The notes under the pieces: generated by a model
The model's database searches: none
What the model was told of the DNA's origin: nothing
Seen by the model: the letters and a program-made list of their open reading frames with translations, nothing else
NCBI RefSeq assembly: GCF_017571495.1
Contig: NZ_JAGETZ010000001.1
Coordinates: forward strand, 558,001-622,000
Reading direction: 5' to 3'
DNA length: 64,000 nucleotides
Source: Hymenobacter negativus
GTDB lineage: Bacteria > Bacteroidota > Bacteroidia > Cytophagales > Hymenobacteraceae
Shown: positions 1 through 64,000 of the stretch, piece after piece
Position numbering within the stretch: position 1 is the first letter of the stretch
Layout of the letters: each line of letters starts with the position of its first letter
Program-made: the position numbers and the translations under genes

Positions 1-74
1 TGTACTTGGCTGCTTTTTGTTGGTTGTTTGTGACAGCAGTTGTGCAATAACAGCAGCGCCGGCATTTAATAGTC

Positions 75-1448
75 ATGTTCCTCCTCCCTTCGTTGCATCG
101 CATTCGCCGGCTGCTACTACTGATTTTCGCGTTCCCCTGGGCAGACTTCGCACAGGGCGTCCCTCCCCCATTCGCCTGGTGCTGGCAACGAGGATTTTCC
201 GTCCCGGAAGGCCCGAACGGCGTGGTACTGGCCCTGGTGTGGGCGCACGGCAACCTCTACATCGGGGGCCGCTTCACGAGGGTGGGCGGGCTAGCCGCTC
301 GAAATGTCGCCCGCTGGGATGGCCACCGCTGGCACAGCCTCGGCCAAGGGGCGGACAACGGTGTCGGGGTGCCCTACCAGTACACCAATTACAGCAACGG
401 CCGGCAGTACCTGCCGACCGCCACGGTCCGGGCACTCGCGGTCGGCCCCAAAGGGGAGGTGTACGTCGGCGGCGAATTTGTGCAGGCGGGGCAAGTGGCG
501 GTCACCGGCCTCGCCCGCTGGGATGGCCGTCGGTGGGGCGTTGTCGGCGATTTTCGGCAGCGGGAGGAAGCCATCATCGCCCAGCGCGAGGCACAGGCGC
601 AGCGCCGCTGGGACGCCAACCAGCGCCGCCTTTACACGTCTGACTTCCAGCAACGCTACTCCAGCGTGCTGCCTCGGAGCCGCGCGGTGCTGGCGCTGGC
701 CGTGACCGCCACCGGTACGCTGTATGCCGGGGGCGACTTCCTGTATGCGGCCAGTACCTACCCAACCGACACCGCGGCCAGCAGCGTGGCATGCTGGGAT
801 GGCCGTGCCTGGACCGTCCCCGGCCGGGGGGTGCCGGGGACGGTGCACGCGCTCGCCGCCGCGGCGGATGGCCGGGTATACGCGGGCGGGGACCTCTGGA
901 ACGGGCAGCGGACCACCCCGGATGTGCGCGGCCGCGTGGCCTGCTGGGACGGGACGACCTGGACCACCATCGGCACGGCGCACAACGACTACGGCACGGA
1001 AATGGGCGCCGGCATCCCCGGCGTCGTCCACGCGCTGGCCGTGTTGCCCGATGGCACCCTCTGTGCCGCTGGCCGGGGCGAGGGCCACCGGTCTGTCAGG
1101 GGGGATACGGCCAATACCGTGGCGCGGTGGGATGGCCGCGCCTGGCATTGCTTCGGGCCGGGCGGGCTTTACCCCTACGCCACCATTTACGCGTTGGCTC
1201 AAGCGGCGGCCGGCCGCCTGTACGCGGCCGGCCAGCTGGTCGATTCGGTGGGCGGACGGCCTCGTCTGCTACGCTGGGACGGCCACACGTGGCGACAACT
1301 CGGGCCGGCTGAGCCGGCGGCCGCTATTAACACGGTCCAGGCCCTGGCCGTGACACCCGCCGGTAAGGTGTTCGCCGGGGGCCACTTTCAGGACAGCAGC
1401 GCCCACCCGGTTATGCACTACTTGGTCCGCTGGGCCAGCCGGCGCTAG
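75..1448 (+). CDS. Secreted beta-propeller-like repeat protein
   Basis: 457 residues. An N-terminal basic stretch and hydrophobic segment (about residues 1-26) look like a signal peptide. The rest is built from about six repeats with the pattern V-x-ALAV-x(3-5)-G-x-[LV]-Y-x-GG-x-F followed by VARWDG or VACWDG and a Trp-rich turn. This is the blade pattern of surface beta-propeller proteins in Hymenobacter-type genomes. No C-terminal T9SS sorting domain is visible, so how it is exported or anchored is open. The ATG at 75 is chosen because the signal peptide follows directly. The role is unknown; a binding or adhesion scaffold is an inference. Confidence 0.75.
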   Translation: MFLLPSLHRIRRLLLLIFAFPWADFAQGVPPPFAWCWQRGFSVPEGPNGVVLALVWAHGNLYIGGRFTRVGGLAARNVARWDGHRWHSLGQGADNGVGVPYQYTNYSNGRQYLPTATVRALAVGPKGEVYVGGEFVQAGQVAVTGLARWDGRRWGVVGDFRQREEAIIAQREAQAQRRWDANQRRLYTSDFQQRYSSVLPRSRAVLALAVTATGTLYAGGDFLYAASTYPTDTAASSVACWDGRAWTVPGRGVPGTVHALAAAADGRVYAGGDLWNGQRTTPDVRGRVACWDGTTWTTIGTAHNDYGTEMGAGIPGVVHALAVLPDGTLCAAGRGEGHRSVRGDTANTVARWDGRAWHCFGPGGLYPYATIYALAQAAAGRLYAAGQLVDSVGGRPRLLRWDGHTWRQLGPAEPAAAINTVQALAVTPAGKVFAGGHFQDSSAHPVMHYLVRWASRR

Positions 1449-1599
1449 GACTACTGGCGTCCGCTGGTTTCGATGATGCGGAGCGGAGCTTCTGCTTACG
1501 GCGCAGGGCGCTACCCGACCGCTTGCCGGCTAACGAGCGGGCATTTCGTGAAAACCTGGAATACTTCTCTTCTATGGGCCGGGCAGCCTACGGAAAGGA

Positions 1600-1654
1600 G
1601 TTTAGCAAAACGGTCCGAAAGTAAAACTGCTTTGTTTAGAATAACGAGGGATAG
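1600..1654 (+). repeat. Cassette-boundary repeat R1 (long form)
   Basis: Left arm GTTTAGC then AAAACGGT, right arm TAACGAGGGATAG. The centre is enlarged, with a GTAAAAC / GTTTAG stem around TGCTTT. It is one of about twenty same-orientation copies that delimit single genes in this window. Confidence 0.6.
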
Positions 1655-1659
1655 CCTAC

Positions 1660-2010
1660 TTATCTACACCCCCTCATCATGTACGGGTCTTCCCCATCAT
1701 GAATGGTATAGGTAAAGTCTTTGTCGGCAAAATCCATATCCGCGCTATTGCTGGGCGTCAGGGAATGGAAGGAGCGGACATCGATGGTCGCCAGGCTGAT
1801 GCCTTGGCGGGAAGAAGGACAATTTACTTCACCATCCATCCAAGTCAGATACCGGTCACCGGCAACGACAAACCGCTCGTTGGTGAAATAAGTAACCCGT
1901 AGCGGCCCCTTTAGCACGGTGGAGAAGCGGAAATTCGCTGCCCGAAAAAGGCCATAGCCGGCGGCCATCAGGCCGAACAGCGTTAAGGCTTTTACAGTCG
2001 TGTTCATCAT
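1660..2010 (-). CDS. Small hypothetical protein with one N-terminal membrane segment
   Basis: 116 residues from the ATG at 2010 (a second ATG follows directly). A hydrophobic segment covers roughly residues 5-25 (LTLFGLMAAGYGLF), followed by a polar domain rich in Thr, Asp and Phe. No family is recognised. It is the only gene between repeats R1 and R2 and runs opposite to the repeat orientation. An in-frame extension to 2043 is possible but would put polar residues before the membrane segment. Confidence 0.55.
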   Translation of the reverse strand: MMNTTVKALTLFGLMAAGYGLFRAANFRFSTVLKGPLRVTYFTNERFVVAGDRYLTWMDGEVNCPSSRQGISLATIDVRSFHSLTPSNSADMDFADKDFTYTIHDGEDPYMMRGCR

Positions 2011-2056
2011 GCTAGCTGGTATTGCGCTACTTGTTGCTTCCAAGATGCAAATGAGC

Positions 2057-2093
2057 GTTCAGGTAAACGGTCGTGGCCTAAACGCGCTCCGTT
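2057..2093 (+). repeat. Cassette-boundary repeat R2 (diverged)
   Basis: The left arm GTTCA, three bases, AAACGGT is intact. The right arm is diverged (AAACGCGCTCCGTT). It lies just upstream of the gene ending at 1660. Confidence 0.45.
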
Positions 2094-2132
2094 CAAAAAC
2101 AGGAGCTGTTGCCTGAACGAAGGACACCTACC

Positions 2133-2387
2133 TTATTTCTTCACCTGGGGGAGGATTGGAATTCGGTTAGGTCCATCAGCAGGGCGGCCAGAGCGGCGAA
2201 AGGCGGCGGTGTCCATTTTAACAGCTAGGGCCGGCGCCGTGCGTTTTGGAGCGGCTGCGCCGTTGGGGCGCGGCACCCCTTTCCCCAAGTGGGCTTTGGG
2301 TGCAGGGACGGGCCTTGTTTGCGCGGAAGCGGGCCAGGAAAGGCTCAGGAACATGAAGCCAAGCAGATACAAAGGTGTGCGTTGCAT
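2133..2387 (-). CDS. Small secreted Pro/Ala-rich hypothetical protein
   Basis: 84 residues: a clear signal peptide (MQRTPLYLLGFMFLSLSWPASAQ) with a likely cleavage after ASA, then a short basic, proline- and alanine-rich mature chain of about 61 residues. No domain is recognised, and compositional bias weakens the coding call. It is the only candidate gene in the R2-R3 interval. Confidence 0.5.
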   Translation of the reverse strand: MQRTPLYLLGFMFLSLSWPASAQTRPVPAPKAHLGKGVPRPNGAAAPKRTAPALAVKMDTAAFRRSGRPADGPNRIPILPQVKK

Positions 2388-2439
2388 AACCAGGGGAAAG
2401 GTGAATGAATGAAGGTACTAAACAGGACTAGCATGTACC

Positions 2440-2480
2440 GTTCACTCAAACGGTCCGAATGGAATAACGAACCATTTTAC
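2440..2480 (+). repeat. Cassette-boundary repeat R3
   Basis: Left arm GTTCACTCAAACGGT, then CCGAATGGAA, then right arm TAACGAACC. Same orientation as R1, R2, R4 and R5. Confidence 0.55.
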
Positions 2481-2511
2481 ATACTCTAACTAGGTTTCGG
2501 CGGAAGGTGAA

Positions 2512-2880
2512 TCAAAAGGTAAAGTGGTAGCCCATTACCGTTTTTTTAAATAACGAGTCGTAGTACTGTTTGCTCACAGGTTGAGCATAGTAGCCTCTAT
2601 TTTCCAAGATGTTGACCACCGTATAAATCACCTCCTGGCCATTCCCTCGTTGCGTGGCAAAGATGTAAAAGCAATTGCCCTGCACTTCCAGTAAATCCCC
2701 TTCCACGATTACCGAATAGTTCTCTTCGGGTTTGCGGAAAAGTACGGACTTCCCGGATGCGCTTTCCGTTTCATCGACGTAATAACCAGCACACAGCGGC
2801 GTGCCACCTTTAGTGGCAGGGGCACAGGCACTCAAGCTGGCCGTAAGCCCAACTCCCAACAGCACGCAATGCCTGCTCAT
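2512..2880 (-). CDS. Small lipoprotein, unknown function
   Basis: 122 residues from the ATG at 2880. The N terminus is a lipoprotein signal (basic MSRH, hydrophobic VLLGVGLTASLSAC, lipobox S-L-S-A-C). The mature part has alternating hydrophobic and polar residues suggestive of a small beta-rich domain, and ends in YHFTF. An upstream in-frame start at 2925 would bury the signal peptide, so the internal ATG is preferred. It is the sole gene between R3 and R4. No family is recognised. Confidence 0.65.
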   Translation of the reverse strand: MSRHCVLLGVGLTASLSACAPATKGGTPLCAGYYVDETESASGKSVLFRKPEENYSVIVEGDLLEVQGNCFYIFATQRGNGQEVIYTVVNILENRGYYAQPVSKQYYDSLFKKTVMGYHFTF

Positions 2881-2938
2881 GTTATGTAGGACAGTAGCGA
2901 ATCCCTCACGAAAAAGCTGGGGCATATAGACGAACGTA

Positions 2939-2972
2939 GTTTACACAAACGGTGGTCTAAATTAACGAGCGT
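2939..2972 (+). repeat. Cassette-boundary repeat R4 (compact form)
   Basis: A near-consensus copy: GTTTACACAAACGGT, then GGTCTAAAT, then TAACGAGCGTA. The arms pair imperfectly (AACG with CGTT, and GTC with AAC-type bases inside). Confidence 0.65.
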
Positions 2973-3003
2973 ATTATTAGGTTCTGTCCAATGCTATGCG
3001 AGA

Positions 3004-3420
3004 TTAGGCGGGTGTCTCGTAGTCGAAATTGGCCCATGTAATTGCCCCGTTGACCCTAGTAAAGCGAAGCACGTGGTTGTAAATAGTCTCCACGCTGAAC
3101 TCCGGCTCTAACACGAACCACCACGTGGTGTTGTCGCGCTTAAGAGTGACCCCAAATAAGTAGTACATGGTCCGTATTTCGGCCAGCGGTTTCACCCAGG
3201 GCGTGCCCTCATACTTGCGGTAGGCCAACTGGTAGAGTTGCTCCAAGAGCGGATTAACCTCGGCGGCCAGTTCACGCACCAACGCCAGTTTGGGGGCCAG
3301 GCTTGCCGCGTCTGGGTCGCCCTCCACCGTTAACACCACCGCGTTAACCGAGGAAAAGGTATTCACGTGCCCGAACCATTCGCGGTCCTTTGCTTGATAC
3401 CGAAGGTCTTCAACTTGCAT
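3004..3420 (-). CDS. Hypothetical cytosolic alpha/beta protein
   Basis: 138 residues, no signal peptide or membrane segment. Notable features are a predicted helix around residues 40-70 (LAPKLALVRELAAEVNPLLE) and an aromatic-rich C-terminal half (TTWWFVLEPEF, ITWANFDYET). Size and composition resemble the small acidic proteins often found as immunity proteins or orphan cassette genes, but no family can be named. It fills the R4-R5 interval, with its start codon 2 bp from repeat R5. Confidence 0.65.
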   Translation of the reverse strand: MQVEDLRYQAKDREWFGHVNTFSSVNAVVLTVEGDPDAASLAPKLALVRELAAEVNPLLEQLYQLAYRKYEGTPWVKPLAEIRTMYYLFGVTLKRDNTTWWFVLEPEFSVETIYNHVLRFTRVNGAITWANFDYETPA

Positions 3421-3422
3421 TG

Positions 3423-3464
3423 GTTACAGTATAAGAAAACAGTGGTCTAAATTAACGAGGGATA
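3423..3464 (+). repeat. Cassette-boundary repeat R5 (compact form)
   Basis: GTTACAG, a six-base insertion, AAAACAGT, GGTCTAAAT, TAACGAGGGATAG. The last copy of the left block; the next recognisable copy is about 14 kb to the right. Confidence 0.6.
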
Positions 3465-3472
3465 GTTTTACT

Positions 3473-4147
3473 GTGCATATGAAAGGTTTCTTGTTACAGC
3501 TTCAGCGCCACCCTCAAGCTTCCATCACTTGCCGCACGGTGGTGGAGGATGGGGCATTCTTAATGCAAGTGGGACGCAAATTTTTTAGAACAACGCTAGA
3601 AGAAACCGCGCAGATACTACGCACGCCGGGGTTTGATGCGATGCCCGGTACGGAGCGATATGGGGTTATCATGAACGTCGTAAAAGCCCTTTCTTCGCTG
3701 GAGGAGGATAGTGCGGATACGACAACGAGCGAGACGAACGCAAGCAAGCCTACAACACAGAAAAGGCCCAGAACCAAGAAAGAAGGCTCTTTCTTAGCAA
3801 TTACCTTGACGCCTGGCCACTACACCTACGCCCGCAAATTGCGGGGCCTTTCAGCCTATGCGTTTTACGACCTGTTGACCACCGAGCCCCTCCAGCGAAA
3901 GGACGTAGATGCTTTTTCGCAATGCTCCCTTCTGCCTCCCCACGTGACCCCAACCCTCCGCGTCCTGGCGCTCTGCCTCTCCACCAGCGCCCTGCTCTGG
4001 GCCCCCGCCTGTTCCTCCAGCAGCGACCCGACCCCGCAGAACCAAGCCACCACCGGCAGCGTGACGGGCATCTTCTCCCCGCTCCTTGCTTTAGCCAGTG
4101 TCACGGCCACGCTGGCCCTAGGCACCTACTCGTTTGCCGCCAGATGA
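3473..4147 (+). CDS. Chimeric ORF: hypothetical protein joined to a lipoprotein N-terminal remnant
   Basis: 224 codons open, starting 8 bp after R5. Residues 1 to about 140 are a soluble protein with a polar Thr/Ser/Lys linker near residues 80-105. From about residue 157 the sequence changes into what looks like the start of a separate lipoprotein: VTPTLRVLALCLST, a hydrophobic stretch and the lipobox-like ALLWAPAC, followed by TGSVTGIFSP, the usual beginning of a carboxypeptidase-regulatory-type domain that is then lost. I read this as two broken genes fused in frame by recombination at the edge of the repeat block. The first part may still be expressed; the second is almost certainly a fragment. 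Confidence 0.5.
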   Translation: MHMKGFLLQLQRHPQASITCRTVVEDGAFLMQVGRKFFRTTLEETAQILRTPGFDAMPGTERYGVIMNVVKALSSLEEDSADTTTSETNASKPTTQKRPRTKKEGSFLAITLTPGHYTYARKLRGLSAYAFYDLLTTEPLQRKDVDAFSQCSLLPPHVTPTLRVLALCLSTSALLWAPACSSSSDPTPQNQATTGSVTGIFSPLLALASVTATLALGTYSFAAR

Positions 4148-4206
4148 AAAAACGCCAGAAATGAGCCAGAAAGCAGCAATGCCGGTCCTCGTTTCTGGCA
4201 TTTTTG
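4147..4206. terminator. Bidirectional intrinsic terminator
   Basis: AAAAACGCCAGAAATGAG on the left pairs with CTCGTTTCTGGCATTTTT on the right around a 22-nt loop. It has A-tract and T-tract ends, so it can work in both directions. Confidence 0.65.
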
Positions 4207-4213
4207 CGTTGCG

Positions 4214-4241
4214 TGGTACCCAGAGCCGGGACCGAACCGGC
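4214..4241 (-). other. tRNA 3'-half remnant (T-arm, acceptor strand, encoded CCA)
   Basis: On the minus strand a perfect 5-bp T-stem GCCGG/CCGGC encloses a TTCGGTC loop, followed by TCTGGGT, A and CCA. The variable-arm-like bases before it (CAGTAGGCGT) recall a class II tRNA such as tRNA-Leu. No matching 5' acceptor strand or D-arm is found in the next 130 bp, so this is not a complete tRNA gene. It may be the remnant of an attachment site or another decayed tRNA-like element of the neighbouring cluster. Confidence 0.45.
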
Positions 4242-4369
4242 ACGCCTACTGCACTTACCGAGCGGTTGGGCTCATCTGCCCCGCCGGACCGGCAGTGAAT
4301 ACCAGGCTCGGAGTATGAAATACTGGTCGGGTTGTTACATTGCACCCCAATACTTACCTGTTCCGGTTT

Positions 4370-4440
4370 GAAAAAGCCAGGTCAAGAGCGGCTTACTTCT
4401 TTTTCTGAAAAAAATAGCTGTTCAATTACCTGGTTTTTTC
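4370..4440 (+). other. Long hairpin carrying the motif shared with the tRNA-like genes
   Basis: A 13-bp stem (4370-4382 with 4428-4440, one G-T pair) closes a 45-nt loop. The segment CAGGTCAA, six variable bases, CTTACTTCT (4379-4400) also occurs inside the enlarged anticodon loops of the two downstream tRNA-like genes. The stem strand GAAAAAG echoes their acceptor strands GAAGCAG and GAAACAG. It may be a relative that has lost D- and T-arms. Confidence 0.4.
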
Positions 4441-4456
4441 GCGGCCGACGGTCACC

Positions 4457-4481
4457 AAGCTGCGTTGGCAGCTTATTTTTT
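4457..4481 (+). terminator. Intrinsic terminator before the first tRNA-like gene
   Basis: Perfect 7-bp stem AAGCTGC/GCAGCTT with a GTTG loop followed by ATTTTTT. It ends transcription from the 4370 hairpin region immediately before the tRNA-like gene at 4482. Confidence 0.6.
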
Positions 4482-4593
4482 GAAGCAGTAGCTCAGCGGT
4501 AGAGCATGAAACAGCGCTGGAATTATCCATCAGGGTCAACCAGCGCTTACTTCTGGGATTTTAGGGTCGTTGGTTCGAATCCAACCTGCTTCA
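4482..4593 (+). ncRNA. tRNA-like RNA 1 with a 47-nt anticodon loop
   Basis: 112 nt. The acceptor is GAAGCAG (4482-4488) with CTGCTTC (4586-4592) and discriminator A. D-arm GCTC-AGCGGTA-GAGC (4491-4505) has the usual GG. The T-arm is GTTGG-TTCGAAT-CCAAC (4569-4585), and the variable loop is GGGTC. The anticodon stem TGAAA (4507-4511) pairs with TTTTA (4559-4563), but the 7-nt loop is replaced by 47 nt (4512-4558) containing a perfect 8-bp stem (4513-4520 with 4540-4547). No CCA is encoded. It cannot decode as it stands unless the insert is removed, and the insert is far too short for a group I intron. It lies about 190 bp upstream of the RING/TerD-like gene, on the same strand. Confidence 0.7.
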
Positions 4594-4633
4594 CCCGGTG
4601 GTTTAGGTGTGGGGCACCTGGGCTACGCCTTTT

Positions 4634-4755
4634 GAAACAGTCGTCTAATGGCAGGACGTCGGACATCTATAGTTTTATTATTACCTAAGCCAGGTCAAGT
4701 AAGACTTACTTCTGAGCTTATTCCGAAAACGCTGGTTCGAATCCCGCCTGTTTCA
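4634..4755 (+). ncRNA. tRNA-like RNA 2 with a 58-nt anticodon loop
   Basis: 122 nt. Acceptor GAAACAG (4634-4640) pairs with CTGTTTC (4748-4754), discriminator A. The D-arm GTC-TAATGGCAG-GAC is of the tRNA-Gln/Glu type. The T-arm GCTGG-TTCGAAT-CCCGC has one mismatch. The anticodon stem TCGGA (4659-4663) with TCCGA (4722-4726) is perfect, but the loop is 58 nt and holds a hairpin: TAAGC/GCTTA (4686-4690 with 4716-4720), CAG/CTG and AAGTAAG/CTTACTT (4697-4711). Acceptor stem and inner motif are close to those of tRNA-like RNA 1. A T-run (4759-4764) follows, and the RING/TerD-like gene starts 28 bp after the RNA. It may be a free RNA or a leader element of that mRNA. Confidence 0.7.
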
Positions 4756-4783
4756 CACTTTTTTGCAGCTTTCCACCTGCTCC

Positions 4784-7027
4784 ATGAATCAAGCCCTACT
4801 GCAGGTTAGCCTGCGCCAGAAAGCTGTTTACGTTCCATCCGACGCTTCAACCAGCAGCCTGCCGGAGCCCCCTACCCTGCCCGATGCCACGGCCGTGCTG
4901 GTGGCCAACCTGGCCAAATTAGGCTATGGCGTTTCGGAACCGCTGCTGCGGGCGCTGGAACATACGACACCGGACTTTCAGGCGCAACTGCTGGAGGTGG
5001 TGCGCGAGGTGATGGGCGTGAAAAAGAACTGGACGCCGCTGGTGAAAGCCTGGGGCACGCCCACCGGCGAAAGCCGGCTGGACCATGTGCTGACGTTTTT
5101 CGCCAACGTTTTTCAGGCGAAGGGCACCCTATTACCCTGTGGCCACATCATTCCGCCCGATACCTTTCCGCTGGCTCGTTACAATGGCTGCCCGTTCTGC
5201 GGCACTCCCTTCAAGTTTGCTGAGATTGAACACGTAGGGCAAGGCAGCAAGCTGAAAGTACTGGACTTGTGGACGGAGGCTGACGTAGCAAACCTGCTTC
5301 GCGATTTACTGGCTTCAAAGACAGCGCTCGATGCCACGCAGGTGGACAGCCTGCGCCGGCTGCTGGCAGAGCTGCCGCTGCCCACGGAGGTGCCCATTGC
5401 CATGAAGGAAACCCGCCTGGCTGTGGTGGACGCCTACGTGCAGCTCGGCCAGCCCGCTCAGGCGCAAGCGCTGTTCTCGACGCCGACTGATGTTCTGCGG
5501 TACTTGTGGTATCAGAAAACCGGCTTATTGCAGCTGGTGGAGCCAAAAGTCATCCGGCAGCGCCGACAGAAAAACGCCCGTAGCATCGGCTGGTCGGTGG
5601 ACCGCAGCGCGCAGGCACAGGCGCAAGCCCGGGCCGACCTCAAGCTCAAATACAGCCGGCGCGAGGCCGCCATGGTGGCGAGCTGGCTGAATGCACTGCC
5701 GCAAAGCCCCGCGCAGCTCTGCGAAATCATGCACCCGAAACGGGGCATGTGGGTGCGCTTCATTCGGGCGCTGCGGCTGGCTGAATACAGCAAGCGGCCA
5801 GCGCTGGGCAAGCTGCGCGAAACGCTGGACGTGTTTTACAACCAAACGTACGAGGTATGGCAGGGGCGCGTCGACCATTTCCGGTTGCGGCTCGACGCCG
5901 ACCACACTTTTGCACTGCTGAAGCAGCGGCCGGGGCTGTTTGCCCGCTCGCTGTTTGCCAACATGCTTTGGTTTGGGGCCGAGCCCGCCGTGGCGGCGTT
6001 TGCCGAAGTGCTCGACCAAGTACCGGCCCGGCTGGTGGTTACGCTGGCGATGTACGCCGAGGACTATTTCATTCCTGGCAACAAGCGCACGGTGAAGCCT
6101 CTGGGTGGCAGCAGCAAGCAAATAAAGGCTAATCAGCTGCTGAAGAACTACACGCCGGAGGAACTGCAAGCCATGCAGGCAGCAGTGGTAGACTTGTGCA
6201 TGCTGGCCATGCGGCGGCGGTTTGCGGCCCTGCCTACACCGCACCGCACCATGTACATCGACCCGGCCTTGTTCAAAATTCCCCTGGCCATTGGCGACCG
6301 GAGCGACACGGTGCAGGACCTGCCGGCGGCGCTCATGGGCACCCGGTTTGCGGTGGAGGGCGAGGCAGTGCGCTTGTTTATGCAGTGGGGCGTGGGCCTA
6401 TCCGCGCAGCACCTGGACATGGATTTGAGTTGCACCATTGCCTATGCCGCTAAAATGGACCATTGCTCGTTTTCCCAGCTGGTCACGACGGGCTGCAAAC
6501 ACAGCGGCGACATCCAGTACGTACCCAACCAGGTTGGAACGGCCGAATACATCGAGCTGGACCTGGCGGCCCTGCAGCGGGCGCAGGCGCAATACGTCAC
6601 CTTCACGTGCAACGCCTACAGTGCCGGGGCGCTCAGTCCCAACCTCACGGTGGGCTGGATGAGCAGCCAGCATCCCATGCAGATAGCAGCGAGTGGCGTG
6701 GCCTACGACCCCTCGTGCGTACAGCATCAGGTGCGCGTGACGCAGAACCTGGCGAAGGGCCTGGTATTTGGGATTCTGGACGTGGCCCAGCGTGAGATTA
6801 TCTGGCTGGAAATGCCTTTCCAGGGCCAACTGGTGCAAAACCTGAACCAGGCCGGCGTGCAGACGCTGCTGCGGAAGCTGGAAAGCAAGCTGACCATTGG
6901 CCAGCTATTGACCGTGAAGGCTCAAGCCCAGAACCTGGAGCTGGTAGGGCATCCGGAGGCCGACGAAACATACACCGCCGCTTGGGCGCAGAACACCGCG
7001 ACAGTCACCCAACTCTTAGTCGACTAA
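4784..7027 (+). CDS. MXAN_6230/SCO0854-like RING, helical-repeat and TerD-like protein
   Basis: 747 residues from the ATG at 4784. A RING-like zinc site lies at C119-x-H121 and C136-x2-C139 (LPCGH, then NGCPFCG). Residues about 150-530 are alpha-helical and repeat-like (for example LLKQRPGLFARSLFANMLWFG), reminiscent of helical RNA- or protein-binding arrays. From about residue 545 there is a TerD-like beta domain (MDLSCTIAY, HSGDIQYVP, GTAEYIELDL). This order fits the family NCBI names after MXAN_6230/SCO0854, known from sequence only. The gene directly follows two tRNA-like RNA genes on the same strand, which suggests an RNA-handling or stress-response module. No partner protein gene is adjacent. 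Confident in the gene, moderate on the family, function inferred. Confidence 0.85.
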   Translation: MNQALLQVSLRQKAVYVPSDASTSSLPEPPTLPDATAVLVANLAKLGYGVSEPLLRALEHTTPDFQAQLLEVVREVMGVKKNWTPLVKAWGTPTGESRLDHVLTFFANVFQAKGTLLPCGHIIPPDTFPLARYNGCPFCGTPFKFAEIEHVGQGSKLKVLDLWTEADVANLLRDLLASKTALDATQVDSLRRLLAELPLPTEVPIAMKETRLAVVDAYVQLGQPAQAQALFSTPTDVLRYLWYQKTGLLQLVEPKVIRQRRQKNARSIGWSVDRSAQAQAQARADLKLKYSRREAAMVASWLNALPQSPAQLCEIMHPKRGMWVRFIRALRLAEYSKRPALGKLRETLDVFYNQTYEVWQGRVDHFRLRLDADHTFALLKQRPGLFARSLFANMLWFGAEPAVAAFAEVLDQVPARLVVTLAMYAEDYFIPGNKRTVKPLGGSSKQIKANQLLKNYTPEELQAMQAAVVDLCMLAMRRRFAALPTPHRTMYIDPALFKIPLAIGDRSDTVQDLPAALMGTRFAVEGEAVRLFMQWGVGLSAQHLDMDLSCTIAYAAKMDHCSFSQLVTTGCKHSGDIQYVPNQVGTAEYIELDLAALQRAQAQYVTFTCNAYSAGALSPNLTVGWMSSQHPMQIAASGVAYDPSCVQHQVRVTQNLAKGLVFGILDVAQREIIWLEMPFQGQLVQNLNQAGVQTLLRKLESKLTIGQLLTVKAQAQNLELVGHPEADETYTAAWAQNTATVTQLLVD

Positions 7028-7170
7028 TTTCCTTCGCAGCCCGGCAGTTTCTGCTGCCGGAGCAGGGGCAGCACTGCTGAAGCGCGGGCGGCATTTAGCA
7101 ACTTTGCGGGGCAATAGCAAAAGCCATTTGCGTTGGCGGAACGTGTATCCCGAAGCCTACGGGGTACAGT

Positions 7171-8049
7171 TCACACCGCCCTGCGAAAGGCCAGGGGGGT
7201 GTTGCCGGTGTGCTTTTTGAAGAAGCTGTTGAAGTAGGACGCCGAATCGAAGCCCAGACCGTAGCCAATGGCGGCCACGTCCCAATTGGTGTGGTGGAGC
7301 AGGGCTTTGGCTTCGCTGATAATGCGGTCGGCGATGAGGGCGGTGGTGGGCTTGCCGGTCACTTCCTTCACGGCGCGGTTCAGGTGGTTGACGTGTACCG
7401 AAAGCCGATTGGCGAAGTCCTGGGCCGTTTTCAAGGGCAGCACCTGCTCGGGGCTTTCCACCGGAAACAGGCGCTCCAGCAACTCCAGAAACAAAGAGGC
7501 AATGCGCGAGGAGGCGTTTTTGGGCTGGAAGAAGTTCTCTGCCGGCTGCATGCGCAGGGCCTCGTGGATGAGTAGTTGGATGTAGGTGCGAATCAGGTCG
7601 TTTTTGAAGACGTAGTCGGTTCGCTGCTCGGCCAACATCTTCTGGTAGATGCCAGTGATGTAAGCGGCCTGCTCGGCGGTGAGCGAAAACACAGGGGTGC
7701 CGCCGATTTTGAACAGGGGCGAGTGCTGCAGGCTGTCGGACCGGTCGCCGGCCTTGATGAACTCCTCCGTGAACAGGCAGGAATAACCCGTCATGGTAGC
7801 CGAGTGTAGCTCGGTGGAGTACGGCACGTGCGGATTGGTGAAGAGCAAGGTGGTCCCGCTCATCGCAATGGCCCGGTCGGCGTAGTGGATGGTGACCTCG
7901 CCGGTAAACAAGCCTATTTTGTAAAAGTCGCGCCGGCTGTAAGACGGCACCGGATTGACTGACGTGCCCACCTCGTAGACCTTGAAGCCCTTCAAGCGCA
8001 GCTCCTGGCTATTTATTTCGGCGCTGGTAGCTTTTACTTCGTTGTTCAT
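7171..8049 (-). CDS. AraC-family transcriptional regulator
   Basis: 292 residues from the ATG at 8049. N-terminal cupin-like ligand domain (about 1-165) and a C-terminal double helix-turn-helix (about 190-292) with the typical end: VAAIGYGLGFDSASYFNSFF then KHTGNTPLAFR. The longer reading frame to 8106 would overlap the upstream reductase gene, so the internal ATG, 17 bp after that gene's stop, is preferred. It is the last gene of a five-gene oxidoreductase operon and is the obvious candidate to control it. The inducer is unknown. Confidence 0.92.
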   Translation of the reverse strand: MNNEVKATSAEINSQELRLKGFKVYEVGTSVNPVPSYSRRDFYKIGLFTGEVTIHYADRAIAMSGTTLLFTNPHVPYSTELHSATMTGYSCLFTEEFIKAGDRSDSLQHSPLFKIGGTPVFSLTAEQAAYITGIYQKMLAEQRTDYVFKNDLIRTYIQLLIHEALRMQPAENFFQPKNASSRIASLFLELLERLFPVESPEQVLPLKTAQDFANRLSVHVNHLNRAVKEVTGKPTTALIADRIISEAKALLHHTNWDVAAIGYGLGFDSASYFNSFFKKHTGNTPLAFRRAV

Positions 8050-8065
8050 GGCAGTAAGTAGTTGG

Positions 8066-8641
8066 CTACGAGTTGGGCTTGTTGATGCCAAGGCTTTGCC
8101 GGGCATACTGTGCTGGTGACCCGATGATTTTGGTGATGAACGTGGCCAGGCTTTTCTGCGAAATTACCGAGCCGCGCTCGGGTGTGCCCTTTGGAGTGAT
8201 TTCGTAGTCTACCTCGCTGGCACTGGTAAACCAGGCTGGCCGCAGGATGGTGTAATCCAGGTCCGACGTTTCCAGCACGTCGGCAGCCGCGCGGTAGGGC
8301 TTCAGCACGGCCTTCAACGGCTGCTCGTAGATGCCGATGGAGCTGATGAAGATGACCCTTTTCACTCCGGTTTTGGTCATGGCCTGCACAATATTTCGGG
8401 CCATGCGCTCCAGGTCGCCCGCCAGGTTGGCGTACACGATGTCCTGGCCAGTGACGGCGGCTTGCAGCTGCGCGGCGTTCAGCACGTCGCCTTCGACCAC
8501 GCGGGCGTTGGTGGGCTGGCGGCGCAGGCGGCGGGCGCTGCGCACAAATAGCGTGAGGTGAACCTCCTCGTTTTCGACGAGTAGCTCGATGACGTGCTGT
8601 GCAATGTTGCCACTGGCACCCAGGATAAGGACTTTTTTCAT
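8066..8641 (-). CDS. NAD(P)-binding atypical SDR oxidoreductase
   Basis: 191 residues. The Rossmann start MKKVLILGASGNIAQHV carries the GxSGxxG-type dinucleotide motif, followed by the NmrA/SDR-a5-like pattern: RVVEGDVLN, VKRVIFISSIGIY and LDYTILRPAWFT. Length suits the short NAD(P)H-binding family (DUF2867/YwnB-like). Embedded between the aldo/keto reductase and the AraC regulator with short spacers, so probably co-transcribed. The substrate cannot be told. Confidence 0.88.
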   Translation of the reverse strand: MKKVLILGASGNIAQHVIELLVENEEVHLTLFVRSARRLRRQPTNARVVEGDVLNAAQLQAAVTGQDIVYANLAGDLERMARNIVQAMTKTGVKRVIFISSIGIYEQPLKAVLKPYRAAADVLETSDLDYTILRPAWFTSASEVDYEITPKGTPERGSVISQKSLATFITKIIGSPAQYARQSLGINKPNS

Positions 8642-8700
8642 GTGATTGGAATGGGATGGCAGCGGCGACCGGCGGCCCGGCCGCCGCTGCTTTCCGCAGC

Positions 8701-9700
<1,000 letters not shown>

Positions 9701-9725
9701 TAAAGAGGTGAGGATAATAAAAGAA

Positions 9726-10115
9726 CTAATACCCTGCCGAGCAGGTGTGGAGATTAACCAGTTTCCACTGGTCGTTTTTCCGGGTGTATACTTCCGTGTA
9801 GACCAGGTTGTAGGTACCCCGGCGGCCGTTCATGGTCACGTTGAACGTCGCTTTGCCGACCAGCACGGCGGTGCTGCCATACACCTTGGCAGAGGCTTCC
9901 CGGAACGTGATGGTGTGGTACACGAACCGCTTGGCGCGCAGTTCATCTATCCATTCCCGCTTAGAGGAAATGTGCCCGTCGAGGTGCACAAAGACCAATT
10001 CATCGTCGAATAAATCGGCCACAGCATCAATATTGCCCGTGGTTTTCCAACGAAACTTATCGCTGGACAGCATTAGGATTTCTTGGTCCGTGGCGATGGG
10101 AGAAGGCGCTTGCAT
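9726..10115 (-). CDS. Nuclear transport factor 2-like (SnoaL/DUF4440-type) protein
   Basis: 129 residues from the ATG at 10115. The pattern fits the NTF2-like cone fold: an N-terminal helix pair, DAVADLFDDELVFVHLDG, and a beta-sheet ending GTYNLVYTEVYTRKNDQWKLVNLH. Small proteins of this kind serve as accessory or isomerase-like domains. The start is set by the upstream reductase gene, which ends 5 bp away; the longer frame would overlap it. Part of the oxidoreductase operon. Confidence 0.88.
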   Translation of the reverse strand: MQAPSPIATDQEILMLSSDKFRWKTTGNIDAVADLFDDELVFVHLDGHISSKREWIDELRAKRFVYHTITFREASAKVYGSTAVLVGKATFNVTMNGRRGTYNLVYTEVYTRKNDQWKLVNLHTCSAGY

Positions 10116-10120
10116 GGCGG

Positions 10121-11035
<915 letters not shown>

Positions 11036-11133
11036 CTACTGCATGCGAACTACCTATCGATTCCGAAACCGCTCTAGCACGGTGGTAGAGATGCTCTGGC
11101 AAGCGCAACATGACGTTCTGGGAAATCCATTGA

Positions 11134-11450
11134 TTATTCCGGCATGCTCAGCAGGCCAACATCGAGCCGCTCGCCCTGCACCTGGATGCCAGCCAACTGA
11201 CGGTCAATCTCTGGCAGGTCGGCGGTGGTCATCTCCAGGTCTACGGCTTTTAGGTTATCGTCGAGGTATTCGATTTTGTTCATGCCTGGGCGGTGTCGGA
11301 GAAGGTGATGCCGCGCTCCATGGCGACGCGAATCATGCGGATGCCTTTGGCCTGGTCGGCGGTCAGGCCCAGGCCGAAGCGCAGGCCCATGCAGCCCATG
11401 CCGAGGGCCAAAACTTCGAGGCCGCCAGTGCCGAGTTTTCTCGTTTTCAT
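11134..11450 (-). pseudogene. Aldo/keto reductase with large internal deletion
   Basis: From the ATG at 11450 the first 56 codons read MKTRKLGTGGLEVLALGMGC and then DQAKGIRMIRVAMERGITFSDTAQA before a TGA at 11280. A second frame (ATG at 11283) continues as the C-terminal end of the same family (NLKAVDLEMTTADLPEIDRQ) to a TAA at 11134. About 220 central codons, including the active-site Lys and His, are missing. It is a paralogue of the intact gene at 8701-9690. Confidence 0.85.
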
Positions 11451-11735
11451 TGCAATTACTAATTAAAAGTCAACTGATTACCAATTGCAAATGGGCGGCA
11501 GTTGCTCTCGTGCTGGACAGGCAAGGTATCGGGAGAGCAGCCGCGCCAAGGCTCATTTGCAGAACAAAGGTCCGGCGGCTAGCAGCGGCTGGAAATCACG
11601 AATCAAACCAATAATGTAAAAATTCAAACAAGTGGCAAGGCGTATTGAATACCCCCTTTTGTCCTGGTTTCAGTTCTCTCAACTTTTTTACTGGTGCACG
11701 ACTACTCCGCAGCTTGGGTTAGCTAACGCCTCAAA
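11451..11735. other. Intergenic region without a recognised gene
   Basis: Between the aldo/keto reductase pseudogene and the terminator of the T9SS protein gene. I see no convincing reading frame. It probably holds the former promoter of the pseudogene. Confidence 0.6.
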
Positions 11736-11769
11736 CAAAAAGCCCTGGCTGTGGCCAGGGCTTTTGCTG
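11736..11769. terminator. Intrinsic terminator downstream of the T9SS protein gene
   Basis: AAAAAGCCCTGGC and GCCAGGGCTTTT form a strong stem around a 4-nt loop. On the minus strand it ends the 11789-15508 gene. Confidence 0.85.
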
Positions 11770-11788
11770 TTGAACTAAATTAATCAGG

Positions 11789-14700
11789 CTACTCTACTAC
11801 TAGCCGCCGGACCACCTTAGCAGCGCCCGTACGCACCAATAGGGTGTACATGCCACTAGGTAATCCGTTTAAATCCAGCACAATGGGGACTTCGGTCATC
11901 GCCTGGCTGATGTTCCGCACCTGCACAATGCGTCCCAGCGCATCGGTGAGAGTCAGCGTCGCATTCTCAGCTCTGGTATTGGCAGGCATCAGGACCGTAA
12001 CTGTGTTATGGGCGGGATTTGGGTAGAGGCTCATTCCTGCCGCTAAGGCCGCCGTGTTTGCCGCCAATGGCGCGGCGCCCGGATTAAAGGCAACAAAGAA
12101 CCGCCCGGCAAAACCAGCGGCCGCCTGTGCGGCAGTTACAGGGAAAGTATAGCCAGCGGCGGGAAGGCTGCGCAGGTCCAGGCGCTGCCCCGTCAGATTA
12201 TCGAGCAACTCGACCTGCATAGTGGCGGGCAGGTTGAGCAAGCCTGCTACCCGCAGATGGTAGGTACCAGGGGCGGGCACCGCCACAGCGAGTGGGATGG
12301 TTATGGAGGAAGTACCTAGCACCGGCCGGCCATCAATGGCAAGTTCCTCGCCAGTGGTGGCCACGGCTGCCAGGTTCAGCCCTGTGGAATTATGGAGCTT
12401 CACGGCGTCGAACTGAGCATCCATGCCCGCCGTTGCTCCAGCTTGCATATACAGTACTAGCCCGTCTACGAGGCCACTGGTGCCGGCCAGCGCCAACTGC
12501 AACTGTGGCCGGGTATCGGCAGCACCCCGACGGAAGGTGGAGGGGGCAGCCTGAGTAAGGCGCTGGCTGTTGCGGAAGGTAAGGGTGCCGCTGGTCTGGC
12601 CGGCGCTCACGCGCACGAAAAAGCCCTGGCTGCTGGCCACCATTGGGTCGCCCACCCCGTTAACGTAGCTGCGGTAAGTACCGCTGTAGGAAGCAGTACT
12701 TTCGAAAACGTACATGGCCGCATCCAGATTGGTGCGGTCAGCAGGCGCTACCAAGCTGTAGTCGAGCGGCGCCGGGTATGGGTTGCCCACCAACTGCCAA
12801 CCAGCCTCCGGGCCCCCGCCACGCACTAACGGCACTGAATAGTTACCCGAGTTCAGCGCACCCACGAAGTCGACGGTTTCCGAAGCAGGCAGGTGCACAC
12901 TATAACCTATTCCTGGCACGGTGGCATTAGGCTGGCTGCTGGCATCGACGGGCGAAAACCAGCCTTTGTCAAAAGTGGGGACATTATTACTTGTGGTGGC
13001 CAATCGACTCTGGTTGTATCCATATACCGTAGGAAAAGGGGTGACCATAAGTGGCGTGGAGGAGGAATTATACGCCGGGTTGAAGACGGGTGCAAAGCCG
13101 GGGGTGGCCAGGTCAGCCAGCGTATTGCCGGTCACAGGCGAGCTGTAATGACGGTAGCCCGGACCGTTGTTCACACTCGGGTCGATGTAGCGCTGCACCG
13201 TGACGGGACCAAGTACCTGTCCGCCCGAATTTGCGACCAGCGCTGTACCAACTGCATCCGACATCAGCACCAACGGCTTATTGTTTTGTGCAAACGCATT
13301 GGCGGCATCCATATCACCCGTCAGTGTCAGCGTACCGTGGAGCCGCATCGAAACCCGGTACAGCTGTACCCCGGCTGGTCCTACATACACGTTGTCGAAA
13401 TGATATTGGGCACCGTTGCGGGCATCTATTTTCTGGCGGTTCGCCCCCACGAAGCGAAGCACCCCGTTGCGCAGCCCCACAGATTGCGCCATCACCGCGT
13501 TAGGGTCATCGCCGCGCACGACCAGCGCCAATCCGGCTTGCCCATCGCCTTCCGGCACGTCGCCATAGAGGCTCAGGCTGGAATTGTCGGCGATGGTGAC
13601 CACGCCGGTGCCAAACAGGCCGAGAATGCCTACTACCTGATTGCCTGATACCAGGGGATTACGAACTGCTGTGGGAATCAGGGCCCGTTCGGTGATGGTG
13701 GGCAACGAGCCGCCCTGCCAATTGCTGGGGGTAGCCCAGTCTGTGCTCACGGCACCCGTCCAAGTTGATATCACTGTAAAAACCTGCGGGCTGGTAGCCA
13801 TGCCGCCGGGAGTGGATACACTAAAGAGGCCGGTGCGGGCTCCTCCTGGCACGATAACGCCCGTAATCTGCGTACCAGCCGCATTCACCGTAAAGCCACT
13901 GGTTACAACCGAATTGGTGGTACCAGTAAACGTAATGCTGGTGGCGCCCGTCAGGTTAGTGCCCGTGATAGTGATGTTGTCGCCAGCAGTTCCCATGTTT
14001 TGCGCGGCGGTGTTTGTGTTAAGGCTGGTGGTAATGGTGGGCACAGGAGTATCCGTCAGCTTTGCCAAAAAGATGTCGCCACCGTTTTGTGCAACAGGCA
14101 GTATGGTACTACCCAGCGTCAGTCCGCTACCGTTGTACTCGCCGGCTATGTATACAGCACCGGAAAAATGAGCGTTCAGATATCTATGCCCGAGATTGGC
14201 GTTGGCACCACCAAAGCCTACGGCCCATTGCCAGATACCCGCACTCGTGATTCGACTCACGTAGCCGGATACGGAAGCAGAAGATGTAAGCGTGGTTGCG
14301 CCGAACGTAGCTGAACCCGATAAATCGCCTGATACTATGGCACCGGTGCTACTATCGTTGCAAGCTAATGCACCATTACCAGCATAAGAAATTGCTTTTG
14401 CCCATTGGAACCTACTGGTGTAGGGATTAAAAGCGGCAATAAAATTCCCGTCGGGCGAACTAACGCCATTGGCGCTGGCACTGCCTGAGTATCCGGTAAT
14501 GTACACATTATCGGCCCCATCAATAGCTACTTTGCCTCCTGTAGGCCCGTTGTTAAAGAAGTCATTAACAAAATTACTGGCATGCGTCCAGCTTCCTCCA
14601 CTGGCCGCCGCTAGAAACACGTCGCGGTTGCCCCCGGCGTTAGTGGTTCCGCCGCCGGGCAAGAGGGTCAGCGCAGAACCAGTAGCGCGGGGGAAGGATA

Positions 14701-15508
14701 CTGAGGACCCGGAAATGATGCCAGTAATCCAGACAGTTCCATACTTCACCGTCATATCGGATAGATACCGGGGAATGCCGTTAAGCAGTTCGTGTGTGGT
14801 AGTTGTGACGGTAGCCCAGGTCCAACCACCCGCACCGGGGTTGCAGGCGGCCACTACGTACTCCAAAGCCGCGTTGGAACCGGTAGGTACAGTCACGGTT
14901 TGGCTGCCAAAAGCTACGGTTCCGGGGCCGAACAAGCCCGCTACGTAGACGGTGCCGCTAGCATCCGTGCGGAGCAGCATCGATTGCATAGCACGGCTCG
15001 AAAACGTGGCAATCACCCCTGTTTGCCACGCACCACTCTCGCTTAAAAAAGCCCGGTAGAGGGTTTGTCCAGTAGCTGGTGCTGTAAGCACCGTTGTACC
15101 AAACGTAACGGTGGAGTCATTGGGCAGCCAGCCGGCTACGTAGTAGCCGCCCGTCGTAGGCTGCACATCCTCTACTGTTATGGCGTAATTGAGGTTGGTA
15201 TTCGCGCGGGCAAGTCTGACGGGTTGGGACCATACGACCGCGCCGTTTGCATCGAACTTCGTTATAAAAGTACCGGCATTGGGGACAAAACTTTGCTTCA
15301 ATTCGGCTACTACTGTTCCTCCATTGGGGTCGTTGGAATAAGTTATGTCGCGCACATACTCCGGGCTACCAAAGGACCTTTGTACCCCCCACTGCCATAC
15401 CTGGCCATGGGCTGGCGCTACCAAAGCAGCGCTTATCGCTATAAACAGCAGGCAAAGCTGCCAGCACGCTACGCCCATCCCTCTGAAAGCGAGGAAAACT
15501 TTACTCAT
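11789..15508 (-). CDS. Large secreted protein with T9SS type A sorting domain
   Basis: 1239 residues. Signal peptide in the first 36 residues, ending near PAHGQ. Residues about 40-500 are Gly/Thr/Ser-rich propeller-like repeats (VYVAGLFGPGTVAFGSQTV, VYITGYSGSA, VYIAGEYNGSG). An IPT/TIG-like domain follows (about 505-600: GDNITITGTNLTGATSITF). Next comes a Bacteroidota surface region (STDWATPSNWQGG, then the YRHYSSPVTG segment), and last the T9SS sorting domain: MSLYPNPAHNTVTVL, LTLTDALGRIV, LPSGMYTLLVRTG, VVRRLVVE. It is therefore exported by type IX secretion and attached to or released from the outer surface. Ligand unknown. Confidence 0.93.
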   Translation of the reverse strand: MSKVFLAFRGMGVACWQLCLLFIAISAALVAPAHGQVWQWGVQRSFGSPEYVRDITYSNDPNGGTVVAELKQSFVPNAGTFITKFDANGAVVWSQPVRLARANTNLNYAITVEDVQPTTGGYYVAGWLPNDSTVTFGTTVLTAPATGQTLYRAFLSESGAWQTGVIATFSSRAMQSMLLRTDASGTVYVAGLFGPGTVAFGSQTVTVPTGSNAALEYVVAACNPGAGGWTWATVTTTTHELLNGIPRYLSDMTVKYGTVWITGIISGSSVSFPRATGSALTLLPGGGTTNAGGNRDVFLAAASGGSWTHASNFVNDFFNNGPTGGKVAIDGADNVYITGYSGSASANGVSSPDGNFIAAFNPYTSRFQWAKAISYAGNGALACNDSSTGAIVSGDLSGSATFGATTLTSSASVSGYVSRITSAGIWQWAVGFGGANANLGHRYLNAHFSGAVYIAGEYNGSGLTLGSTILPVAQNGGDIFLAKLTDTPVPTITTSLNTNTAAQNMGTAGDNITITGTNLTGATSITFTGTTNSVVTSGFTVNAAGTQITGVIVPGGARTGLFSVSTPGGMATSPQVFTVISTWTGAVSTDWATPSNWQGGSLPTITERALIPTAVRNPLVSGNQVVGILGLFGTGVVTIADNSSLSLYGDVPEGDGQAGLALVVRGDDPNAVMAQSVGLRNGVLRFVGANRQKIDARNGAQYHFDNVYVGPAGVQLYRVSMRLHGTLTLTGDMDAANAFAQNNKPLVLMSDAVGTALVANSGGQVLGPVTVQRYIDPSVNNGPGYRHYSSPVTGNTLADLATPGFAPVFNPAYNSSSTPLMVTPFPTVYGYNQSRLATTSNNVPTFDKGWFSPVDASSQPNATVPGIGYSVHLPASETVDFVGALNSGNYSVPLVRGGGPEAGWQLVGNPYPAPLDYSLVAPADRTNLDAAMYVFESTASYSGTYRSYVNGVGDPMVASSQGFFVRVSAGQTSGTLTFRNSQRLTQAAPSTFRRGAADTRPQLQLALAGTSGLVDGLVLYMQAGATAGMDAQFDAVKLHNSTGLNLAAVATTGEELAIDGRPVLGTSSITIPLAVAVPAPGTYHLRVAGLLNLPATMQVELLDNLTGQRLDLRSLPAAGYTFPVTAAQAAAGFAGRFFVAFNPGAAPLAANTAALAAGMSLYPNPAHNTVTVLMPANTRAENATLTLTDALGRIVQVRNISQAMTEVPIVLDLNGLPSGMYTLLVRTGAAKVVRRLVVE

Positions 15509-15925
15509 AACAAATTGAATTAAGAAAAGATGATAGTAGGCTACGAAAGAACCCGGGCGGCAAAGCTAGCACTATGCTAATTTAAGCCCCCACTGACCAG
15601 CGAAACTTTTACCTCCTTAACTCTTCCATTGGATTGTAAATGACTGCCCCGCCCAACCTTGGCGCTGCTCGCGCTGGGCGGCAACCAGTGGGCGGCCGGC
15701 TGCCACAAGGTAGCGCCCCGGCAACCTGGGCCGCGAACGTTGGTGCAGCACGTGTAATCGCATCTCGCATCCTCGAAGTAAGAAAAAGCACCACGCGGGA
15801 GATGGTGCTGGGCTTTCCTATTCAGCAGCTCACCGAATGCTGCTCTGCATCTGCATCATGGGGCCCGACGCCAACATTGGATTGGTTGCCGCGTACCATC
15901 CCGTATTCACCTTTCTCGTGCGGCT
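15509..15925. other. Intergenic region with the T9SS gene promoter
   Basis: About 417 bp between divergent genes. A minus-strand -7 box is listed separately. The open frames here show no family signal, signal peptide or plausible start, so I call no gene. Confidence 0.6.
15561..15568 (-). promoter_or_regulatory. Bacteroidota-type -7 box for the T9SS protein gene
   Basis: On the minus strand TAGCTTTG matches TAnnTTTG. It is 52 bp upstream of the start codon at 15508. Confidence 0.5.
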
Positions 15926-16486
15926 ATGCCTGGTAGTGCTGCGTTGCCCGTCTGGCTGGCCTGGCCCTGCGGCGCTGCTTTTTTGTTAGGAATCTATGGG
16001 CTGGGGCGGGGCATTGGCTGGGCCACCCGGCTGTTTAGTCCGGAGGCCAATGCCTTCGCCTTCCCGGCCGCCCAGGACGTGTTTCGCTTCACCCTCACCG
16101 CGGCGGGGGCCTACGAGCTGTCCTGCACCCGTCCCGGCCGCTGGGGCACCTGGTTCACTATCCCTGATGTCGAAATTCGGGTGCGCCGGCTGCCCGACGG
16201 GCCGGTGCAGCGCTTGCAGCCCAGCTTCTGGAACTGGTCGAAGCGGACCAATATGGACGGGGATACCACCCAACGTATCGCCGATTTTGTGGCCGACCTG
16301 CCCGGTGAATACGAACTAATCAACCCCTACACCACCCAGTTTCTTCTCGGCGACAAACTACGTATTCTGCCCTCTACGAGCGGCAAAACGCTTCCACTGG
16401 TACTACTGCTGCTGGTTTCGGGCCTGGCCACCATCAGCGGCTTCGTCGTAGGGCTGATTGCGGGAATTGGTGGGTTAACACATTAG
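15926..16486 (+). CDS. Membrane protein, two-segment, unknown function
   Basis: 186 residues. One hydrophobic segment near the N terminus (LAWPCGAAFLLGIYGLGRGI) and one at the C terminus (VLLLLVSGLATISGFVVGLI) frame a soluble domain of about 110 residues, likely periplasmic. That domain is beta-rich with the motif FTLTAAGAYELSCTRPGRW. It recalls small DUF-type proteins sensing or carrying lipophilic compounds, but no family is certain. ATG at 15926 puts the membrane segment at the very start. Confidence 0.7.
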   Translation: MPGSAALPVWLAWPCGAAFLLGIYGLGRGIGWATRLFSPEANAFAFPAAQDVFRFTLTAAGAYELSCTRPGRWGTWFTIPDVEIRVRRLPDGPVQRLQPSFWNWSKRTNMDGDTTQRIADFVADLPGEYELINPYTTQFLLGDKLRILPSTSGKTLPLVLLLLVSGLATISGFVVGLIAGIGGLTH

Positions 16487-16627
16487 GTGCGTTTTTGATG
16501 GTGAGTAGCGCCTAGCCTGCCACGCCCTTGCTCCCGCCCAATTGCGTGGCAATGACCCACTCACTGGCTTTCGTGCAGCTTTGCACGGGGCTTCCACGTA
16601 GAATTTATTGCTGCTACGCTTCTCCCC

Positions 16628-17116
16628 ATGCCCCCTTCCTTTGCCCCCGAAACCGTCGTGTATTTGTCCCGGTGGAAAGTGCCAATGTGGATTATGTGGT
16701 TCTCGTTGCTGAGTGTAGGAGGCACTGCCATGCTGCTGCACAAGCCACTGCTCCCGTTCGCTTTCTCACTTTCTGCGCTCAAGTCCCTGGCTGGCTACGC
16801 CTTCGGCTGGGTCGTGGTGGTCGTCGCTGCCGGGTGCGCGGGGCACTATGCCATGCAGTTGATGCGCCACCAGCCTGTTTTTCGACTGGGTGTGCTGGGC
16901 ATCCAGCTCGGCACCGACCCACTGGACGCCTGGCGCAGCATTTGGGACGAGGAAGTGGTGGTGGTGCGCAACGGCAAATGGCGCACCGTGTCGCTGGCCT
17001 ACCGAACTCCCACCGCCATCCGGCGGCTGGACGTGAGCGACTGTGGCATCACTGCGGCCCGCCTGCGCAAACTACTGGTCTACTACCGCCAGCAGGCACT
17101 TCACCCAACGGCCTGA
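16628..17116 (+). CDS. Small membrane protein with PH-like cytosolic domain
   Basis: 162 residues. Two transmembrane segments (about 18-37 and 55-78) are followed by a soluble part with the pattern GVLGIQLGTDPLDAWRSIWD and VVVVRNGKWRTVSLAYRTP. This fits the STM3941/bacterial PH-like architecture (two helices and a PH-fold domain). A weak -7-like box GCAGCTTTGC lies about 45 bp upstream. Function unknown. Confidence 0.75.
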   Translation: MPPSFAPETVVYLSRWKVPMWIMWFSLLSVGGTAMLLHKPLLPFAFSLSALKSLAGYAFGWVVVVVAAGCAGHYAMQLMRHQPVFRLGVLGIQLGTDPLDAWRSIWDEEVVVVRNGKWRTVSLAYRTPTAIRRLDVSDCGITAARLRKLLVYYRQQALHPTA

Positions 17117-17248
17117 GCAGGGAGGCCCACCGCTGTGAAGCAGTTAATAGAAGCTCAGACCGGTACGGAGCCCACAAACCAGGCAGGGAGTTGCGGGGGA
17201 ATCTGGTAATTTCCTACCACGCCTTGCACCCCAGCACCTTACTCTAGG

Positions 17249-17278
17249 CCTTGGTGCGCTTACCCAGACGCACCAAGG
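17249..17278. terminator. Terminator-like hairpin
   Basis: CCTTGGTGCG and CGCACCAAGG form a perfect 10-bp stem around a 10-nt loop, without a strong T-run. Confidence 0.45.
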
Positions 17279-17359
17279 CTTGCTTGGCCACCTCAGAATA
17301 CGACCATTTTTTGGAGGGTTAAAATGCGCGCTTTTACCTTATAAGGCAGACCCGTTAGG

Positions 17360-17392
17360 AGTTCAGCAAAACGAGCCTTAAATTGGTCTTCG
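17360..17392 (+). repeat. Cassette-boundary repeat R6 (diverged)
   Basis: Left arm GTTCAGCAAAACG is recognisable. The middle keeps CTTAAATT and the right arm is lost. First copy of the right block. Confidence 0.4.
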
Positions 17393-17405
17393 TCATTACA
17401 TTTAT

Positions 17406-18074
17406 ATGCTCTCTTGCTTTAAGCGGATACGCGTGCTGACTTACTCGGTGCTTTGTTGTGCCTATCCCTTGGTTGGACATGCCCAGCACGTTGACGACCA
17501 CCTAGAACCAAGCAGGGGAGGGCTGTTCGAAGACAGACGCTACCAGCCCTTCCACACGGCCATCCAGCAAGTATTATTTGCCGGTCTCTCCGACAAGCCG
17601 TTGGCGCGTATCGTCGTGGTGCCCGCCTTTGCGCCTGAATACCTGGTCTCGGTGGAGCAGAACGCCGGTACCTATACCGTCATCAGCCGCGTTTGCCAGC
17701 AGCAAGTCCGGGCCGCGCTCCGGGAGCACCCGGCGCGGCGCGTAACGGCGCAAACTCGTATGGCCACGTTGCCCGAGCCGTTGGCTACGGCCGTGGTTGC
17801 CGTCATTCGCCAAGCCTTGTCCCAGACCCAATATCCTGCCCCCGCCCCACGTTACCAACTGGACGGCACGACCTACTATTTTATGGCGTTCCAACGCTGG
17901 GCGGGGTGGTGGAATGGCCAAACATGGTCACCGGACTCAGATACGCGGATGCGCGCGTTGGTGGAACTGGTGGCGCATTTGAAAGAACTAACTGCAGACC
18001 CTTCCAATCAGCAACGGCAAGTCGACCTGAACCAGGAAGCCACGCAGTTGATGGCCCGTCTGATGAGCAAATAA
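17406..18074 (+). CDS. Secreted hypothetical protein
   Basis: 222 residues. The N terminus has a signal peptide (RIRVLTYSVLCCAYPLVGHAQ) with a likely cleavage after GHA. The mature protein is soluble with several predicted helices (LATAVVAVIRQAL, MRALVELVAHLKEL) and a Trp-rich stretch AFQRWAGWWNGQTW. No family is recognised. Only gene between repeats R6 and R7, in the repeat orientation. Confidence 0.75.
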   Translation: MLSCFKRIRVLTYSVLCCAYPLVGHAQHVDDHLEPSRGGLFEDRRYQPFHTAIQQVLFAGLSDKPLARIVVVPAFAPEYLVSVEQNAGTYTVISRVCQQQVRAALREHPARRVTAQTRMATLPEPLATAVVAVIRQALSQTQYPAPAPRYQLDGTTYYFMAFQRWAGWWNGQTWSPDSDTRMRALVELVAHLKELTADPSNQQRQVDLNQEATQLMARLMSK

Positions 18075-18087
18075 AGCACAGTTACTG

Positions 18088-18138
18088 GTTCACGCAAACG
18101 GTACGTTAAACGTACTTCGTTTAGAATAACGAGCGTTT
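18088..18138 (+). repeat. Cassette-boundary repeat R7 (long form)
   Basis: GTTCACGCAAACGGT at the left and AACGAGCGTTT at the right, with an inner stem TAAACG/CGTTTA around TACTT. It shows that the longer copies keep both ends and differ in the middle. Confidence 0.7.
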
Positions 18139-18169
18139 CTTTGCCTAACAAGCTACAGCATACAATGCC

Positions 18170-18391
18170 ATGAGGTACGTCCTGTTAGGGTTGCTGTGTC
18201 TAGCTCTGTTGGCATTGGGGTGCTTCTGGCTCCTTTTTCCATCGAGCGGACACAACATGTCGGTCGAAACAGCCCATTTTTTGGCTGGAGCCGCACTTGT
18301 CATTAATGGGGTGGTTGGCCTTTTAGTGGTGTGGATACGCAGGAGCAAACGGGCAGAAAGGCAACGGCGAAAGCGGCTTCATCTCGACTAG
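18170..18391 (+). CDS. Small two-helix membrane protein
   Basis: 73 residues: two transmembrane helices (MRYVLLGLLCLALLALGCFW and AHFLAGAALVINGVVGLLVV) with a short loop, then a strongly basic tail RRSKRAERQRRKR, probably cytosolic. No family recognised. Only gene between R7 and R8. Confidence 0.65.
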   Translation: MRYVLLGLLCLALLALGCFWLLFPSSGHNMSVETAHFLAGAALVINGVVGLLVVWIRRSKRAERQRRKRLHLD

Positions 18392-18453
18392 GTAAGGTCC
18401 CGTGGTGCTTACCAGCGCAGCTGTCCATGCAGTCCTGTCAATGCCCTGCCACA

Positions 18454-18490
18454 GTTTAAGCAAAGGGTGGTCTAAATTACCGAGCGTTAG
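18454..18490 (+). repeat. Cassette-boundary repeat R8 (compact form)
   Basis: GTTTAAGCAAAGGGT, GGTCTAAAT, TACCGAGCGTTAG. Same orientation as all other copies. Confidence 0.65.
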
Positions 18491-18611
18491 AATAAGCCTG
18501 CCAAGTGTACGTTGCTAGAGAAGAGTCACTCCTTGCGCTACCACTGCACATGCATCCACCCTCGGAAGCCATCCCCCTCCCGAAATGTGAAAAGAAGAAC
18601 GTTGGCTGGCC

Positions 18612-18944
18612 TTGGTGGTATCCGGCGTGCTGGTTGCCTCCGTTCTATCAGCCTTTGCCTGCATGGTGTACGCACGCATCGCCTTAGGGCATTGGCCGCA
18701 ATACTTGCCGGACCAGCCCCCGGGTGCGGTCCTGTCGGGGTGGGGGTACAACACGCACTTGCTATTGAGCATGCTGCATGTTCCGTGCTTGTTGTTTTGG
18801 GCGGCGATGATGGGCTTGTCGGCTTGGGAGCACAAGGCCCTGCGTCACCGGGCGGCCTTGCTGCTCGGGGTGGCAGCCGTGGCTGGGTGCTTCGCCTTAT
18901 CGTATTTGCCTGGCACTTGCTTCGAGTGGCTTTTTCTTCGATAG
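18612..18944 (+). CDS. Small polytopic membrane protein
   Basis: 110 residues with three or four hydrophobic segments (VSGVLVASVLSAFACMVYA, LLSMLHVPCLLFWAAMMGL, AALLLGVAAVAGCFALSYL). The start is unclear: the only upstream ATG in frame (18585) is followed directly by TGA. The gene therefore either uses TTG at 18612 or GTG at 18615, or has lost its true start by a small indel. Only gene between R8 and R9. Confidence 0.55.
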   Translation: MVVSGVLVASVLSAFACMVYARIALGHWPQYLPDQPPGAVLSGWGYNTHLLLSMLHVPCLLFWAAMMGLSAWEHKALRHRAALLLGVAAVAGCFALSYLPGTCFEWLFLR

Positions 18945-18962
18945 CCTCACTTCTCTAATCAG

Positions 18963-18998
18963 GTTCAAATTAACGGTGGTCTAAATTAACGAGCCTTT
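18963..18998 (+). repeat. Cassette-boundary repeat R9 (compact form)
   Basis: GTTCAAATTAACGGT, GGTCTAAAT, TAACGAGCCTTT. Confidence 0.65.
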
Positions 18999-19032
18999 GT
19001 GAAAGGTGTTAACCGGTCACAAGACTGACTGG

Positions 19033-19614
19033 TTACTCCTGCGCGGCGCCTTTGGGCAGCGTGTCGGGACGAGGAAAATGGAAGAGGTCCTCTAGGCCTT
19101 GGGCCAGTACCGGCGCGGAGAAGGCCTCGACGCACGGCGACGGCTTCCCGGGCGACGCGCCCGCCTCGCGCAGCGCCTGCGCCAAGTGAAAGACAATTGC
19201 CTGGGGGTCCGCGTAGGCCGCAACGGGAGCATTGCCGTACGAGAACAGGCGTTGGCCTTTGCGGTAGACCAGCACCTTGACAATTGCCCCGTCCGTTGGC
19301 TCAATTCGGATGCCGCCCGTCCCGATTGAATCCAAGCGCACCACCTGCTGGGCTAAGGTCAGTACTTGCCGTCGTTGGGGTTCTGACAGGGCAAAACAAT
19401 GGACGGCGGAATCGGGCGCGGCCGCGTTGAGGTATAGAGCTTGTACCCGGCCGACCGAATCCATCCGGTAGACCCATGTTTCGTTCTGGCCGTTGAAATG
19501 CAGCAGTTCCAGCGCCTGGATGTCGTGCCCGGCGCTGGATGGCTCCCCGCAACGCATGAACAGGGGCCCGGCCATGAGGAAAAAGAAGGCACCGTAGCGC
19601 AAATGCTTGCTCAT
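19033..19614 (-). CDS. Exported hypothetical protein
   Basis: 193 residues. The N terminus (RYGAFFFLMAGPLFMRCGEP) looks like a lipoprotein signal with a poor lipobox (FMRC). The mature domain contains TWVYRMDSVGRVQALYLN, a helix FALSEPQRRQVLTLAQQVV and IVKVLVYRKGQRLFSYG, suggesting a small alpha/beta domain. No family recognised. It lies between R9 and R10 and runs against the repeat orientation. Confidence 0.7.
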   Translation of the reverse strand: MSKHLRYGAFFFLMAGPLFMRCGEPSSAGHDIQALELLHFNGQNETWVYRMDSVGRVQALYLNAAAPDSAVHCFALSEPQRRQVLTLAQQVVRLDSIGTGGIRIEPTDGAIVKVLVYRKGQRLFSYGNAPVAAYADPQAIVFHLAQALREAGASPGKPSPCVEAFSAPVLAQGLEDLFHFPRPDTLPKGAAQE

Positions 19615-19615
19615 G

Positions 19616-19648
19616 GTTCAACTAAATGGTCGTAATCGCTAAAAGCCT
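19616..19648 (+). repeat. Cassette-boundary repeat R10 (diverged)
   Basis: GTTCAACTAAATGGT at the left; the rest is diverged (CGTAATCGCTAAAAG). Directly upstream of the start codon of the gene at 19033-19614. Confidence 0.4.
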
Positions 19649-19842
19649 TTGCATCTGACTAGAACCGGTTCGTACTGCCTGTCTGGCCCACATCAATCGA
19701 ACCGGCAGCAGTCAAGCTAAAGACTGGTCGCTAGCCGAAACAGCCCGGCCCGGGACCAGCGATTTGCCCTGCAGGCACCTATGGATGACCTGCTTAACAG
19801 GGCAATGCGGTGAGGCAGGCTAACACACTTGCCTTGAAAATC

Positions 19843-22800
19843 TTAGGTATTACCAGGTGCTGTTTCCTCTATGGGCGGAGGAAACGTGAACTGCGCGGCG
19901 GCGGCCACGAGCGGGGCCGGGTCCGTGTGGTACTGGTTGAGGCGCGTGCGAAGCGCCGCGGTCCAGCCGGCGGGCTGGGTGGCTTGCGCCAGCAGTGCGG
20001 CCAGGGCCAGGCGCCGCAGTCGGGCATCGGAATGGTCAGCCAAAGCCCGCTCAAAGGACACCAGCGAATCATCCGCCAGCGGCTGGCCCGCGCGCTGCCC
20101 GCTTCTGGCAATGGCTTCCGCGGCCGTCAGCAACGATTCGGCGTCCAGCGCGTCGGTAGTGGCCAACTCGCTGAGGAAAGCGGCCAGCTCGGGCCAGGGC
20201 AGGCCTGCCACGGCCAATTGAACTTGCAGCCGCACCGTCAGCGGGTCGGGGCGCAGGGCGGCCAGCAGGCCCTGTACCAGGGGCTGCAAAGCGCTCCGGT
20301 TGCCGGGCAGGGCGGCGCGCAGCGCGTCGAGCGTGGCGTGGAGCACGCGCCGCTCGGGCCGCACCCGGGCCACGGTTTCGGCAATGAGGGCCGGGTGCGA
20401 CACGGCGTAGGTGGCAAACAGGGCGCGGGCGGCGGCGCGGTATTCGTCGGGCAGCGGCGAGTGCAGGTCGGCTAGCAGCGGCGGCAGCAGCACCTGGCCG
20501 GGGTCGGCCAACGGGAGCGAAACGCACCGGCCCAGCACCTGTACCCGCAACGGAGCATCCGGGTGGCGCAGCAGTGTTCCCAGCAGCGCCAGCACCTGTT
20601 GTTGCCCGGCGGGCGACAGGCGGTCGGTCGGAATCCGGGCCACGCCGGCCGCGACGGCCGGGTCTGGGTCGGCCGCAACCGCGCGCAGCAGGGGCCACGT
20701 TTCGGCGCGGTCCGGGTGGTCCCACAGGGCCCGGAGCAGGGCCACGCGCACGTCGCGGTGAAGCGGGCGGGCGGCCATTTCCAGCAGCAGCGGGTAGGCA
20801 GCCGGCGTGTCCAGTTCGCCCAGCAGGCGCAGCACTTCTTTGGCCACCGTTACTTTTTCGGTGGGGGCCGTTTGGAGCAGGGCCAGGGCCTGCGGAGCGG
20901 GCATTTCCAGCAGCGTTGAGCGCAGGGCATAGATGGCGATGCGCGCCCGTGTGTCGGCCAGGGCTTCCACCAGCACCGGTACGCCCTGCCCGCCATCGAG
21001 CCGGGCCAGGGCCCGCACGGCCGTGTCGCGCACGGCCACCCGCTCCAGGCGCGCATCGGCCAGCCTAAATAGGCTCGTCGGCACCACTGCCGGCAGCGCG
21101 GCCAACTGGTGAATCGCCTGAAACAGCGCGGGCGTGTCGCGCTGTCCATCCTGCGTCAGTTGCGTCAGCGTTTCGGCAAACAGGCGCTGCTGCGTCGGGG
21201 TCCAGCGGTAAAAATGCGTAAACAAGGGCAGCACGAAGCGCGTGTTTCCGGTTGAAAACCGCCCCTTATAGGCGCGCTGCCCCAGAAAGGGCGTGAGCAA
21301 ATCCTGTCGTTGCCGGTGCAGGTAGGTGTAAACGGCTGGTAGCGTGACCACACTGGGGTCGCTGTGCAGCAGGGCCGGAACCAGGGCACCGAGGCGGGCG
21401 GACTGGTGCTCGCCCAGCAGCTGGAGTATCTGCGAGGCCACGTAGCTCTGCCGCGTGGTGACCAGTACAGTTTCCAGCAAGTCGGTCAGGCCCTCGAACA
21501 CCCGAAGCCGCCGGCCCAGTCGATGGGCTGCCTCGACTAACCATACTTCTCGCTCGCGGGTGGCCCAGGCCTGTAGCACCGGCAGCAGGGCGGGCGCCAC
21601 GCGGCGGACGTCGGCCGCGGTTAGCCGTTCACCCAAGTTGGGGAAATAAATGACCCCACGCGCCCGCGCCAGCTCGGCCAGCCACCCCGCCGCCCATTTG
21701 GGCTGAAACGGCACCAGCGCCACCACCAGGTGCTCGGCCGAGCGGGCAGTGCCCGCTGATAAGTCGGCGGCGTTCAGGGCATCGCGGAGAACCAGGCTTA
21801 GGTCGTCTAAATGAGCGGCTTGCCAGCGGGCCGGGGGCAGGCCGGCCAGCGCCGCCAGCATCGCCTGGCGCACGGGGTCCTGCTCGTTGGCACGGGCGCG
21901 CACCAGGGCCAGCGCGGCGGGTAGTTGGGCCCGGTGAAAGCGGGCTACCTTAATTTGGGTGGCCAGGGCCAGGGTGCGCAGGTCGGCATCGGGGTTGCGC
22001 ACATACGGAGTGAGCACGGTGTGGGCTTCGTCCCACGGCAAAAAGGCCGCATAGGGCAGCCGCTGGGCCGGCCGCGCCGCCAGCGCGGGCAGGGCGAGGT
22101 GGCGGCGGGCTTCGGCGGCGCGCAGTTCGGCGGGCAGCCGCGCGACCACACCCGTTGGCACCACCCCTTCGGCGCTGCGCCACCCGTTGCCGGCCACCTC
22201 AAATGCGGCCCGGCGCAGCGCCGGGGGCACGCGGCCCAGCCAGGCTTCGCGGTCGGCGACCAGGGTGGGCCGGTGCCGGAGCACAGCCAGCAGGCGGGTT
22301 TCGGTGAGGCGGGGGGCGAGCCGGTTGAGGGGAAGCCGCACCGCCGCGCCGTCTTCGTGCGCAAGCAGTAAATCCACCACCTCGTTGGGGCGCCGCCGGG
22401 CCAGGTGGTGCAGCGCGATGCGGGCGGGCGGCTCTTGGCGCAGCAACGCGCGCACCAGCGTTATGGCGTGGTCGGTCTCACGCTCCGCCAGGGGAGCCAG
22501 CACCGCGTTCACGTGGTAAAGCAGCCGTGCATCCGGGGCCGTCAGGGTGCGCAGCTGGTCGTGCAGTTGCGCAAACGCAATAGCCGGGTGGTACTTGGCC
22601 AGCCGCTCCCAATCCATACTGCCCCAGCCCGGCATCACCGCCGCCATGTGCTTCTCCACCAAGGCCGCGGTGCCAAAATACAGCAATTGCGCCAGCCGCG
22701 CATCCGGACCAGCGGCCAGTCCTTCCAGCAGGGCATCCACAACGGCTCCCCGCCGCTGCCGCAGCAGCATCCGCAGGAGCTTGGGTTGCGCTCGGCGGGG

Positions 22801-23106
22801 CAGGACGGCAAACGCCGCCCCAACCTGCGCATCGGTGCAGATGTGGGCCACCAAGCGCAGCGCCAGGTCCCGCAGCAGGCGTGACGGGTCGCCCAGCGCG
22901 GCCACGACCTGCTTCCCGTCCATGCTGCCGTAGCAGGCCAGCAGCGCCAATTGGCGCTCGTAGAAGCCCTCGGCCGTGGACAGGGAGTGCAGCAGGGCAG
23001 CCACCACCGTGTCGGTGCGGGCCTGCTGCCCGAGCGTCACCAAGCGCTTTACCCGGTTATGGTAGGGAAAGGTTTCGAGTTCCGTCAGGAGCGTGGCGAT
23101 GGTCAT
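19843..23106 (-). CDS. Giant HEAT-repeat protein
   Basis: 1087 residues from the ATG at 23106. Almost entirely helical repeats of 30-40 residues, rich in Ala, Leu, Arg and Pro, of HEAT type (for example VLVEALADTRARIAIYALRS, PAAYPLLLEMAARPLHRDVR). No enzyme domain, signal peptide or membrane segment is seen. Such solenoids are protein- or nucleic acid-binding scaffolds. It is much larger than the other genes in the repeat-delimited region, filling the whole R10-R11 interval. The longer frame to 23190 adds no homologous sequence and is not used. Confidence 0.88.
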   Translation of the reverse strand: MTIATLLTELETFPYHNRVKRLVTLGQQARTDTVVAALLHSLSTAEGFYERQLALLACYGSMDGKQVVAALGDPSRLLRDLALRLVAHICTDAQVGAAFAVLPRRAQPKLLRMLLRQRRGAVVDALLEGLAAGPDARLAQLLYFGTAALVEKHMAAVMPGWGSMDWERLAKYHPAIAFAQLHDQLRTLTAPDARLLYHVNAVLAPLAERETDHAITLVRALLRQEPPARIALHHLARRRPNEVVDLLLAHEDGAAVRLPLNRLAPRLTETRLLAVLRHRPTLVADREAWLGRVPPALRRAAFEVAGNGWRSAEGVVPTGVVARLPAELRAAEARRHLALPALAARPAQRLPYAAFLPWDEAHTVLTPYVRNPDADLRTLALATQIKVARFHRAQLPAALALVRARANEQDPVRQAMLAALAGLPPARWQAAHLDDLSLVLRDALNAADLSAGTARSAEHLVVALVPFQPKWAAGWLAELARARGVIYFPNLGERLTAADVRRVAPALLPVLQAWATREREVWLVEAAHRLGRRLRVFEGLTDLLETVLVTTRQSYVASQILQLLGEHQSARLGALVPALLHSDPSVVTLPAVYTYLHRQRQDLLTPFLGQRAYKGRFSTGNTRFVLPLFTHFYRWTPTQQRLFAETLTQLTQDGQRDTPALFQAIHQLAALPAVVPTSLFRLADARLERVAVRDTAVRALARLDGGQGVPVLVEALADTRARIAIYALRSTLLEMPAPQALALLQTAPTEKVTVAKEVLRLLGELDTPAAYPLLLEMAARPLHRDVRVALLRALWDHPDRAETWPLLRAVAADPDPAVAAGVARIPTDRLSPAGQQQVLALLGTLLRHPDAPLRVQVLGRCVSLPLADPGQVLLPPLLADLHSPLPDEYRAAARALFATYAVSHPALIAETVARVRPERRVLHATLDALRAALPGNRSALQPLVQGLLAALRPDPLTVRLQVQLAVAGLPWPELAAFLSELATTDALDAESLLTAAEAIARSGQRAGQPLADDSLVSFERALADHSDARLRRLALAALLAQATQPAGWTAALRTRLNQYHTDPAPLVAAAAQFTFPPPIEETAPGNT

Positions 23107-23189
23107 AAGCGTGAAGTGGCAAGGCACAAACTTAGGCTCAATTGAACAAGCGTTTGGATAGCGGCTGGCACGACTCACCCGCAAGGACA

Positions 23190-23219
23190 ACGTGCTCCGG
23201 TCAAGTTAAGGAGGGTTAG
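23190..23219 (+). repeat. Cassette-boundary repeat R11 (right half only)
   Basis: Only the right end is convincing: CAAGTTAAGGAGGGTTAG, like the right arm of R13 and R18. The left arm is not clear. Confidence 0.35.
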
Positions 23220-23278
23220 ATAGATGCTTGCCTCGTAGTTTCCTATATGGGAGTGTTTGGCGCAGAGGGGCGTGCCGT

Positions 23279-23553
23279 TTACCCCATTACCCAGTCGATG
23301 GCCACATCGCCGTAGTGGACAATCACCTGCAACAAGCCATAAAATGTCCCCAGCGTGGCCAACGAAGCGGCTAATACGTCCTTTTCGTGGGGCCCGTCAT
23401 AAAGGCACGTTGATGGAAAAACGGATAGAGCGCCGTCGTCACGAGCCAGAAAAAGCCGTACAGCTACATCAGGGCCAGCAGCCCCAGGATCAGCACGCCG
23501 TGACCGATTAGGCCCAGGACCGTGGGCGATACATCCCGGTGCGCGTCGGGCAT
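23279..23553 (-). pseudogene. Decayed small membrane protein
   Basis: From an ATG at 23553 the frame reads MPDAHRDVSPTVLGLIGHGV then LILGLLALM, a TAG, and LYGFFWLVTTALYPFFHQRA. After a frameshift it continues as DVLAASLATLGTFYGLLQVI. Together these are three or four membrane helices of one former protein, broken by one stop and one frameshift. Confidence 0.6.
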
Positions 23554-23566
23554 GTACCCTGTGTGT

Positions 23567-23743
23567 CACTAGCGGCCGCAATATGTCACATGCCGGTCCG
23601 TACACGGGCCAATTGCTGTCGAGCATACAACCCAACAAGGCGCCAGCGATAGGCAACTGCTGGTCAATAGGAAGATGTCGTAAGCGCCTGAGCGCGTTCT
23701 CATCGCCATTGTCGCGAGGAACGAGGTGGGTAAGGCGTGCCAT
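23567..23743 (-). pseudogene. Truncated DUF5071-like protein
   Basis: Starting at 23743, 59 codons match the DUF5071 pattern (HLVPRDNGDENALRRL, then LLGCMLDSNWPVYGP, where the NWPV motif is diagnostic). The family is usually about twice this length. The frame then runs on into the decayed membrane protein in the wrong frame, so the C-terminal half is lost. Confidence 0.6.
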
Positions 23744-23814
23744 GATGCAAGAAGAAAGGGGCTGAATATTCCTGTTACCTGCTCAATATTGCCACAATTG
23801 CCCAAGCAGCAGTC

Positions 23815-23853
23815 GTTCAGCGAAAGGGTCGGAATGAGATAGCGAGCCGTTAC
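23815..23853 (+). repeat. Cassette-boundary repeat R12
   Basis: GTTCAGCGAAAGGGTCGG at the left, TAGCGAGCCGTTAC at the right. Confidence 0.5.
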
Positions 23854-23865
23854 ATAAACGACTTC

Positions 23866-24101
23866 TCATAGGTGCTGCCCCATCCGTATTTCTTTTTTTG
23901 CCAACCGAATGGGCAGCACTTTTTCGAGGGTCATACCTACCGGCCGGGTGCGTCGGTTGACCCAGCGACCGAATTTCCCCGGGCCCGGCCGGCCGCGGCC
24001 AGTGCTTTGGTCAGCGACCTTGTAGGAGCCGTCAGCCCGGGCGAGACAGCCGTGGCAGTCAGCAAGCCACTCAGAACCACTGGCCACACGAATCGTCTCA
24101 T
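23866..24101 (-). pseudogene. Decayed small secreted protein
   Basis: An ATG at 24101 opens a signal-peptide-like start (MRRFVWPVVLSGLLTATAVS) that ends at 23937. A second frame covering the 3' part reads like a small domain (DGSYKVADQSTGRG, GKFGRWVNRRTRPVGMTLEK). One frameshift would join them. It is the only candidate gene between R12 and R13, and evidence is weak. Confidence 0.3.
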
Positions 24102-24137
24102 TAGGGCAGGATACAAGGCGTATTACATAGTCCTGAA

Positions 24138-24194
24138 GTTTACGAAAACAGTCCGAAGCTAAACCCCCGCCTTTCAATTGAAGGAGGGTTAAAC
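24138..24194 (+). repeat. Cassette-boundary repeat R13 (long form)
   Basis: GTTTACGAAAACAGTCCG at the left and GAGGGTTAAAC at the right, with a strong inner hairpin: AACCC/GGGTT and CCTTTCAA/TTGAAGG. Confidence 0.6.
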
Positions 24195-24253
24195 GTTTGG
24201 CTAAGTCAACAGGCAAGCGAACGGCCTTTGAAGCCGCCCAGCCGAAAAGCGTC

Positions 24254-24673
24254 CTACCCGGTGGTACGCGGCGGCCCAAACTTTCGCTGGATGGCCTGGT
24301 GAAAAAACATCCCTAGCAGCAGCACCCCGATAACGGCATTATATCCTCCCAAGGTTAAATCAGAAGGTGAATACCCCCGGGTATACACCCCGTATTCCAC
24401 TCCGAAAAAAAGCGCTAATCCTGCCAGAAAAAGGACGCCATTTACTGTCCTCAGCAGGAGATATAACGGCAGGCAAAATAACCCAATCAGGGGCAGGGAG
24501 TAAACGAACACATAGAGCATGTAGGCTAGCGTTTGCTCGACTATTTCCACCGAGGTCCTGGCTTTGTCCAAGACGAGGCTTTGATACCGGCTCGCACAGG
24601 CGAGCACAAAAAAGAAGGCGGCGTACTTGATAAGCAGAAACCAAACGCTATTGCGAAGCCGAACCTTCAGCAT
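24254..24673 (-). CDS. Small polytopic membrane protein
   Basis: 137 residues with four hydrophobic segments (VWFLLIKYAAFFFVLACAS, LAYMLYVFVYSLPLIGLFCL, VNGVLFLAGLALFFGVEYGV, YNAVIGVLLLGMFFHQAI) and a short basic tail. No family recognised. Only gene between R13 and R14, on the strand opposite to the repeat orientation. Confidence 0.72.
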   Translation of the reverse strand: MLKVRLRNSVWFLLIKYAAFFFVLACASRYQSLVLDKARTSVEIVEQTLAYMLYVFVYSLPLIGLFCLPLYLLLRTVNGVLFLAGLALFFGVEYGVYTRGYSPSDLTLGGYNAVIGVLLLGMFFHQAIQRKFGPPRTTG

Positions 24674-24727
24674 GACCTCTCTTTTATAAAACGTTGACGG
24701 ATAAGATACAACCTTTCTATTAGCTCA

Positions 24728-24764
24728 GTTCACGCAAATGGTCCTGCCATTAACACTTGCGTTT
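24728..24764 (+). repeat. Cassette-boundary repeat R14
   Basis: GTTCACGCAAATGGT at the left and CACTTGCGTTT at the right. The outer arms ACGCAAATG and CACTTGCGT nearly pair. Confidence 0.5.
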
Positions 24765-24846
24765 GGTATTGCGTTACCCTAGGCGAAAACACAACCCACT
24801 TCCGGCTCCGGGCATGTGCCTGAACGCTTACCTGTTCGGCGGGAGG

Positions 24847-25380
24847 CTAAAGCAGAAAGTCCAGGGTGAGCGTGGGAAAAACGACCACTCGGCGGCCGGT
24901 TACTACCATGTCGCCGCGTTGGTATTCGGCCCGAAACCCGTTGACGGCAAAAATATTGAACCCGGTGCGGAAACGGTCGCTGAAGCGCAGGTTGGTGCCG
25001 AAGCCGGCCCCAACGTTGAGGTCGGTCACCGCACCGCTGCCCCCGGCCAGCGCCCAGTGGTACAGCGAGTAGACGGCTCCCACGCCCACGACGGGTTCCA
25101 CCACCTTGGCGTTTGTGAGCAAAGAGTAAGTCAGGAGCCCAATGCCGGCGCGGCCGTACTCGGCGGCGCGTTCGTAGCCAAATTGCTGGACCCCGGCCAG
25201 CTTGACGCCCCAGCGCGGGGTAAAGCGGTAATCCGATTGAACGCCCACGCCATTGTACGTACCCAACACCCCAACCGAAAACCTGCGGACGCGGTAGGTC
25301 GCCAGCGAAGGGGCGGCTTCTTGACCGAGTGAAGGCAGGGCAGCCAACCCGAAAAGCAGTAGGAAAGGGGTACTCATCAT
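24847..25380 (-). CDS. Outer-membrane beta-barrel-like protein
   Basis: 177 residues from the ATG at 25380. Signal peptide MMSTPFLLLFGLAALPSLGQ with cleavage near SLGQ. The mature part shows alternating strands typical of a small beta-barrel (YRVRRFSVGVLGTYNGVGV, YRFTPRWGVKLAGVQQFGYE, VGAGFGTNLRFSDRFRTGFN) and ends with hydrophobic TLTLDFLL, like the C-terminal strand of barrels. The frame opens further upstream, but signal peptide position favours 25380 (or 25377). Only gene between R14 and R15. Confidence 0.78.
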   Translation of the reverse strand: MMSTPFLLLFGLAALPSLGQEAAPSLATYRVRRFSVGVLGTYNGVGVQSDYRFTPRWGVKLAGVQQFGYERAAEYGRAGIGLLTYSLLTNAKVVEPVVGVGAVYSLYHWALAGGSGAVTDLNVGAGFGTNLRFSDRFRTGFNIFAVNGFRAEYQRGDMVVTGRRVVVFPTLTLDFLL

Positions 25381-25477
25381 AAGGAAAAGGGGGGTCGAGG
25401 GGAATAAGATACTGCCCAGGGGCGGGAACGCCGCCCACCGCATGTCAGGCGAGTATTCCCAGCCCCTGGTAGATTAC

Positions 25478-25514
25478 GTCCAGCCAAATGGTGGTCTAAA
25501 TTACCGAGCGTTAC
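25478..25514 (+). repeat. Cassette-boundary repeat R15 (compact form)
   Basis: GTCCAGCCAAATGGT, GGTCTAAAT, TACCGAGCGTTAC. Confidence 0.65.
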
Positions 25515-25594
25515 TTGTAATGTGGCGAAAGCCTTGGTAGGGTAAAGCGATTGACCCTGTTTCGTATTCTTACAGCAAGCCCTTTTACCCCTCC

Positions 25595-25924
25595 ATGAGT
25601 GACGTAACCAATTTACTTATTGCTTTCTCCTTAAGTGAGGACGAGGAAAAGATTCAGCAACAGTTACGGCAGCACGTTTATAACAACATCACCCAGTTCG
25701 ATGCGGTCTCTGCAGATTCCCCCACCCTGCCAAAAGGATGGTACGCCGGCAGCAAGTACTTGGAAGCCCAGTTACTCATTGGGGCCTACAACCATTTAAA
25801 CCTCGACGAGCTGTTCGTTTTCATGAAAAACATGACATGGGAATGCCCGGAGGACGTGCAACTCATTGTGAAAGAGCAGTGGGACTCAAAATTTCGTCTG
25901 ATTGACCTCTTTCCAGAGGCTTAA
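25595..25924 (+). CDS. Hypothetical protein, family A (paralogue of 27158-27523)
   Basis: 109 residues, cytosolic. The block WYAGSKYLEAQLLIGAYNHL, followed by LDELFVFMKNMTWECPEDVQ, aligns with the protein at 27158-27523 (WYGGTK, then LGSFNHFDLDGF, then WEDPEHVQVLI). Shared residues include W-Y-x-G-x-K, G-x-[YF]-N-H, L-D and W-E-x-P-E-x-V-Q. The family is not known to me; size and acidity would suit an immunity protein, which is a guess. It fills the R15-R16 interval. Confidence 0.75.
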   Translation: MSDVTNLLIAFSLSEDEEKIQQQLRQHVYNNITQFDAVSADSPTLPKGWYAGSKYLEAQLLIGAYNHLNLDELFVFMKNMTWECPEDVQLIVKEQWDSKFRLIDLFPEA

Positions 25925-25965
25925 ACGCCCCCCAGACGGAAGTCATTATCAAGCACCCTTAGTTA

Positions 25966-26156
25966 GTTCACCTTAACGGTGGTGGCTGTTGCAGAACTCT
26001 GCGTCCCCCCAGGAAGGAAGGATTCGAGGTGCTTGAACAAGCTGGAAAGGCTGTCAGACGCGCCTTTTACGCCTACTTAGTCACTAATCCATGCTATTTT
26101 CGAACTGCCGAATGGCTTCTGCAACAGCCACGGTGGTCTAACTTACCGAGGGTTAC
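25966..26156 (+). repeat. Cassette-boundary repeat R16, split by a MITE-like insertion
   Basis: The left half GTTCACCTTAACGGTGG (25966-25982) and the right half CGGTGGTCTAACTTACCG plus AGGGTTAC (26131-26156) are one repeat copy interrupted by 148 bp. CGGTGG appears on both sides as the duplicated target. Confidence 0.75.
25983..26130. mobile_element. MITE-like element, copy A (148 bp)
   Basis: Terminal inverted repeats TGGCTGTTGCAGAA and TTCTGCAACAGCCA bound 148 bp, flanked by a direct repeat CGGTGG. The same 148 bp, inverted and differing at one position, lies at 27673-27820. A short open frame inside (VRRAFYAYLVTNPCYFRTAE) is present but there is no transposase. A non-autonomous IS derivative is likely. 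Confidence 0.8.
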
Positions 26157-26200
26157 GTTTAGGGCAAGCGTCATGCTTACGTTTAGGGCAAGCGTCATGC
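26153..26200 (+). repeat. Tandem duplication, two 24-bp units
   Basis: The unit TTACGTTTAGGGCAAGCG plus TCATGC is repeated exactly once, directly after repeat R16 and upstream of the acetyltransferase gene. Confidence 0.85.
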
Positions 26201-26276
26201 TATTATCATCTGGACCTCTGCTGTTACTTTGTGGTTGGTACCGGATAGGCCCTCTCGCCTCCTATTTTCCCGATCT

Positions 26277-26912
26277 ATGTCCGTTGATTTGGACCTTCTT
26301 GACCGCTGGTTGACGGGCTGGAGCCTGGCCCGCGGCTTGCCCCTTCCTACACGCCATGGCGGAGGCTTGCTCGTTGAGGTGGGATGGCCTGAGCAGCTAC
26401 GGCGTCACGTGTTTGTGGACGCGGGACGCGCGCTGCAAGCCTGTGCCGCCCGCATCCACGCCCCCTTCATTTATGTAAAGGCCGCGGTGGAGCCCGAGCA
26501 CCTGCGGTGCGCCCTTCCCGCCCCCTGGAAAATTGAAAGCCCCCGCTACCTCATGTCCCTTCCCATGGCGATGGCCAGGGCCATCTCCCTGCCCGCGGGG
26601 TATAGCGCGACGGTTGGCGTAGAACATGGTGCGTCGGTTATCCGCCTCGCGGATGCCACGGGACAGCCGGCGGCGAGCGGGCGAGTCGTGCTGCACCAAG
26701 GGACTGCGGTCTTTGACCGCATCGAAACGCTCGCGCCCCATCGCCGCCGGGGGCTAGGCACCGCCTTAATGGGCGCGTTGGATGCGCTGGCCGCACAAGC
26801 GGGGGTTTCCGAGCGCCTGCTTGTGGCCACCGAAGCCGGACGGGCGCTCTACCGTCGCCTGGGATGGCAGCTCGTGGCCCCGTATTCGACGGCCGTCCTG
26901 CCCGCGTCCTGA
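26277..26912 (+). CDS. GNAT-family N-acetyltransferase
   Basis: 211 residues from the ATG at 26277. The N-terminal half is family-specific. The C-terminal half carries the acetyl-CoA motif: FDRIETLAPHRRRGLGTALM (R-x-x-G-x-G/A) and then LLVATEAGRALYRRLGWQLV, the motif B helix-Tyr pattern. The acceptor substrate is unknown. Acetyltransferases are common integron-cassette cargo, which fits its position as the only gene between R16 and R17. Confidence 0.9.
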   Translation: MSVDLDLLDRWLTGWSLARGLPLPTRHGGGLLVEVGWPEQLRRHVFVDAGRALQACAARIHAPFIYVKAAVEPEHLRCALPAPWKIESPRYLMSLPMAMARAISLPAGYSATVGVEHGASVIRLADATGQPAASGRVVLHQGTAVFDRIETLAPHRRRGLGTALMGALDALAAQAGVSERLLVATEAGRALYRRLGWQLVAPYSTAVLPAS

Positions 26913-27114
26913 GTCGGCACGCTTTCGCCGTTGCATGCAGCAACTCGGCGGCGCCGGAATCCAGCGGCACGTCTCGGACGGGAACGGACAGCGGGCAAGG
27001 CGCCGAAGTCCGAACCCAGCCAAAGGCAGCGAATGCCGCCGCAAACTGAACTAAAGCAGGGCAAACAACCTGCTTCAACTCCATAGTTACGCAGCCTGAG
27101 TAGGAGCTTGGCAA

Positions 27115-27153
27115 GTTCAGTCAAAGGGTCGTACCGTTAGGCTAAAGCGTCGG
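27115..27153 (+). repeat. Cassette-boundary repeat R17 (diverged)
   Basis: GTTCAGTCAAAGGGTCG at the left and AGGCTAAAGCGTCGG at the right. Confidence 0.45.
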
Positions 27154-27157
27154 CATG

Positions 27158-27523
27158 CTATTGTGTTGGCGCTTGATACACTAGTTGCGCTCCAGCATGG
27201 GTATAGAGGCTGTAGGCCCACTCGTTTTCGCGGCGAATCAGCACCTGCACGTGCTCGGGGTCTTCCCACTGCACCTGTTGGGAGAGGTGGCGCCGGAACC
27301 CGTCCAAATCGAAATGATTAAAGGAGCCCAGGTACAGGTGCCCCAGTGCGCTTTTGGTCCCGCCGTACCAGCAGTGGAACTCCGAAAGGGCTGCGTTCGG
27401 GGCTTCCACCGACACCAGGTTTACCGTCTGCCCCGGGGACTCGAACGCGTTGACTTCGCGTATGCGGGCCGGTTCGTGCTCCGACCCTGGGAAAATCAGC
27501 AAGACCGTGGTCACAACGCTCAT
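27158..27523 (-). CDS. Hypothetical protein, family A (paralogue of 25595-25924)
   Basis: 121 residues from the ATG at 27523. It shares with the 25595 protein the blocks WYGGTK, GHLYLGSFNHFDLDGF and WEDPEHVQVLIRRENEW. The N-terminal part (TTVLLIFPGSEHEPARIREV) corresponds to the LLIAFSLSEDEEKI segment there. No signal peptide. The frame is open to 27712 but the extension runs into a MITE copy. It sits between R17 and R18, opposite to its paralogue. Two members of one family in one array suggests separate acquisition or duplication. Confidence 0.75.
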   Translation of the reverse strand: MSVVTTVLLIFPGSEHEPARIREVNAFESPGQTVNLVSVEAPNAALSEFHCWYGGTKSALGHLYLGSFNHFDLDGFRRHLSQQVQWEDPEHVQVLIRRENEWAYSLYTHAGAQLVYQAPTQ

Positions 27524-27655
27524 GGGCAAGGCAGGTGGAGGAGAAGGAAGGGCCGAACAGACCGCTAGAGTGCCGCCCCATTGGCCCTCCGCTCTGAAAG
27601 GCGAAAGATAACCTCCACCGGCTCCTGTCAGTAGATGCGTGGTGGCCCGCCCTGC

Positions 27656-27848
27656 GTTCAGCGAAAGGGTGGTGGCTGTTGCAGAAGCCATTCGGCAGTT
27701 CGAAAATAGCATGGATTAGTGACTAAGTAGGCGTAAAAGGCGCGTCTGACAGCCTTTCCAGCTTGTTTAAGCACCTCGAATCCTTCCTTCCTGGGGGGAC
27801 GCAGAGTTCTGCAACAGCCACGGTGGTCTAAATTACCGAGGGTTAAAT
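27656..27848 (+). repeat. Cassette-boundary repeat R18, split by a MITE-like insertion
   Basis: Left half GTTCAGCGAAAGGGTGG (27656-27672), right half CGGTGGTCTAAATTACCG plus AGGGTTAAAT (27821-27848). Interrupted at the same internal position as R16. Confidence 0.75.
27673..27820. mobile_element. MITE-like element, copy B (148 bp)
   Basis: Same terminal repeats as copy A, opposite orientation, 147 of 148 positions identical. Flanked by GGGTGG and CGGTGG, so GGTGG is duplicated. Confidence 0.8.
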
Positions 27849-27874
27849 TGCTGTTCCAAAGCTGCTCCTCACTC

Positions 27875-28444
27875 ATGCTTCGCCGCTTTCCCCTTTATCT
27901 GTCCCTGCTGTTGCTCACGCAATGCAGCAAATGCAAGCGCGACGCCCCCACGCCGCTGCTCCCACAAGACCCACTGAGCCTGTTGCCACCCGAAACCCAG
28001 ACCGGCGCAGGCACTTTTGGCTGCTTGGTCAACGGGATTGCCTACACCACGACGAGTTCGATTGCGGTGTCAGGGGAATGGATTTCTGCGTCCAAACTTG
28101 CCGTTGGGGCAACCTTGTATCCGAACGGGCACCAAGACCAGCTGCTTCGCTCGTTCACGCTCGTGATGAATGGACAATTAACGGCCCCACCGGTGGCGGC
28201 CTTCTCCATCGTTGTCGCCGGCAACCAAGCCGTGTTCACACCCGGCCTGGATCAATTCTACGCCTTCTCGGGCAATGCGACCTGCGCTTATAGAGGAGCC
28301 TTCTTTAAAACGGGGCAAATAGAATTACGACGGTTCGACGGGGTACAACGCATCGCGTCCGGCCGGTTCGCCTTCACGCTGTACGAACCCGGCGGCTGCG
28401 ACACGCTGCGCGTGACCAGTGGCCGCTTCGACGTCAAATTCTAG
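27875..28444 (+). CDS. DUF6252-like lipoprotein
   Basis: 189 residues from the ATG at 27875. Lipoprotein signal MLRRFPLYLSLLLLTQC, with Cys after LLTQ, then a polar linker rich in Pro. The mature start GAGTFGCLVNGIAYTTTSS is the characteristic opening of the Bacteroidota DUF6252 lipoproteins (FGCxVNGxAW/Y). It ends GCDTLRVTSGRFDVKF, also typical. Function unknown; located in the periplasm or on the outer surface. Only gene between R18 and R19. Confidence 0.85.
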   Translation: MLRRFPLYLSLLLLTQCSKCKRDAPTPLLPQDPLSLLPPETQTGAGTFGCLVNGIAYTTTSSIAVSGEWISASKLAVGATLYPNGHQDQLLRSFTLVMNGQLTAPPVAAFSIVVAGNQAVFTPGLDQFYAFSGNATCAYRGAFFKTGQIELRRFDGVQRIASGRFAFTLYEPGGCDTLRVTSGRFDVKF

Positions 28445-28465
28445 CGCCCTAATCGTGACCGTTTC

Positions 28466-28515
28466 GTTCACGAAAATGGTTTTTTAACCGTACTTCGTTT
28501 AAAATTAAGAGCGTA
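28466..28515 (+). repeat. Cassette-boundary repeat R19 (long form)
   Basis: GTTCACGAAAATGGT and ATTAAGAGCGTAA, with an inner stem TTAACCG / CGTTTAA around TACTT, the same loop as in R7. Confidence 0.6.
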
Positions 28516-28543
28516 ATTATGCCCATTCTATCAGCGACAAGGA

Positions 28544-28930
28544 ATGAGCACGTGGAAACAGGATATAGTGGAAATACTGGGGGCATTCAAGGAGGAATCG
28601 GCCTTTGGCGGGGAAGTCTTGCTTCACCTAAACGGGGAGCAGCTTCGTGTCGGGTTTAACGTCAACGAACGCGCCTACCTGCTGTTAAAAAAGCTGGTTT
28701 CGTTTCAACCGTTTGAATCCGTCGCAGCGGGTAAGTACCACTATTTCTTTGCCGGTAGTTACCGCCAGATAGGCGAGGATACGGTGATGACAGGCATCCA
28801 AGTCGTGCAGGACCGGCGGCACAAAAAGTTTGAAATAGAATTGACCAAAGGCTTGCTGGCCAACTTGCGGTGGCTCCAAGAAATCAGCAGTAAAGAGCAG
28901 GTAGAACACCTACTCCGCGTAAGTGGGTAA
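28544..28930 (+). CDS. Hypothetical cytosolic protein
   Basis: 128 residues without signal peptide. A mixed alpha/beta pattern: GGEVLLHLNGEQLRVGFNVN, then KYHYFFAGSYRQIG, then a C-terminal helix LLANLRWLQEISSKEQVEHL. No family recognised. Last gene of the repeat-delimited block, between R19 and R20. Confidence 0.72.
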   Translation: MSTWKQDIVEILGAFKEESAFGGEVLLHLNGEQLRVGFNVNERAYLLLKKLVSFQPFESVAAGKYHYFFAGSYRQIGEDTVMTGIQVVQDRRHKKFEIELTKGLLANLRWLQEISSKEQVEHLLRVSG

Positions 28931-28939
28931 AAGAGCCTA

Positions 28940-28964
28940 GTTCAGCCAAACGGTGGTTTATAAC
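28940..28964 (+). repeat. Cassette-boundary repeat R20 (left half)
   Basis: GTTCAGCCAAACGGTGGT is intact, then TTATAAC; the right arm is missing. It marks the right edge of the array. Confidence 0.5.
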
Positions 28965-29049
28965 ATCCATTATTGGCTGTCCCACGAGCTCTCTCTGCGA
29001 AGGCCACCTTCAACTCGTCAACATACATAAACCTCACGCCACACAGAGA

Positions 29050-29138
29050 GTACCAATCATTTGAAAATAAAAACGAATGGTACCCCGGCAGGCAATGAAC
29101 AGAGGTACCATTCGTTTGAGAACCGAAACGAATGGTAC
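29050..29138. promoter_or_regulatory. Four operator-like half-sites upstream of an HTH gene
   Basis: The 13-14-bp site AAACGAATGGTACC occurs at 29071-29084 and 29126-29138, and as its complement GGTACCATTCGTTT at 29104-29117 and, diverged, at 29050-29063. Orientations alternate and the last copy ends 19 bp before the HTH start codon, as expected for an autoregulatory operator. Confidence 0.6.
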
Positions 29139-29157
29139 TCTCCGTCGCCAAGTCCTT

Positions 29158-29394
29158 ATGCCACGTCATGCTTTGCCTTCCAGTTCGTTGTCGGCAGCTG
29201 TGCGGGGCCGGCTTGGTATCTCGCGGGAAGAGCTGGGCGACCTGCTGGAGGTGACTGTATCGCAGGTGGGCCATGTGGAATGCGGACGGCGCAGCTACTC
29301 AGCCCGAGCCCAGGCACGGCTGCTGCGGCTGGCCGAGTTGCTGCCCGCTGCCCTGCCGGCTGAAGCCGCCCCGCCCGGCCCCACACTAGCGTAA
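29158..29394 (+). CDS. XRE-like helix-turn-helix protein, probably truncated
   Basis: 78 codons from the ATG at 29158. It holds a compact HTH: LGISREELGDLLEVTVSQVG then HVECGRRSYS and a helix RAQARLLRLAELLP. The pattern is that of XRE/lambda-repressor DNA-binding domains. The frame ends at a TAA at 29392. The same frame stays open after it for 110 more codons with family-like sequence, so the protein is probably the N-terminal part of a longer regulator. The four repeated half-sites directly upstream suggest self-regulation. Confidence 0.75.
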   Translation: MPRHALPSSSLSAAVRGRLGISREELGDLLEVTVSQVGHVECGRRSYSARAQARLLRLAELLPAALPAEAAPPGPTLA

Positions 29395-29727
29395 GCTACC
29401 GCCCTGTGCGCCCGCTTGCGCAGCTGCCGCCACGAGGCCCGGAAGGTGCGAGCGCAGCAGGATGCCTGGCCGGTGCAGGAAGCCGCGTTGCGGCGACGGC
29501 GGCAGGCGCTGGCGGCCCTGAGCACCGCCCTGGCTACCCCCCTCCCCGGTCCTCCCGACCCGGCGGCCGACCCCACCCGCGAACGCGCTTGGCTGGAGCT
29601 ATTAGAACTGGCCACCGTTCGCCTCGCCCGCCAGCTGCCCAGCCCCACGGCGCGGGCCCTGTTGGCGCTACGCCTGCGTCTGCTCGACGAAGAGGCTACC
29701 ACGCTGGTAGAGCTGCTGGGGACCTGA
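29395..29727 (+). pseudogene. C-terminal part of the HTH regulator after an in-frame stop
   Basis: In the same frame as the HTH gene, codons after the TAA read ATALCARLRSCRHEARKVRA and then an Arg/Ala/Leu-rich helical domain ending in EEATTLVELLGT. There is no good start codon of its own (only TTG at 29416). A single nonsense change from a 190-residue protein is the simplest explanation; programmed readthrough is the less likely alternative. Confidence 0.5.
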
Positions 29728-29926
29728 ACATCAGGCAGGGCGTAGTATTCCGCGTACGCCAGTTGTCGACCTAAGCACAAATTGACAAATGGCCTATGCT
29801 AAGCTACTGGTAGCCATTGGCAATAGCCACTGTAAATAGTTGTACTCACCACGCAATATTAAAATATTTTAGTCCGTTGATGCCGCACCCTGTTGCAGAG
29901 CTCACTTAATCCCCAATCCCTTTCTT

Positions 29927-30340
29927 ATGGCTCTGTCCGTAAACCTGCTAACCACTACTGCCCAGTGCGACGCCATTATTGCCACCCTTGATGAGCGGCT
30001 GCGCATCATCACCAAGCGCGAAGGGGATTTTGACTACCAGCGCGACAACGCCACCGACGACGCCACCAACGTAAGCGCCCGCCTGGTCCGGCTAACCAGC
30101 AAAATCACGGAACTCACGTCCTCCCTGGCCACCCAAACGCCCGGCACCGACGAGCACCGCCGCACCGACGAGGAGCTTACCGATGCCCAGTACGAGCAAA
30201 AGAAGCGTTCCTTCCGTCAGGCTGACCGGGAGCCCGTGTACCTGGTGCTGCGCGAAGTAGACGTGGACGATGCCCAGGGCCGCATTGCCCGCCTCACGAC
30301 CAGCCGCACCGCCGTAGTCACCCGCCGCGCCGAGCTATAG
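29927..30340 (+). CDS. Coiled-coil hypothetical protein
   Basis: 137 residues, highly charged and helical (LLTTTAQCDAIIATLDERLR, then LVRLTSKITELTSSLATQ). No membrane segment or signal peptide. Similar small coiled-coil proteins are common single genes in Hymenobacter-type genomes, function unknown. An extraordinary 91-bp inverted repeat follows the stop codon. Confidence 0.75.
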   Translation: MALSVNLLTTTAQCDAIIATLDERLRIITKREGDFDYQRDNATDDATNVSARLVRLTSKITELTSSLATQTPGTDEHRRTDEELTDAQYEQKKRSFRQADREPVYLVLREVDVDDAQGRIARLTTSRTAVVTRRAEL

Positions 30341-30346
30341 GCCCAC

Positions 30347-30437
30347 CCCGCTCAAACCAATTGAGGTAGCCGAACGGATACCCCCGGGACTGTTGTCCGG
30401 GCGTATTCGTTCGGCTACCTCAATTGGTTTGAGCGGG
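30347..30437. repeat. 91-bp near-perfect inverted repeat
   Basis: The two arms are 35 bp with one mismatch (start CCCGCTCAAACCAATTGAGG), then an inner GGAC/GTCC pair around TGTT. There is no T-run on either side, so it is not an ordinary terminator. Confidence 0.85.
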
Positions 30438-30530
30438 CGCTGAAATTGTGATGCGTGCCAGGGCCGTGCAACTACGACTGTGAAACAACTGGTTCGATGG
30501 CTGCTTGGAGTAGTTTCGGAACTGGTATAC

Positions 30531-30580
30531 AGGGCGCAGTAGTGGGGGCGCGGACTACTGCGTCCCCACTACTGCGCCCT
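30531..30580. repeat. 50-bp hairpin, 17-bp perfect stem
   Basis: AGGGCGCAGTAGTGGGG pairs with CCCCACTACTGCGCCCT around 16 nt. It lies between the 91-bp inverted repeat and the stop codon of the lipase gene (minus strand). Confidence 0.8.
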
Positions 30581-30594
30581 GGTGCAGCAACTGC

Positions 30595-31680
30595 TTAGGC
30601 GGCTACGGGTTGCAGGTGCATCGATTTTGCCTTCGTCATGCGCGGGGCCAGCTTCGCGACGATGTCATCGGCGTTGATGATGAACATAAACAGGTAGTGG
30701 ATGCAGGTATGCTGATACGAGGCTTGGTTGAACCAATCGGAGAAGGTGTTGCTCAGGTACTCATCGGTCAGCGGGTAGGGCATGGTCGTGATGGTGCTCT
30801 GCGGGGCGTAGGGCGAGGTTACGGAGGCCGCAATGGTGATGGCCACGCCCTCCAGGAGCTCCTGCAGGTTAATGAACGTGTCGGCGAGGTAGATGTGGGC
30901 CGCCTCGGGGTTGGGCGAGAACATATCCGACACGCCGTTGATGCGCGACTGCACCGGAAACTTCGGGATGATGTCGTTGTCGATTTCGTAGTGGAACGAC
31001 CGGTTGGTGGGAAACTTGCTGTCCAAATCGGCCGCAAAGTCCTTGTTGCCGGCCGCCGGGGCCGCGAAGGTATAGAGGTAGTTGTTGCTGTTCGAGAGCC
31101 CATCGGCTTTCAGCTGGTAGGCAAAGTAGGAGGCATATGTGTTAGCAATATTGCCGCCCAGGCTGTGCCCGGTGATGTACACCGGATGGCCCTGCGCCAC
31201 CGCGTTTTGCTTGAGGTAGTCGTAGGCAGTCAGGCCGCTGCCCATGATATCCTCGGCAGTCAGCAGGTTGCTAAACGCCGTCATCGTGCCGGAGGCTACG
31301 TAGGCCGCGCCCGCCGCGTAAGGCCACGGCGCCTGGCTATACACGTCGAAATCTTCCAGCAGCCAGTTGGCAATTACGCCCCAGTTGAGGACGATGGAGC
31401 CATTCACTTCAAACGGCAGCGAGCCGCGCACCGCCAGGAAGAACTGGTTGTCGGGCGTCCGGGCGATGTAGGCGTAGTTATCGTCGGCCGTTTGGTTGGA
31501 GCTCCACACCACCTCGCACTTCGGGTAGTAGCTGGTCTGAAAATTCCAGACCGCGGTCTGGATGTTGTACACCCCGAGATTGTTCGGGTCCTTCTGGTCG
31601 GGATTGTCGGTGTAGGCAGCAAAGCACAACAGTACTGCCAAGGGCACCTGGGGGTTGGGAACGGTTGCTTCAGGGCTCAT
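30595..31680 (-). CDS. Class 3 lipase family protein
   Basis: 361 residues. The nucleophile elbow HPVYITGHSLGGNIANTYAS is the GxSxG motif with Ser in GHSLG. Upstream the oxyanion-type stretch NQFFLAVRGSLPFEVNG is visible, and downstream Asp/His candidates lie in NDIIPKFP and the C-terminal YQHTCIHYLF. The domain fits fungal-lipase-like class 3 enzymes (acylglycerol hydrolysis). No signal peptide is obvious, so the site of action is uncertain. A Bacteroidota-type promoter precedes it. Confidence 0.9.
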   Translation of the reverse strand: MSPEATVPNPQVPLAVLLCFAAYTDNPDQKDPNNLGVYNIQTAVWNFQTSYYPKCEVVWSSNQTADDNYAYIARTPDNQFFLAVRGSLPFEVNGSIVLNWGVIANWLLEDFDVYSQAPWPYAAGAAYVASGTMTAFSNLLTAEDIMGSGLTAYDYLKQNAVAQGHPVYITGHSLGGNIANTYASYFAYQLKADGLSNSNNYLYTFAAPAAGNKDFAADLDSKFPTNRSFHYEIDNDIIPKFPVQSRINGVSDMFSPNPEAAHIYLADTFINLQELLEGVAITIAASVTSPYAPQSTITTMPYPLTDEYLSNTFSDWFNQASYQHTCIHYLFMFIINADDIVAKLAPRMTKAKSMHLQPVAA

Positions 31681-31712
31681 AGGATTTAGGGTAAACGGTT
31701 GATTACTAAACC

Positions 31713-31738
31713 CAAAACTATAGCCTCACTTTTGGCAA
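31713..31738 (-). promoter_or_regulatory. Promoter of the lipase gene
   Basis: On the minus strand a -33-like TTGC (31735-31738) and a -7 box TAGTTTTG (31713-31720) are about 14 bp apart, roughly 33 bp upstream of the start codon. Spacing is shorter than usual. Confidence 0.4.
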
Positions 31739-31961
31739 CGCAACCGTATTCCTACGCTACTCAGACAGGTAATTTTACCTGATTTTCAACGGGCTCTTGG
31801 CCGGCACCCAGTCGCTTTGTCCCCGCCAGGATGGCTCTCCGGCCTAAAGTGGCCCGGTCCCTCACCCCCACAACTGATTCTGCATGGTAGCGCGACCAGC
31901 CTCCACGCAACCCCAGTGGCGCAGTAGCGGTCAACCCCGAGTACCCTTAATTCCTGGTTTT

Positions 31962-32315
31962 ATGAAACGTACTCGTCTTACCATCTGGCTGCTCAGCGGG
32001 TTGTGCAGCATCACCGCCGCCAGCTGCTCCTGCAAGGAGAAGTCCGACCCCGAACCGGAACAGACCACCGTAAAGGTCAGCTACGCCCAAACCTACTGCT
32101 CCGACCGCTGGGGCCAGGCCCAAGGCACCCAACAACTCGCTGCCGTGGCAACGGCGTATCTGGCCCAGCAGGGCATCACGCTCTACCAGCCCCGAGCCAG
32201 TGCAAAGTATCCGGCAGCCGTTTGCAATGCCTGCTCCTGCACCACCGGCCTGGTGCTGGAAGGCACCGTAAGCCCCGCCGACCTGGCAGCCGTGCAGGCG
32301 TTGGGCTTCCAGTAA
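31962..32315 (+). CDS. Small Cys-containing lipoprotein-like protein
   Basis: 117 residues from the ATG at 31962. Signal MKRTRLTIWLLSGLCSITAA followed by SCSCKEKSDPEPEQ, so lipidation is plausible. The mature part carries VKVSYAQTYCSDRWGQ and VCNACSCTTGLVLEGTV, a C-x2-C-x-C cluster that may bind metal or form disulfides. It ends SPADLAAVQALGFQ. No family named. Confidence 0.75.
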   Translation: MKRTRLTIWLLSGLCSITAASCSCKEKSDPEPEQTTVKVSYAQTYCSDRWGQAQGTQQLAAVATAYLAQQGITLYQPRASAKYPAAVCNACSCTTGLVLEGTVSPADLAAVQALGFQ

Positions 32316-32458
32316 GCCTTCCGATTTTTTAACCATCCGTACCGAATCAGAAACGCTCCGATTGGCGTCTCTGCTTCGGGCTGGCGGCCTGCCTGATATC
32401 TGGCTCCCATCTCCATTGAAGTGAGGCTGGGGATGAGGCCGCGCCGGTTGTACCGGAG

Positions 32459-32767
32459 CTACTTGGCGAGCAGAATGGATTTCCGTAATTCTTCCTGCTC
32501 TTCCGCCGGCAGGTAGTTCTGCCGAAACAGATGGTCGTGGCAGACGTGCATCCGGCCTTCGGGCTCGGTAATTACCCAATCGCCGGCAAATAGCGTGAAA
32601 CGGCCTTGGGGCGTGATGAGGTAGGCGTGCGGTGGACTTGGCAGCAGGCCGTCGCCACCGGGGTGGCTGGGGCTTTCATCGGCCACCCCGGTCAGGTGCT
32701 GGCCGGGAAACCACTGGGCCGCAGCTACCGGGGAACCATTGGAGCGCTGATGAATAAAAAAGGACAT
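32459..32767 (-). CDS. Small hypothetical protein
   Basis: 102 residues from the ATG at 32767. Contains YLITPQGRFTLFAGDWVITE and MHVCHDHLFRQNYLPAEEQE. The pattern resembles the small phage or host proteins with a PGYR-like beta fold, but I cannot name the family. Start at 32767 avoids a hydrophobic, non-homologous extension. Confidence 0.65.
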   Translation of the reverse strand: MSFFIHQRSNGSPVAAAQWFPGQHLTGVADESPSHPGGDGLLPSPPHAYLITPQGRFTLFAGDWVITEPEGRMHVCHDHLFRQNYLPAEEQEELRKSILLAK

Positions 32768-33216
32768 GGCGGGGAAATAACGACACGCTAACAACAGGGC
32801 ACCAATGATTGGCACCCTATTTTTAACACAAGATTAATGGGCATGAAATGAATGTTTTATGAGGCAGCAAGCAGCCGCTGCATTCATTTTCTCTACATCT
32901 GAATGGCGCGACTTTGCACCTGCAGTCTGGCTGCTCAGGAACTCAGCCAGAACATACAAGGCCCGTATTTAGAACGTCATGCAGCGCGGAGCACAGCATC
33001 TTTACTGCGTTAGTAATTGATTTTACTAGTGCGGTAGCCATGCGTTGCTCCACGGTGCATGACGTTTCTTTTTCGTGCCGGATGACCTCCTGAACCGCTT
33101 TATTGTTAAAAAACTATCCCGACCTTCCCAAAACTTTCGTGCTGATTTCGGGCTTTCCTGACCAGTTTTTTCCCTGCTGCCGTACTTACGACTCCAACCT
33201 TAACCCCTGAACTTCG
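32768..33216. other. Intergenic region upstream of gnd, with a REP-like element
   Basis: About 450 bp without a gene. It contains the REP-like inverted repeat at 32973-33066 and a weak -7-like site (GCGACTTTGC near 32908-32917). The promoter of gnd must lie here. Confidence 0.6.
32973..33066. repeat. REP-like inverted repeat (CGTCATG family)
   Basis: AACGTCATGCAGCGCGGAGC at the left and its near complement ending GCATGACGTT at the right, with inner pairing ACTGCGTTAGTAA / TTACTAGTGCGGT. Related elements lie at 34743-34848, 46751-46782 and 48421-48636. Confidence 0.65.
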
Positions 33217-34716
<1,500 letters not shown>

Positions 34717-34742
34717 CCGATTAGAACGTCATGCGTAGTCTG

Positions 34743-34848
34743 CCTGTCATCCCGAGCAGCGCGAAGGACCTTATCACAGCTAAACAGCTTGCAGTAAATC
34801 AGCTGGTACAAACGTAATAAGGCCCTTCGCTACGCTCGGGATGACAGG
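34743..34848. repeat. REP-like inverted repeat between gnd and zwf
   Basis: CCTGTCATCCCGAGC and CGAAGGACCTTAT on the left pair with ATAAGGCCCTTCG and GCTCGGGATGACAGG on the right. Same family as 48421-48636. Confidence 0.75.
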
Positions 34849-34884
34849 CGATTTTTCCCTTCTCCTCCCCTCTGCACCTAACCA

Positions 34885-36399
34885 ATGAGTACCAAAACCA
34901 CTATTCCGCCCACCGTTTTCGTCATCTTCGGCGGCACCGGCGATTTGAACGCCCGCAAGCTCACGCCGGCTTTATATAACCTGTTTCTGGATGGCTGGCT
35001 GCCCGCGCAGTTTGCCATCATTGGCACGGGCCGCTCCAAGCTCACCGACGAGGAGTTCCGCACCAACCTGCTGGCCGATGTCAATCAATTTTCGCGTAGC
35101 GGCAAGGCCAAAAAAGAGGCCTGGGATAAGTTTGCGCCACATATCAATTACCAAGTGGCCGACGTGAAAGCGCCGGAGGCCTACGAGGAATTTGGCCAGC
35201 GCATTGCAGGCTTCGAGAAAGAATGGAATGCCCCAGCCAATGTCATTTACTACCTGGCGGTGGCTCCGGAGTTCTTCCCGATTATTGCCACGGGCGTGGC
35301 CAAAAGCCACGCGGGCACCGACCCGGCCCGCGTCCGCATCGTGATTGAGAAGCCGTTCGGGCACGATTTGGAGTCGGCCCGGGCCCTGAACCAACTGCTG
35401 GCCGAGCACTATGAAGAGCGCCAGATTTACCGCATCGACCACTATCTGGGCAAGGAGACGGTGCAGAACATCATGGCCTTTCGCTTCGCCAACGCCATTA
35501 TGGAGCCGCTCTGGAACCGCAATACCATTGAGCACGTCCAGATTTCGGTGACCGAGCAGCTGGGTGTGGGCGAGCGCACGGGCTACTACGACGGCTCCGG
35601 CGCCCTGCGCGACATGATTCAGAACCACCTGCTGCAGTTGCTGTGCCTGGTGGCCATGGAACCGCCCGTGAATTTTACCGCCGATGAGGTGCGCAACCGC
35701 AAGGTGGACGTGCTGCGTGCCATGCGCCGCTTCACCCCCGAAATGGTGCGCGAGTCGGCCGTACGCGGGCAGTATGGCCCCGGCTGGATTGAGGGAAAAC
35801 AGGTGCCCGGCTACCGCGAGGAAAAGGACGCCAACCCCACTTCGAGCACCGAAACCTTCGCGGCCGTGAAGTTTTTTGTCGACAACTGGCGCTGGCAGGG
35901 CGTGCCGTTTTACCTGCGCACCGGCAAGCGCCTGCACCGCTCGGCATCCATCATCACCATCCAGTTTAAGGACGTGCCGCACGTCATCTTCCCGGCCGAA
36001 ACCGTGGAGGGCTGGCGCAAAAACCGCTTGGTTATCAGCATTCAGCCCGAGATGAGCATCCGGCTTCAGGTGCAGGCCAAGCGCCCCGGCCTCGACATGA
36101 TGCTCAACACCGTGGACATGGTGTTCGACTACCAAGGTACCTATACCAACGAAACGCCCGAGGCCTACGAAACCCTGTTGCTCGACACCATGCTCGGCGA
36201 CCAAACGCTGTTCATGCGCGGCGACCAAGTGGAGGAAGCCTGGGATTTGGTGATGCCCATCCTCACTTCCTGGCAGAACCGGCCTAGCCTGAGCTTCCCC
36301 AACTACTCGGCCGACTCGTGGGGCCCGGAAGTGGCCGAAGCCCTCGTGGCCCGCGACGGTTTCCACTGGTTCACCCTGCCCCTCAACGGAAAGAAATAG
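34885..36399 (+). CDS. zwf: Glucose-6-phosphate 1-dehydrogenase
   Basis: 504 residues. Oxidises glucose 6-phosphate to 6-phosphogluconolactone with NADP. N-terminal [20 protein letters not shown] (GxxGDLxxRKL), catalytic signature [20 protein letters not shown] with the Asp-His pair, and C-terminal domain with [19 protein letters not shown]. Length matches the bacterial enzyme. Two bases separate it from pgl, so they are translationally coupled. Confidence 0.97.
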
Positions 36400-36401
36400 C
36401 C

Positions 36402-37124
36402 ATGCCCCAACACGTTTTCGATTCGGTAGAGGAAGTTTTGCACCAGCTGGCCGACTTCTTCGTGGCGCAAGCTCATGAGGCCGTTGCGGCGCGGGGCCGT
36501 TTTTCGGTGGCCCTCTCCGGCGGCAGCTCACCCAAAAAGCTGTACGAGCTGCTGGCCTCGCCCGCTTACCGCGAGCGGGTGCCGTGGGCGCAGGTGTTTT
36601 TCTTTTTCGGCGATGAGCGCAACGTGCCCGCCACCGACCCGCAAAGCAACTACCTGATGGCCAAAACCGCCCTGCTGGCCCCGCTTGGCATCCCCACGGC
36701 CCAGGTTTTTCCGGTGAATACCGAACTCCCACCCGCAGAAGCTGCGCAAGCCTACACCAAGACTGTCAACGACTTTTTTGGTTCCGAGCCGGCCCGCTTC
36801 GACCTCGTGCTGCTGGGCTTGGGCGACAATTCACACACGGCCTCACTCTTCCCGCACACCAGCGTGCTGCACGTAAGCACTGCCAGCACAGAGGCCGTTT
36901 TCGTGGAGGAGTTGAACGCCGACCGCATTACGCTAACCGCTCCTTTGATTAACCAGGCCCGCGCCGTGGCTTTCCTGGTTTTCGGTGCCGATAAGGCGGC
37001 CGCTGTCCGGCGGGTAATACAGGGCGAGCGAAATAGTGAGGAATACCCCGCGCAGCTTATCGCCCCCGCAGCAGGCGAAGCCGATTGGTTTCTGGATAAG
37101 CCGGCTGCCTCGGAGTTGGTTTAA
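36402..37124 (+). CDS. pgl: 6-phosphogluconolactonase (DevB type)
   Basis: 240 residues. Hydrolyses 6-phosphogluconolactone. Start at ATG 36402, 2 bp after the zwf stop. Motifs: FSVALSGGSSPKKLYELLAS, VFFFFGDERNVPATDPQSN and LVLLGLGDNSHTASLFP, the NagB/DevB-type lactonase set. It completes the oxidative branch together with gnd and zwf. A second lactonase of a different fold is encoded at 38272. Confidence 0.96.
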   Translation: MPQHVFDSVEEVLHQLADFFVAQAHEAVAARGRFSVALSGGSSPKKLYELLASPAYRERVPWAQVFFFFGDERNVPATDPQSNYLMAKTALLAPLGIPTAQVFPVNTELPPAEAAQAYTKTVNDFFGSEPARFDLVLLGLGDNSHTASLFPHTSVLHVSTASTEAVFVEELNADRITLTAPLINQARAVAFLVFGADKAAAVRRVIQGERNSEEYPAQLIAPAAGEADWFLDKPAASELV

Positions 37125-37252
37125 GTTGTGCTAACGAGGGAGCTGTAGAACGTTCAGGCGTTGTGCTGCGGGCGGAACCTCACCCCCGGCCCCTCTCCAA
37201 TGGAGAGGGTAGCCTGACATCGTTTTTAAGCCCTTTAGCAAGTGTTTCTAGC

Positions 37253-37281
37253 AAAAAAGCCGCCTGATGGGCGGCTTTTTT
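37253..37281. terminator. Intrinsic terminator between pgl and rpiA
   Basis: AAAAAAGCCGCC and GGCGGCTTTTTT around a short loop, active in both directions between the convergent genes. Confidence 0.85.
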
Positions 37282-37357
37282 CATATTAGTTGAGCTGCCG
37301 AGGTTCCCCCTCTTCATCGGAGAGGATGCCCCGTGTAAAGCACGAATCCTGAACGCC

Positions 37358-38107
37358 CTAGGGCAGCTCCGCAAAACCACTTGCCGCCGCTGCCGAAACT
37401 CCGGCCCGCAGCACCTGAACCGCCCCATTCTGTACTACTACAGCCGCCCGCGCCAGCCCCAGAAATAAGCCGTGCTCGACCATCCCAGGGATGGTTTTCA
37501 GCTGCAATGCCAATCCTTGTGGGTCAGCAATGGCTTCGAAATGGCAGTCGACCAGCAGGTTGCCCTGGTCGGATTGGGCAAGCTGCTCGGGGTGATGTTT
37601 GTTGACGCGTACGACGGGTGCACCGCCAAGGGCCGCCACGGCATCCAGCACCCAGGGCAGGGCGAAGGGTACCACTTCCAGCGGCAGTGGGAAGCGGCCG
37701 AGCTGGGCCACGGCCTTGCTCGAATCGGCCACAATGAGCAGGTAGTCGGAAGCCGTAGCAATGACTTTTTCGCGCAGCAAAGCCCCGCCCCCGCCTTTGA
37801 TGAGGCGCAGTTGTGGGTCCAGCTCGTCGGCGCCGTCTACGGTCAGGTTGAAGCGCAGGCCGCGCCGGGGCTCTATCATCGGAATACCGACGCGGCGGGC
37901 CAGTTCATCGCTGGCCTTCGAAGTGGCGGTGGCCTGAATGCGCAGGCCTTGTTCGCGCACCCGCTGGCCCAGCAGCTCAATAAATGGTGCAGCCGTGCTG
38001 CCCGTACCCAGGCCGACGAGCATGCCATCGCGCACCCAGCCGGCGGCGGTAGCGGCAACGAGTTGTTTTTCCTGAGCTAATTGGGTTTGAGCTTCCGTGC
38101 TGGACAT
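37358..38107 (-). CDS. rpiA: Ribose-5-phosphate isomerase A
   Basis: 249 residues. Interconverts ribulose 5-phosphate and ribose 5-phosphate. Motifs: DGMLVGLGTGSTAAPFIELL (phosphate-binding GTGST), LRFNLTVDGADELDPQLRLI and KGGGGALLREKVIA (catalytic Lys region), and PGMVEHGLFLGLA near the C terminus. Complete and of normal length. Convergent with gnd-zwf-pgl and functionally the next step after them. Confidence 0.96.
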   Translation of the reverse strand: MSSTEAQTQLAQEKQLVAATAAGWVRDGMLVGLGTGSTAAPFIELLGQRVREQGLRIQATATSKASDELARRVGIPMIEPRRGLRFNLTVDGADELDPQLRLIKGGGGALLREKVIATASDYLLIVADSSKAVAQLGRFPLPLEVVPFALPWVLDAVAALGGAPVVRVNKHHPEQLAQSDQGNLLVDCHFEAIADPQGLALQLKTIPGMVEHGLFLGLARAAVVVQNGAVQVLRAGVSAAAASGFAELP

Positions 38108-38271
38108 GGGGCGGGGAGTGAGTGCGGCACTGGGCCGCTAAGGGGTGAAGAAAGTGAGCGTAGGGGCAAAAGTAACCGCTTGAGGACGGAAGAATCCGTC
38201 CAGACTTAGCGCGTAAGCATGGCCTTCGACGCAGATTGTTGCATTTTTGCAACTCATCCTTGCGCTCATCT

Positions 38272-39471
38272 ATGTCCCACCCTATTGCTTTTCGCCGCTG
38301 GCATGCCGCTAGTGTACTCAGCCTGACGGCCCTTACGCTGGCCACCGGCTGCGTGCATTCCACTAGTTCTAGTTCTAATCCCACCATCGCGAAGGATTAC
38401 CTGCTCTACATCGGCACCAACGTGGCTGGCGAGCAGGACAATACGATTTTCCTCTACCGGGTGTCGCCGACCACCGGAGCCTTCACGCGGGTGAGTGCGC
38501 TACGCGGCGGGGCAAGCCCTACCTACCTCACCCTTGCTCCCAACCGGCGCTTCCTCTACGCCGTGAGCGAAACCCAGACCTTCAAGGGCGCGGCCGGCGG
38601 GGGTGTGAGCGCCTTTGCAGTCGACCAGAAATCAGGCGACCTGAAGCTGCTCAACCAGCAGCCTTCCAATGGGGCGTCGCCCTGCTACATCAGCCTCGAC
38701 CGCACCAACAAAATGGTTTTGGTGGCGAATTACACGGGGGGCAACGTGAGCAACTACCCGGTGAATGCCGACGGGCAGCTGGGCACCCCAACTACAGACC
38801 AGCAAATCGGCCGGGGCCCGCACAAAAACCAGAATGCTTCCCACGCCCACTGCCTCCTCCCCGACCCCACCAATAAGTTCGCCTTCGCCGTGAACCTGGG
38901 CACCGACCAGGTGTATTCCTACCGCCTCGACCCCGCGGCCGGCAAGCTCACGCGTCAGCCCGAGCCGGCCTTTGTAGCCAAGCCCGGGGCCGGGCCACGC
39001 CACCTCACCTTCCACCCCAACGGCAAACGGGCCTACTTGATTAATGAGCTGAATTCAAGCATTACGGCGCTTGATTATGACGCCACGACCGGCCACTTCA
39101 AGGAGCTACAAACGCTGTCGGCCCTGCCGGCTAGCTACACCGGCGAAAACTCCTGCGCCGACATCCACGTTGCGCCCAACGGCTTGTTTCTCTACGCTTC
39201 GAACCGGGGTCACAACAGCATTGCCGTGTTTGCCATCGACTCGAACAACGGCACGCTGGTGCCCATTCAGGACGTGGACACGCAGGGCAAGACGCCCCGC
39301 AACTTCACCCTCGACCCCAGCGGACGCCTGCTGCTGGTAGCCAACCAGAACTCCAACAACGTTGTCAGCTACCGCGTCGACCCACAGTCGGGCCTGCTTA
39401 CACCCACCGGCCAAAGCACGGAGGTACCCTCGCCCATGTTCCTGCAAGTAGTGCCTGATTTTACGCGCTAG
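38272..39471 (+). CDS. Lactonase family lipoprotein (YbhE-type 6-phosphogluconolactonase fold)
   Basis: 399 residues from the ATG at 38272. Lipoprotein signal with the lipobox LATGC near residue 26. The rest is a seven-bladed propeller with the family pattern (SPTYLTLAPNRRFLYAVSET, MVLVANYTGGNVSNYPVNAD, GPRHLTFHPNGKRAYLINEL, LLLVANQNSNNVVSYRVDPQ). The cytosolic enzyme of this fold is a 6-phosphogluconolactonase; with a lipobox this one should act outside the cytoplasm, so its substrate may be another sugar lactone. Divergent from rpiA. Confidence 0.92.
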   Translation: MSHPIAFRRWHAASVLSLTALTLATGCVHSTSSSSNPTIAKDYLLYIGTNVAGEQDNTIFLYRVSPTTGAFTRVSALRGGASPTYLTLAPNRRFLYAVSETQTFKGAAGGGVSAFAVDQKSGDLKLLNQQPSNGASPCYISLDRTNKMVLVANYTGGNVSNYPVNADGQLGTPTTDQQIGRGPHKNQNASHAHCLLPDPTNKFAFAVNLGTDQVYSYRLDPAAGKLTRQPEPAFVAKPGAGPRHLTFHPNGKRAYLINELNSSITALDYDATTGHFKELQTLSALPASYTGENSCADIHVAPNGLFLYASNRGHNSIAVFAIDSNNGTLVPIQDVDTQGKTPRNFTLDPSGRLLLVANQNSNNVVSYRVDPQSGLLTPTGQSTEVPSPMFLQVVPDFTR

Positions 39472-39474
39472 GCA

Positions 39475-39538
39475 CCCCGAATATTCAGTTCGGCTTGCGT
39501 TGGAACAAGCAGCCGCAAGCCGAATTGAATATTCGGGG
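39475..39538. terminator. Long hairpin after the lactonase gene
   Basis: CCCCGAATATTCAGTTCGGC and its complement around 13 nt form a stem of more than 20 bp, starting 3 bp after the stop codon. No T-run, so it may protect the 3' end or attenuate rather than terminate in the classical way. Confidence 0.55.
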
Positions 39539-39701
39539 TACTTGGGCTGGTTATTCCCAAGCTGGCAGCCAGCCGGCCCTGGCGTGCCCCGGCCGAGGTT
39601 TTGCCGTCACCGGCCGGGCTTGAGCAACGTGGCTTCCTACAGCCCGTAAGTGGGCCAACGCTCCAGCTGAAAAAATCTGCTGGTCTACACCACTTCCCCC
39701 C

Positions 39702-40850
39702 ATGCTGCCCCAACCCAACGACCATCCCCGCGAGCTGCAATTTCCCCTCTACGTAAAGGCGCCGCTGGTGCTACTGGGCCTGGCGCTGCTGGTGTTCACG
39801 CTGCACATTGCCAGCGAAATCATCTTCCCGCTGGTATTTGCGGCCATCTTTGCCATTATGTTGCACCCGGTGGAGCAGTGGCTGTTGCGGCGGCGCGTGC
39901 CACAGTTATTGGCCATCACGCTCACGGTGGTGCTAGGCGTGGCCACGCTGCTGGGCCTGGTTTACTTTATTTACCTGGAGGCCGGGCAGCTTTCCAGCCA
40001 AATGCCGCTGTTCAAGGTCAAGTTTGCCCAAACCACGGCGCAGCTGCACGAGTGGCTGCAATCGCGCTTCGGGCTGAGCGACCAGAAGCTGCAAAGCTGG
40101 GTGAGCGAGGCCGGCAACCGGGCCTCGTCGCTGCTGGGTGGCACGCTGTCGGCGGTATCGGGGCTGCTGGTGATGGCCACGCTTATTCCGGTTTATATCT
40201 TCCTGCTGTTCCTGTACCAGCGGCGGCTGGTCGATTTTCTGGTGCAGGTATTCTCGGGCCGCCGACGCGATACGGGCGTGACCGAGGTGCTGCGCGAGAG
40301 CAAAGCCGCCATTCAGAGCTACATGGTCGGGCTGCTTATTGAGGGCGGCATTGTGGCGGTACTCAACGTCTCAGCGCTGTTTATTCTGGGCATCCCCTAC
40401 GCCCTGCTCTTAGGCGTGCTAGGCGCGCTGCTCAATTTCATTCCCTACGTGGGCGGGCTCACGGCCATTGCGCTGCCAGTACTCATGGCCTTCGTTACGA
40501 AGCAGGGCTACGGCTACCCGCTGGGCGTGGTGGCCATCTACATGGTTATTCAATTCGTTGACAACCACTACCTCATCCCCCGCATCGTGGCCTCCAAAAT
40601 CAAAGTCAATGCCTTGGTGGCCATCGTGGGCGTGCTGGTGGGCAATGCCATTGGCGGGGTGGCGGGCATGTTTCTGGCCCTGCCCATCATTGCCATCATC
40701 AAAATCGTGTTCGACCGCATCGAGCCGCTCAAGCCCTGGGGCATGGTGCTGGGCGACGAGGAAACGCCGCGTGGCCGTAAGGTAAACCCCGCCAGCAAGA
40801 ATGTCCTGAAGGCCGAAGGCAAGCCGACCCAGGCAGCAGAAAGCGCCTAG
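39702..40850 (+). CDS. AI-2E family transporter
   Basis: 382 residues with about eight transmembrane segments and the family layout: an N-terminal pair (LVLLGLALLVFTLHIASEII), a long periplasmic loop with AQTTAQLHEWLQSRFGL, and the conserved C-terminal block LGALLNFIPYVGGLTAIALP and VQ/DNHYLIPRIVASKIKVNA. Members of the family export small molecules or ions (AI-2, Na+/H+ exchange); the substrate here is unknown. Confidence 0.93.
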   Translation: MLPQPNDHPRELQFPLYVKAPLVLLGLALLVFTLHIASEIIFPLVFAAIFAIMLHPVEQWLLRRRVPQLLAITLTVVLGVATLLGLVYFIYLEAGQLSSQMPLFKVKFAQTTAQLHEWLQSRFGLSDQKLQSWVSEAGNRASSLLGGTLSAVSGLLVMATLIPVYIFLLFLYQRRLVDFLVQVFSGRRRDTGVTEVLRESKAAIQSYMVGLLIEGGIVAVLNVSALFILGIPYALLLGVLGALLNFIPYVGGLTAIALPVLMAFVTKQGYGYPLGVVAIYMVIQFVDNHYLIPRIVASKIKVNALVAIVGVLVGNAIGGVAGMFLALPIIAIIKIVFDRIEPLKPWGMVLGDEETPRGRKVNPASKNVLKAEGKPTQAAESA

Positions 40851-40875
40851 CGTTTGGCTGTGAGCAGGCCACTGC

Positions 40876-41307
40876 CTATTTGCTCAAATCGACGGCTAGC
40901 AGCCAGTTTTCGGCGGCCTCTATGGTGTTGAAGCGCTGGAAAATGAGCCCGCTCGGCGATGACGAAACCACCGACTGCGTAGAAAGCCGGTGCATGGGGT
41001 CGCTGCCCTCCACAATGGCGCAGTAGCGGGCCCGGGCCTCCCGAATAGCCTGCGGAATCCATTCACCGGTGAGCCACTGCTGGGCCGGCCCCGACAGCGG
41101 CGACCGCTGCCCGTGCTCCGACAGTATTTTGCGGGTTCCTGTGCTCTGCATCAGTGCTAAAACCTGCGCGTAGTAGGCTTTCAGGACATCGAATGGAGCC
41201 CGGTCGGCGCTCCAGGACAGGCGTACAAAACCACCGGGCTGGTAGTAAAGCTTGCCCGCCGCGTTTTGAAAAAAGAGGGTTTCCGGGGTGCGGGAGGGCA
41301 AATTCAT
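40876..41307 (-). CDS. STAS-like small protein (paralogue of 41501-41902)
   Basis: 143 residues, no signal peptide. The pattern LYYQPGGFVRLSWSADRAPF, then VLALMQSTGTRKILSEHGQR, then AQQWLTGEWIPQAI matches the neighbouring divergent gene. Such pairs are SpoIIAA/STAS-like single-domain proteins. No catalytic site is evident. Confidence 0.75.
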   Translation of the reverse strand: MNLPSRTPETLFFQNAAGKLYYQPGGFVRLSWSADRAPFDVLKAYYAQVLALMQSTGTRKILSEHGQRSPLSGPAQQWLTGEWIPQAIREARARYCAIVEGSDPMHRLSTQSVVSSSPSGLIFQRFNTIEAAENWLLAVDLSK

Positions 41308-41500
41308 GGAGGGAGGTAGAGCGCAGCAGAGCGGCTTTAGGCTTGGGCCAACAAATTTACATCACGGTACGGGTAGTTAGCTTTTGCTCAACAAAACATT
41401 CTGGTTCGCGTAGGATGAGCCATAATGATGAGGTTGTGTCAGCTCGACGCCACAACCTGATATCGTTTTATTTAGTTATCTACCAGCCTGTTATAATATC

Positions 41501-41902
41501 ATGCGTTTATATTTTGAGAACCCGGTGGGGCGCCTCATGGAGCACCCCGACGGTTATGCGCTCGTGCAATACAACGCGGGCTCCCGCGATTTCACCTCCT
41601 TCCAGGCCTTTCTCACGCACACCCACCAGTTGCTGCGCCGCCACGGCTGGCACAAACTTCTGGCCGACCAGCGCGCCATGCTCCCTTTCACCGAGCAGGA
41701 ACGCCACTGGCTGGGCAACGAATGGCTGACCCGCAGCACCGGCGACGGCTACGCGCTCTACGGTGCCGTGGTGGTACCCGGCAACGAGTATGCCCGCCAA
41801 ACCCTGAACTTGGTAATGGCCGAGGTGCAGCAGTCGCCCTACACCTACCGCCTGTTCGAAGGCGAGGAAGAAGCCGTTTCGTGGCTGCGGGACCTGCCGT
41901 AG
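41501..41902 (+). CDS. STAS-like small protein (paralogue of 40876-41307)
   Basis: 133 residues, cytosolic. GYALVQYNAGSRDFTSFQAF, LLADQRAMLPFTEQERHWLG and NEWLTRSTGDGYALYGAVVV align with the divergent neighbour in order and spacing. Together they make a divergently transcribed pair with about 190 bp between the starts. Function unknown. Confidence 0.75.
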   Translation: MRLYFENPVGRLMEHPDGYALVQYNAGSRDFTSFQAFLTHTHQLLRRHGWHKLLADQRAMLPFTEQERHWLGNEWLTRSTGDGYALYGAVVVPGNEYARQTLNLVMAEVQQSPYTYRLFEGEEEAVSWLRDLP

Positions 41903-41954
41903 CCAATTCACTTTCAAGCGAAACCCGTTGCTCGTTTCACTTTTTTCTGAGATT

Positions 41955-42845
41955 TCAGAGCATAAGATGAGCGGTAACTGCGGTGCTGCCACCGGCATCA
42001 TCATCGGTCACGAGCAACAGCTCAAACTGCCCATCGGTCAGCTGCTGGCGCACGGCCAAGCCTTCCACCTTGCCATAGTACGGGCGGCCATCAGCCCAGG
42101 CCAACTGGGCGAAAGTGGCTTTTTGACCTGCCACATCCACCACCCCAACAAAGGAGCCCAGCACAGCCCCGTCGAGCACGGCGTCGGTCGTATTCTCAAC
42201 GGAAGCTGATACGAACAGACGCCCACTAACGAAGGTGGCCCCGGAAAACCCGGCCGGGCAGCCATCGATACTGGGCAGCTCAAACACCAGCTGGTGCGGC
42301 ACCGGCACCACGGCCCCGGCCCGGCCGGCTAGCTGGTGCAGTACCGGTGCCAGTGGCAGCGCAAACAGCAGCGCCGCATCGGCCCGCCCCACGGTGCGCT
42401 GAAACAGTAGCAGTTCGGTTTCGGTGGTAGCGGCGGCTTCAAGGTTGAGCACGACACCGGTTGGCAGATGGGCGCGCAGCTGAGCATAAAGCGGCGCTAA
42501 GTCAACGCGTTGGGGTGCCTGCCCTGCTACCGGCACAAACCAGCCGACCTCGCGGGCGGGGGTGCTGCCCGAGCCCAACACCAGCACGCCGGCCCGGCCA
42601 TCGGGCCAGGTGAGAGCGGCCATGGCTTCGAGGTCGGGCTTGGTGGCTTTGGGAATGCGGCCGCTGCCAAAGGCATCCGTTTCGAACAGCGGCACCCGCG
42701 AAAGCACGGCCAGCGTGGCCGCATCGAGCAGGTAGAGGTAGGGCGAATCATCGCCGATGACGTAGGCCACGGGCCCGATAATTTCGACCCCGGAGGCCGA
42801 GGGCAGGCCGGGAATGTTGTTTTCAGAAAGGATGGCGGCGGTCAT
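41955..42845 (-). CDS. DUF6929-like propeller protein
   Basis: 296 residues from the ATG at 42845. The sequence alternates blades of the kind VAYVIGDDSPYLYLLDAATL, ALTWPDGRAGVLVLGSGST, FSGATFVSGRLFVSASVENT and KVEGLAVRQQLTDGQFELLL, as in phytase-like/DUF6929 proteins of Bacteroidota. No signal peptide is seen from this start. The longer frame adds a hydrophobic stretch but overlaps the speD promoter region on the other strand. Function unknown. Confidence 0.78.
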   Translation of the reverse strand: MTAAILSENNIPGLPSASGVEIIGPVAYVIGDDSPYLYLLDAATLAVLSRVPLFETDAFGSGRIPKATKPDLEAMAALTWPDGRAGVLVLGSGSTPAREVGWFVPVAGQAPQRVDLAPLYAQLRAHLPTGVVLNLEAAATTETELLLFQRTVGRADAALLFALPLAPVLHQLAGRAGAVVPVPHQLVFELPSIDGCPAGFSGATFVSGRLFVSASVENTTDAVLDGAVLGSFVGVVDVAGQKATFAQLAWADGRPYYGKVEGLAVRQQLTDGQFELLLVTDDDAGGSTAVTAHLML

Positions 42846-42932
42846 AGTGGAAGGGTGAGCAGCGTGTAATGCGAGGCCCATTAGGGCGATACTACGGGAA
42901 AGTCCTGCCAACTAACAACCGGCGGCGGCAAC

Positions 42933-42940
42933 TATCTTGC
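42933..42940 (+). promoter_or_regulatory. Possible -7 box of the speD-led operon
   Basis: TATCTTGC resembles TAnnTTTG and lies 30 bp before the speD start codon, in the short divergent intergenic region. Confidence 0.35.
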
Positions 42941-42969
42941 GCTCCGTTCCTGCCTTTCCGGCCTTTCCC

Positions 42970-43338
42970 ATGGTTCCATACGCTCCCGGCCTGCACATTC
43001 TGGCCACCTTCGCGGCCCCACCCGCCGCCCTGCGCGATGCCGAGGCCTGCCGCGCCTTCTTCGACACGCAGGTGCAGGCCTTCGGGCTGGCCAAGGTGGG
43101 CGAGGCCTACCACACCTTCCCGGCCGATGCCAGCGGCCCGGGCGGCTTCACGGCGGTGCTGGCCCTCACCGAGTCGCACCTGAGCATCCACACCTGGCCG
43201 GAGCATGGGCTGGCAACGTTCGATGTGTTTCTATCAAACTTCCGGCGCGACAACTCAGCAGCGGTGCGCGGGATTTACGCGGCCACGCTCGCATTTTTCG
43301 AGGGCCTCGAACAGCACAAAACCGAAGTTCGCCGATGA
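42970..43338 (+). CDS. speD: S-adenosylmethionine decarboxylase-like pyruvoyl proenzyme
   Basis: 122 residues, the length of class 1b SpeD. The self-cleavage region is intact: LTESHLSIHTWPEHG, with the Glu68-Ser69 bond where the pyruvoyl group would form. In canonical SpeD the next block reads DVFTCG with a catalytic Cys; here it is FDVFLSNF, so that Cys is absent. Known family members lacking such residues can act as pyruvoyl-dependent decarboxylases of other amino acids, so the substrate should not be assumed to be S-adenosylmethionine. First gene of a polyamine-type operon; it overlaps the next gene by 4 bp. Confidence 0.9.
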   Translation: MVPYAPGLHILATFAAPPAALRDAEACRAFFDTQVQAFGLAKVGEAYHTFPADASGPGGFTAVLALTESHLSIHTWPEHGLATFDVFLSNFRRDNSAAVRGIYAATLAFFEGLEQHKTEVRR

Positions 43339-44648
43339 GTGACATCCTTACTCCCCGGCCCGAATCGGCCCAGCTGAACTGCCCCAAATGCACAGCTTAC
43401 ATCACTTACTACGACGTGGCGGGCAGCGAATACTACGCCTGCCCGAACTGCCACGCCTATTTCCGCTACTCGGGCGAGGAAACGCCAAAGGTGATTGGCA
43501 GCTATCAAACCCCTACTCACGAAGTGCCGCTCATTCCGCTTGGCACGCTGGGGATGCTGGGCGGGTTCCGCTGGCGGGTGGTGGGCTTTGTGGAGCGCTA
43601 CGAGTACCGCTCCGAGCAATACCGCTGGACGGAATACCAGCTCTACCACCCCGAAACAGCCGAATACGCCCAGTTGGCGCAGTATCGTGGCCATTGGATG
43701 CTCACCCGGCCCAACAAGGAAAAACCAGCGCAGGCCCGGTTCAATAGCCGGTCTGTCACCACTCCCGAAGGCACGTACAATCTCTACAACCGCTACCAGG
43801 CGCGGGTGGCCTGGGCAGTAGGTGAGTTTGATTGGGACATTGAAGGCGACGACCAACTAAAGATTGCCGAATACATTCTGCCGCCGCTCATGCTGGTGCA
43901 GGAACGAGCATCGGATAAGACGGTGACCTGGTACCGTGCCGAGCACGTTGAACCGAGCGAGGTAGCCGCCGCTTTTGGCCTAATTGCAAGCGCCATGCCC
44001 ATTCGGGAAGGCGTGGGCGCGGTACAGCCCGACCCGTCCACGACCAGGTGGCCGGCACTACGGCTGCTCACTACCGTGGCCTTTTTCGTACTTCTACTGA
44101 CGCAGATAGGCCAGCATCTGCGCTACCCCGACCGGGACCTGCTCAAAGCCAGCCTGCAGGTGGTGGCCGATACCACGGCCAAGTCGGCACCCGGCACCGG
44201 CAAGGTTCTCGTGTCGCCCTCGTTTACCCTCGACCACCAGGCCGCGTTAGAAATTGACCTCACCACCACGCTCAACAACCAGTGGCTGGAGCTGCCCGTG
44301 AGCCTCGTGAACGAGCAAACCGGCCAGGGCTTCGAGTTCACCAAAAACATTGAGTTTTACAACGGCGTGGAGGGCGGCGAAAGCTGGAGTGAAGGCAGCC
44401 GCAACGCCGACGCGGTGCTGTCGCGCGTGCCTGCCGGCCGCTATCACCTCAACTTCTACCCCTTCACCGAAAGTGGCCCCGCCGCGCCCGGCATTGAGGT
44501 ACGCGTGACGGCCGACCCGCCACTCTGGTCCAACTTTTTCGTAGTGCTGCTCCTAATACTCATCTATCCCATCTGGCAATATCTGCGCCGCGCCAGCCAC
44601 GAAACCAAACGCTGGAGCGCAAGCGACTACGGCCCCTCTGCTGACTAG
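43335..44648 (+). CDS. DUF4178 domain protein with zinc-ribbon start and membrane tail
   Basis: 437 residues. An N-terminal zinc ribbon (CPKCTAYITYYDV, then CPNCHAYFRYS) is followed by a DUF4178 domain (about 60-200: LGGFRWRVVGFVERYEYRSE, then WTEYQLYHP and RGHWMLTRP). A membrane segment at about 235-255 leads to a beta-rich external part, and a C-terminal helix (NFFVVLLLILIYPIWQYL). DUF4178 genes are repeatedly found with DUF350 and spermidine-synthase-like genes. The start codon lies inside the speD stop (ATGA overlap), so translation is coupled. Confidence 0.92.
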   Translation: MSDILTPRPESAQLNCPKCTAYITYYDVAGSEYYACPNCHAYFRYSGEETPKVIGSYQTPTHEVPLIPLGTLGMLGGFRWRVVGFVERYEYRSEQYRWTEYQLYHPETAEYAQLAQYRGHWMLTRPNKEKPAQARFNSRSVTTPEGTYNLYNRYQARVAWAVGEFDWDIEGDDQLKIAEYILPPLMLVQERASDKTVTWYRAEHVEPSEVAAAFGLIASAMPIREGVGAVQPDPSTTRWPALRLLTTVAFFVLLLTQIGQHLRYPDRDLLKASLQVVADTTAKSAPGTGKVLVSPSFTLDHQAALEIDLTTTLNNQWLELPVSLVNEQTGQGFEFTKNIEFYNGVEGGESWSEGSRNADAVLSRVPAGRYHLNFYPFTESGPAAPGIEVRVTADPPLWSNFFVVLLLILIYPIWQYLRRASHETKRWSASDYGPSAD

Positions 44649-44711
44649 CTAAGCAGTTGTCAGGATGCAAACCAGCCATTGACAACCAGCTACTAATAAC
44701 CTCAACCACCC

Positions 44712-44915
44712 ATGCTCGAACGCTTTTTCATTTCGATACGGCCCGTGTGGTTCTACGCGCTGCTACTATTGCTGCCGCTGGGCTGGTTTGCCTGGGGCGC
44801 AACCACCGGCACCCGCCTGCTCGGCGACGATAACGAAAGCACCGAAACCCTGGGGGCGCCCGGCACGCGCGGTAGTCATGGCCACGCCGGCCGGGGCCTG
44901 TATTTCCACAAATAA
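44712..44915 (+). CDS. Small single-span membrane protein of the polyamine operon
   Basis: 67 residues: a membrane helix (VWFYALLLLLPLGWFAWGA) near the N terminus and a polar Gly/His tail (GTRGSHGHAGRGLYFHK). No family recognised. Lies between DUF4178 and DUF350 genes with short gaps. Confidence 0.72.
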   Translation: MLERFFISIRPVWFYALLLLLPLGWFAWGATTGTRLLGDDNESTETLGAPGTRGSHGHAGRGLYFHK

Positions 44916-44938
44916 TCCACCACGACCTGCTCTTTCCC

Positions 44939-45154
44939 ATGGAATACCTCAACGCCAAAGCCCTTGCGGCTTCCATCATCTATTCGCTGCTGGGCATCGT
45001 CATTTTGGTTGTCAGCTTCTACCTGTTCAACAAGCTGACGCCCGGCACCTTGCGTCGGGAAATCATGGAGGAGCACAACACTGCGCTGGCCATTATCGCC
45101 GCCGCGTTTATGCTGGCCGTAGCTCTCATCATCAGCGCTGCCATTCATGGCTGA
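44939..45154 (+). CDS. DUF350 family membrane protein
   Basis: 71 residues with two transmembrane helices (SIIYSLLGIVILVVSFYLFN and ALAIIAAAFMLAVALIISAA) joined by the conserved loop KLTPGTLRREIMEEHNTALA, the DUF350 signature. Longer homologues have two such units; this is a single-unit form. It overlaps the SpeE gene by 8 bp. Confidence 0.9.
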   Translation: MEYLNAKALAASIIYSLLGIVILVVSFYLFNKLTPGTLRREIMEEHNTALAIIAAAFMLAVALIISAAIHG

Positions 45155-46724
45155 GCTGCTGGATGCGCCCGCACCCGAAGCGGCAACGGCGCCCGCTGGC
45201 ACGGGTGGGCCTGAGGCCCGGCTGCCCGGCTTATTGCTGGCGGCGGTGGCCGTCATTGCCACCTGCGGGCTGATTTATGAGCTGATTGCGGGCACGCTGG
45301 CTTCCTACCTGCTGGGCGACTCAGTCACGCAGTTTTCGACCATCATCGGGGCCTACCTGTTTGCCATGGGCATCGGCTCGTGGCTCTCCAAGTTCCTGGA
45401 AGGCTCGCTGCTGCGCTGGTTTATCCGGCTCGAAATATTGGTGGGCATCGTGGGCGGGTGCATGGCCCCGCTCCTGTTCGTGTCGTTCGAGTACGTGGCC
45501 TCGTTCCGGCTACTGCTCTACACGCTGGTGGGCCTCACGGGCGTGCTGGTGGGACTGGAAATCCCTCTACTGATGCGGATTCTGGAAAACCGCTACCCGT
45601 TCAAGGACCTGGTAGCGCGGGTGTTTACCGTCGATTACATTGGGGCCCTCCTGGCTTCGCTGATTTTCCCGCTGGTGCTGGTGCCACAGCTCGGGCTGAT
45701 TCGGACCTCGTTGGTTTTTGGGGCTCTGAACCTAGCCGTGGCCGCCGTGGTACTGGCCCGCTTCCCCGAAACCCGGCCCTACCGGCGGCGCTTCGGCGTG
45801 GGCATTGCGGCGGCGCTGCTGGGGCTGAGTGCACTGTTTGTGTTTGCCAACAAGCTGCTGGCCTACACCGAAACACTGGCGTTTCAGGACCAGGTAATTT
45901 ACTCAAAATCGACGCCTTACCAGCGCATCGTCATCACCCGTAACCCGCGCGAGCTGCGCCTCTTCCTCAACGGCAACCTGCAGTTCAGCTCCGCCGACGA
46001 ATACCGCTACCACGAGGCCCTGGTACACCCCCTTATGCAGGCGCTGCCCCTGGCCCGCCGCGTCTTGGTGATGGGCGGCGGCGACGGACTGGCCGTGCGC
46101 GAGCTGCTGAAATACCCGCACCTGCAAAGCATCCGCCTCGTCGACCTCGACGCGGGCATGACCGAACTGTTCAAGCACAACGAGTTGCTGCTGGCCCTCA
46201 ACAAAGGCTCGCTGAACAACGCCAAAGTCCAGGTCATCAACGCCGATGCCTACCAGTGGATTCGCCAGGACACGGCCCGCTACGACGCCGTCATAGTCGA
46301 TTTTCCCGACCCCGGCAACTACTCCATCGGCAAGCTGTACTCGGCCGCCTTCTACACCGCGCTGGCGAAACGGCTGGCCCCCGGCGGGCGGCTGGTGGTA
46401 CAAAGCACCTCGCCGTTTCTGGCCCGGCAGTCGTTTTGGTGCGTGGCGCACACCTTGGCGGCGGTGGGCCTGCACACCATCCCCTACCATCTCTACGTGC
46501 CCTCCTTCGGCGAGTGGGGCTACGTGCTGGCCGGCCCTGATACTCACTGGCGCGGCGACCTGAGCCCGCTGCCGCCCGGCCTGCGCTACATCACCCCCGC
46601 CACCATCCACGACATGCTCCGCTTCCCGCCTGACATGAGCGAGGTGCCCACCGAGGTTAACCAGCTGAATAACCAAGTACTGGTGCGGTATTTTGAGGAA
46701 GACTGGGGACCGTACGTGCATTAA
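45147..46724 (+). CDS. speE: Membrane-anchored polyamine aminopropyltransferase-like protein
   Basis: 525 residues. The N-terminal half has about seven transmembrane helices (VIATCGLIYELIAGTLASYL through LGLSALFVFANKLLAYTETL). The C-terminal half is a spermidine-synthase fold: YQRIVITRNPRELRLFLNGN, RVLVMGGGDGLAVRELLKY (nucleotide binding), and AVIVDFPDPGNYSIGKLYSA with the catalytic Asp. It therefore probably transfers aminopropyl groups at the membrane. Co-operonic with the SpeD-like gene. Confidence 0.94.
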   Translation: MAELLDAPAPEAATAPAGTGGPEARLPGLLLAAVAVIATCGLIYELIAGTLASYLLGDSVTQFSTIIGAYLFAMGIGSWLSKFLEGSLLRWFIRLEILVGIVGGCMAPLLFVSFEYVASFRLLLYTLVGLTGVLVGLEIPLLMRILENRYPFKDLVARVFTVDYIGALLASLIFPLVLVPQLGLIRTSLVFGALNLAVAAVVLARFPETRPYRRRFGVGIAAALLGLSALFVFANKLLAYTETLAFQDQVIYSKSTPYQRIVITRNPRELRLFLNGNLQFSSADEYRYHEALVHPLMQALPLARRVLVMGGGDGLAVRELLKYPHLQSIRLVDLDAGMTELFKHNELLLALNKGSLNNAKVQVINADAYQWIRQDTARYDAVIVDFPDPGNYSIGKLYSAAFYTALAKRLAPGGRLVVQSTSPFLARQSFWCVAHTLAAVGLHTIPYHLYVPSFGEWGYVLAGPDTHWRGDLSPLPPGLRYITPATIHDMLRFPPDMSEVPTEVNQLNNQVLVRYFEEDWGPYVH

Positions 46725-46750
46725 TTCCGGCAGTAATGCGAACCAATAGC

Positions 46751-46782
46751 ACGTCATGCTGAGCGCCGCCGAAGCATGACGT
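46751..46782. repeat. REP-like hairpin between speE and the oxidoreductase gene
   Basis: ACGTCATGCT and AGCATGACGT form a perfect 10-bp stem around a 12-nt loop. Same core as other CGTCATG elements here. Confidence 0.7.
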
Positions 46783-46803
46783 TCACTTTTCCACCAATAC
46801 CCC

Positions 46804-48432
46804 ATGCCCACCCGTCGCTCCTTTCTGGCCCAAGGCGGTGCGGCCCTCACCGGGGCGCTGCTATTGCCGGTGCTACCCGGCTGCGCTCCTGCTCCACTGG
46901 CCCACATCAAAGGTCAGCTGCTGGGCCAGGACGCCGCCACCGGCCACCTGCTGCGCGACCCTGGCAAAATTCCCGCGCCCACCCGCACCATTCAAACGGA
47001 GGTATTGATAATTGGCGGCGGGGTGGCGGGGCTCTCGGCGCGGCGCTGGCTGCACCGCAACGGCCAGCCCAACACGCTGCTGGTGGAGCTGGCCGCCGAA
47101 ATCGGGGGCAACGCCGCCGCCGGCCGCAATGCCGCGTCGGCCTACCCGTGGGGGGCGCACTACCTCCCCGTGCCTGATGTGCGCAATACGGAGCTGCTTG
47201 ATTTTTTGCAGGAAGCCGGCACCCTCACCGGCTACGCGGCCGATGGCCGGCCCATCTACAACGAGTACCACCTCTGCCACGACCCCGAGGAGCGGCTCAA
47301 CATCCAGGGGCACTGGCAGGAAGGCCTCGTGCCTGGCCTCGGCCTTTCGGCAGCCGACCAAGCGCAGTTTGCCCGTTTCTTCAAACTGGTTGAGACGCTA
47401 AAAGTGGCCAAGGGCCATGACGGCCGCGACGCCTTCCGCATCCCACTCGACCAGTCGTCGGCCGATGCGGAATACCAGCAGTTGGATAGCATTTCCTTGG
47501 CCGACTACCTGGCCTGTGAAGGTTTCACCGCGCCGGCACTGCTGTGGTACCTCAACTACGGCTGCCGCGACGACTACGGCGCGACGGCCGCGCAGGTATC
47601 CGCTTGGGCGGGACTGCACTACTTCGCCAGCCGCAAGGGCCTCGCCCACAACGCCACTGGCAGCGACGTGCTGACCTGGCCCGAAGGCAACCACTTCCTG
47701 GCCGACAACCTGCGTCGCCAAGCCAGCGCTCCCATTCAGACCCGCACTTTGGCCTATGACCTGCGCGAAACCGCCAGCGGCGTGGAAGTGCTGACTTATG
47801 ACGTGGCCACCCGCCAAAGTACCCGCGTACAGGCCCGGCAGGTGCTGCTGGCCACTCCGCAGCACATTGCCCACCGCTTGCTGGCCGCCGTACCCGGCCA
47901 CGCGCTGCCCCCGCCCGGCACCCTGCACCACGCCCCCTGGCTCATTGCCAACCTCACCGTGACCGGCCTGCCCCAGGGCCCCGGCCGCCCCTTGAGCTGG
48001 GACAACGTGCGCTACGGCAGCGCCTCGCTGGGCTATGTAAACGCCACCCAACAGTCCGTAAAGCAAGATGATGGCGGCCCCAAAGTCATCACCATGTACT
48101 GGCCCCTTACCGACGAAGCCCCCGCCCCGGCCCGCCGCCGCGCCTACCAAACCGCCTACGCCGACTGGCTGCCCCGGGTGGTGGCCGAGCTCGAAACCTA
48201 CCACCCCGGCGTGACGCCCTACATTCAGCAAGCCGACTTGTGGGTGTGGGGCCACGGCATGGTGGCGCCCACGCCCGGCCTGCTCTGGGGCGCAGCGCGG
48301 CAGGCCGCCATGCAGCCCGTGCGCAACCGCATTTTCTTCGCCCACACCGATTTCAGCGGGATTTCTTTTTTCGAGGAGGGCTTTTACCAAGGAATCCGGG
48401 CGGCACAGGAGATATTAGTGGTTAATGGTTAG
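46804..48432 (+). CDS. Tat-exported FAD-dependent amine-oxidase-like lipoprotein
   Basis: 542 residues. The N terminus RRSFLAQGGAALTGALLLPV is a twin-arginine signal, and LPGC directly after it is a lipobox. A Rossmann FAD-binding motif follows (VLIIGGGVAGLSARRWLHRN, then ELAAEIGGNA). The body fits the flavin amine oxidoreductase superfamily; the C-terminal FAD contact is NRIFFAHTDFSGISFFEEGF. Likely oxidises an amine, perhaps a polyamine made by the operon, outside the cytoplasm. That link is inference from position. Confidence 0.9.
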   Translation: MPTRRSFLAQGGAALTGALLLPVLPGCAPAPLAHIKGQLLGQDAATGHLLRDPGKIPAPTRTIQTEVLIIGGGVAGLSARRWLHRNGQPNTLLVELAAEIGGNAAAGRNAASAYPWGAHYLPVPDVRNTELLDFLQEAGTLTGYAADGRPIYNEYHLCHDPEERLNIQGHWQEGLVPGLGLSAADQAQFARFFKLVETLKVAKGHDGRDAFRIPLDQSSADAEYQQLDSISLADYLACEGFTAPALLWYLNYGCRDDYGATAAQVSAWAGLHYFASRKGLAHNATGSDVLTWPEGNHFLADNLRRQASAPIQTRTLAYDLRETASGVEVLTYDVATRQSTRVQARQVLLATPQHIAHRLLAAVPGHALPPPGTLHHAPWLIANLTVTGLPQGPGRPLSWDNVRYGSASLGYVNATQQSVKQDDGGPKVITMYWPLTDEAPAPARRRAYQTAYADWLPRVVAELETYHPGVTPYIQQADLWVWGHGMVAPTPGLLWGAARQAAMQPVRNRIFFAHTDFSGISFFEEGFYQGIRAAQEILVVNG

Positions 48433-48636
48433 TGGTTAGTGGTTAGTGGTTAATGGTTAACGGTTAATGCCTGTCATCCTGAGCGCAGCGAAGGACCTTA
48501 TCACGAGCGAACTACTTGTCGTAGCATTTATATTGATTCGCATAGCGCAGATGTAAGAAGGTCCTTCGCTGCGCTCAGGATGACAGGCATTAACCGTTAA
48601 CCACTAATCATTAACCGTTAATCACTAACCACTATT
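48421..48636. repeat. Large REP-like element flanked by 7-bp tandem repeats
   Basis: The core is CCTGTCATCCTGAGCGCAGC plus GAAGGACCTT and its complement. Outside the core both arms carry tandem heptamers: GGTTAGT/GGTTAAT on the left (from 48421) and the complementary TTAACCA/CTAACCA on the right (to 48636). Confidence 0.75.
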
Positions 48637-48639
48637 CCT

Positions 48640-49665
48640 ATGCCTTGGATTCGCTCCCCACGCTACGACGGCCTGCTCATCCTGGCGCCACCGTTTCTGG
48701 CACTGCTGGTGGTGCTGGGGCTGCCGGCTCACTACCGCAGCACGGCAGCCATGCCGCTGCTGGCCTGGGTGGCGCTGGTGGTGCTCATTGACGTGGCGCA
48801 CGTCTACGGCACGCTGTTCCAGACTTATTTCGACCCCATCAAACGAAGGGAGCGGCGCACGCTGCTATGGGTGGCACCGGTGGCTTGCTACGTGGTGGGC
48901 GTGGTCCTGCACAGTCTGGGCGGGCTGCTGTTTTGGCGGGTGCTGGCATATTTGGCGGTGTTCCACTTCATCCGACAACAGTATGGCTTCCTACGAATTT
49001 ATAGCCGTCAGGAGTCCCCCGCACCGGGCCGCTGGCTGGCCACGGCGCTTGTTTATTACGCCACCATCTACCCGCTGCTCTACTGGCATTTCTCGCCGGA
49101 CCGCAACTTCAACTGGTTTGTCGATGGGGACTTCGTGCAGCTGGACTGGCCCGCTGGCCGGCTGGTTGCCACCATGCTTTATGCGGGGCTGATTCTGGCC
49201 TACATCGCCCGGGAAAGCTACTTGTGGCACCGCAAGCGTACGTTCAACCTGCCGCGCAACCTGCTGCTGGCCGGCACGCTGGTATCGTGGTACGTGGGCA
49301 TTGTGCTGTTTAACGGTGACCTGGCTTTCACGCTGCTCAACGTGGTTTCGCACGGCATTCCTTACCTCGCCTTGGTGTGGAATGGCGGACCGTCGCGGCC
49401 TGATGCACCCGCCCCACCACGCCGGGGAGCCTGGGCCGGGCGCTACGGCCTCTCCATTTTTCTGGGAGCGGTAGTGCTCTTTGCTTTTCTGGAAGAAGGG
49501 CTGTGGGATGGGCTGGTGTGGCGCGAGCACGGCAGCGTGTTCGGCTGGTTTCAGCAGTTGCCCACCATCGCAAATCCGGGGCTGCTCATGTGGCTGGTGC
49601 CACTACTGGCGCTGCCGCAATCCACACATTATGTGCTCGATGGGTTTATCTGGCGACGGCGTTAG
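48640..49665 (+). CDS. Polytopic membrane protein, end of the polyamine operon
   Basis: 341 residues with about nine transmembrane helices (LLILAPPFLALLVVLGLPAH, LLAWVALVVLIDVAHVYGTL, VLAYLAVFHFIRQQYGFLRI, others). His and Arg residues recur at helix ends (DVAHVYGTLFQTYFDPIKRR, FHFIRQQYGF, LLNVVSHGIPYLALVW), which may be a buried functional site. I do not recognise the family. Same direction as the preceding genes, separated by the REP-like element. Confidence 0.8.
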   Translation: MPWIRSPRYDGLLILAPPFLALLVVLGLPAHYRSTAAMPLLAWVALVVLIDVAHVYGTLFQTYFDPIKRRERRTLLWVAPVACYVVGVVLHSLGGLLFWRVLAYLAVFHFIRQQYGFLRIYSRQESPAPGRWLATALVYYATIYPLLYWHFSPDRNFNWFVDGDFVQLDWPAGRLVATMLYAGLILAYIARESYLWHRKRTFNLPRNLLLAGTLVSWYVGIVLFNGDLAFTLLNVVSHGIPYLALVWNGGPSRPDAPAPPRRGAWAGRYGLSIFLGAVVLFAFLEEGLWDGLVWREHGSVFGWFQQLPTIANPGLLMWLVPLLALPQSTHYVLDGFIWRRR

Positions 49666-49735
49666 TTGTCAGAATCAACGAAACCTGGCATTAAACCCAA
49701 GGCTCTTTCGGAATCGGTGTGTAGGTCACCCGCAG

Positions 49736-49760
49736 TAGGGCGGACTAAAAGTCCGCCCTA
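49736..49760. terminator. Hairpin between convergent genes
   Basis: TAGGGCGGACT and AGTCCGCCCTA form a perfect 11-bp stem around AAA. It lies between the convergent 48640 and 49799 genes. Confidence 0.55.
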
Positions 49761-49798
49761 CGATGTCCTGAATTCGAATTTACCCTGACACCTAAAAT

Positions 49799-51838
49799 TT
49801 ACTTCACGATTACCAGCTCTACCCTTCTGTTCAGGCGGCGGGTTTCTTCGCGGTCGTTGCCGTAGCGGGGCTTGGTACCGCCGAAGCCTACGGTAGAAAT
49901 GCGGTTTTCACCGATGCCGCGGCCCACCAGATAGCGTTTCACTTCGGCCACCCGGTCTTCGGAAAGCTGCTGGTTTTTGTCGGCTGGGCCCACGTTGTCG
50001 GTGTGGCCTTCGAGGCGCACTTCGGTGGCGGGGCTGGCTTGCAGGGCCACAGCCAGGCGGTTTAGCTCCAGGTAAGACGAGCCGAGTAGCGTGGCTTTGC
50101 CCTGGGCAAATATGATGGTGGGCAGGTCTACTTTGGCGCCCACGGCGGCGGGCAGCAGCAGCAAGTCGCGCCGGGGCGAGCCTGCCGCTACCAGCGTATC
50201 GCTCACCGTCAGCAGCCCGCCGCCATTGGCCGAGAGGGCATACTTTCCTTGCAACAGCGACATCTGGTAATTGCCTAAGTTGTCGGTCTTGCTGGTGGCG
50301 TTAAACTGCGGGCTGGTGGGCCCAGTGCTCAATAAATTGGCCTTCACGGTGGCGCCCGCAATGGGCTGCTTGGTGCGGGCGTCGAGCACGCGGCCGGTGA
50401 GGTAGGCGCGGCCGGCATTTTCCGAAGCCTCCGCTACAACTGGTTTGGGCAGCGAATCCGGGGGCGTGGCGCGGCCTGTGCGCCAAATGTCCTTGGTACC
50501 GCTAGCCGTGGTGGAGGACGAGTAGTAGGCCGTTTTGCCGTCGGGCGTGAGGGTCAGGAAGGCGTTGAAGCCGGGGCCATTCAGGGCCGGGCCCAGGTTG
50601 CGGGGCTCGCTCCACCGAAACCAGGTGTCGTCGAGGCGCTGACTCACAAAGAGGTCGGCCGAGCCGTAGCCCATGTGCCCGTAGGAGGCGAAATAAAGGG
50701 TTTTGCCATCGGCCGCGAGCCAGGGAGCAAAGTCGAAACCGGGCGAGTTCAGCACCGGACCCAGGCTTTGAGGCTCGGTGTAGCCGCCGCTGCCATCGGG
50801 CCGGCTCACGTAGATGTCGTTGCCACCCTCGGAGTCGCCGCGCTCCAGTGAGAGAAGCAGGGTTTTACCATCGGCCGACATAAAAAAGCCCGTTCCTGGC
50901 ACTGCAGAGTAAAAGTTGGCAATGCGCAGCGCTTCGGGCTTGATACTTTTGGGTGTGGCCCCGGCCGCCGTGGCAGCAGACTGTGCCACCCGACTCAGGC
51001 CTTCGTCTACGAAGCCCTCGCGCCCGTAGGTGCCACGCACCAGCAGCAGCTGGCCGCCCGTGCCAGTGGTTGATTCCACAGCGTTGTTCTGCGGCGTATT
51101 TACCCCATCGAGGCGAGTGGGCGGGCCCCAGGTCTGCCCCTTGTCGGAGCTCTGGCTCAGCCAGGCATCGCCGGAGTCGGTGTTACCTTCGGTGTTGCCG
51201 GCAAACTTGGTACGGGTGAAATACAGGCTGCTGCCGTCGGGGCTGAGCACGGGGTGCACCTCATTGCCGGGCGTGTTCACGGGGCCGGCCAGCGGCTGCG
51301 GCGGGCCAAACGGCGAGGGGCCTTCCAGCACATTCAGCCGCAGCCGAAACAGCCGCCATTGCTGGCTGGCGCGGCCGTTATTTTTCTGAGTCAGCACCGC
51401 CGTGCCGTTGAATTTATCCGATGTAGCCAGCGCCGCCACCCGGCTTTCGCTGCGGTTTTCGAGCTGAAAGCTGCCGATGGGGCCAGCCGGCACCAACCGC
51501 CACTGCTGCTGCTCGCCGCCCTGGAACGGGCGCTGCACCAGCGGCATATTTTCGCCCGGTTTGTCCACGGTCAGGCACTGGCCGCTGTGTTTGGCTTCGA
51601 TGCGGAAATACTCACTGCCCTGCCGAATGGGTACAAAGCGCCACTGCTGGCTATTGGCGTGGGTAAACTCCCATTGCACGGCTGCCGCGCCGCTGGCCGT
51701 GCTGGCGCTGGCAATGTCGAGGCAGCGCCCACTGCCCCGGTCAATGACGCCGTAGTACGCCCGGTCATCGGGCACGAAGGCCGTTTGGGCCGGGGCAAGA
51801 AAAGGTATCAGGAAAAGCAGAAACAGAAATCGGAGCAT
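49799..51838 (-). CDS. OmpA-family protein with ricin-like and propeller domains
   Basis: 679 residues. Signal peptide MLRFLFLLFLIPFLAPAQ. A ricin-type beta-trefoil (about 28-165: YYGVIDRGSGRCLDIASAST and repeated QQWRFVPI) is followed by a WD40-like (PD40) region (LSPDGSSLYFTRTKF, MSADGKTLLLSLERGD). Next is a carboxypeptidase-regulatory-type beta-sandwich (GRVLDARTKQPIAGATVKAN) and last the OmpA domain, with the peptidoglycan-binding motif EVRLEGHTDNVGPADKNQQL. Likely an envelope protein that links peptidoglycan to the outer surface; the ricin domain suggests glycan binding. Confidence 0.93.
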   Translation of the reverse strand: MLRFLFLLFLIPFLAPAQTAFVPDDRAYYGVIDRGSGRCLDIASASTASGAAAVQWEFTHANSQQWRFVPIRQGSEYFRIEAKHSGQCLTVDKPGENMPLVQRPFQGGEQQQWRLVPAGPIGSFQLENRSESRVAALATSDKFNGTAVLTQKNNGRASQQWRLFRLRLNVLEGPSPFGPPQPLAGPVNTPGNEVHPVLSPDGSSLYFTRTKFAGNTEGNTDSGDAWLSQSSDKGQTWGPPTRLDGVNTPQNNAVESTTGTGGQLLLVRGTYGREGFVDEGLSRVAQSAATAAGATPKSIKPEALRIANFYSAVPGTGFFMSADGKTLLLSLERGDSEGGNDIYVSRPDGSGGYTEPQSLGPVLNSPGFDFAPWLAADGKTLYFASYGHMGYGSADLFVSQRLDDTWFRWSEPRNLGPALNGPGFNAFLTLTPDGKTAYYSSSTTASGTKDIWRTGRATPPDSLPKPVVAEASENAGRAYLTGRVLDARTKQPIAGATVKANLLSTGPTSPQFNATSKTDNLGNYQMSLLQGKYALSANGGGLLTVSDTLVAAGSPRRDLLLLPAAVGAKVDLPTIIFAQGKATLLGSSYLELNRLAVALQASPATEVRLEGHTDNVGPADKNQQLSEDRVAEVKRYLVGRGIGENRISTVGFGGTKPRYGNDREETRRLNRRVELVIVK

Positions 51839-52053
51839 TTGCGGGGGCGCGGCAGAAAGGCCATGCTGGGTGAACTACGCAAAAGAACGGCGGAATGGGC
51901 GGAGTAATAGCCCACTTAACATCCCAAGCACCGGGCAGGCCCCTATTACCGACGAACGATTTGCAGTAATTTTTCCTATTACAACCCATCGTTCGCCGGC
52001 TGGAAGGTGCTGCTCGGGGCTCCAAGTGACAGGTGCTGGCCAGGACCTCCCCC

Positions 52054-52360
52054 TCACACCAGCAGCTTGTGCTTAATAGCATACGGAATCAGGCCGATAA
52101 CCGACGTGCAGCTGGTTTTGGTGAGGATGTTCTTGCGGTGCGTTTCCACGGTGCGCTCCGATATAAACAGGGCTTCGGCAATGGTCTGTGTGGTTTGATT
52201 TTTCTTCGGCCACGAGGTGCAGGGTTTCCTTTTCGCGGGCCGTCAGCTCTACTACAGGGGCGGTGGTGCGCTGGTGCGCGGTGCGGGCAGCAGCCAGGGC
52301 CTGGATAACCAGCCGCTAGACCAGCGGAGGGTCAACTTCTCTCAGTGCCTGGGCATCGGC
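52054..52360 (-). pseudogene. LuxR-type response regulator, C-terminal fragment with stop and frameshift
   Basis: On the minus strand DAQALREVDPPLV is followed by a TAG, then RLVIQALAAART and VELTAREKETLHLVAEEKSN. After a small indel the frame shifts to QTIAEALFISERTVETHRKN and ILTKTSCTSVIGLI, the classical LuxR HTH end. No receiver domain remains. Confidence 0.75.
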
Positions 52361-52590
52361 TAAAAACCAACGACACCAACATTCCTATCCGACGAATAAG
52401 AAAGGAGCAGGCCCAAAGCAGCTTCATAGAGGGTATCCGACCACCGGCTTACCCAGCCGGGTCACGCCATACAGGCAATTTGAACAATAATTTTTATATA
52501 AAATCAATCGCATATAACTAATATGCAAAATCGCATTTTATTGAGTAGCCACCTCCAACTGGTCCTGCTCCGTCTTTTACTTTCGGAAAG

Positions 52591-53460
52591 CTATTCCCAG
52601 GAAGGCTGGGGCCCTGCCATTCGCGTCACCTTGAACTCGGTACGGCGGTTGCGCTGGTAATCAGCTTCCGTTTTGGGCCACCGCACAAGCGGGCGGGTTT
52701 CACCGTAGCTCCTGGCCGTGATGCGGGACTCGGCGATGCCCTTCTTCACCATGTAATCGGCAATGGCCTGGGCACGCTGCCGCGAGAGGTTGCGGTTGTA
52801 GTGCTCGCTGCCCCGCTGGTCGGTGTGCGAGAGCAGCTCGATGGCGATATCGGGCTGGTTTTTCATCGCTTGCACCAGGTCATCGAGCCGGCTAGCAGCA
52901 TCTGGACGAATGGCGTACTTATTATAATCATAGAGCACGTCCTCAATTGAATAGTCTATAACCTTGCTGATTTTATGCATTGTCAGCGTAATAGGCAGCT
53001 GGTTTGGGCTGGGCATGCGGCCCACAGTGCTCAGAGTGGCTCGCGCCGCGAAGTAGCCGGAGCGCTCAGCCCGGATGCTGTAGCTCATCCCCGAATCTAA
53101 TTGGAAGCCAAACTTGCCGCCGGGGCCGCTGGTGATGGTTTGCGGGCCACCGGTTGAGCCAGTCAGCGTGACCGTGGCACCGGCAACCGGCAAGGTGGTT
53201 TGAGCACGGGCGTCGCGCGCCAGCACGGTGCCATCTGCATAGAAAACGACGCTGGAATTTTCTCGTCTTCCATTGAAAACAGCTTTGTGAACGGGCTTTT
53301 TTTCAACCGCTTGCTTTCCTTCAGCATAATTTACACTCGTGCTGCCCCAGCCGCCGGGCAGCGCCCCGGAGACCAGTATAGCTGCTACCGTAGCCGCCTG
53401 ATGCCGCAGGAGAAATAACATTGGCAAGCTCATGAAACCTTTTAGAAGAGGTGTGAGCAT
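52591..53460 (-). CDS. OmpA-family protein with CarboxypepD-like domain
   Basis: 289 residues. Hydrophobic signal segment at the N terminus (MLFLLRHQAATVAAILVSGA). A beta-sandwich (about 80-150: TTLPVAGATVTLTGSTGGPQ, then GKFGFQLDSGMSYSIRAERS) is followed by an OmpA domain with IAIELLSHTDQRGSEHYNRN and SRQRAQAIADYMVKKGI. Reads as a second, shorter peptidoglycan-associated envelope protein next to the 49799 gene. Translation could also start at 53433. Confidence 0.9.
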   Translation of the reverse strand: MLTPLLKGFMSLPMLFLLRHQAATVAAILVSGALPGGWGSTSVNYAEGKQAVEKKPVHKAVFNGRRENSSVVFYADGTVLARDARAQTTLPVAGATVTLTGSTGGPQTITSGPGGKFGFQLDSGMSYSIRAERSGYFAARATLSTVGRMPSPNQLPITLTMHKISKVIDYSIEDVLYDYNKYAIRPDAASRLDDLVQAMKNQPDIAIELLSHTDQRGSEHYNRNLSRQRAQAIADYMVKKGIAESRITARSYGETRPLVRWPKTEADYQRNRRTEFKVTRMAGPQPSWE

Positions 53461-53593
53461 TGTGATGGACTAGCTAATTGATTAGCATATTATTTTGATG
53501 CACTGACGAGCCTGGCGCTACGTCCTTTTCCGCGACACAACACTATTGCCTTTTTGCCAGTACCAGTCAAAGAAATTACCTAATCACTTCTCC

Positions 53594-53803
53594 ATGCGCA
53601 AAGGCACCAAGGTCAGCTGGAAATACGGCACCGGTACGGCCACCGGCAAAATTGAATCTGTGCACAAAGAGCCCGTTTCACGCACCATCAAGGGCTCCGA
53701 AATTCATCGCAACGGCACCGCCGATAATCCGGCGCTGGTTATTGTGCAGGAAAATGGCGACCGGGTGCTTAAGCTCAAAAGCGAGGTTAAAGCAACCAGT
53801 TAA
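53594..53803 (+). CDS. DUF2945 (hypervirulence-associated, Tudor-like) protein
   Basis: 69 residues from the ATG at 53594. The small SH3/Tudor-type beta-barrel pattern is clear: KGTKVSWKYGTGTATGKIES, then GSEIHRNGTADNPALVIVQE and GDRVLKLKSEV. The family is cytosolic and widespread; the fungal homologues gave the name. Its stop overlaps the 3' end of the convergent lipoprotein gene by 4 bp. Confidence 0.85.
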   Translation: MRKGTKVSWKYGTGTATGKIESVHKEPVSRTIKGSEIHRNGTADNPALVIVQENGDRVLKLKSEVKATS

Positions 53804-54342
53804 CGCCGAAAAATGGCAGCATGCTGGTCGTACGCCGCCCCATCGGCCACCACGGGAGCACCGTTGAGCGTGAAGCGGCGGCGCGTGTTCACGCCACAGT
53901 CGCAACAATCGCCGCCAGTGCCCTCCCCGGTTTGCAGTTCGATGCCACTCAGGTCATACGTCCGGTTGGCAGCGGGCAGTACGAAGCGGTAGCTGTAGTT
54001 TTTCAGCTCATACGGTCCCTGTACAGCCGGCACCGTTGGCCAAGGCAGCACACGCAAGCTGACGCCATGATGAAAATCCACTCCGCCACGCATCTGGCGT
54101 ATGGTATCAAATGGCGTAGTGAAGCCCGGCGCCGCATAGCGTACCGCATAGGCTCCTTCCATTTCGGCCTTGCGAAAGCCGCCCTGCAGGCTGTCGCGGT
54201 CAAATACCACCACAATATTATCAAGGAGTCCGTTGCAAGGCGCACAATTCACGCCAACACATTTGTCGATGCACCCCTCCAGAACCACGCTGCAAGCAGC
54301 TGCCCCAATAATGATGCTAGTGAATTGGCGAAGGGAATACAT
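53800..54342 (-). CDS. Cys-rich lipoprotein
   Basis: 180 residues from the ATG at 54342. Lipoprotein signal MYSLRQFTSIIIGAAACSVV with lipobox LEGC. Just after it comes a Cys cluster IDKCVGVNCAPCNG, and later GGDCCDCGVNTRR, so metal binding or disulfides are possible. The rest is beta-rich (YELKNYSYRFVLPAANRTYD). No family recognised. Confidence 0.78.
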   Translation of the reverse strand: MYSLRQFTSIIIGAAACSVVLEGCIDKCVGVNCAPCNGLLDNIVVVFDRDSLQGGFRKAEMEGAYAVRYAAPGFTTPFDTIRQMRGGVDFHHGVSLRVLPWPTVPAVQGPYELKNYSYRFVLPAANRTYDLSGIELQTGEGTGGDCCDCGVNTRRRFTLNGAPVVADGAAYDQHAAIFRR

Positions 54343-54896
54343 ATAGCAGGTGCTGAGTAGATGACGCGAAGATGACCATTGATTGCCCCGCTCGGTTGCG
54401 TTGGGAGAAAAAATTAGCCGATATACCTCGGCGTTTTTTTCTCCCACCTTACTAAAAACTCCCTACAGCATCTGAAACGTGGTATCATGTTGTTGCAAGC
54501 CACCAGCTAGTTGCAGGCCAAATACCTCCCAATTGATTGCGTCTTAGCGGTTCGGACAGGAGCCACACCTGAATTTCGGTCAGGTCCGGCCGTTCTTGTG
54601 CGACTAGTACGCAACGTAGCCAACTGCGAGCACTCAAAAGCAAGACACTTAGAGTCATTTCGGCATTAATGTATCGGTTGGGCCGTAGCGCGAACTTTCC
54701 GTTCGCGTCTTGGAACGACGGCCAAGCGGCGCAGGAAAGCAAACTGGAAAGGCCGCGCTACTCGCCACTGATTTTGAAACCGCAATTAACTAGTTACTTA
54801 GCTGGTGAAATACTTGCACCGCGTGCAACCTGTAGCCTTAGGCGGCGGTCATCTTCCAAAACAAACCTGTATCCATTACTTAAACCCTTGTACACC
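54343..54896. other. Intergenic region upstream of the RiPP genes
   Basis: About 550 bp. A short hairpin CGCGAAC/GTTCGCG lies at 54689-54707. Frames on both strands show no recognisable protein. The promoter of the precursor gene must lie in the right part. Confidence 0.6.
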
Positions 54897-55064
54897 ATGA
54901 AACTCCCCAAAGCATTGCTCGGCGCCATTGTGGTTGGCGTCACGGTACAAGCCACGGTAAGCTGCTCCAAAAAGGACGCACCAACACCTAAGGAGCAAAC
55001 CGCCAAAGGCGAAAAAGAACCCGTGCGGGTACCGTACAACTGCCCCGGCTGCGGCATGGGCTAA
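54897..55064 (+). CDS. Chryseobasin-like MNIO RiPP precursor lipoprotein
   Basis: 55 residues from the ATG at 54897. N-terminal lipoprotein signal (KLPKALLGAIVVGVTVQATV, lipobox V-S-C), then a polar linker (KKDAPTPKEQTAKGEKEPV) and the tail RVPYNCPGCGMG. The final CPGCGMG fits the C-x-x-C-G-M type cores of chryseobasin-related peptides, which DUF692/MNIO enzymes modify. The MNIO gene follows 12 bp later. So this is probably a ribosomal peptide whose C-terminal cysteines are oxidatively modified and which is then anchored to a membrane. Confidence 0.82.
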   Translation: MKLPKALLGAIVVGVTVQATVSCSKKDAPTPKEQTAKGEKEPVRVPYNCPGCGMG

Positions 55065-55076
55065 ACTGTGCTTATC

Positions 55077-56213
55077 ATGGATGAAACGCCCCCTATTCTG
55101 GCGTCGCTGGCTTGCAACCTGGATAGCGACATCCTAACCGCGGCCCTGCCACTGCTGGAAGCCGGCCAGGTAGAAGCACTGGAATGGTCGTTCGACACCT
55201 TGTTTCGCGCCAATGAGCTGCCCGAGTGGTTTACCGAGCTACTCCATGCCTATGGCAACCAACAGCGGCTGGTGGGCCATGGCGTTTTCTTTTCTCTGCT
55301 CTCCAGTCGGTGGACGCCCGAACAGCAGCATTGGCTGACGCAAGTGAGACAGGTGTCGGCAACGTTTGCATTTGACCACATCACGGAGCATTTCGGCTTC
55401 TTCACGGGCCAGAATTTTCATAGCGGTGCTCCCCTGCCCGTTCCCTACACGGCTACGGCTTTGCGTATCGGCCAGGACCGGCTGCGGCGCATCTATGATG
55501 CCTGCCAATGTCCTGTAGGACTGGAAAATCTGGCTTTTGCCTATTCGCTGGAGGAAGTTGAGCAGCACGGCGAGTTTTTGGAAAAGCTGATTGCCCCCGT
55601 CAACGGCTTCATCATCCTGGACTTGCACAACCTGTACTGCCAGCTTCATAACTTCTCCGTTTCCTACGAAGCCTTAATCGACTTATACCCGCTGGATTGC
55701 GTTCGGGAAATCCACATTTCGGGTGGCAGTTGGGATAATTCCGCCGTTCTTCCTCACAAGAAAGTGCGCCGGGATACGCACGACGATGCCGTGCCCGAGG
55801 AAGTTTTCCGTCTTCTAGCACTTACAATGCCCAAGTGCGCCAATCTCAAATTTGTGGTGCTTGAACAACTGGGCACCGGTTTGCAGAGCGAAAGCAGTAA
55901 AGCCCAGTTCCAGCGCGATTTTCAGCGAATGGCCAACTTGGTACAACAGCACCGCACTCGCTTCTTAAACCATGAGCTAGCCAACACCTTTCGGCCGCTG
56001 CAACTTCCAGTGCTGGGTTCCGCCATTGAGGACAGCCAACTCCACACGCAGCAGGTACAACTCTCGGATATTCTGGAAAACGCTGCGACCTTCGAAGAAG
56101 CCCATCAGCGGCTTCACGCCTCCTCCCTGGCCAACTCGGCGTGGAAGATTGAAGCGTGGGAACCGCACATGCTGGAGACAGCGGTACGCATTGCGCAAAA
56201 ATGGAAAAAGTGA
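55077..56213 (+). CDS. DUF692/MNIO (ChrH-like) RiPP-modifying oxidase
   Basis: 378 residues from the ATG at 55077 (GTG at 55068 is possible). DUF692 TIM-barrel with the multinuclear iron ligand set in order: H68 (LVGHGVFF), H105 (ITEHFGF), E150 (GLENLAF), N185 (LDLHNLY), H213 (REIHISGG), D233 and H235 (DTHDDAVPEEVF), E263 (VVLEQ). The last ~110 residues form an extra helical domain that may replace a separate partner protein for substrate binding. In chryseobasin biosynthesis the related ChrH is SAM-dependent and acts on a cysteine-rich core. No transporter or partner gene is adjacent. Confidence 0.88.
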   Translation: MDETPPILASLACNLDSDILTAALPLLEAGQVEALEWSFDTLFRANELPEWFTELLHAYGNQQRLVGHGVFFSLLSSRWTPEQQHWLTQVRQVSATFAFDHITEHFGFFTGQNFHSGAPLPVPYTATALRIGQDRLRRIYDACQCPVGLENLAFAYSLEEVEQHGEFLEKLIAPVNGFIILDLHNLYCQLHNFSVSYEALIDLYPLDCVREIHISGGSWDNSAVLPHKKVRRDTHDDAVPEEVFRLLALTMPKCANLKFVVLEQLGTGLQSESSKAQFQRDFQRMANLVQQHRTRFLNHELANTFRPLQLPVLGSAIEDSQLHTQQVQLSDILENAATFEEAHQRLHASSLANSAWKIEAWEPHMLETAVRIAQKWKK

Positions 56214-56244
56214 CCCGTTGATTTCGGACTTAGAACTTTATCGA

Positions 56245-56304
56245 CAGGCTCACATTAAAAAGTCCCGTCAGCATCTGCTGACGGGACTTTTTAATGTGAG
56301 CCTG
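56245..56304. terminator. Long bidirectional terminator between the RiPP enzyme and permease genes
   Basis: A 60-bp palindrome: CAGGCTCACATTAAAAAGTC plus CCGTCAGCA and its complement around a short loop. Internal A- and T-tracts give a terminator core in both directions. Confidence 0.85.
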
Positions 56305-56312
56305 TGGCACAA

Positions 56313-57896
56313 CTACCGGTTATTGGGGTCGGGCTTGATGAAGGCCTCTTCTTCCATTTCAGTGGGCACCACCACCACGCCCTTCTGGAGCATGGAGTTG
56401 TTCTTGCCATAGAGGAAATACACAATGAAGCCCAGCAGCATCCAGCCCAAGGCCAGTTTCAGGGTATTCGAGTCGAGGGCCAGAATCATTAGCGTGCAGA
56501 TAGCCGCGCCCAAGATGGGCACCAGCGGGAAACTGGCCGACGAGAGCGGCGAGCGGAACGGCCGGGGCTGGTCGGGGTCGGAGCGGCGCATGAGCCACAC
56601 GCCGATGCTCACCAGCACAAAAGCCAGCAACGTACCGAACGAGGTCAAATCGCCGGCCAGCGAGCCGGGCACGAAGGCTGCGAATGCGCCCACGAACACC
56701 AATAGCGCCAGGTTCGACTTGTAGGGGGTGTTGAACTTGGGGTGCAGGTCGGAGAAGGCTTTGGGCATCAGGCCGTCCTTGGCCATCGAGAAGAACACCC
56801 GGCTCTGGCCCATGAGCATCACCAGGATAACCGACGAGAAGCCAAGCAGAATGGCCACCGTCACGGCCGTACCCAGCCACTCGTAGCCGGGCATGTGCGC
56901 CTTGATAGCGTAGGTCACGGAGGCCTCGCCGCCCAGGGCCGGGTCGGCAAATTCGCGCCAGTTGGCCACGCCCGTCAGCACGTGCCCGAACAGGATGTAG
57001 AGCACCGTACACACCGCCAGCGAGCCCAGGATACCGATGGGCATGTCGCGCTTGGGGTTCTTGGCTTCCTGCGCGGCGGTGCTCACGGCATCAAACCCGA
57101 TGAAGGCAAAGAATACGATGGCTGCGCCACCCAGCACCCCGCCCCAGCCGTGCTTGTTCCAGGCCGAGTACTCGCGCACTACCACGCCAGCGGCGTTTTT
57201 CACGGGCTCAGCGTTGTCCGGAATCAAGTAGGGTGTATGGTTGGCAGGGTTGATAAACTGCCAGCCTACAGCAATGAATACCAGCACAATGGCCACTTTC
57301 AGCACCACCACAATGGCGTTGAACATGGCCGACTCCTGCGTGCCTTTGATGAGCAGCAGCGACAGCATAACGATGATGAACAGGGCCGGCAGGTTGATAA
57401 GACCATGCTCCAGCGTACCGTTCACCACGGCGCTTTCGAAGGGCGAGTGGCTGAGATTATAGGGTATACTCGTTCCAAAAACCTGCAAGAGCTTGTTCAG
57501 GTACTCGCTCCAGGCAATGCTCACGGTGGCCGCGCCCAGCGCGTATTCCATAATCAGGGCCCAGCCGATAACCCAGGCCACAAACTCGCCCATGGTGGTA
57601 TAGGCGTAGGTATAGGCCGAGCCGGCAATGGGAATCATGGCCGCAAACTCGGCGTAGCACAAGCCGGCGAACACGCAACCAATGGCGGCCACGATGAAGG
57701 CCAGCGTCACGCCCGGCCCGGAGGCCTGGGCGGCGGCGGCGGCGGTGCGCACAAACAGGCCCGCCCCGATGATGGCGCCCACGCCCAGGGCCACGAGGTT
57801 GCCGGCGCCCAGCGTGCGCTGCAAGGTGCCGTGCCCGGTGGAGTTGGCCTCGCCCAGGAGCACGGCCAACGGTTTTTTGGCGAAAATACTTGCCAT
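56313..57896 (-). CDS. Amino acid permease (APC superfamily, CAT-like)
   Basis: 527 residues with 12-14 transmembrane helices. The family start LGAGNLVALGVGAIIGAGLF and the TM6 block AAIVFFAFIGFDAVSTAAQE (EAKNPKRDMPIGI) are typical of cationic amino acid transporter-like permeases (YfnA type). Imports amino acids in symport with protons; specificity cannot be told from sequence. Confidence 0.94.
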   Translation of the reverse strand: MASIFAKKPLAVLLGEANSTGHGTLQRTLGAGNLVALGVGAIIGAGLFVRTAAAAAQASGPGVTLAFIVAAIGCVFAGLCYAEFAAMIPIAGSAYTYAYTTMGEFVAWVIGWALIMEYALGAATVSIAWSEYLNKLLQVFGTSIPYNLSHSPFESAVVNGTLEHGLINLPALFIIVMLSLLLIKGTQESAMFNAIVVVLKVAIVLVFIAVGWQFINPANHTPYLIPDNAEPVKNAAGVVVREYSAWNKHGWGGVLGGAAIVFFAFIGFDAVSTAAQEAKNPKRDMPIGILGSLAVCTVLYILFGHVLTGVANWREFADPALGGEASVTYAIKAHMPGYEWLGTAVTVAILLGFSSVILVMLMGQSRVFFSMAKDGLMPKAFSDLHPKFNTPYKSNLALLVFVGAFAAFVPGSLAGDLTSFGTLLAFVLVSIGVWLMRRSDPDQPRPFRSPLSSASFPLVPILGAAICTLMILALDSNTLKLALGWMLLGFIVYFLYGKNNSMLQKGVVVVPTEMEEEAFIKPDPNNR

Positions 57897-58179
57897 GTGT
57901 TAGGTGTAAAGGAGGAAGAAGTGTGAAATAAAAAGAGGTTGAAACAAAGCCATCTGGCACTAGTAGTCCGAAACGCCGAACTTAGCCATAGCGGCGGGTC
58001 CGAAATATAGGCAGCAAATCGGCGTCGGGGCCGTTTAGCAGCCTCTGCGGCTACCACCCACTCTACTACCCGCCCTAATATTGCAGACCAAATCCTGTCC
58101 GGACACGGCGCGGGCTTTAAACCTGCTTGGCCTTGCTGCATCCAAACCGGCATTCGTTGTTATTTCATTTTTTACTTTC

Positions 58180-58608
58180 ATGAAAAAGCTCCTTTTGCTG
58201 CTCGCTACCGTAGCCGCCACCACTGCTACCAGCTTCGCCCAGGCTCCCACCTCCCCGCCCACTTCGGCCAGCACCCCAAAATCGGCCGACCAGATGGCCG
58301 AGCGCCGCGCCCAGTACCTTGCCAAAGAACTCGGCCTCTCCCCCGACCAGCAGGCCAAGCTGCAACCCATTCTGCAAGCCCAGCGCCAGGAAATGCAGGC
58401 CATGCGCGACAAGGTGCAGACCGGCGGCCGCCAGCGTGGCATGGGCCAGGACCTGAAAGCTTCCATGGCCAAATACGACGCCCAGGTTAAGGGCATTCTG
58501 ACACCGGAGCAGTACACCAAATTCAGCCAGATGAAGGACGAGCAGCGCGACAAGATGCGCGAGCGCCGTGCCAGCGGCCAGGGCATGACCATGCCGGTAG
58601 CCCAGTAA
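58180..58608 (+). CDS. Spy/LTxxQ-like periplasmic protein
   Basis: 142 residues from the ATG at 58180. Signal peptide MKKLLLLLATVAATTATSFA. The mature protein is helical with two copies of the Spy/CpxP-type element: LAKELGLSPDQQAKLQPILQ and LTPEQYTKFSQMKDEQR. Such proteins are periplasmic chaperones or stress sensors. A tail of basic residues follows (RERRASGQG). A paralogue lies at 58781. Confidence 0.85.
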   Translation: MKKLLLLLATVAATTATSFAQAPTSPPTSASTPKSADQMAERRAQYLAKELGLSPDQQAKLQPILQAQRQEMQAMRDKVQTGGRQRGMGQDLKASMAKYDAQVKGILTPEQYTKFSQMKDEQRDKMRERRASGQGMTMPVAQ

Positions 58609-58628
58609 TTTCGGCCGGTTCCATCCAC

Positions 58629-58666
58629 AAAAAGCGCCCGTTCATCGACAGATGCGGGCGTTTTTT
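58629..58666 (+). terminator. Intrinsic terminator
   Basis: AAAAAGCGCCCG and CGGGCGTTTTTT around 14 nt, 20 bp after the Spy-like gene. Confidence 0.85.
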
Positions 58667-58780
58667 GCGGGCAGCTTGCTCGTGGCATGCTGCTTGCAAA
58701 CACCTCGGCAACCAGGAAGCGGCGGCCGCTTCAGGTTTACCTCCCCTCACCCCTTCTTACTTCTTTATATTTTTTAAGTC

Positions 58781-59221
58781 ATGAAAAAGACCCTTGCCCT
58801 GCTCGCTGCCCTTGCATTTGCTACCGTCGGCACCAGCTTTGCCCAAACCACTCCTGCCACTGCCGCAGCACCGATGCACAAAGGCAAAGGCGGCCACGGC
58901 CCCAAAGACCCCGCCAAGATGGCCGACCACAAAGCCGGCAAAATGGCCAAAGAGCTTGGCCTCAACGCCGACCAGGAAGCCAAAGTAGAGCAGTTGCTGC
59001 TGGCCCGCCAGCAGGAAAGCGCCGCCCTCAAAACCAAGTATGCTGCCGATAAAAACGCTGGCCGCGCCGAAATGAAGGCTTCGCATGAGAAGTACGAAGC
59101 CCAGCTCAAGGCCATCCTGACGCCCGAGCAATACGCCAAATTCGACAAGATGAAAGACGAGCACCACGGCCACGGCAAAGGCCAGGGTGGTGGCAAAATG
59201 AAGGTAAAAGCCAAAGCTTAA
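58781..59221 (+). CDS. Spy-like periplasmic protein, His/Lys-rich
   Basis: 146 residues. Signal peptide MKKTLALLAALAFATVGTSF. The same helical layout as the preceding protein (MAKELGLNADQEAKVEQLLL, LKAILTPEQYAKFDKMKDE) but with His/Gly/Lys clusters at both ends (HKGKGGHGPK, HHGHGKGQGGGK) that could bind metal. Tandem duplication is likely. Confidence 0.85.
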   Translation: MKKTLALLAALAFATVGTSFAQTTPATAAAPMHKGKGGHGPKDPAKMADHKAGKMAKELGLNADQEAKVEQLLLARQQESAALKTKYAADKNAGRAEMKASHEKYEAQLKAILTPEQYAKFDKMKDEHHGHGKGQGGGKMKVKAKA

Positions 59222-59246
59222 CCTTCATTTTCAGCACCTAACAAAC

Positions 59247-59278
59247 AAAGCCCCAACCTCCTCGGTTGGGGCTTTTTC
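59247..59278. terminator. Intrinsic terminator
   Basis: AAAGCCCCAACC and GGTTGGGGCTTTTT around 5 nt. Confidence 0.88.
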
Positions 59279-59324
59279 GTGTTTCCTGCTTGGCCAAACC
59301 GGCTGTTGCATCGGGCAGCTTGCT

Positions 59325-59332
59325 TATATTTG
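59325..59332 (+). promoter_or_regulatory. -7 box upstream of the MBL-rhodanese gene
   Basis: TATATTTG is an exact TAnnTTTG match, 34 bp before the ATG at 59367. A possible -33 GTTG lies 16 bp further upstream. Confidence 0.55.
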
Positions 59333-59366
59333 GCCAAACCACCCGGCTTAAAATCTCCTTTTTCCC

Positions 59367-60746
59367 ATGCCTCCCCTCCCCAGTAGCACGGCCTCGGCCG
59401 TGCAAATCCAGCAGTTCTACGACAAGGGCTTGGCCCACGCCAGCTACGCCGTGCGCTGCGGCCGTCAGGTCGCCATCATCGACCCGGGCCGCGACCCCCA
59501 GCCCTACTATGACTTTGCCGACGAGCACGACGCTCGTATCATTGCCGTAATTGAGACGCACCCACACGCCGATTTTGTGTCGTCGCACCTGGAAATTGCC
59601 GAAGAAACCGAGGCCACCATCTATTGCAGCCAGCTGGTGGGTGCCAAATACCCGCACAAAGCCTTCGACGACGGCGACCGCATCAAGCTCGGCAACTACG
59701 AGTTGCACGCCATCAACACTCCTGGTCACTCGCCCGACAGCATCAGCATCCTGCTCATGGACGAGCTAGCCCAGAGCCGTGCCGTGTTTACCGGCGACAC
59801 GCTGTTTGTGGGCGATGTGGGCCGGCCCGACCTGCGCGAAGACGAGGCCGTGGGCGGCCACAAGCGCGAAGAGCTGGCAGCCCAGATGTACCGCAGCACC
59901 CGCAACAAGCTCATGACCCTGCCCGGCACTACCAAGGTATACCCGGCCCACGGCCCCGGCAGTCTCTGCGGCAAAACCACCAGCACTGACCTCGACTCCA
60001 CCATTGCCAAGGAGCTGAAAACCAACTACGCCCTGCAACCCATGTCAGAGGGCGAGTTCATCAAAGTGCTGCTCGAAGACCAGCCCTTCGTGCCTAAATA
60101 CTTCGGCCACGACGTGAAGCTGAACAAGCAGGGCGCCCGCGGCTTCGAGGACAGCATCCGGGCCGTGCCGCACCTGAGCACCGCCACCGCCCTGGAGCCC
60201 GGTGTGCTCATCATCGATTCGCGCCCGGCGGCCAAATTCCGCGCCGGCCACCTGCCCGGCGCCATCAATTTGCAGGACGGCGGCAAGTTTGAAACTTGGC
60301 TGGGGTCGGTGGTGGGCCCTACGGAGCCCTTCTACCTGCTGGCCGACTCGCAGATTGCACTGGACACGGTGGTGCGCAAAACCGCCAAAATCGGCTACGA
60401 GGCCAACATCAAAGGGGCCCTGCTGGCTCCCACCGCCGCCCCCGAAACTTCCCCCGACGTAGACGTGGCCGCCGTGCGCCAGCACCCGGAAGCCTTCACC
60501 ATCGTGGATATCCGGAACCGCGCCGAGGCCAAAGTCCCGGTCTTCGACAATGCCCTGCTCATCCCGCTGCCTGAGCTGCGCGAGCGCGCCCACGAAATCC
60601 CCACCGATAAGCCCATCCTCATTCACTGCGCCGGCGGCTACCGCTCGGCCGCTGGGGCCAGCATCGTGCACCAGGCCCTGCCCGGCACCGAAGTGCTGGA
60701 TTTAGGCGAGGCCATTACGGAGTTTCAGAAGGCGGTGGTGCATTAA
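59367..60746 (+). CDS. MBL-fold hydrolase fused to two rhodanese domains (persulfide dioxygenase-like)
   Basis: 459 residues. N-terminal metallo-beta-lactamase domain with metal motif AVIETHPHADFVSSHLEIAE (HxHxD) and then INTPGHSPDSISIL and VFTGDTLFVGDVGRPDL, as in ETHE1-like sulfur dioxygenases. Two rhodanese domains follow. The first (LIIDSRPAAKFRAGHLPGAI, then PFYLLADSQ) has no Cys at the active loop. The second (ILIHCAGGYRSAAGASIV) has it. The role is in persulfide/sulfide metabolism; the inactive first rhodanese is probably structural. Confidence 0.94.
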   Translation: MPPLPSSTASAVQIQQFYDKGLAHASYAVRCGRQVAIIDPGRDPQPYYDFADEHDARIIAVIETHPHADFVSSHLEIAEETEATIYCSQLVGAKYPHKAFDDGDRIKLGNYELHAINTPGHSPDSISILLMDELAQSRAVFTGDTLFVGDVGRPDLREDEAVGGHKREELAAQMYRSTRNKLMTLPGTTKVYPAHGPGSLCGKTTSTDLDSTIAKELKTNYALQPMSEGEFIKVLLEDQPFVPKYFGHDVKLNKQGARGFEDSIRAVPHLSTATALEPGVLIIDSRPAAKFRAGHLPGAINLQDGGKFETWLGSVVGPTEPFYLLADSQIALDTVVRKTAKIGYEANIKGALLAPTAAPETSPDVDVAAVRQHPEAFTIVDIRNRAEAKVPVFDNALLIPLPELRERAHEIPTDKPILIHCAGGYRSAAGASIVHQALPGTEVLDLGEAITEFQKAVVH

Positions 60747-60899
60747 GCAATTGCAGTTACAAGCACATCTGGCATGCCTGCCGCTACTGGACTTCATCTT
60801 CAGTTAACGGCAGGCATTCTTGCGCTGACCTATGGCTTAGTATCTGCTACGTGAGATGATTACTGATTAGAGGTAGACTGCCCTAAAATTTAAAGTCTA

Positions 60900-61247
60900 A
60901 TGAGATACAAAAGAATGAGAGGCAACGAAATTGAAGGGCATTTAGATATTTTTATTTCCCGTAATGAAGGTAAAGACGACGAGAAATCGGTGATATGGAA
61001 CGAAATTCTAATTCACGGGGACCCGGAAGGGCTAAAATCTTTTGCTAAACTGCTGGTTGAAATTGCCGACTTGAATCAAGAGAAAGTTGACAACAAATAT
61101 TTACCAGTAGGTGCGCGTGAACACTACCATTTGAGACCCGGTTTTGAGTTAGCTAATAGTTCCATCGAGGTAATTGTTGGGCGACTTGACGCAAAAGGAA
61201 CAGGTGCGTTTTACGACAGATATGTTTCAAAAGACAAACTGGAATAG
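60900..61247 (+). CDS. Imm32-like small immunity-type protein
   Basis: 115 residues, acidic-basic mixed, no signal peptide, visibly more AT-rich than its neighbours. The core HGDPEGLKSFAKLLVEIADL and then REHYHLRPGFELANSSIEVI resembles Imm32-type immunity proteins (G-D-x-E-G-L, H-x-H, gs-x-L-x-I). No toxin gene is next to it, so it is an orphan. Base composition suggests recent transfer. Confidence 0.7.
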   Translation: MRYKRMRGNEIEGHLDIFISRNEGKDDEKSVIWNEILIHGDPEGLKSFAKLLVEIADLNQEKVDNKYLPVGAREHYHLRPGFELANSSIEVIVGRLDAKGTGAFYDRYVSKDKLE

Positions 61248-61402
61248 CCCTACATACAGTCTTCCAGAGCATCAAAATTTGAAAAACAGTGCTGATACTG
61301 CTCATTGGCAGGAGATGTATAATTAAAAATGCTCTGCCCTAGTGGCCGCGCATTGCAAACACGCGCCAGCAGAACAAGTTGAGTCGCCTGCTTTACCCAG
61401 TG

Positions 61403-62014
61403 ATGACTATGAAAGCATCCCTACTAGCCGTTATCTGCGTAGCATTGTTGACCCAAGCCTGCACCATTACTAATTCTCCCGGGTTCCACAGCGGCTATAA
61501 GAAACTGCCCGCAGCGGAGCGGGAGAAAATTCGGTTTATTCCCGCCAATCAAGCTATTCCGGTGGCCAACGGCCGGCTGATTTACGCGGTGAATGCGCGG
61601 AGCCTGCTCAACGCCATGCCGCCCGGCGACAGCACGCTGGTTTACGTCTGGGCACCGCATTGCCATGGCAGTAACTGTGCTTCTTTGCAAAGCGTGCAGG
61701 ACATCTGTCGCCATAAGGGCTACCAGCTTTATGTGGTCGCGGAGTATTTTGCCGACATGGCACAAATCAAACTCCAGCCTACCCTTGACAAGCCGCTACT
61801 AGCCATAAATTACCCAGTGTATAAGTCGGACTATTGCCCGAAATACACCAGTTTGTTCGAGACAGAGCTGCGTCAGGGCCAGCCCCTACCTGACAGTGTT
61901 AAGTACGCCCGTTTCTACTTGTTCAAGGGCAGCCATTTCGTAAAGGCAATCAATACGTTGCGGGGCACTCAACCGCAATTTGAGCCTACTCTGACGCTTC
62001 GCAAGCGAAGCTAA
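61403..62014 (+). CDS. Lipoprotein with thioredoxin-like features
   Basis: 203 residues from the ATG at 61403 (61409 also possible). Lipoprotein signal ending LLTQAC. The mature part has a thioredoxin-like strand and turn, TLVYVWAPHCHGSNCASLQS, with Cys-x4-Cys rather than C-x-x-C, then GYQLYVVAEYFADM. It may be a redox- or peroxiredoxin-like fold without the normal active site. Function unknown. Confidence 0.72.
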   Translation: MTMKASLLAVICVALLTQACTITNSPGFHSGYKKLPAAEREKIRFIPANQAIPVANGRLIYAVNARSLLNAMPPGDSTLVYVWAPHCHGSNCASLQSVQDICRHKGYQLYVVAEYFADMAQIKLQPTLDKPLLAINYPVYKSDYCPKYTSLFETELRQGQPLPDSVKYARFYLFKGSHFVKAINTLRGTQPQFEPTLTLRKRS

Positions 62015-62078
62015 ATCATTCGCTGCCCAACCGGGCCCGATGGCGCCTAGCCGGCCCGGTTGCTGCCAGATTTACAGC

Positions 62079-62864
62079 ATGAAGCGTTTCGAAGTTGTTT
62101 TCTACGCACTCCTGATAGCCGTTTTGCTGGTTACTTATTGCCGCAAAAATGGTATGCTAGCCCCACTGTCCGCAACGACGGATGCCAGGATGCAGGAGGA
62201 AAGCATGGTGCCGCCGGATACAGCCAAGGCCGCGGTGGTCACGGCGCTGCCACGGACCACGCACCCACTCATTTTTGAGGCAGCCTTTGCTCCTGCCACC
62301 CTAGCGGTGCAGGGTGCCGACAGCTTGCGCTTCAGCGTTAGTGACCTGGGAAGGTTGAAAAGCGAGTCGGGCACACTGGTGGCCTGCGACCCTATTAATG
62401 TGCACGATGCGCAGGGATTTGCGCAGTTGTTCCCCAAGGGCCAGTTTCCGGTGCAGCTGGCGCTGGCGCGCTTCCGCCACGATGAGCGGGTGGCTTTTAG
62501 CCGGGTAGTTTTTTCGGCGGCGCCCGTGGTGCGCTGGCAGTTGGCCACCTTACCCGGCCAGCCGCCCCTCGCGCTCGACGATGCCCATACCTATTGCTAC
62601 CCGGTGGATGCGGGCGCCGGAATATTTGCTGATAAGCAAGCCAGCGACGCCTTTGCCGCGCAAGACCAGGCTACCTGGAAAGCCGTTTTTGTGACGAAAG
62701 CCGCTGAGAATGGCTACCGTGGATTCTTGCATCCTTTTGGCAAATACAACCTAGCCACCTTTTCTACGGGCCTGGGCGACGGATGCTACTCCTCCTATAT
62801 CGGCTACGACCGGACTGGCCACGTCTGCCGGCTTCTCACCGATTTTGGCCTGGTGAACTGGTAG
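62079..62864 (+). CDS. DUF4241 domain protein
   Basis: 261 residues from the ATG at 62079. One N-terminal membrane segment or uncleaved signal (VVFYALLIAVLLVTYCRK). The DUF4241 pattern is clear: SGTLVACDPINVHDAQGFAQ, PVQLALARFRHDERVAFSRV, TYCYPVDAGAGIFADKQASD and the end FSTGLGDGCYSSYIGYDRTG. Function unknown; probably extracytoplasmic. Confidence 0.88.
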   Translation: MKRFEVVFYALLIAVLLVTYCRKNGMLAPLSATTDARMQEESMVPPDTAKAAVVTALPRTTHPLIFEAAFAPATLAVQGADSLRFSVSDLGRLKSESGTLVACDPINVHDAQGFAQLFPKGQFPVQLALARFRHDERVAFSRVVFSAAPVVRWQLATLPGQPPLALDDAHTYCYPVDAGAGIFADKQASDAFAAQDQATWKAVFVTKAAENGYRGFLHPFGKYNLATFSTGLGDGCYSSYIGYDRTGHVCRLLTDFGLVNW

Positions 62865-62953
62865 TCGGCAGCGAGTGAATACTGCCGACCGGCTTAGGCT
62901 GCGAAAAACACCACTGCAGCACCAAGCCTGAACTTTTCTGCCCCCTGCCTGGG

Positions 62954-62961
62954 TATCTTTG
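62954..62961 (+). promoter_or_regulatory. -7 box of the sbcD gene
   Basis: TATCTTTG is an exact TAnnTTTG match, ending 16 bp before the sbcD start codon. Confidence 0.6.
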
Positions 62962-62977
62962 AGATTAACTCTACCCT

Positions 62978-64000
62978 ATGCGCGTCCTTCACACCGCCGA
63001 CTGGCACCTCGGCCAGCACTTCCTAACGGGCCAGGAACGCACCACCGAGCAACAGGCTTTTCTCGATTGGCTGCTGCTCACGGTGCAGGCCCAGAGCATT
63101 GAGGTGCTGGTGATTGCCGGCGATATTTTCGACACCCAGTCGCCCTCCTACACGGCGCAGGAGCTGTACTATACCTTTTTGGTGAAGATGCAGGCCACCG
63201 GCTGCCGCGACATCGTGGTGGTGGGCGGCAACCATGACTCGCCCACCATGCTCAACGCCTCGCGGCAATTGCTGCGGCAGCTGCGCATCCACGTAGTGGG
63301 CGGCGTGCCCGCCGACCCCACCGAGCAGATTCTGCACCTGAACGCCGACGACGGTCGGCCGGGGCTGGTAGTGTGCGCGGTGCCGTTTCTGCGCGACCGT
63401 GACATCCGGCTGGCCGTGGCGGGCGAAAGCCCCGACGACCGCCAAATCCGCATCCGCCAGAGCATTGCCGACCACTACGCCGCCCTGGCTGCCCACGATG
63501 CCGTGCTGCGCCTACGCGAGCAGGACGTGCCCGTGCTGGCCACCGGCCACCTCTACGCGGCCGGCGGCGAGGCCCGCGAAGGTGCCGAGCGCGACGTGCA
63601 CATCGGCGGGCTGGGCCTGATTGGGGCCGAGCATTTTCCCGCCGCCTTCGACTACGTGGCGCTGGGCCACCTGCACCGCCCGCAGCTGGTGGGCGGCCGG
63701 ACACACATCCGCTACTCGGGCTCGCCGGTGCCCCTTTCCTTCACCGAGGCCGACGACAAGCAACAGGTGCTGCTACTAGAGTTTGAGGGAGCTGGCGCGC
63801 CGGTTATTACCAGCATTCCGGTGCCGGTGGCGCGGCGCCTGCAGCGCTTCCACGGCACACTGGAAGAGGTAGAGGCCGACATTCTGGCCTACGACAACTC
63901 CGCCTTCCAGCTGGTGGCCTGGGCCGATGTGCTGGTGCGCTCCGACGAGACGCCCGCCGAGGTGCAGCGCCGCGTGCAGGCCGTGCTGCAGCTGCAAAAA
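62978..64000 (+). CDS. sbcD: Exonuclease SbcCD, D subunit (partial, cut by window end)
   Basis: First 341 codons; the frame is open to the last base of the window. SbcD is the Mre11-type nuclease that works with SbcC on hairpins and DNA ends. Metallophosphoesterase motifs are complete: VLHTADWHLGQ, VIAGDIFDTQSPS, VVGGNHDSP, VPVLATGHLYA and FDYVALGHLHRPQLVG. The capping-domain start is visible near the end. sbcC probably follows outside the window. Confidence 0.95.
   Translation, partial: MRVLHTADWHLGQHFLTGQERTTEQQAFLDWLLLTVQAQSIEVLVIAGDIFDTQSPSYTAQELYYTFLVKMQATGCRDIVVVGGNHDSPTMLNASRQLLRQLRIHVVGGVPADPTEQILHLNADDGRPGLVVCAVPFLRDRDIRLAVAGESPDDRQIRIRQSIADHYAALAAHDAVLRLREQDVPVLATGHLYAAGGEAREGAERDVHIGGLGLIGAEHFPAAFDYVALGHLHRPQLVGGRTHIRYSGSPVPLSFTEADDKQQVLLLEFEGAGAPVITSIPVPVARRLQRFHGTLEEVEADILAYDNSAFQLVAWADVLVRSDETPAEVQRRVQAVLQLQK

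What the first reader, a model, noticed from the sequence alone, without database searches (positions are those of the whole stretch)
4482..7027. Two tRNA-like RNAs with giant anticodon loops next to a RING/TerD-like gene
The RNAs at 4482-4593 and 4634-4755 keep a full 7-bp acceptor, D-arm with GG, 5-bp anticodon stem and T-arm, but their anticodon loops are 47 and 58 nt and folded into extra hairpins. The acceptor stems differ by one base pair. They lie on the same strand, ending 28 bp before a 747-residue RING, helical-repeat and TerD-like protein. tRNA mimics next to RNA-binding helical proteins are known for the Ro/Y RNA systems, but this combination is not one I recognise. They could be guide or decoy RNAs, or leader sensors of tRNA-processing enzymes or damage.
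Basis: partly seen in the sequence, partly recalled or inferred. Interest (0 to 1): 0.87.

Follow-up and report, generated by a model that had tools for sequence, protein, structure and literature searches.

The report
Anticodon-bait RNAs beside a Ro60-like protein
Some Bacteroidota carry, just before one protein gene, a row of RNAs that fuse a shared structural core to tRNA-like bodies or to copies of tRNA anticodon loops, and these RNAs are predicted to act as bait for enzymes that cut tRNAs and so to protect tRNAs or raise an RNA-repair alarm.

Summary
In detail: two tRNA-like RNAs (Rfam tRNA, 53.6 and 44.6 bits) with 47- and 58-nt anticodon loops end 28 bp before the 747-codon gene. Each loop holds a conserved two-strand core: [P1 8 bp]-NAUUAYC / GGUCAA-[P1]-UACUUC. 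A third, circularly permuted copy lies at 4371-4439. I paired 307 cores upstream of the protein in 80 of 81 loci. In 395 phylum genomes, clusters of the core occur in exactly the 11 that have the protein. Beside the core lies a tRNA body, a T-arm or a small anticodon stem-loop; such stem-loops are well above shuffled controls, and several of their loops equal real anticodon loops. Relatives' neighbours are RNA-repair genes (RtcB, T4-type RNA ligase, Hen1, RlaP), though not in the window. The predicted helical domain best matches the Ro60 ring; sequence shows no TROVE relation. Best explanation: a Ro60/Y-RNA-like RNP whose RNAs are likely bait or sensors for anticodon nucleases. A small tRNA intron is a main rival. 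The window's own RNAs fit a canonical anticodon arm less well than many relatives. Expression and binding are untested.

The parts
4371..4439 (+). Element 0: circularly permuted core (type B): P2 4371-4382/4428-4439, GGTCAA 4380-4385, P1 4386-4393/4416-4423, TACTTC 4394-4399, AATTACC 4424-4430
   Evidence: Letters and coordinates printed; fold z -5.8; GGTCAA-N8-TACTTC hit in own genome
4400..4415 (+). Display loop of element 0; can form TTT-CTGAAAA-AAA, a loop identical to the tRNA-Phe(GAA) anticodon loop
   Evidence: Hairpin listed, real loops. Weak 3-bp A-U stem; the MFE fold pairs UUC/GAA instead
4482..4593 (+). RNA1: tRNA-like RNA with a type A core in its anticodon loop
   Evidence: Rfam tRNA 53.6 bits; fold
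4513..4553 (+). Core of RNA1: P1 4513-4520/4540-4547, AATTATC 4521-4527, GGTCAA 4534-4539, TACTTC 4548-4553; followed by TGGGA 4554-4558
   Evidence: Letters printed; P1 helix also in the MFE fold
4634..4755 (+). RNA2: tRNA-like RNA with a type A core in its anticodon loop
   Evidence: Rfam tRNA 44.6 bits; its MFE fold is not the cloverleaf
4671..4712 (+). Core of RNA2: P1 4671-4678/4699-4706, TATTACC 4679-4685, GGTCAA 4693-4698, TACTTC 4707-4712
   Evidence: Letters printed
4784..7027 (+). 747-aa protein: RING-like finger (res 112-140), helical domain (about 165-483, Ro60-like in prediction), TerD-like domain (525-691)

Best explanation
The window holds the Hymenobacter copy of a Bacteroidota RNA-protein system in which three RNA elements sharing one conserved core, two of them built into tRNA-like bodies, stand directly before a RING-helical-TerD gene, and these RNAs are likely held by that protein as anticodon baits that sense or absorb anticodon nucleases ahead of RNA repair. 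Shown: the core, its covariation, its co-occurrence with the protein in the genomes sampled, the tRNA bodies, T-arms and anticodon stem-loops next to it, and the RNA-repair neighbours in relatives. Predicted: the protein's helical domain resembles the Ro60 ring. Inferred: the core is the protein's binding site, as the basal stem of a Y RNA is for Ro60/Rsr, and the part beyond it is a replaceable display. A tRNase that cuts a displayed loop would be titrated, or would leave a broken end that the repair genes or a regulator read; RtcB or the T4-type ligase/Hen1/RlaP set would then repair bait and real tRNAs. The core close to the start codon in many relatives probably also gives autoregulation.
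Confidence: 0.48

Rival explanations
1. Small bacterial tRNA intron: the core is an intron in the anticodon arm, cut out by an unknown endonuclease or by the core itself, and RtcB or the T4-type ligase joins the halves to a working tRNA.
For: Removing the core restores a canonical anticodon arm in 37 of 60 distinct cases, at different positions of the arm, 20 of the 37 with a loop identical to a real one; an RNA ligase is often next door.
Against: Most cores (215 of 307) are the permuted form, in which splicing would not yield an ordinary tRNA; the boundaries relative to the core vary (best solutions 1-9 nt on the 5' side, 0-9 on the 3' side); RNA1 of the window and L001-L004 do not restore one. 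Acceptor bodies are alike while anticodons differ (by eye).
Confidence: 0.22
2. Ro60/Y-RNA-like RNP for RNA quality control: the RNAs gate or tether the ring protein to RNA-processing enzymes that know tRNA shapes; anticodon loops are remnants or docking points, not bait.
For: Ro60 ring similarity; YrlA has a basal Rsr-binding stem and a tRNA-like domain that binds PNPase (passage of PMC8394870); operon parallel with rsr-yrlBA-rtcBA (passages of PMC7790460).
Against: Does not explain why anticodon loops are kept, why their middle base varies most, or why T-arm-less elements show anticodon loops.
Confidence: 0.2
3. Cis-regulatory leader only: the cores are operators for autoregulation by the protein and the tRNA parts are processing signals that free the mRNA.
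For: A permuted core starts 60-115 bases before the matched start of the gene in 66 of 81 loci; in the window the RNAs end 28 bp before the gene.
Against: The window and most Hymenobacter loci lack that leader core; arrays of up to 10 paired cores with different anticodons are more than an operator needs.
Confidence: 0.07
4. Decayed tRNA genes or chance structure.
For: Some bodies are imperfect and some lie near ordinary tRNA arrays.
Against: Conserved core with compensatory changes and link to the protein.
Confidence: 0.02

Closest known systems
Rsr/Ro60 with YrlA Y RNAs in rsr-yrlBA-rtcBA RNA-repair operons
   Same: RNAs that join a stem motif to a tRNA-like domain, encoded beside a ring-type protein and, in 32 of 80 relatives, RtcB; predicted ring closest to Ro60
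   Different: No TROVE match by sequence, TerD instead of vWA, RING finger; different core; anticodon loops displayed, in arrays; the same genome has a separate TROVE-RtcB cluster
MXAN_6230/SCO0854 family RING protein (NF041916) and Prok-RING_4
   Same: Near whole-length relation, 152.5 bits over residues 11-683; RING at 25.7 bits
   Different: Far below the family cut-off of 600; no core found near the distant members looked at, one Variovorax and one Streptomyces
Permuted or intron-containing tRNA genes of archaea and algae (recalled; listing and abstract start of PMC3978253 seen)
   Same: tRNA parts interrupted or permuted around a helical motif
   Different: Different motif; permuted elements mostly hold no full tRNA; splicing not shown
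tRNA repair against anticodon nucleases by T4 Pnkp/Rnl1, Hen1 and RlaP (recalled)
   Same: Ligase, Hen1 and RlaP families next door in relatives
   Different: Here an array of bait-like RNAs is added

Membership tests
Ro60/TROVE | TROVE domain by sequence | tested here: not met
   No TROVE in Pfam scans of the protein or of the 47 members of A1, the window's included; hhalign with 16 TROVE proteins 0.1%
Ro60/TROVE | Ring of HEAT repeats | tested here: inconclusive
Ro60/TROVE | C-terminal vWA domain | tested here: not met
Bacterial Y RNA (YrlA) | Rfam match to a Y RNA family | tested here: not met
   At gathering scores only tRNA in the window; in 8 relatives only tRNA and one Flavo-1 elsewhere in L020
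Bacterial Y RNA (YrlA) | Basal protein-binding stem plus tRNA-like domain | tested here: inconclusive
   Architecture similar; binding not testable here
tRNA | Cloverleaf with acceptor, D and T arms | tested here: met
   RF00005 over gathering for both
tRNA | 7-nt anticodon loop | tested here: not met
   47 and 58 nt; ARAGORN none
Spliced tRNA intron | Removal restores a canonical anticodon arm | tested here: inconclusive
   37 of 60 distinct cases, but not RNA1 of the window or L001-L004; RNA2 was not parsed by that script and gives no U33 by eye
TerD | TerD fold | tested here: met
RNA-repair operon | RNA-repair gene adjacent | tested here: not met
   No RtcB in the window and no repair family in ten surrounding genes; RtcB or T4-type ligase in 48 of 80 relatives
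NF041916 MXAN_6230/SCO0854 | Score over the equivalog cut-off | tested here: not met
   152.5 of 600 bits
Known defence systems | PADLOC match of the protein | tested here: not met
   0 families

The most novel reading that the evidence does not exclude
A dedicated anticodon-display array: bacteria encode panels of bait anticodon loops (up to six different ones in one locus) on a common RNA core held by a Ro60-like TerD protein, so that whichever anticodon nuclease attacks, one bait is cut first, protects tRNAs and calls in RNA repair. The anticodon's middle base changes fastest, as in an arms race.
Probability: 0.4. Interest if true: 0.94.

Novelty: categorically new. Interest (0 to 1): 0.86.

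Why it matters
It adds a structured RNA motif that Rfam does not list, tied to one protein family without exception in the 395 genomes sampled. It suggests that the Ro60/Y-RNA plan arose or was rebuilt with another protein. It also makes tRNA bait a testable idea: Hughes et al. [quoted passage not shown] here the RNAs carry anticodon loops.

Tried and rejected
Rfam at relaxed threshold gave, besides tRNA, only matches far below their gathering scores. Sequence search against solved structures: none. PADLOC: none. Rfam on eight of the 80 relatives: tRNA and one unrelated Flavo-1. First idea, small introns: kept as a rival, because permuted cores and Hymenobacter copies do not fit. Idea of a known ribozyme: no ribozyme family matched in the window. 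Phage homologues of the protein: 4 records, none over 80% of the query; the gut-phage record has tRNAs and a tmRNA but no core pattern. Near distant homologues (one Variovorax, one Streptomyces) the pattern was not found; in Prevotella sp. oral taxon 299 only a degenerate core, by eye. TROVE profile comparison negative. The first core finder selects for pairing and left 47 of 354 y elements unpaired, many of them one Flavobacterium element at about -165 whose partner motif is AATTACA (by eye); L009 has no core by that rule, although two y elements are there. One search counted T-loops as anticodons; one search repeats the count without them. Literature searches on the combination listed no description of these RNAs; only two papers were opened, for passages, and the library lacks most subscription papers.

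Full report
What is there. The window (a Hymenobacter-type genome; same-genus relatives) has two tRNA-like RNAs at 4482-4593 and 4634-4755, both with acceptor, D and T arms and with oversized anticodon loops. They end 28 bp before a 747-codon gene on the same strand. ARAGORN does not see them. An Rfam search of the whole genome listed 41 tRNA matches, RNA1 among them, with 150 of 172 candidates scored; I did not audit the codon set.

The core. Both loops hold the same pattern: an 8-bp helix P1; on one strand N-AUUAYC after P1, on the other GGUCAA before P1 and UACUUC after it; ACC pairs with GGU to start P2. A third copy lies at 4371-4439 in permuted order (P2 open, P1 closed by a loop) and folds with z -5.8. 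In 80 relatives plus the window I paired 307 cores (215 permuted, 92 not) out of 354 y elements. With no pairing rule applied, P1 is paired 7.17 of 8 in 99 distinct type B pairs against 4.47 for shuffled partners, and 6.26 against 5.19 in 50 type A pairs; 79 of 343 y elements had no partner in range. G-U pairs occur at most positions, which points to RNA. In the own genome 3 of 4 matches of GGTCAA-N8-TACTTC lie here; the fourth shows no partner helix nearby by eye.

Link to the protein. Over 395 genomes of the phylum, the pattern forms clusters in 11, and the protein occurs in the same 11 (Fisher 1e-21, which ignores relatedness). The other 28 genomes with hits have one or two scattered ones; the reversed control pattern also hits many genomes once and one genome three times. 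In the genus of the window the protein itself is rare: 10 of 150 genomes have any match, 7 of them whole-length, the own one included. The arrays extend to Segatella at 48.7% identity, are degenerate by eye in a Prevotella at 43.8%, and the pattern was not found near one Variovorax and one Streptomyces homologue at about 25%. The protein family is large: 3360 proteins at E 1e-3 or better among 7996 scored.

What the cores carry. Of 307 cores, 92 are type A. Of the permuted ones, 87 close on an anticodon-type stem-loop, 47 on a T-arm, 79 on neither, 2 are long. tRNA-like RNAs with a core occur in 75 of 81 loci. Stem-loops with 7-nt loop, U33 and purine 37, a rule set after seeing examples, occur in 57 of 112 distinct T-arm-less loops (shuffles 12.2, at most 21), and in 12 of 29 after redundancy reduction (2.4, at most 8). 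Loops identical to real anticodon loops of this genome (40 tRNAs) or of one Flavobacterium (56 tRNAs) occur in 20 of 112 (1.0, at most 5) and in 6 of 26 (0.33, at most 3). They are Asn, Asp, Lys, Phe, Leu, Pro, His and Met loops. Of the 57, one has a stop anticodon. The window's element 0 can show the Phe loop CUGAAAA, on a weak 3-bp stem that the MFE fold does not choose. In tRNA-like RNAs, setting the core aside gives a canonical anticodon arm in 37 of 60 distinct cases against 1.0 for shuffles and 10.5 for re-paired flanks, the latter inflated by close relatives. The window's RNA1 does not; it leaves C-UGGGA, in L001 C-UAGGA, in L002 C-UUGGA. I read these as anticodons UGG, UAG and UUG with the core in the place of U33; that is inference. 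RNA2 was not parsed by the script and shows no U33 by eye. In 46 Flavobacterium RNAs the middle anticodon base is the most variable of 22 positions. A displayed anticodon was assigned in 75 of 81 loci, two or more in 62, all different in 61 of these; Flavobacterium dominates this count. A permuted core starts 60-115 bases before the gene in 66 of 81 loci, but not in the window.

Neighbours. Of 80 loci, 32 have RtcB, 16 a T4-type RNA ligase, 12 Hen1, 10 RlaP; 52 have at least one; RtcB and the T4-type ligase never occur together in the stretches held. A WYL regulator lies upstream on the other strand in 46. In the window no RtcB is present and ten genes around the system match no repair family; downstream is an AraC-type regulator on the other strand. 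The genome has RtcB at four places elsewhere. In 101 Flavobacterium genomes, RtcB is present in 17 of 17 with the protein and in 27 of 84 without; genome size and kinship may contribute. The Variovorax homologue faces a divergent cluster of four genes that ends in rtcR, and has a sigma54-type site (TGGCAC-N5-TTGCA, noticed by eye, then searched: 1 match, 0.01 expected). RtcR answers to tRNA halves with cyclic phosphate (abstract and passages of PMC7790460). Five relatives have 3 to 11 ordinary tRNAs within about 2 kb upstream on the same strand.

Mechanism. I take the core as the protein's binding stem, by analogy with the basal stem of YrlA that holds Rsr (passage of PMC8394870), and the rest as a display. 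Displaying anticodon loops next to RNA-ligase genes is best explained as bait or sensor for anticodon nucleases. This step is inferred. The intron reading explains the restored anticodon arms of the tRNA-like RNAs equally well, but not the permuted elements. Small-RNA sequencing would separate the two.

Novelty. No Rfam model but tRNA matches the elements in the window or in eight relatives, and ten searches of an open-access library listed no account of them. The general plan (ring protein, tRNA-mimic RNA, RNA ligase) resembles Ro/Y-RNA operons, but defining features of that family were tested and not met. I rate the RNA motif and its anticodon arrays as categorically new, and say openly that the plan as a whole has this parallel.

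Noticed in passing
own genome contig C23 (L292 300-9257): A separate RNA-repair cluster: TROVE/Ro60 protein, macro-domain-like gene (by eye) and two RtcB genes; no Rfam match on the contig.
   Followed up: partly
L017, L071, L016, L030, L067 upstream of the core array: Arrays of 3-11 ordinary tRNA genes lie within about 2 kb upstream on the same strand, as if spare tRNAs travelled with the system.
   Followed up: partly
L258 2906-5881 (Variovorax sp. WDL1 plasmid): Distant RING-TerD homologue facing a divergent gene cluster that ends in rtcR, with a sigma54-type promoter site; core pattern not found.
   Followed up: partly
L021, L023, L042, L055, L017 permuted cores: Some permuted cores seem to enclose a circularly permuted mini-tRNA (T-arm, acceptor-like stem closed by GAAA or GTAT, D-like GG), by eye.
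   Followed up: no
L029, L033, L041 and 7 other loci, about +2300 to +4131: Unknown protein of about 252 aa (no Pfam match for the one scanned), often next to T4-type ligase and Hen1.
   Followed up: no
window 4200-4310: On the - strand a T-arm-like stretch (GCCGGTTCGGTCCCGGC...ACCA) that Rfam does not call a tRNA; perhaps a tRNA remnant.
   Followed up: no
L261 (gut phage MT835874.1): Phage record with four tRNAs, a tmRNA and a partial homologue of the protein (24% identity).
   Followed up: no
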